This document shows, in pieces, positions 1 through 6,205 of a stretch of DNA of 6,205 bases. Numbering within the stretch: the first letter of the stretch is position 1; the number at the start of each line of letters is the position of its first letter. Under the pieces are notes generated by a model, which searched no databases, was not told the origin of the DNA, and saw nothing but the letters and a program-made list of their open reading frames with translations. This stretch comes from Desulfobacteraceae bacterium (GTDB lineage: Bacteria; Desulfobacterota; Desulfobacteria; Desulfobacterales; Desulfobacteraceae): contig WFQS01000228.1 of NCBI GenBank assembly GCA_015486915.1, positions 1 through 6,205 on the forward strand, written 5' to 3'. The translations under genes were made by a program, and so were the position numbers.

Positions 1-744
1 ATATCCTCCGTAATTTTTTATTGTTTCTTTTGCAGCAACGGCCTTCATCGTACGGATAAACACAGGTTCATCAAAATACTGTCTTAAACAGACATTCTCA
101 CACGGAGCAGGGCAAATCATGCCGCATACATAGGGAAAAGGATTGGTTTCCGTGATAATTTCCACGGCTTTTCCGTAATTTTTCTTTCCTGTTTCAGCAA
201 GAAATCCGGGAATGTCAATGCCGGCGGGACAGGCTTTCTGGCAGGGAGGCGACGATTTTCTAAAGCATATCCCGGCCTGGCATTGTTTGTCAGTTACATG
301 AAGTTTTAAAAACTCTATGTGATCTGACAAAAGGGGTTGTATAAGTGACAATGCTGTTCTGCATAGATCAGAACCTTTTTTTTCAAGAATATCTGCAATG
401 AGCGTCAATTCTCTTACAAATGTTTCTGCAGAATTGTTTTTAGTTTTTCCGGAAAAATTTTCTGTTTTTTCCGGTAAATTATCAACGGGGATGTCCTCAG
501 GGCCTGGGATGTCGTGCAAAGCAGGTGTCTGACCCAAAGCAGGAATCTGATTCAAAAAGAGAGCCTGGTTAAAAGCACAAGGGGCAGCATTATGCATATC
601 AAAACCATAACAGATATTGGTGAGGACTATTGCACACCTTGCAATAATTTTCTTGTCAAATCTTCCATTCTCAGCCCTGTACCAGAGATCAATTAATTGT
701 TCCCGGGCATTGTATACTGCACACTCTTTTCTTTCCTGTTCCAC
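1..744 (-). CDS. N-terminal part of NuoF-C-like/GltD-like iron-sulfur flavoprotein (runs off left edge)
   Basis: The frame is open from GTG at 744-742 to the window edge, giving 248 codons. Residues about 168-219 carry the N-terminal iron-sulfur domain of GltD/dihydropyrimidine-dehydrogenase-type oxidoreductases: C168xxxC172PAGIDIPGF, then C207xxxC211PAPC215xxxC219. Ahead of it, residues about 110-160 resemble the C-terminal iron-sulfur region of NuoF, with a GSDLC motif, a helix reaching DHIEFLKLH, and CQAGIC. A second, weaker NuoF-like stretch lies at residues 8-60. The missing remainder should hold FAD- and NAD(P)-binding domains; that is inference from the family. GTG is chosen because it directly follows a TAA, no Met occurs before residue 50, and AAGGGG lies 12 nt upstream. 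It is probably the electron outlet or inlet (NAD(P)H) of the aldehyde oxidoreductase operon. There is no signal peptide, so it is likely cytoplasmic. Confidence 0.85.
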   Translation of the reverse strand, partial: MEQERKECAVYNAREQLIDLWYRAENGRFDKKIIARCAIVLTNICYGFDMHNAAPCAFNQALFLNQIPALGQTPALHDIPGPEDIPVDNLPEKTENFSGKTKNNSAETFVRELTLIADILEKKGSDLCRTALSLIQPLLSDHIEFLKLHVTDKQCQAGICFRKSSPPCQKACPAGIDIPGFLAETGKKNYGKAVEIITETNPFPYVCGMICPAPCENVCLRQYFDEPVFIRTMKAVAAKETIKNYGGY

Positions 745-840
745 TTAAATATACATCCCCTTAAATATAATTTCTTTTTGTAACTGCCATTTCAAAGTGT
801 CCACAGCGTAAGCCCCCTGAGGCTGATAGATCCAGACCAT
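745..840 (-). CDS. Possible 31-codon small ORF between ferredoxin and flavoprotein genes
   Basis: An ATG at 840-838 opens 31 codons ending in TAA at 747-745, which touches the GTG start of the flavoprotein gene. The peptide starts MVWIYQPQGAYAV and ends FKGMYI; I do not recognise it. The frame is shared with the ferredoxin gene upstream and is open for 46 codons after that gene's TGA, an open length that could arise by chance. No convincing ribosome-binding site precedes the ATG. In favour are the abutting stop/start, which suggests translational coupling, and the lack of any other use for this 141-base gap. Against it, a dispersed repeat motif lies at the upstream end of the gap, so the stretch may be repeat-derived. 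Confidence 0.2.
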   Translation of the reverse strand: MVWIYQPQGAYAVDTLKWQLQKEIIFKGMYI

Positions 841-867
841 CAGGACCCAAAGGCGATCAGGGATTTT

Positions 868-892
868 TGACTTTTTACGGAACCATCAACTC
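868..892. repeat. Short copy of dispersed repeat arm overlapping the ferredoxin stop codon
   Basis: The 25 bases here match 4462-4486 at 20 positions in the same orientation. Both begin TGACTTTTTAC and share a CATCAA core further on. The copy covers the last codons and the TGA stop (888-886) of the ferredoxin gene; on the coding strand it reads as TTGATGG followed by GTAAAAAGTCA. No second inverted arm is visible nearby, so it is a solo arm or chance-conserved motif. Confidence 0.5.
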
Positions 893-1362
893 TGACCGAT
901 GGCCGCCATTGCCTGCTCTGCGGCAAGCCTTCTTGTATCCTGACTTGTGTTTACCTTTGGCACAAATTTTATGGCACCTGCATCACAGAACCTTACGCAC
1001 TGGGGATCTCCACCGCAGAGATCACATTTCATCACTTTTTTATCCACAAAATCATAGGTCATTGCTCCAAAGGGACAGATTGAAACACACATGCGGCAGC
1101 CTATGCACCTGTCGTAATCAACACCCACTACACCAGTATCACTGTCCTTTGAAATTGCACCCATGGGACACACCTCAAGGCAGGGAGCATCATCACACTG
1201 CCTGCACACCATGGGCATGACCTTGCCCTGCATTTCCCATTTCACAATCTTTATTCTTGCCCTGTAGGGATTGACTGTTTTTTCATGCCACACGGAGCAT
1301 ACCTGTTCACACAGTCGGCACCCGGTGCATTTTTCCGGATCTACAACCAGCACTTTTTCCAT
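886..1362 (-). CDS. Four-cluster 4Fe-4S ferredoxin subunit of aldehyde oxidoreductase
   Basis: This 158-residue protein has 16 Cys in four groups: C12-C15-C18-C22, C53-C56-C61-C65, C86-C89-C92-C96 and C113-C116-C122-C126. That fits four 4Fe-4S clusters in a HycB/DmsB-like ferredoxin fold. Family members (AorA, BamC, YdhY) wire an aldehyde oxidoreductase-type tungsten subunit to other electron carriers. It starts 38 nt after the oxidoreductase stop, so it is almost certainly the partner of that protein. I chose ATG at 1362-1360 because AGGAG lies 8 nt upstream; the longer frame would begin with TTG and include that ribosome-binding site. There is no Tat or Sec signal, so it is cytoplasmic. The TGA stop lies in a repeat copy and the frame continues open for 46 codons, but the protein already has the family's usual length. 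Confidence 0.93.
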   Translation of the reverse strand: MEKVLVVDPEKCTGCRLCEQVCSVWHEKTVNPYRARIKIVKWEMQGKVMPMVCRQCDDAPCLEVCPMGAISKDSDTGVVGVDYDRCIGCRMCVSICPFGAMTYDFVDKKVMKCDLCGGDPQCVRFCDAGAIKFVPKVNTSQDTRRLAAEQAMAAIGQS

Positions 1363-1370
1363 TGCAGTTT

Positions 1371-1375
1371 CTCCT
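1371..1375 (-). promoter_or_regulatory. Ribosome-binding site of the ferredoxin gene
   Basis: AGGAG on the minus strand lies 8 nt before ATG 1362-1360. It fixes the start and excludes the TTG-initiated frame 27 nt further upstream, which would place this site inside the coding sequence. Confidence 0.75.
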
Positions 1376-1400
1376 AAAACTTTTATCAAAAATTTTACCT

Positions 1401-3308
1401 TTAAAGCAGATTTGAAGGTTCATTATCAAGACCGAGTTTTGTCAGGGTTTCTTCCATGGGAACACCGTCTTTATCCCAGCCGTGAAGCTGATAGTATTCA
1501 TCAAGCATCAATGAAAATTTATCCCTGTCGATGCATCTTCCCCTTACAACGGGAAGCCCTAAGGGCACCGGTTCATCAAAATAACGGTCAACAAGGTTGT
1601 CCTGGGATCTGTCAAGCCCCTCCCTGATATTGAAAAGTCTCTCCATGGTATAGGCACGGTCTGCAACATCCCATATCTCCCGTGGAGTAAACTCCATACC
1701 GGTATTAAGATAGATCAGTTTTGCCCATTCATCAAAGGCCGGCATGTTGGGTCCGAGAAATACTGTGTGGTATTTGCAGATGCCAAGGCAGTCAACTGCT
1801 TCATAGCAGATTTCCTGCCACAGCACTTCCCAGGGCTTGCCCTCATAATCTCTGAAATCAGATGTAAGAGGTCCATCGTATGGAACCGGACTCCCGTATC
1901 TTTTACGCAGAAATTTTTCCGGCAGATGGTAAAGGTCTATGGCAGGCCGTCCCCTTAAATGATCAGATCCCCTTGAAGAAACAGCAATATTTAATGCAAG
2001 GGCCGGGGTGGGCCGTTCATCTGAATGAAGATTACTCATCCCCTTGACATGGACCTGGTATTTAATGGAATCTTTCCCAATGATTTTTGCAGCACGGATG
2101 GGACCTTCGGCAAGGATATCGCCGATTCCCTCACGATTTGCTATCATATGGATAAGCTTAATGACAGCCTCGTCATTTCCCCAGGTGAGATCAAGACCGC
2201 CTGTATCTTCTTTTGTTATAATTCCCTTTTCATATAATTCCATGGCCCAGGCAATCATGCTGCCCGCCTCAAGGTTGTCAATCCCGTAATAATCCACAAG
2301 ATGATTACCCGTTAAAACCGTTGTCTTGCTCCTGCAGCCGACTTCCGCACCAAAGGCTCCAAGTGAGGTGTATTCAGGCCCTTCGTCGTAGGTGCCCTTA
2401 TAATCCCCTTCTTTAATTATATATTTTCCCCTGCAGTGCACCTGGCATCCAAAGCAGCCTGCAGTTCCGATGAGGTCTTCTTCTATGGATTCAGGCTCTA
2501 TATCATCGGCATCGAGTAACTGATTTGCCTGGAAATTTCTTGTCCTTACAAGGCCTGTGGAGTTTGTAACGCCCCAGATAAAAGGTGTTCCAAGTTTCTG
2601 CATGGTTTTTGACACCTTTGCAGACACAACCTGGTTTATAATTTCCTTGTTGTACTCAAGGGCCTCCATGGGGTGTGCTATATTTATATCCATTGTGCCC
2701 TTTGCAGCAATGGCCTTTAAATTTTTTGAGCCCCAGACAGCTCCCATTCCGGTTCTTCCGGCGGCATTTTTAACTGAAGTCCTCACACAGGCGTATCTGA
2801 CAAGTTTTTCTCCGGAAACTCCGATGCAAAGGGATTTCACATCCATGTCGTTTAGTTCTTCCTGGATCATGGTCTGGGTGAGACATGTGTCTTTTCCCCA
2901 GATATGTGCAGCATCCCTGATCTCTATTTTTCCATTGTTAAGGAAAAGATAAACCGGTTTTTCAGCTTTTCCCTTTATCACAAGGTTATCAAAACCTGCC
3001 AGGCGCATTTCCGGACCAAAGAAACCTCCCACATTGGCTGAACCCACAAATCCGGTAAGTGGAGATTTGGCAGCAACATGGGTTCTTGATGATGCAGATG
3101 CCAGGGTGCCCACAAGGGGGCCTGCACTGACAAGGGCAGCATTTTCTGGTCCTAAGGGATCTGCGTTTTTCGGAACGTGATTGTACAGAAGATACATGTC
3201 AAGTCCCCTGCCGCCAAGATACAGTCTTCTTATTTTTTCCGAAATCGGCTCAATTTTTATTTCTCTGGTGGTTAAATCAATATAAGCAATTTTTCTGTTC
3301 ATGGACAT
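1401..3308 (-). CDS. Tungsten-containing aldehyde:ferredoxin oxidoreductase family protein, catalytic subunit
   Basis: This 635-residue protein spans the full length of the family. It oxidises aldehydes to carboxylic acids, or the reverse, at a tungsten-bispterin site. The N-terminal domain (about 1-205) has the usual LYLGGRGL and AAKSPLTGFVGSANVGGFFGPE segments and the pterin-binding GRTGMGAVWGSKNLKAI (184-200). C285xxC288xxxC292 and C511 in DCLGIC bind the single 4Fe-4S cluster. GPEY (E312) and SDHLRG (H450) probably match the active-site Glu and His of Pyrococcus AOR. These canonical motifs argue against BamB-type benzoyl-CoA reductase. The substrate cannot be read from sequence. ATG 3308-3306 is chosen over an upstream GTG and an out-of-frame ATG because GGAGGT lies 7 nt before it. 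It starts 1 nt after the zinc-ribbon stop, so the two are probably translationally coupled. No signal peptide is present. Confidence 0.95.
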   Translation of the reverse strand: MSMNRKIAYIDLTTREIKIEPISEKIRRLYLGGRGLDMYLLYNHVPKNADPLGPENAALVSAGPLVGTLASASSRTHVAAKSPLTGFVGSANVGGFFGPEMRLAGFDNLVIKGKAEKPVYLFLNNGKIEIRDAAHIWGKDTCLTQTMIQEELNDMDVKSLCIGVSGEKLVRYACVRTSVKNAAGRTGMGAVWGSKNLKAIAAKGTMDINIAHPMEALEYNKEIINQVVSAKVSKTMQKLGTPFIWGVTNSTGLVRTRNFQANQLLDADDIEPESIEEDLIGTAGCFGCQVHCRGKYIIKEGDYKGTYDEGPEYTSLGAFGAEVGCRSKTTVLTGNHLVDYYGIDNLEAGSMIAWAMELYEKGIITKEDTGGLDLTWGNDEAVIKLIHMIANREGIGDILAEGPIRAAKIIGKDSIKYQVHVKGMSNLHSDERPTPALALNIAVSSRGSDHLRGRPAIDLYHLPEKFLRKRYGSPVPYDGPLTSDFRDYEGKPWEVLWQEICYEAVDCLGICKYHTVFLGPNMPAFDEWAKLIYLNTGMEFTPREIWDVADRAYTMERLFNIREGLDRSQDNLVDRYFDEPVPLGLPVVRGRCIDRDKFSLMLDEYYQLHGWDKDGVPMEETLTKLGLDNEPSNLL

Positions 3309-3309
3309 T

Positions 3310-3561
3310 TCATGCACCTCCCTGTTTTTCCATTTCTTCCCGGCTCAATCTCTCATTTGTCTCCCATACCGGCCCCCGGATACGGGGCTCATCAGGAGTA
3401 AACCATGATATTCTCCATGCATAGCCGCAATTCGGGCAGGTAAATTCAGTTGCCCCTTTTGAAGGTTCAACACGTTCAAAACAGTACAGACATCTGAACT
3501 GTCCCGTTGTCCTTCCCTTTATGCTTTTTCTTGATGCATTTTTGTCTGATGAATCTGCCAT
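3310..3561 (-). CDS. Small zinc-ribbon/rubredoxin-like protein, first gene of the AOR operon
   Basis: This 83-residue protein has two CxxC knuckles, C24LYC27 and C42PNC45, 14 residues apart, in a zinc-ribbon arrangement; the second, CPNCGY, also resembles a rubredoxin half-site. The N-terminus is short and basic, and the C-terminus is charged and probably helical. The function is unknown. Sitting 1 nt before the aldehyde oxidoreductase start, with that gene's GGAGGT inside its last codons, it could be a maturation or metal-handling factor, a small regulator, or an electron carrier; all three are inference. A GGGGG-type ribosome-binding site lies a few bases before ATG 3561-3559. It is the promoter-proximal gene, with 175 bases of non-coding DNA upstream. 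Confidence 0.85.
   Translation of the reverse strand: MADSSDKNASRKSIKGRTTGQFRCLYCFERVEPSKGATEFTCPNCGYAWRISWFTPDEPRIRGPVWETNERLSREEMEKQGGA
3316..3321 (-). promoter_or_regulatory. GGAGGT ribosome-binding site of the oxidoreductase gene
   Basis: A perfect GGAGGT lies 7 nt before ATG 3308-3306 and within the final codons of the zinc-ribbon gene. It overlaps the alternative GTG start at 3317-3315, which rules that codon out. Confidence 0.85.
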
Positions 3562-3639
3562 ATTTCCCCCATAAGCAAATTTATAAATATTAAATTTTGT
3601 AGATTTTCGATCTTATCATGTAAATTTTGGCAAGTGTTC

Positions 3640-3723
3640 ATATTCGCCTATTTGGGACTGTAAAAGCATACTAATGCTATTGTGAAGGCCAAAATAGGTG
3701 AAAATGGAGTGCTGGCCGAATAT
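3640..3723. repeat. Nested, mutually exclusive inverted repeats upstream of the AOR operon
   Basis: TTCGCCTATTTGG (3643-3655) pairs with CCAAAATAGGTGAA (3689-3702) with one mismatch and one bulge. ATATTCG plus CC (3640-3648) can instead pair with GGCCGAATAT (3714-3723). A perfect AGCAT-ACTA-ATGCT hairpin (3665-3678) sits inside. The arms compete for the same bases, so only one large structure can form at a time. No T-run follows on either strand, so it is not a standard terminator. It lies between the epimerase stop and the operon's first gene and could be an operator, a leader switch or a small mobile remnant. Confidence 0.55.
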
Positions 3724-3736
3724 TTACGGCTGATTT

Positions 3737-4147
3737 TTAATCTCTCTGGCAAAGCTCAACCAACACCCCAGAAGTTGCCTTTGGATGAAGAAAGGCTATT
3801 TTTGCGCCTCCTGCACCATTCCGGGGTTTTTCATCGATAAGGCGGACACCTTTTTCTTTAAGCTCCTTAAGGGCCTCCTCAACATTTTCAACCCTGAATG
3901 CAACATGCTGGATTCCTTCACCCCTTTTCTCAATATACTTGGCAACTGGTCCATCAGGAGATGTGGATTCAAGAAGTTCAATCTCACTTCCTGTTTCGCC
4001 CACGGGCAGGAAACCGGTTGTAACTTTCTGTGCCTCAACGGTTTCCTTTCCTGCAAATTTAAGCCCAAGAACATCAGACCAAAAATTTTTCCCATTTTCC
4101 ATATCTTTAACTGCAATACCCAAGTGATCAATTCCTTTTATTTCCAT
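3737..4147 (-). CDS. mce: Methylmalonyl-CoA epimerase
   Basis: This 136-residue single-chain protein has the vicinal-oxygen-chelate fold typical of the family. It interconverts (R)- and (S)-methylmalonyl-CoA, linking propionyl-CoA metabolism to succinyl-CoA through methylmalonyl-CoA mutase. Probable metal ligands are H8 in IDHLGIAV, E57 in EIELLE, H81 in GIQHVAF and E131 in VLVELC. The repeated beta-alpha-beta halves run about 4-60 and 77-135. Length and the [13 protein letters not shown] loop near the C-terminus are standard. Ribosome-binding options are AAGGA just before the ATG or GGGGGA about 8 nt upstream. It stands alone: a terminator lies upstream at 4253-4297, and 175 bases separate it from the next operon. 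No mutase or carboxyltransferase gene is in the window. The oxidoreductase operon need not be functionally linked to it. Confidence 0.95.
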
Positions 4148-4208
4148 TGTCCTTTTCCCCCATTTGAAAAAGTAATTTATTTAAAATTCACCAATAAAAT
4201 TCAATCCC

Positions 4209-4239
4209 AATAGATGCTCCAAATATCAAATAAAGTCAA
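4209..4239 (-). promoter_or_regulatory. Possible promoter of the epimerase gene
   Basis: On the minus strand TTGACT (4239-4234) is followed after 19 nt by TCTATT (4214-4209). The -35 box is good, the -10 box matches the consensus at 4 of 6 positions, and the spacing is long. The position between the upstream terminator and the gene is right. Confidence 0.25.
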
Positions 4240-4252
4240 CCATAAATTGCAC

Positions 4253-4297
4253 AAAAAAGCCCGCCACTGGAATCGATAAAATCCTGAGGCAGGCTTT
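4253..4297 (-). terminator. Rho-independent terminator after the HdrD-like gene
   Basis: On the minus strand AAAGCCTGCC (4297-4288) pairs with GGCGGGCTTT (4265-4256) over 10 bp with one G-T wobble, with a 22-nt loop. A run of six T (4258-4253) follows and overlaps the stem end. It is about 205 nt past the HdrD-like stop and isolates the epimerase from upstream transcription. The opposite strand has only a short T-run after the stem, so the minus direction is preferred. Confidence 0.75.
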
Positions 4298-4380
4298 AAG
4301 TTGAACTTTTTGAGCGTTAACTAAGGTGTTACTCAAACATATTATAATGTCGTGGTTCGTTAATTACACTGACCTAATTC

Positions 4381-4486
4381 TGATTGTCCCGTAAAAAGTC
4401 TGAAATGCTAAAACTGCTATTAATAATTTCAGTATGTTGTGGCTGAAAAAATCCCAAAATCTGACTTTTTACAGGTTCATCAATTC
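4381..4486. repeat. MITE-like inverted-repeat element
   Basis: A perfect 10-bp inverted repeat, GTAAAAAGTC (4391-4400) and GACTTTTTAC (4463-4472), is flanked by partly matching outer bases (TGAT and CC on each arm), with 62 bases between. Inside, CTGAAAT (4400-4406) can pair with ATTTCAG (4426-4432), which alternatively pairs through TTTCAG with CTGAAA (4443-4448). No transposase is encoded. The right arm recurs at 868-892. It fills most of the gap between the HdrD-like stop and its terminator; it may be a small non-autonomous element or a folded 3' untranslated region. Confidence 0.5.
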
Positions 4487-4503
4487 TTATTCATTAAATT
4501 TAA

Positions 4504-5823
4504 TCAAAATCCGGTTTCGGGATGAAAAACATTTAATTCCTTAAGATCATCACGGAGATATTCACGTTCATTGGGACCGAGAATTCCAAGAGAAAGACAG
4601 ATCAACGTCCACAGATGTACAACACCGTATCCTCCTCCGTAATGTTCGCTTAATTCATGGATCTGGGCGTGACAGTTATGGCATGCTGCAATGCAGTAAT
4701 CAGCCTTGGTCGCCTGGATCTGGTCATCCTTGGTTTTTCCATAGGCAAGTCTTTCATCCTTAAAACCTGACTGGAGAAAGCCGCCGCCGCCACCGCAACA
4801 GAAATTATTTGATCTGTTCGGGGTCATATCAATGAAGTTTTCTTCCCCCACAACGGATTTCACAATAAACCTTAAATCCTCTGCAATGGGGTCTCCAAAT
4901 GATTTACGAACAATCTGGCATGGATCCTGAACTGTAAACTTTATTTTCAGATCCTTGTTCCAGTCGGAATTAACTTTAAGTTTTCCTTCCCTGATCCATT
5001 TTGCATAATATTCATATATATTTTTAATTTCAAAATCATGCTCTATATTAAATTTTCTCACTCCTTCCAGGACTGAATATGTTACGTGCCCTCACTCGGT
5101 GTTGAGAAACGTTTTACACCCCACTTCCTTTGCCGCATTAACGGTCTGTGTTGTAAGATGCTTCCATGCGTCATCATCGGCAAGAAACATGCAGTAATTT
5201 TCTCCTCCCCATCCCTTGCTTGTATATGTCCAGTCCACACCAACAGTATGGAGTATTTTCCACAGGGGAACAAGCTCATCGGGCTCGGTAACCGGCTCCC
5301 TTGAATTTTGGTTTAAAACAAATTCAGCTCCTTTCTTATCGATGGGAGCCTGCATATCTGCAAATTCAGGCTGATTTTCCTGATACTCCTCTAGCACATC
5401 ACCCACAACAAAAATAAAATCATCCACAGGAGTACCCATGGCACTGCCCGATTCATTGGTAAGAGCTGCATCACATGATCCAAGGATACCCTTTGGCCTT
5501 GTTTCCCTTGGCCATGCTGCCCTGACATTATAGACAAGAGCAGGTATATTTATTTCCATGGGACATACATGCACACATCTCTGGCACATTGAACACATCC
5601 ATGCCCAGTTTGAACTTAAAAGTTCATCATCCATTCCAAGGGCCGCCATCCTTAAAAACTTTCTCGGGTCCATTCCCTCAAGTCCCGTAGCTGGACAGCC
5701 CGATGCACATGCCCCGCATGTAAGACAGGCATTAAGATTCCCGCCATCCGGCAGAAGTTCCATTACCTTGTCTTTAAAAATACTTTTTTTCTCACCACTA
5801 ATTTTAACAGCTGCTTCACCCAT
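4504..5823 (-). CDS. HdrD-like (Fe-S)-binding oxidoreductase, probable selenoprotein (in-frame TGA at codon 244)
   Basis: This is one 439-codon gene read through TGA at 5094-5092. Residues 33-43 (CLTCGACASGC) and 77-87 (CSMCQRCVHVC) bind two 4Fe-4S clusters. A C-terminal CCG domain has C302, C342-C343 in a CCGGGGG stretch and C381xxC384, as in HdrB/HdrD, where it binds a special 4Fe-4S cluster. The first CCG-like half is degenerate, with C211, C236 and the TGA inside NTE-X-GHVTYSVLEG, where relatives as I recall them have Cys. Overall layout resembles HmcF/TmcB proteins of sulfate reducers, which handle electron transfer with membrane complexes. No such partner is in the window. ATG 5823-5821 follows GGAGG by 10 nt. 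There is no signal peptide or membrane span. The alternative is a nonsense mutation; the SECIS-like hairpin and intact downstream frame make selenocysteine more likely. Confidence 0.85.
5057..5094 (-). promoter_or_regulatory. UGA codon with bacterial SECIS-like hairpin
   Basis: After TGA (5094-5092) the transcript can fold TTCAGTCC (5077-5070) against GGAGTGAG (5064-5057): seven pairs including one G-U, with one internal G-G mismatch and apical loop TGGAA (5069-5065). The loop begins 23 nt after the TGA and has G at its second position. Known bacterial SECIS elements have this geometry: an apical loop roughly 16-37 nt downstream with a G among the first two loop bases. I folded it by eye only. 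Confidence 0.55.
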
Positions 5824-6205
5824 GGTGTAACATCCTCCATATGATATTAAAATTTAAGCTCATTAACTTAATTTAAAAAAATATTTACGATTTAAATGTT
5901 TTACAGCAGTCTTTTATAAACAAGCTGATAAACAAAAACACATTATGATCTTTGCTTTTTCTCTTATTATTCACATCATGTCAACCAATTTATAAAAATT
6001 TATGATGTAAAAATATTTTGATGTAAAACAGCCATGAGATCGATCGATATTCATGAAAAAATTTTACCCCAGGAAATTCAGCTTAACCTCATGCCGGTTT
6101 TTATAAGAAATAGCTCATTTTTTACAAAGCAACTGATGCTCTTTTTATGTTCGTTGTGAGGCACTGTAACGCAGTTCAGATCTGCCTCATGGCAGTTATA
6201 TGAAA
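5824..6205. other. AT-rich non-coding stretch upstream of the HdrD-like gene
   Basis: No convincing gene is seen. GGAGG (5838-5834, minus) is the ribosome-binding site of the HdrD-like gene. A TTGACA (5984-5979, minus) could be a -35 box but has no good -10 at normal spacing. A perfect 7-bp inverted repeat, TGAGGCA (6157-6163) and TGCCTCA (6183-6189), encloses a smaller CTG-TAACG-CAG hairpin and is not followed by a T-run. A plus-strand frame of 41 codons from ATG 6033 lacks a ribosome-binding site and is not recognised. The stretch probably holds the HdrD-like gene's promoter and perhaps the control region of a gene beyond the right edge. Confidence 0.5.

Follow-up and report, generated by a model that had tools for sequence, protein, structure and literature searches.

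The best overall explanation for a gene on the minus strand of the window, the whole 6,205-nucleotide stretch of Desulfobacteraceae contig WFQS01000228.1 that was analysed, is a selenocysteine-containing subunit of the HdrD type that would partner a MetVF-HdrA-MvhD complex, a reading that is given a probability of about 0.6. The gene appears to be broken by a stop codon, yet it encodes a single iron-sulfur protein. The features of the gene are as follows.

4504..5823, minus strand: whole selenoprotein gene, 439 codons plus a TGA stop, with an HdrC-like N-terminus fused to an HdrB-like C-terminus (HdrD/HmcF/TmcB-type); from frame, homologues, domains and related loci.
5548..5736, minus strand: HdrC-like dicluster [4Fe-4S] domain, residues 30-92; from domain and PDB matches and eight Cys that are conserved in 121 of 121 alignment rows (query included).
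5074..5496, minus strand: degenerate first CCG region, similar to the HdrB N-terminus, residues 110-250, limits approximate; from alignments.
5092..5094, minus strand: in-frame TGA, codon 244, almost certainly read as selenocysteine in NTE-U-GH; from the Cys column and the TGA of related loci.
5058..5076, minus strand: SECIS-like hairpin with apical loop GGA, 7 of 8 pairs formed in the window and one G.G mismatch; from comparative RNA analysis and SECIS criteria.
4660..4935, minus strand: intact second CCG domain, residues 297-388; from Pfam CCG and alignment.

The frame runs from an ATG at 5823 to a natural TGA stop at 4506-4504, and the TGA at codon 244 is the sole interruption of its 439 codons. 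Mechanical ORF listing gives two pieces in a common frame, 5823-5092 (243 amino acids) and 5061-4504 (185 amino acids). The original prediction had taken these for the halves of one gene split by the TGA only, with ten codons, GHVTYSVLEG, before the next possible start; the frame is built in this way, with GTG as that start, and 80 of 80 related loci align across the TGA. The accompanying warning that standard annotation would report two fragments or a pseudogene fits the same mechanical calling. Since ORF calling splits the gene and the protein scores under the cut-off of every NCBIfam model of June 2026, this selenoprotein is easily missed or called broken, and strong matches (E 1e-185 or better) are present in 96 of 117 sampled genomes of the class.

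The interrupting codon lies where a cysteine had been expected. Cys occupies column 244, as ECGH, in the alignment of all 120 listed protein-database homologues, drawn from 2341 at E values up to 1e-20; given that Sec genes are usually split by ORF calling, a protein search tends to show Cys only. At the DNA level, the best 80 of at least 564 confirmed loci were kept, a sample that is therefore enriched for the Sec clade and to which two assemblies contribute two loci each. In all 80, the best match aligns from residue 1 or 2 to residues 435-439 with TGA exactly at codon 244, and its aligned part holds no other in-frame stop, a conservation that is far beyond chance. The second copies in L003 and L005 likewise carry TGA at codon 244, such that TGA is found in 83 of the 84 plus-strand rows from the 80 loci, the second copies and the window, the single TGC belonging to a distant paralogue in L077 (32% identity). 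Outside this count, minus-strand paralogues have TGC in L014 (66%) and TGT in L047 (31%). The 13 Cys rows from fetched loci use TGC in 12 cases and TGT in one. Among the class-genome matches listed, 12 rows lack a stop, one has TAA only and the rest have one TGA, with a second stop in two of the TGA rows. Additional stops were considered as additional recoding and rejected, given that in L146 and L147 (TGA plus TAG or TAA) and in L132 (TAA only) the stop falls at residues 433-437, the end of the protein; the TAA-only copy of L132 has TGC at codon 244. A TAG also occurs in the copy of G024; the end positions given are those of the three other loci. Tandem Sec copies occur at L003:8001-11095 and L005:1102-4147, with an identity to the query of about 70% for the second copy.

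The Sec and Cys copies also largely separate by descent. In a tree of 232 rows, a single set of 102 rows (SH-aLRT 97, by a quick method) takes in 98 of the 99 Sec rows, and the Sec/Cys label requires 5 changes on the tree, compared to a mean of 75 when shuffled. Four Cys rows nested in the 102-row set (P0002, P0003, P0099 and P0101) may be Sec-to-Cys reversions or records that write U as C. The window copy groups with that of the Desulfobacteraceae draft G001 (WGCX01000177.1).

An RNA hairpin follows the TGA. In 99 TGA rows, representing 98 genes (one fetched twice) and 96 distinct fragments, an 8-pair stem starts 15 nt past the TGA, with all 8 pairs formed in 69 rows, 7 in 28 and 6 in 2; the 13 Cys rows form 1-6 of the 8. 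Across the 83 sequences (71 distinct) of the covariation set, 96.3% of hairpin cells are paired and 38 are double-change cells. Double changes affect four of the pairs, and the top pair is UA in 34 sequences and GC in 33. None of 500 shuffles matches the pairing, the double-change cells or the covariation score, while 17 attain the count of further pair types and two the count of pairs with double changes. Slid controls are at most 45.4% paired, and in a control by synonymous recoding the observed pairing of 96.1% compares to a mean of 57.3% and a maximum of 61.5% over 300 recodings. Six of the eight pairs are also recovered by RNAalifold on its own.

In the accessible text of PMC13188914, a bacterial SECIS element has a loop of 3-9 nt, an upper stem of 4-16 bp, a G in the first two loop positions, a spacing of 16-37 nt and an MFE of at most -7.5. 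The window hairpin, of 7 pairs in all, agrees with the four criteria printed there, with a 3-nt GGA loop, a 4-bp upper stem, 23 nt and -7.6 kcal/mol. The folding energy of this single hairpin is unremarkable (z -1.04, with 31 of 200 shuffles as good) and was dropped as evidence, such that the comparative evidence alone counts. Rfam matches in the window, all far under gathering scores, were also discarded. The codon for residue 252 lies at the top of the stem and specifies Leu or Arg in 99 of 99 TGA rows (50 CTG, 49 CGG); of the 121 rows in the alignment of Cys proteins, 113 have Trp there. The RNA hairpin thus seems to dictate this protein residue.

These data bear on two explanations in which no selenocysteine is inserted. 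If the TGA were a real stop, the gene would be a pseudogene, a sequencing error or two separate proteins, as might be read from the two mechanical ORFs, the second with its GTG start, and from the nearest draft genome, in which SelB and tRNA-Sec do not score over cut-off. That explanation is refuted for practical purposes: all 80 loci, which come from many assemblies, have the same TGA between two conserved halves, and compensating changes maintain a single hairpin. Alternatively, TGA might be read as another amino acid genome-wide (e.g. Trp, as in code 4) or by leaky read-through. The frame is indeed open with TGA as a residue, but the same gene terminates at TGA about where Cys homologues end (mostly at 430-450 amino acids, with extremes of 412 and 532), and therefore TGA is not read as a residue throughout. 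Moreover, the 120 listed homologues show Cys and not Trp at 244, and the SECIS-like hairpin would be left without explanation. This alternative was rejected as even more improbable than a real stop.

Selenocysteine machinery, which the original prediction had proposed to look for, was sought over cut-off in relatives, with 23 genomes that carry the loci compared to 14 control genomes. The locus genomes have SelA in 23, SelB in 18, SelD in 20 and tRNA-Sec in 21 cases, as against 1, 2, 2 and 5, respectively, of the controls; the tRNA-Sec search is the weakest of the four, given that 5 of 14 controls pass its cut-off. Most relatives therefore hold selA, selB, selD and tRNA-Sec, with gaps in some drafts. 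One such draft is G001, the nearest genome (98% identity, 2.9 Mb), in which SelA and SelD were found, the latter itself with a TGA, and in which SelB and tRNA-Sec were not found over cut-off. SelB scores over cut-off in 109 of the 117 class genomes. In seven, G001 included, there is no SelB match at E 1e-62, and all seven hold a copy of the gene with TGA, so the missing SelB is read as putative draft incompleteness. The pairing of Cys with TGA, the covarying SECIS and the machinery of the relatives all support selenocysteine, and on this sequence evidence UGA-244 is almost certainly decoded in this way. Two conditions under which the original prediction would have fallen, a column lacking Cys or Sec and a lack of Sec machinery, were examined in relatives, and both results favour the prediction. 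The proposal of an HdrD-like protein with Sec in its degenerate N-terminal CCG half is upheld on the same three grounds.

The domains suggest what the protein might do. Its main PDB relatives are HdrC and HdrB. Residues 30-92 match dicluster ferredoxin domains, for which HdrC is closest in the PDB, and Pfam CCG matches residues 297-388 at 45.2 bits (cut-off 20.6), in agreement with the intact CCG domain predicted for the downstream half. In that second CCG, every one of the 121 rows has Cys302, 342, 381 and 384, and 120 of them have Cys343. In the first CCG region, Cys117, Cys211 and the Sec244 column are kept throughout the 121 rows; a CC pair and a second CxxC Cys are missing. The chain thus joins an HdrC-like dicluster to an HdrB-like domain, as in HdrD fusions, although of the two CCG cluster-binding motifs of HdrD only the second is complete. 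Taken together, these matches make an HdrCB-type electron-transfer subunit highly probable.

The place of Sec244 was compared to HdrB structures with a 16-sequence profile, in which ECGH is invariant in 16 of 16 rows, including two distant paralogues. Three of five PDB alignments span ECGH, and all three pair its Cys with the leading Cys of a CxxC, namely that of TECNGC for HdrB of 8rvu and of 8rvv and that of TCPHC for 9ojn; the alignments to 5odc and 9sfi start beyond ECGH. These are alignments of 35-36 bits with low posterior values in the ECGH part, and for that reason the placement of Sec244 on the first Cys of the HdrB N-terminal CxxC is probable rather than certain. In HdrB, that first Cys ligates the N-terminal non-cubane cluster. 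Given the absence of the CC pair and of the second CxxC Cys from the first CCG, at most one HdrB-type cluster is expected. Methanogen HdrB/HdrC (5odc, 8rvu and 8rvv) share the HdrC-like dicluster and a second CCG with CCG and CxxC Cys; in contrast to methanogen HdrB, the first CCG of the selenoprotein has neither the CC pair nor the second CxxC Cys, and Sec replaces the first. The balance tips slightly towards Sec lying directly at the cluster or substrate, and selenium might serve there as a ligand tuner or as an active-site thiol.

The selenoprotein family itself is already known, under the name "Fe-S oxidoreductase-like (GlpC), UGH". What is new comes from comparison, namely the weak alignment of Sec on the HdrB CxxC, the gene order with HdrA/MvhD and metV, the loci with three TGA codons, and the near relatives in which a metV-metF-hdrA-mvhD operon lacks the gene. 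The original prediction had allowed that the family may not be new, and the UGH family is indeed in print: a "Fe-S oxidoreductase-like protein, PTHR43551, UGH" is among the selenoproteins listed in the accessible part of PMC13188914, and hdrD4 of Desulfobacterium autotrophicum HRM2 is named a selenoprotein in that of PMC2702500. Similarly, the available text of PMC8318568 places an Fe-S oxidoreductase among deltaproteobacterial selenoproteins, and passages of PMC1794560, PMC13188914 and PMC9312934 describe one clustered with Sec-containing HdrA and FrhD/MvhD. The window gene shares with the UGH family (GlpC, COG0247, PTHR43551), as described there for deltaproteobacteria, a Sec codon in U-G-H of an Fe-S oxidoreductase whose homologues carry Cys at that column; the assignment is by the motif and SECIS criteria in the accessible text of PMC13188914, where the representative of the family is WP_174406253.1. 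The HdrD (HdrCB-fused) proteins of D. autotrophicum HRM2 are also alike, as soluble fusions of HdrC and HdrB with Sec in hdrD4, according to passages of PMC2702500, and orthology with hdrD4, beside which the gene is set by that description, is likely.

The best named NCBIfam models are TmcB, HmcF and DsrK, at 169, 166 and 126 bits compared to cut-offs of 735, 750 and 400, such that the protein falls outside all three equivalogs. TmcB, HmcF and DsrK act in sulfate respiration. The ECGH motif of the family recurs in the two distant paralogues, one in L047 and one in L077.

Next after the gene in the window come genes for a methylmalonyl-CoA epimerase (3737-4147) and a zinc-ribbon protein, and then a cluster with an aldehyde ferredoxin oxidoreductase; the other five window proteins were scanned and none reaches the cut-off of an Hdr model. 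The aldehyde ferredoxin oxidoreductase, in 1-3561, has ferredoxin-like and FAD/NAD-type neighbours. In the near relative L001, an apparent methylmalonyl-CoA mutase, MeaB and succinyl-CoA synthetase, named by eye, lie behind the epimerase.

The relatives place the gene in other company. A search for seven neighbour families finds HdrA/MvhD matches within 900 bp upstream in 27 of the 80 relatives; MetV is downstream in 17 of these 27, with MetF as well in 14. Four other loci have MetF and HdrA downstream, and two have MetF alone on one side. In L030, L057 and L071 the gene lies directly behind metV-metF-hdrA-hdrA/mvhD, where the MvhD site is Ser. A metV/metF-hdrA-mvhD cluster is thus absent from the window and is found as hdrA/mvhD-gene-metV in 17 of 80 relatives and in those three loci. 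At 12 loci (L008, L013, L015, L024, L025, L026, L044, L053, L054, L069, L074 and L078), hdrA, mvhD and the selenoprotein gene all have TGA at their Sec sites, verified as codons. The gene order of the relatives suggests a role in the one-carbon metabolism of sulfate-reducing bacteria. None of the seven families is present in 20 of 81 sequences, the window included, and so the link to MetVF is indirect.

The complex MetFV-HdrABC-MvhD is that of Moorella thermoacetica. The partner gene families beside the relatives are the same set, and unlike the Moorella complex, with its separate HdrB and HdrC, the relatives have one fused HdrCB-type selenoprotein. The Moorella complex is cited in passages of PMC10553843 on metF-HdrABC in Seep-SRB1g, and those passages mention neither an HdrCB fusion nor Sec. 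In the operons printed for the UGH family in the accessible text, the order is glpC-hdrA-frhD-frhG-frhA with hydrogenase, as opposed to hdrA-mvhD-gene-metV-metF or metV-metF-hdrA-hdrA/mvhD-gene in the relatives, and the window copy differs from the printed operons in having no Hdr neighbour. Among the literature titles and abstract openings covered, a scope that leaves most subscription journals outside, there is no Sec HdrD-type protein with MetV/MetF.

Within the clade of the window, the metV-metF-hdrA-hdrA/mvhD operon occurs without the gene, with several kb behind it fetched, in four of four genomes checked (G001, G002, G003 and G005), and none of the four has a stop at its MvhD site. In G014, metV-metF are present, with no HdrA match within the stretch examined. 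In G001, a second Sec copy (L171) neighbours mvhD and hdrA, and all three genes contain a single internal stop. The 20 loci with Sec copies that are 68-72% identical have HdrA/MvhD and MetV/MetF nearby in 8 cases, HdrA alone in one and none of the searched families in 11.

A different partner would also account for much of this. A Sec-containing HdrD-type protein could exchange electrons with HdrA-MvhD modules or ferredoxin on one side and with a thiol-disulfide carrier, for instance DsrC, on the other, with no specific link to MetVF. The 53 of 80 loci without an HdrA/MvhD match within 900 bp upstream would fit such a role, as would the nearest named models and the recurrence of other neighbours: a 123-amino acid family downstream in 18 of 80 loci (e.g. 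L011:2920-3291), with no Pfam match at 1e-5 and no NCBIfam match at 1e-10, and a CGGC-domain protein upstream in 10. However, the redox neighbour that recurs in the clade of the query is HdrA/MvhD, often with MetV/MetF, and the same partners lie near 8 of the 20 loci just described. We regard the different partner as possible, at less than even odds. Partnership of the HdrCB-type subunit with the MetVF-HdrA-MvhD complex is put at even odds.

In the favoured explanation, with a MetVF-linked partner, the protein would be a soluble, HdrD-type HdrC-HdrB fusion. Electrons would pass through the two [4Fe-4S] clusters of the HdrC-like part to one HdrB-like non-cubane cluster bound by the C-terminal CCG domain. 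Sec244 would take the first Cys place of the HdrB N-terminal CxxC and face this cluster site, acting either as a selenolate ligand or as an attacking group. The main partner would be a flavin module of HdrA and MvhD that is linked to the methylene-tetrahydrofolate reductase MetV-MetF and used in the Wood-Ljungdahl pathway; in the clade of the window, where the gene lies apart from the metV-metF-hdrA-mvhD operon, the protein would act in trans. A bolder and rather doubtful version, built from the gene orders and TGA sites, is that the protein is a detached, selenium-bearing catalytic subunit of the MetVF-HdrA-MvhD methylene-tetrahydrofolate reductase complex in Desulfobacterales. Its sister versions would have selenium at successive stations of one electron path, with a Sec in each of HdrA, MvhD and this subunit, and a selenolate would take part in the non-cubane cluster site of HdrB type. 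We know of no solved Hdr structure with a selenolate in such a site. If the MetVF-Hdr link is true, some of these sulfate reducers would have selenium in three places within the same electron-bifurcating C1 enzyme, and the function of a selenolate at an HdrB-type cluster would become testable.

A second set of selenocysteine genes was also observed. Two SelB matches at E 1e-62 occur in 15 of the 117 class genomes, and at 13 of 13 loci (L131-L143) a tRNA-Sec gene lies within about 0.5 kb of the second SelB. In L133, genes for a double-cubane reductase and an activase come after SelB, and a YedE selenium transporter lies beyond them. No UGA-containing target genes were found near the second SelB loci, the candidates being judged by eye as antisense or frame artefacts. 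Eight of the 13 loci include, within their 12-19 kb, a Cys copy of the UGH-type gene; a sense-codon Sec code for these copies is unlikely, because the tRNA anticodon is UCA in all 13. In L136, group II intron copies at 263-510 and 6044-6291 flank the Cys copy of the gene.
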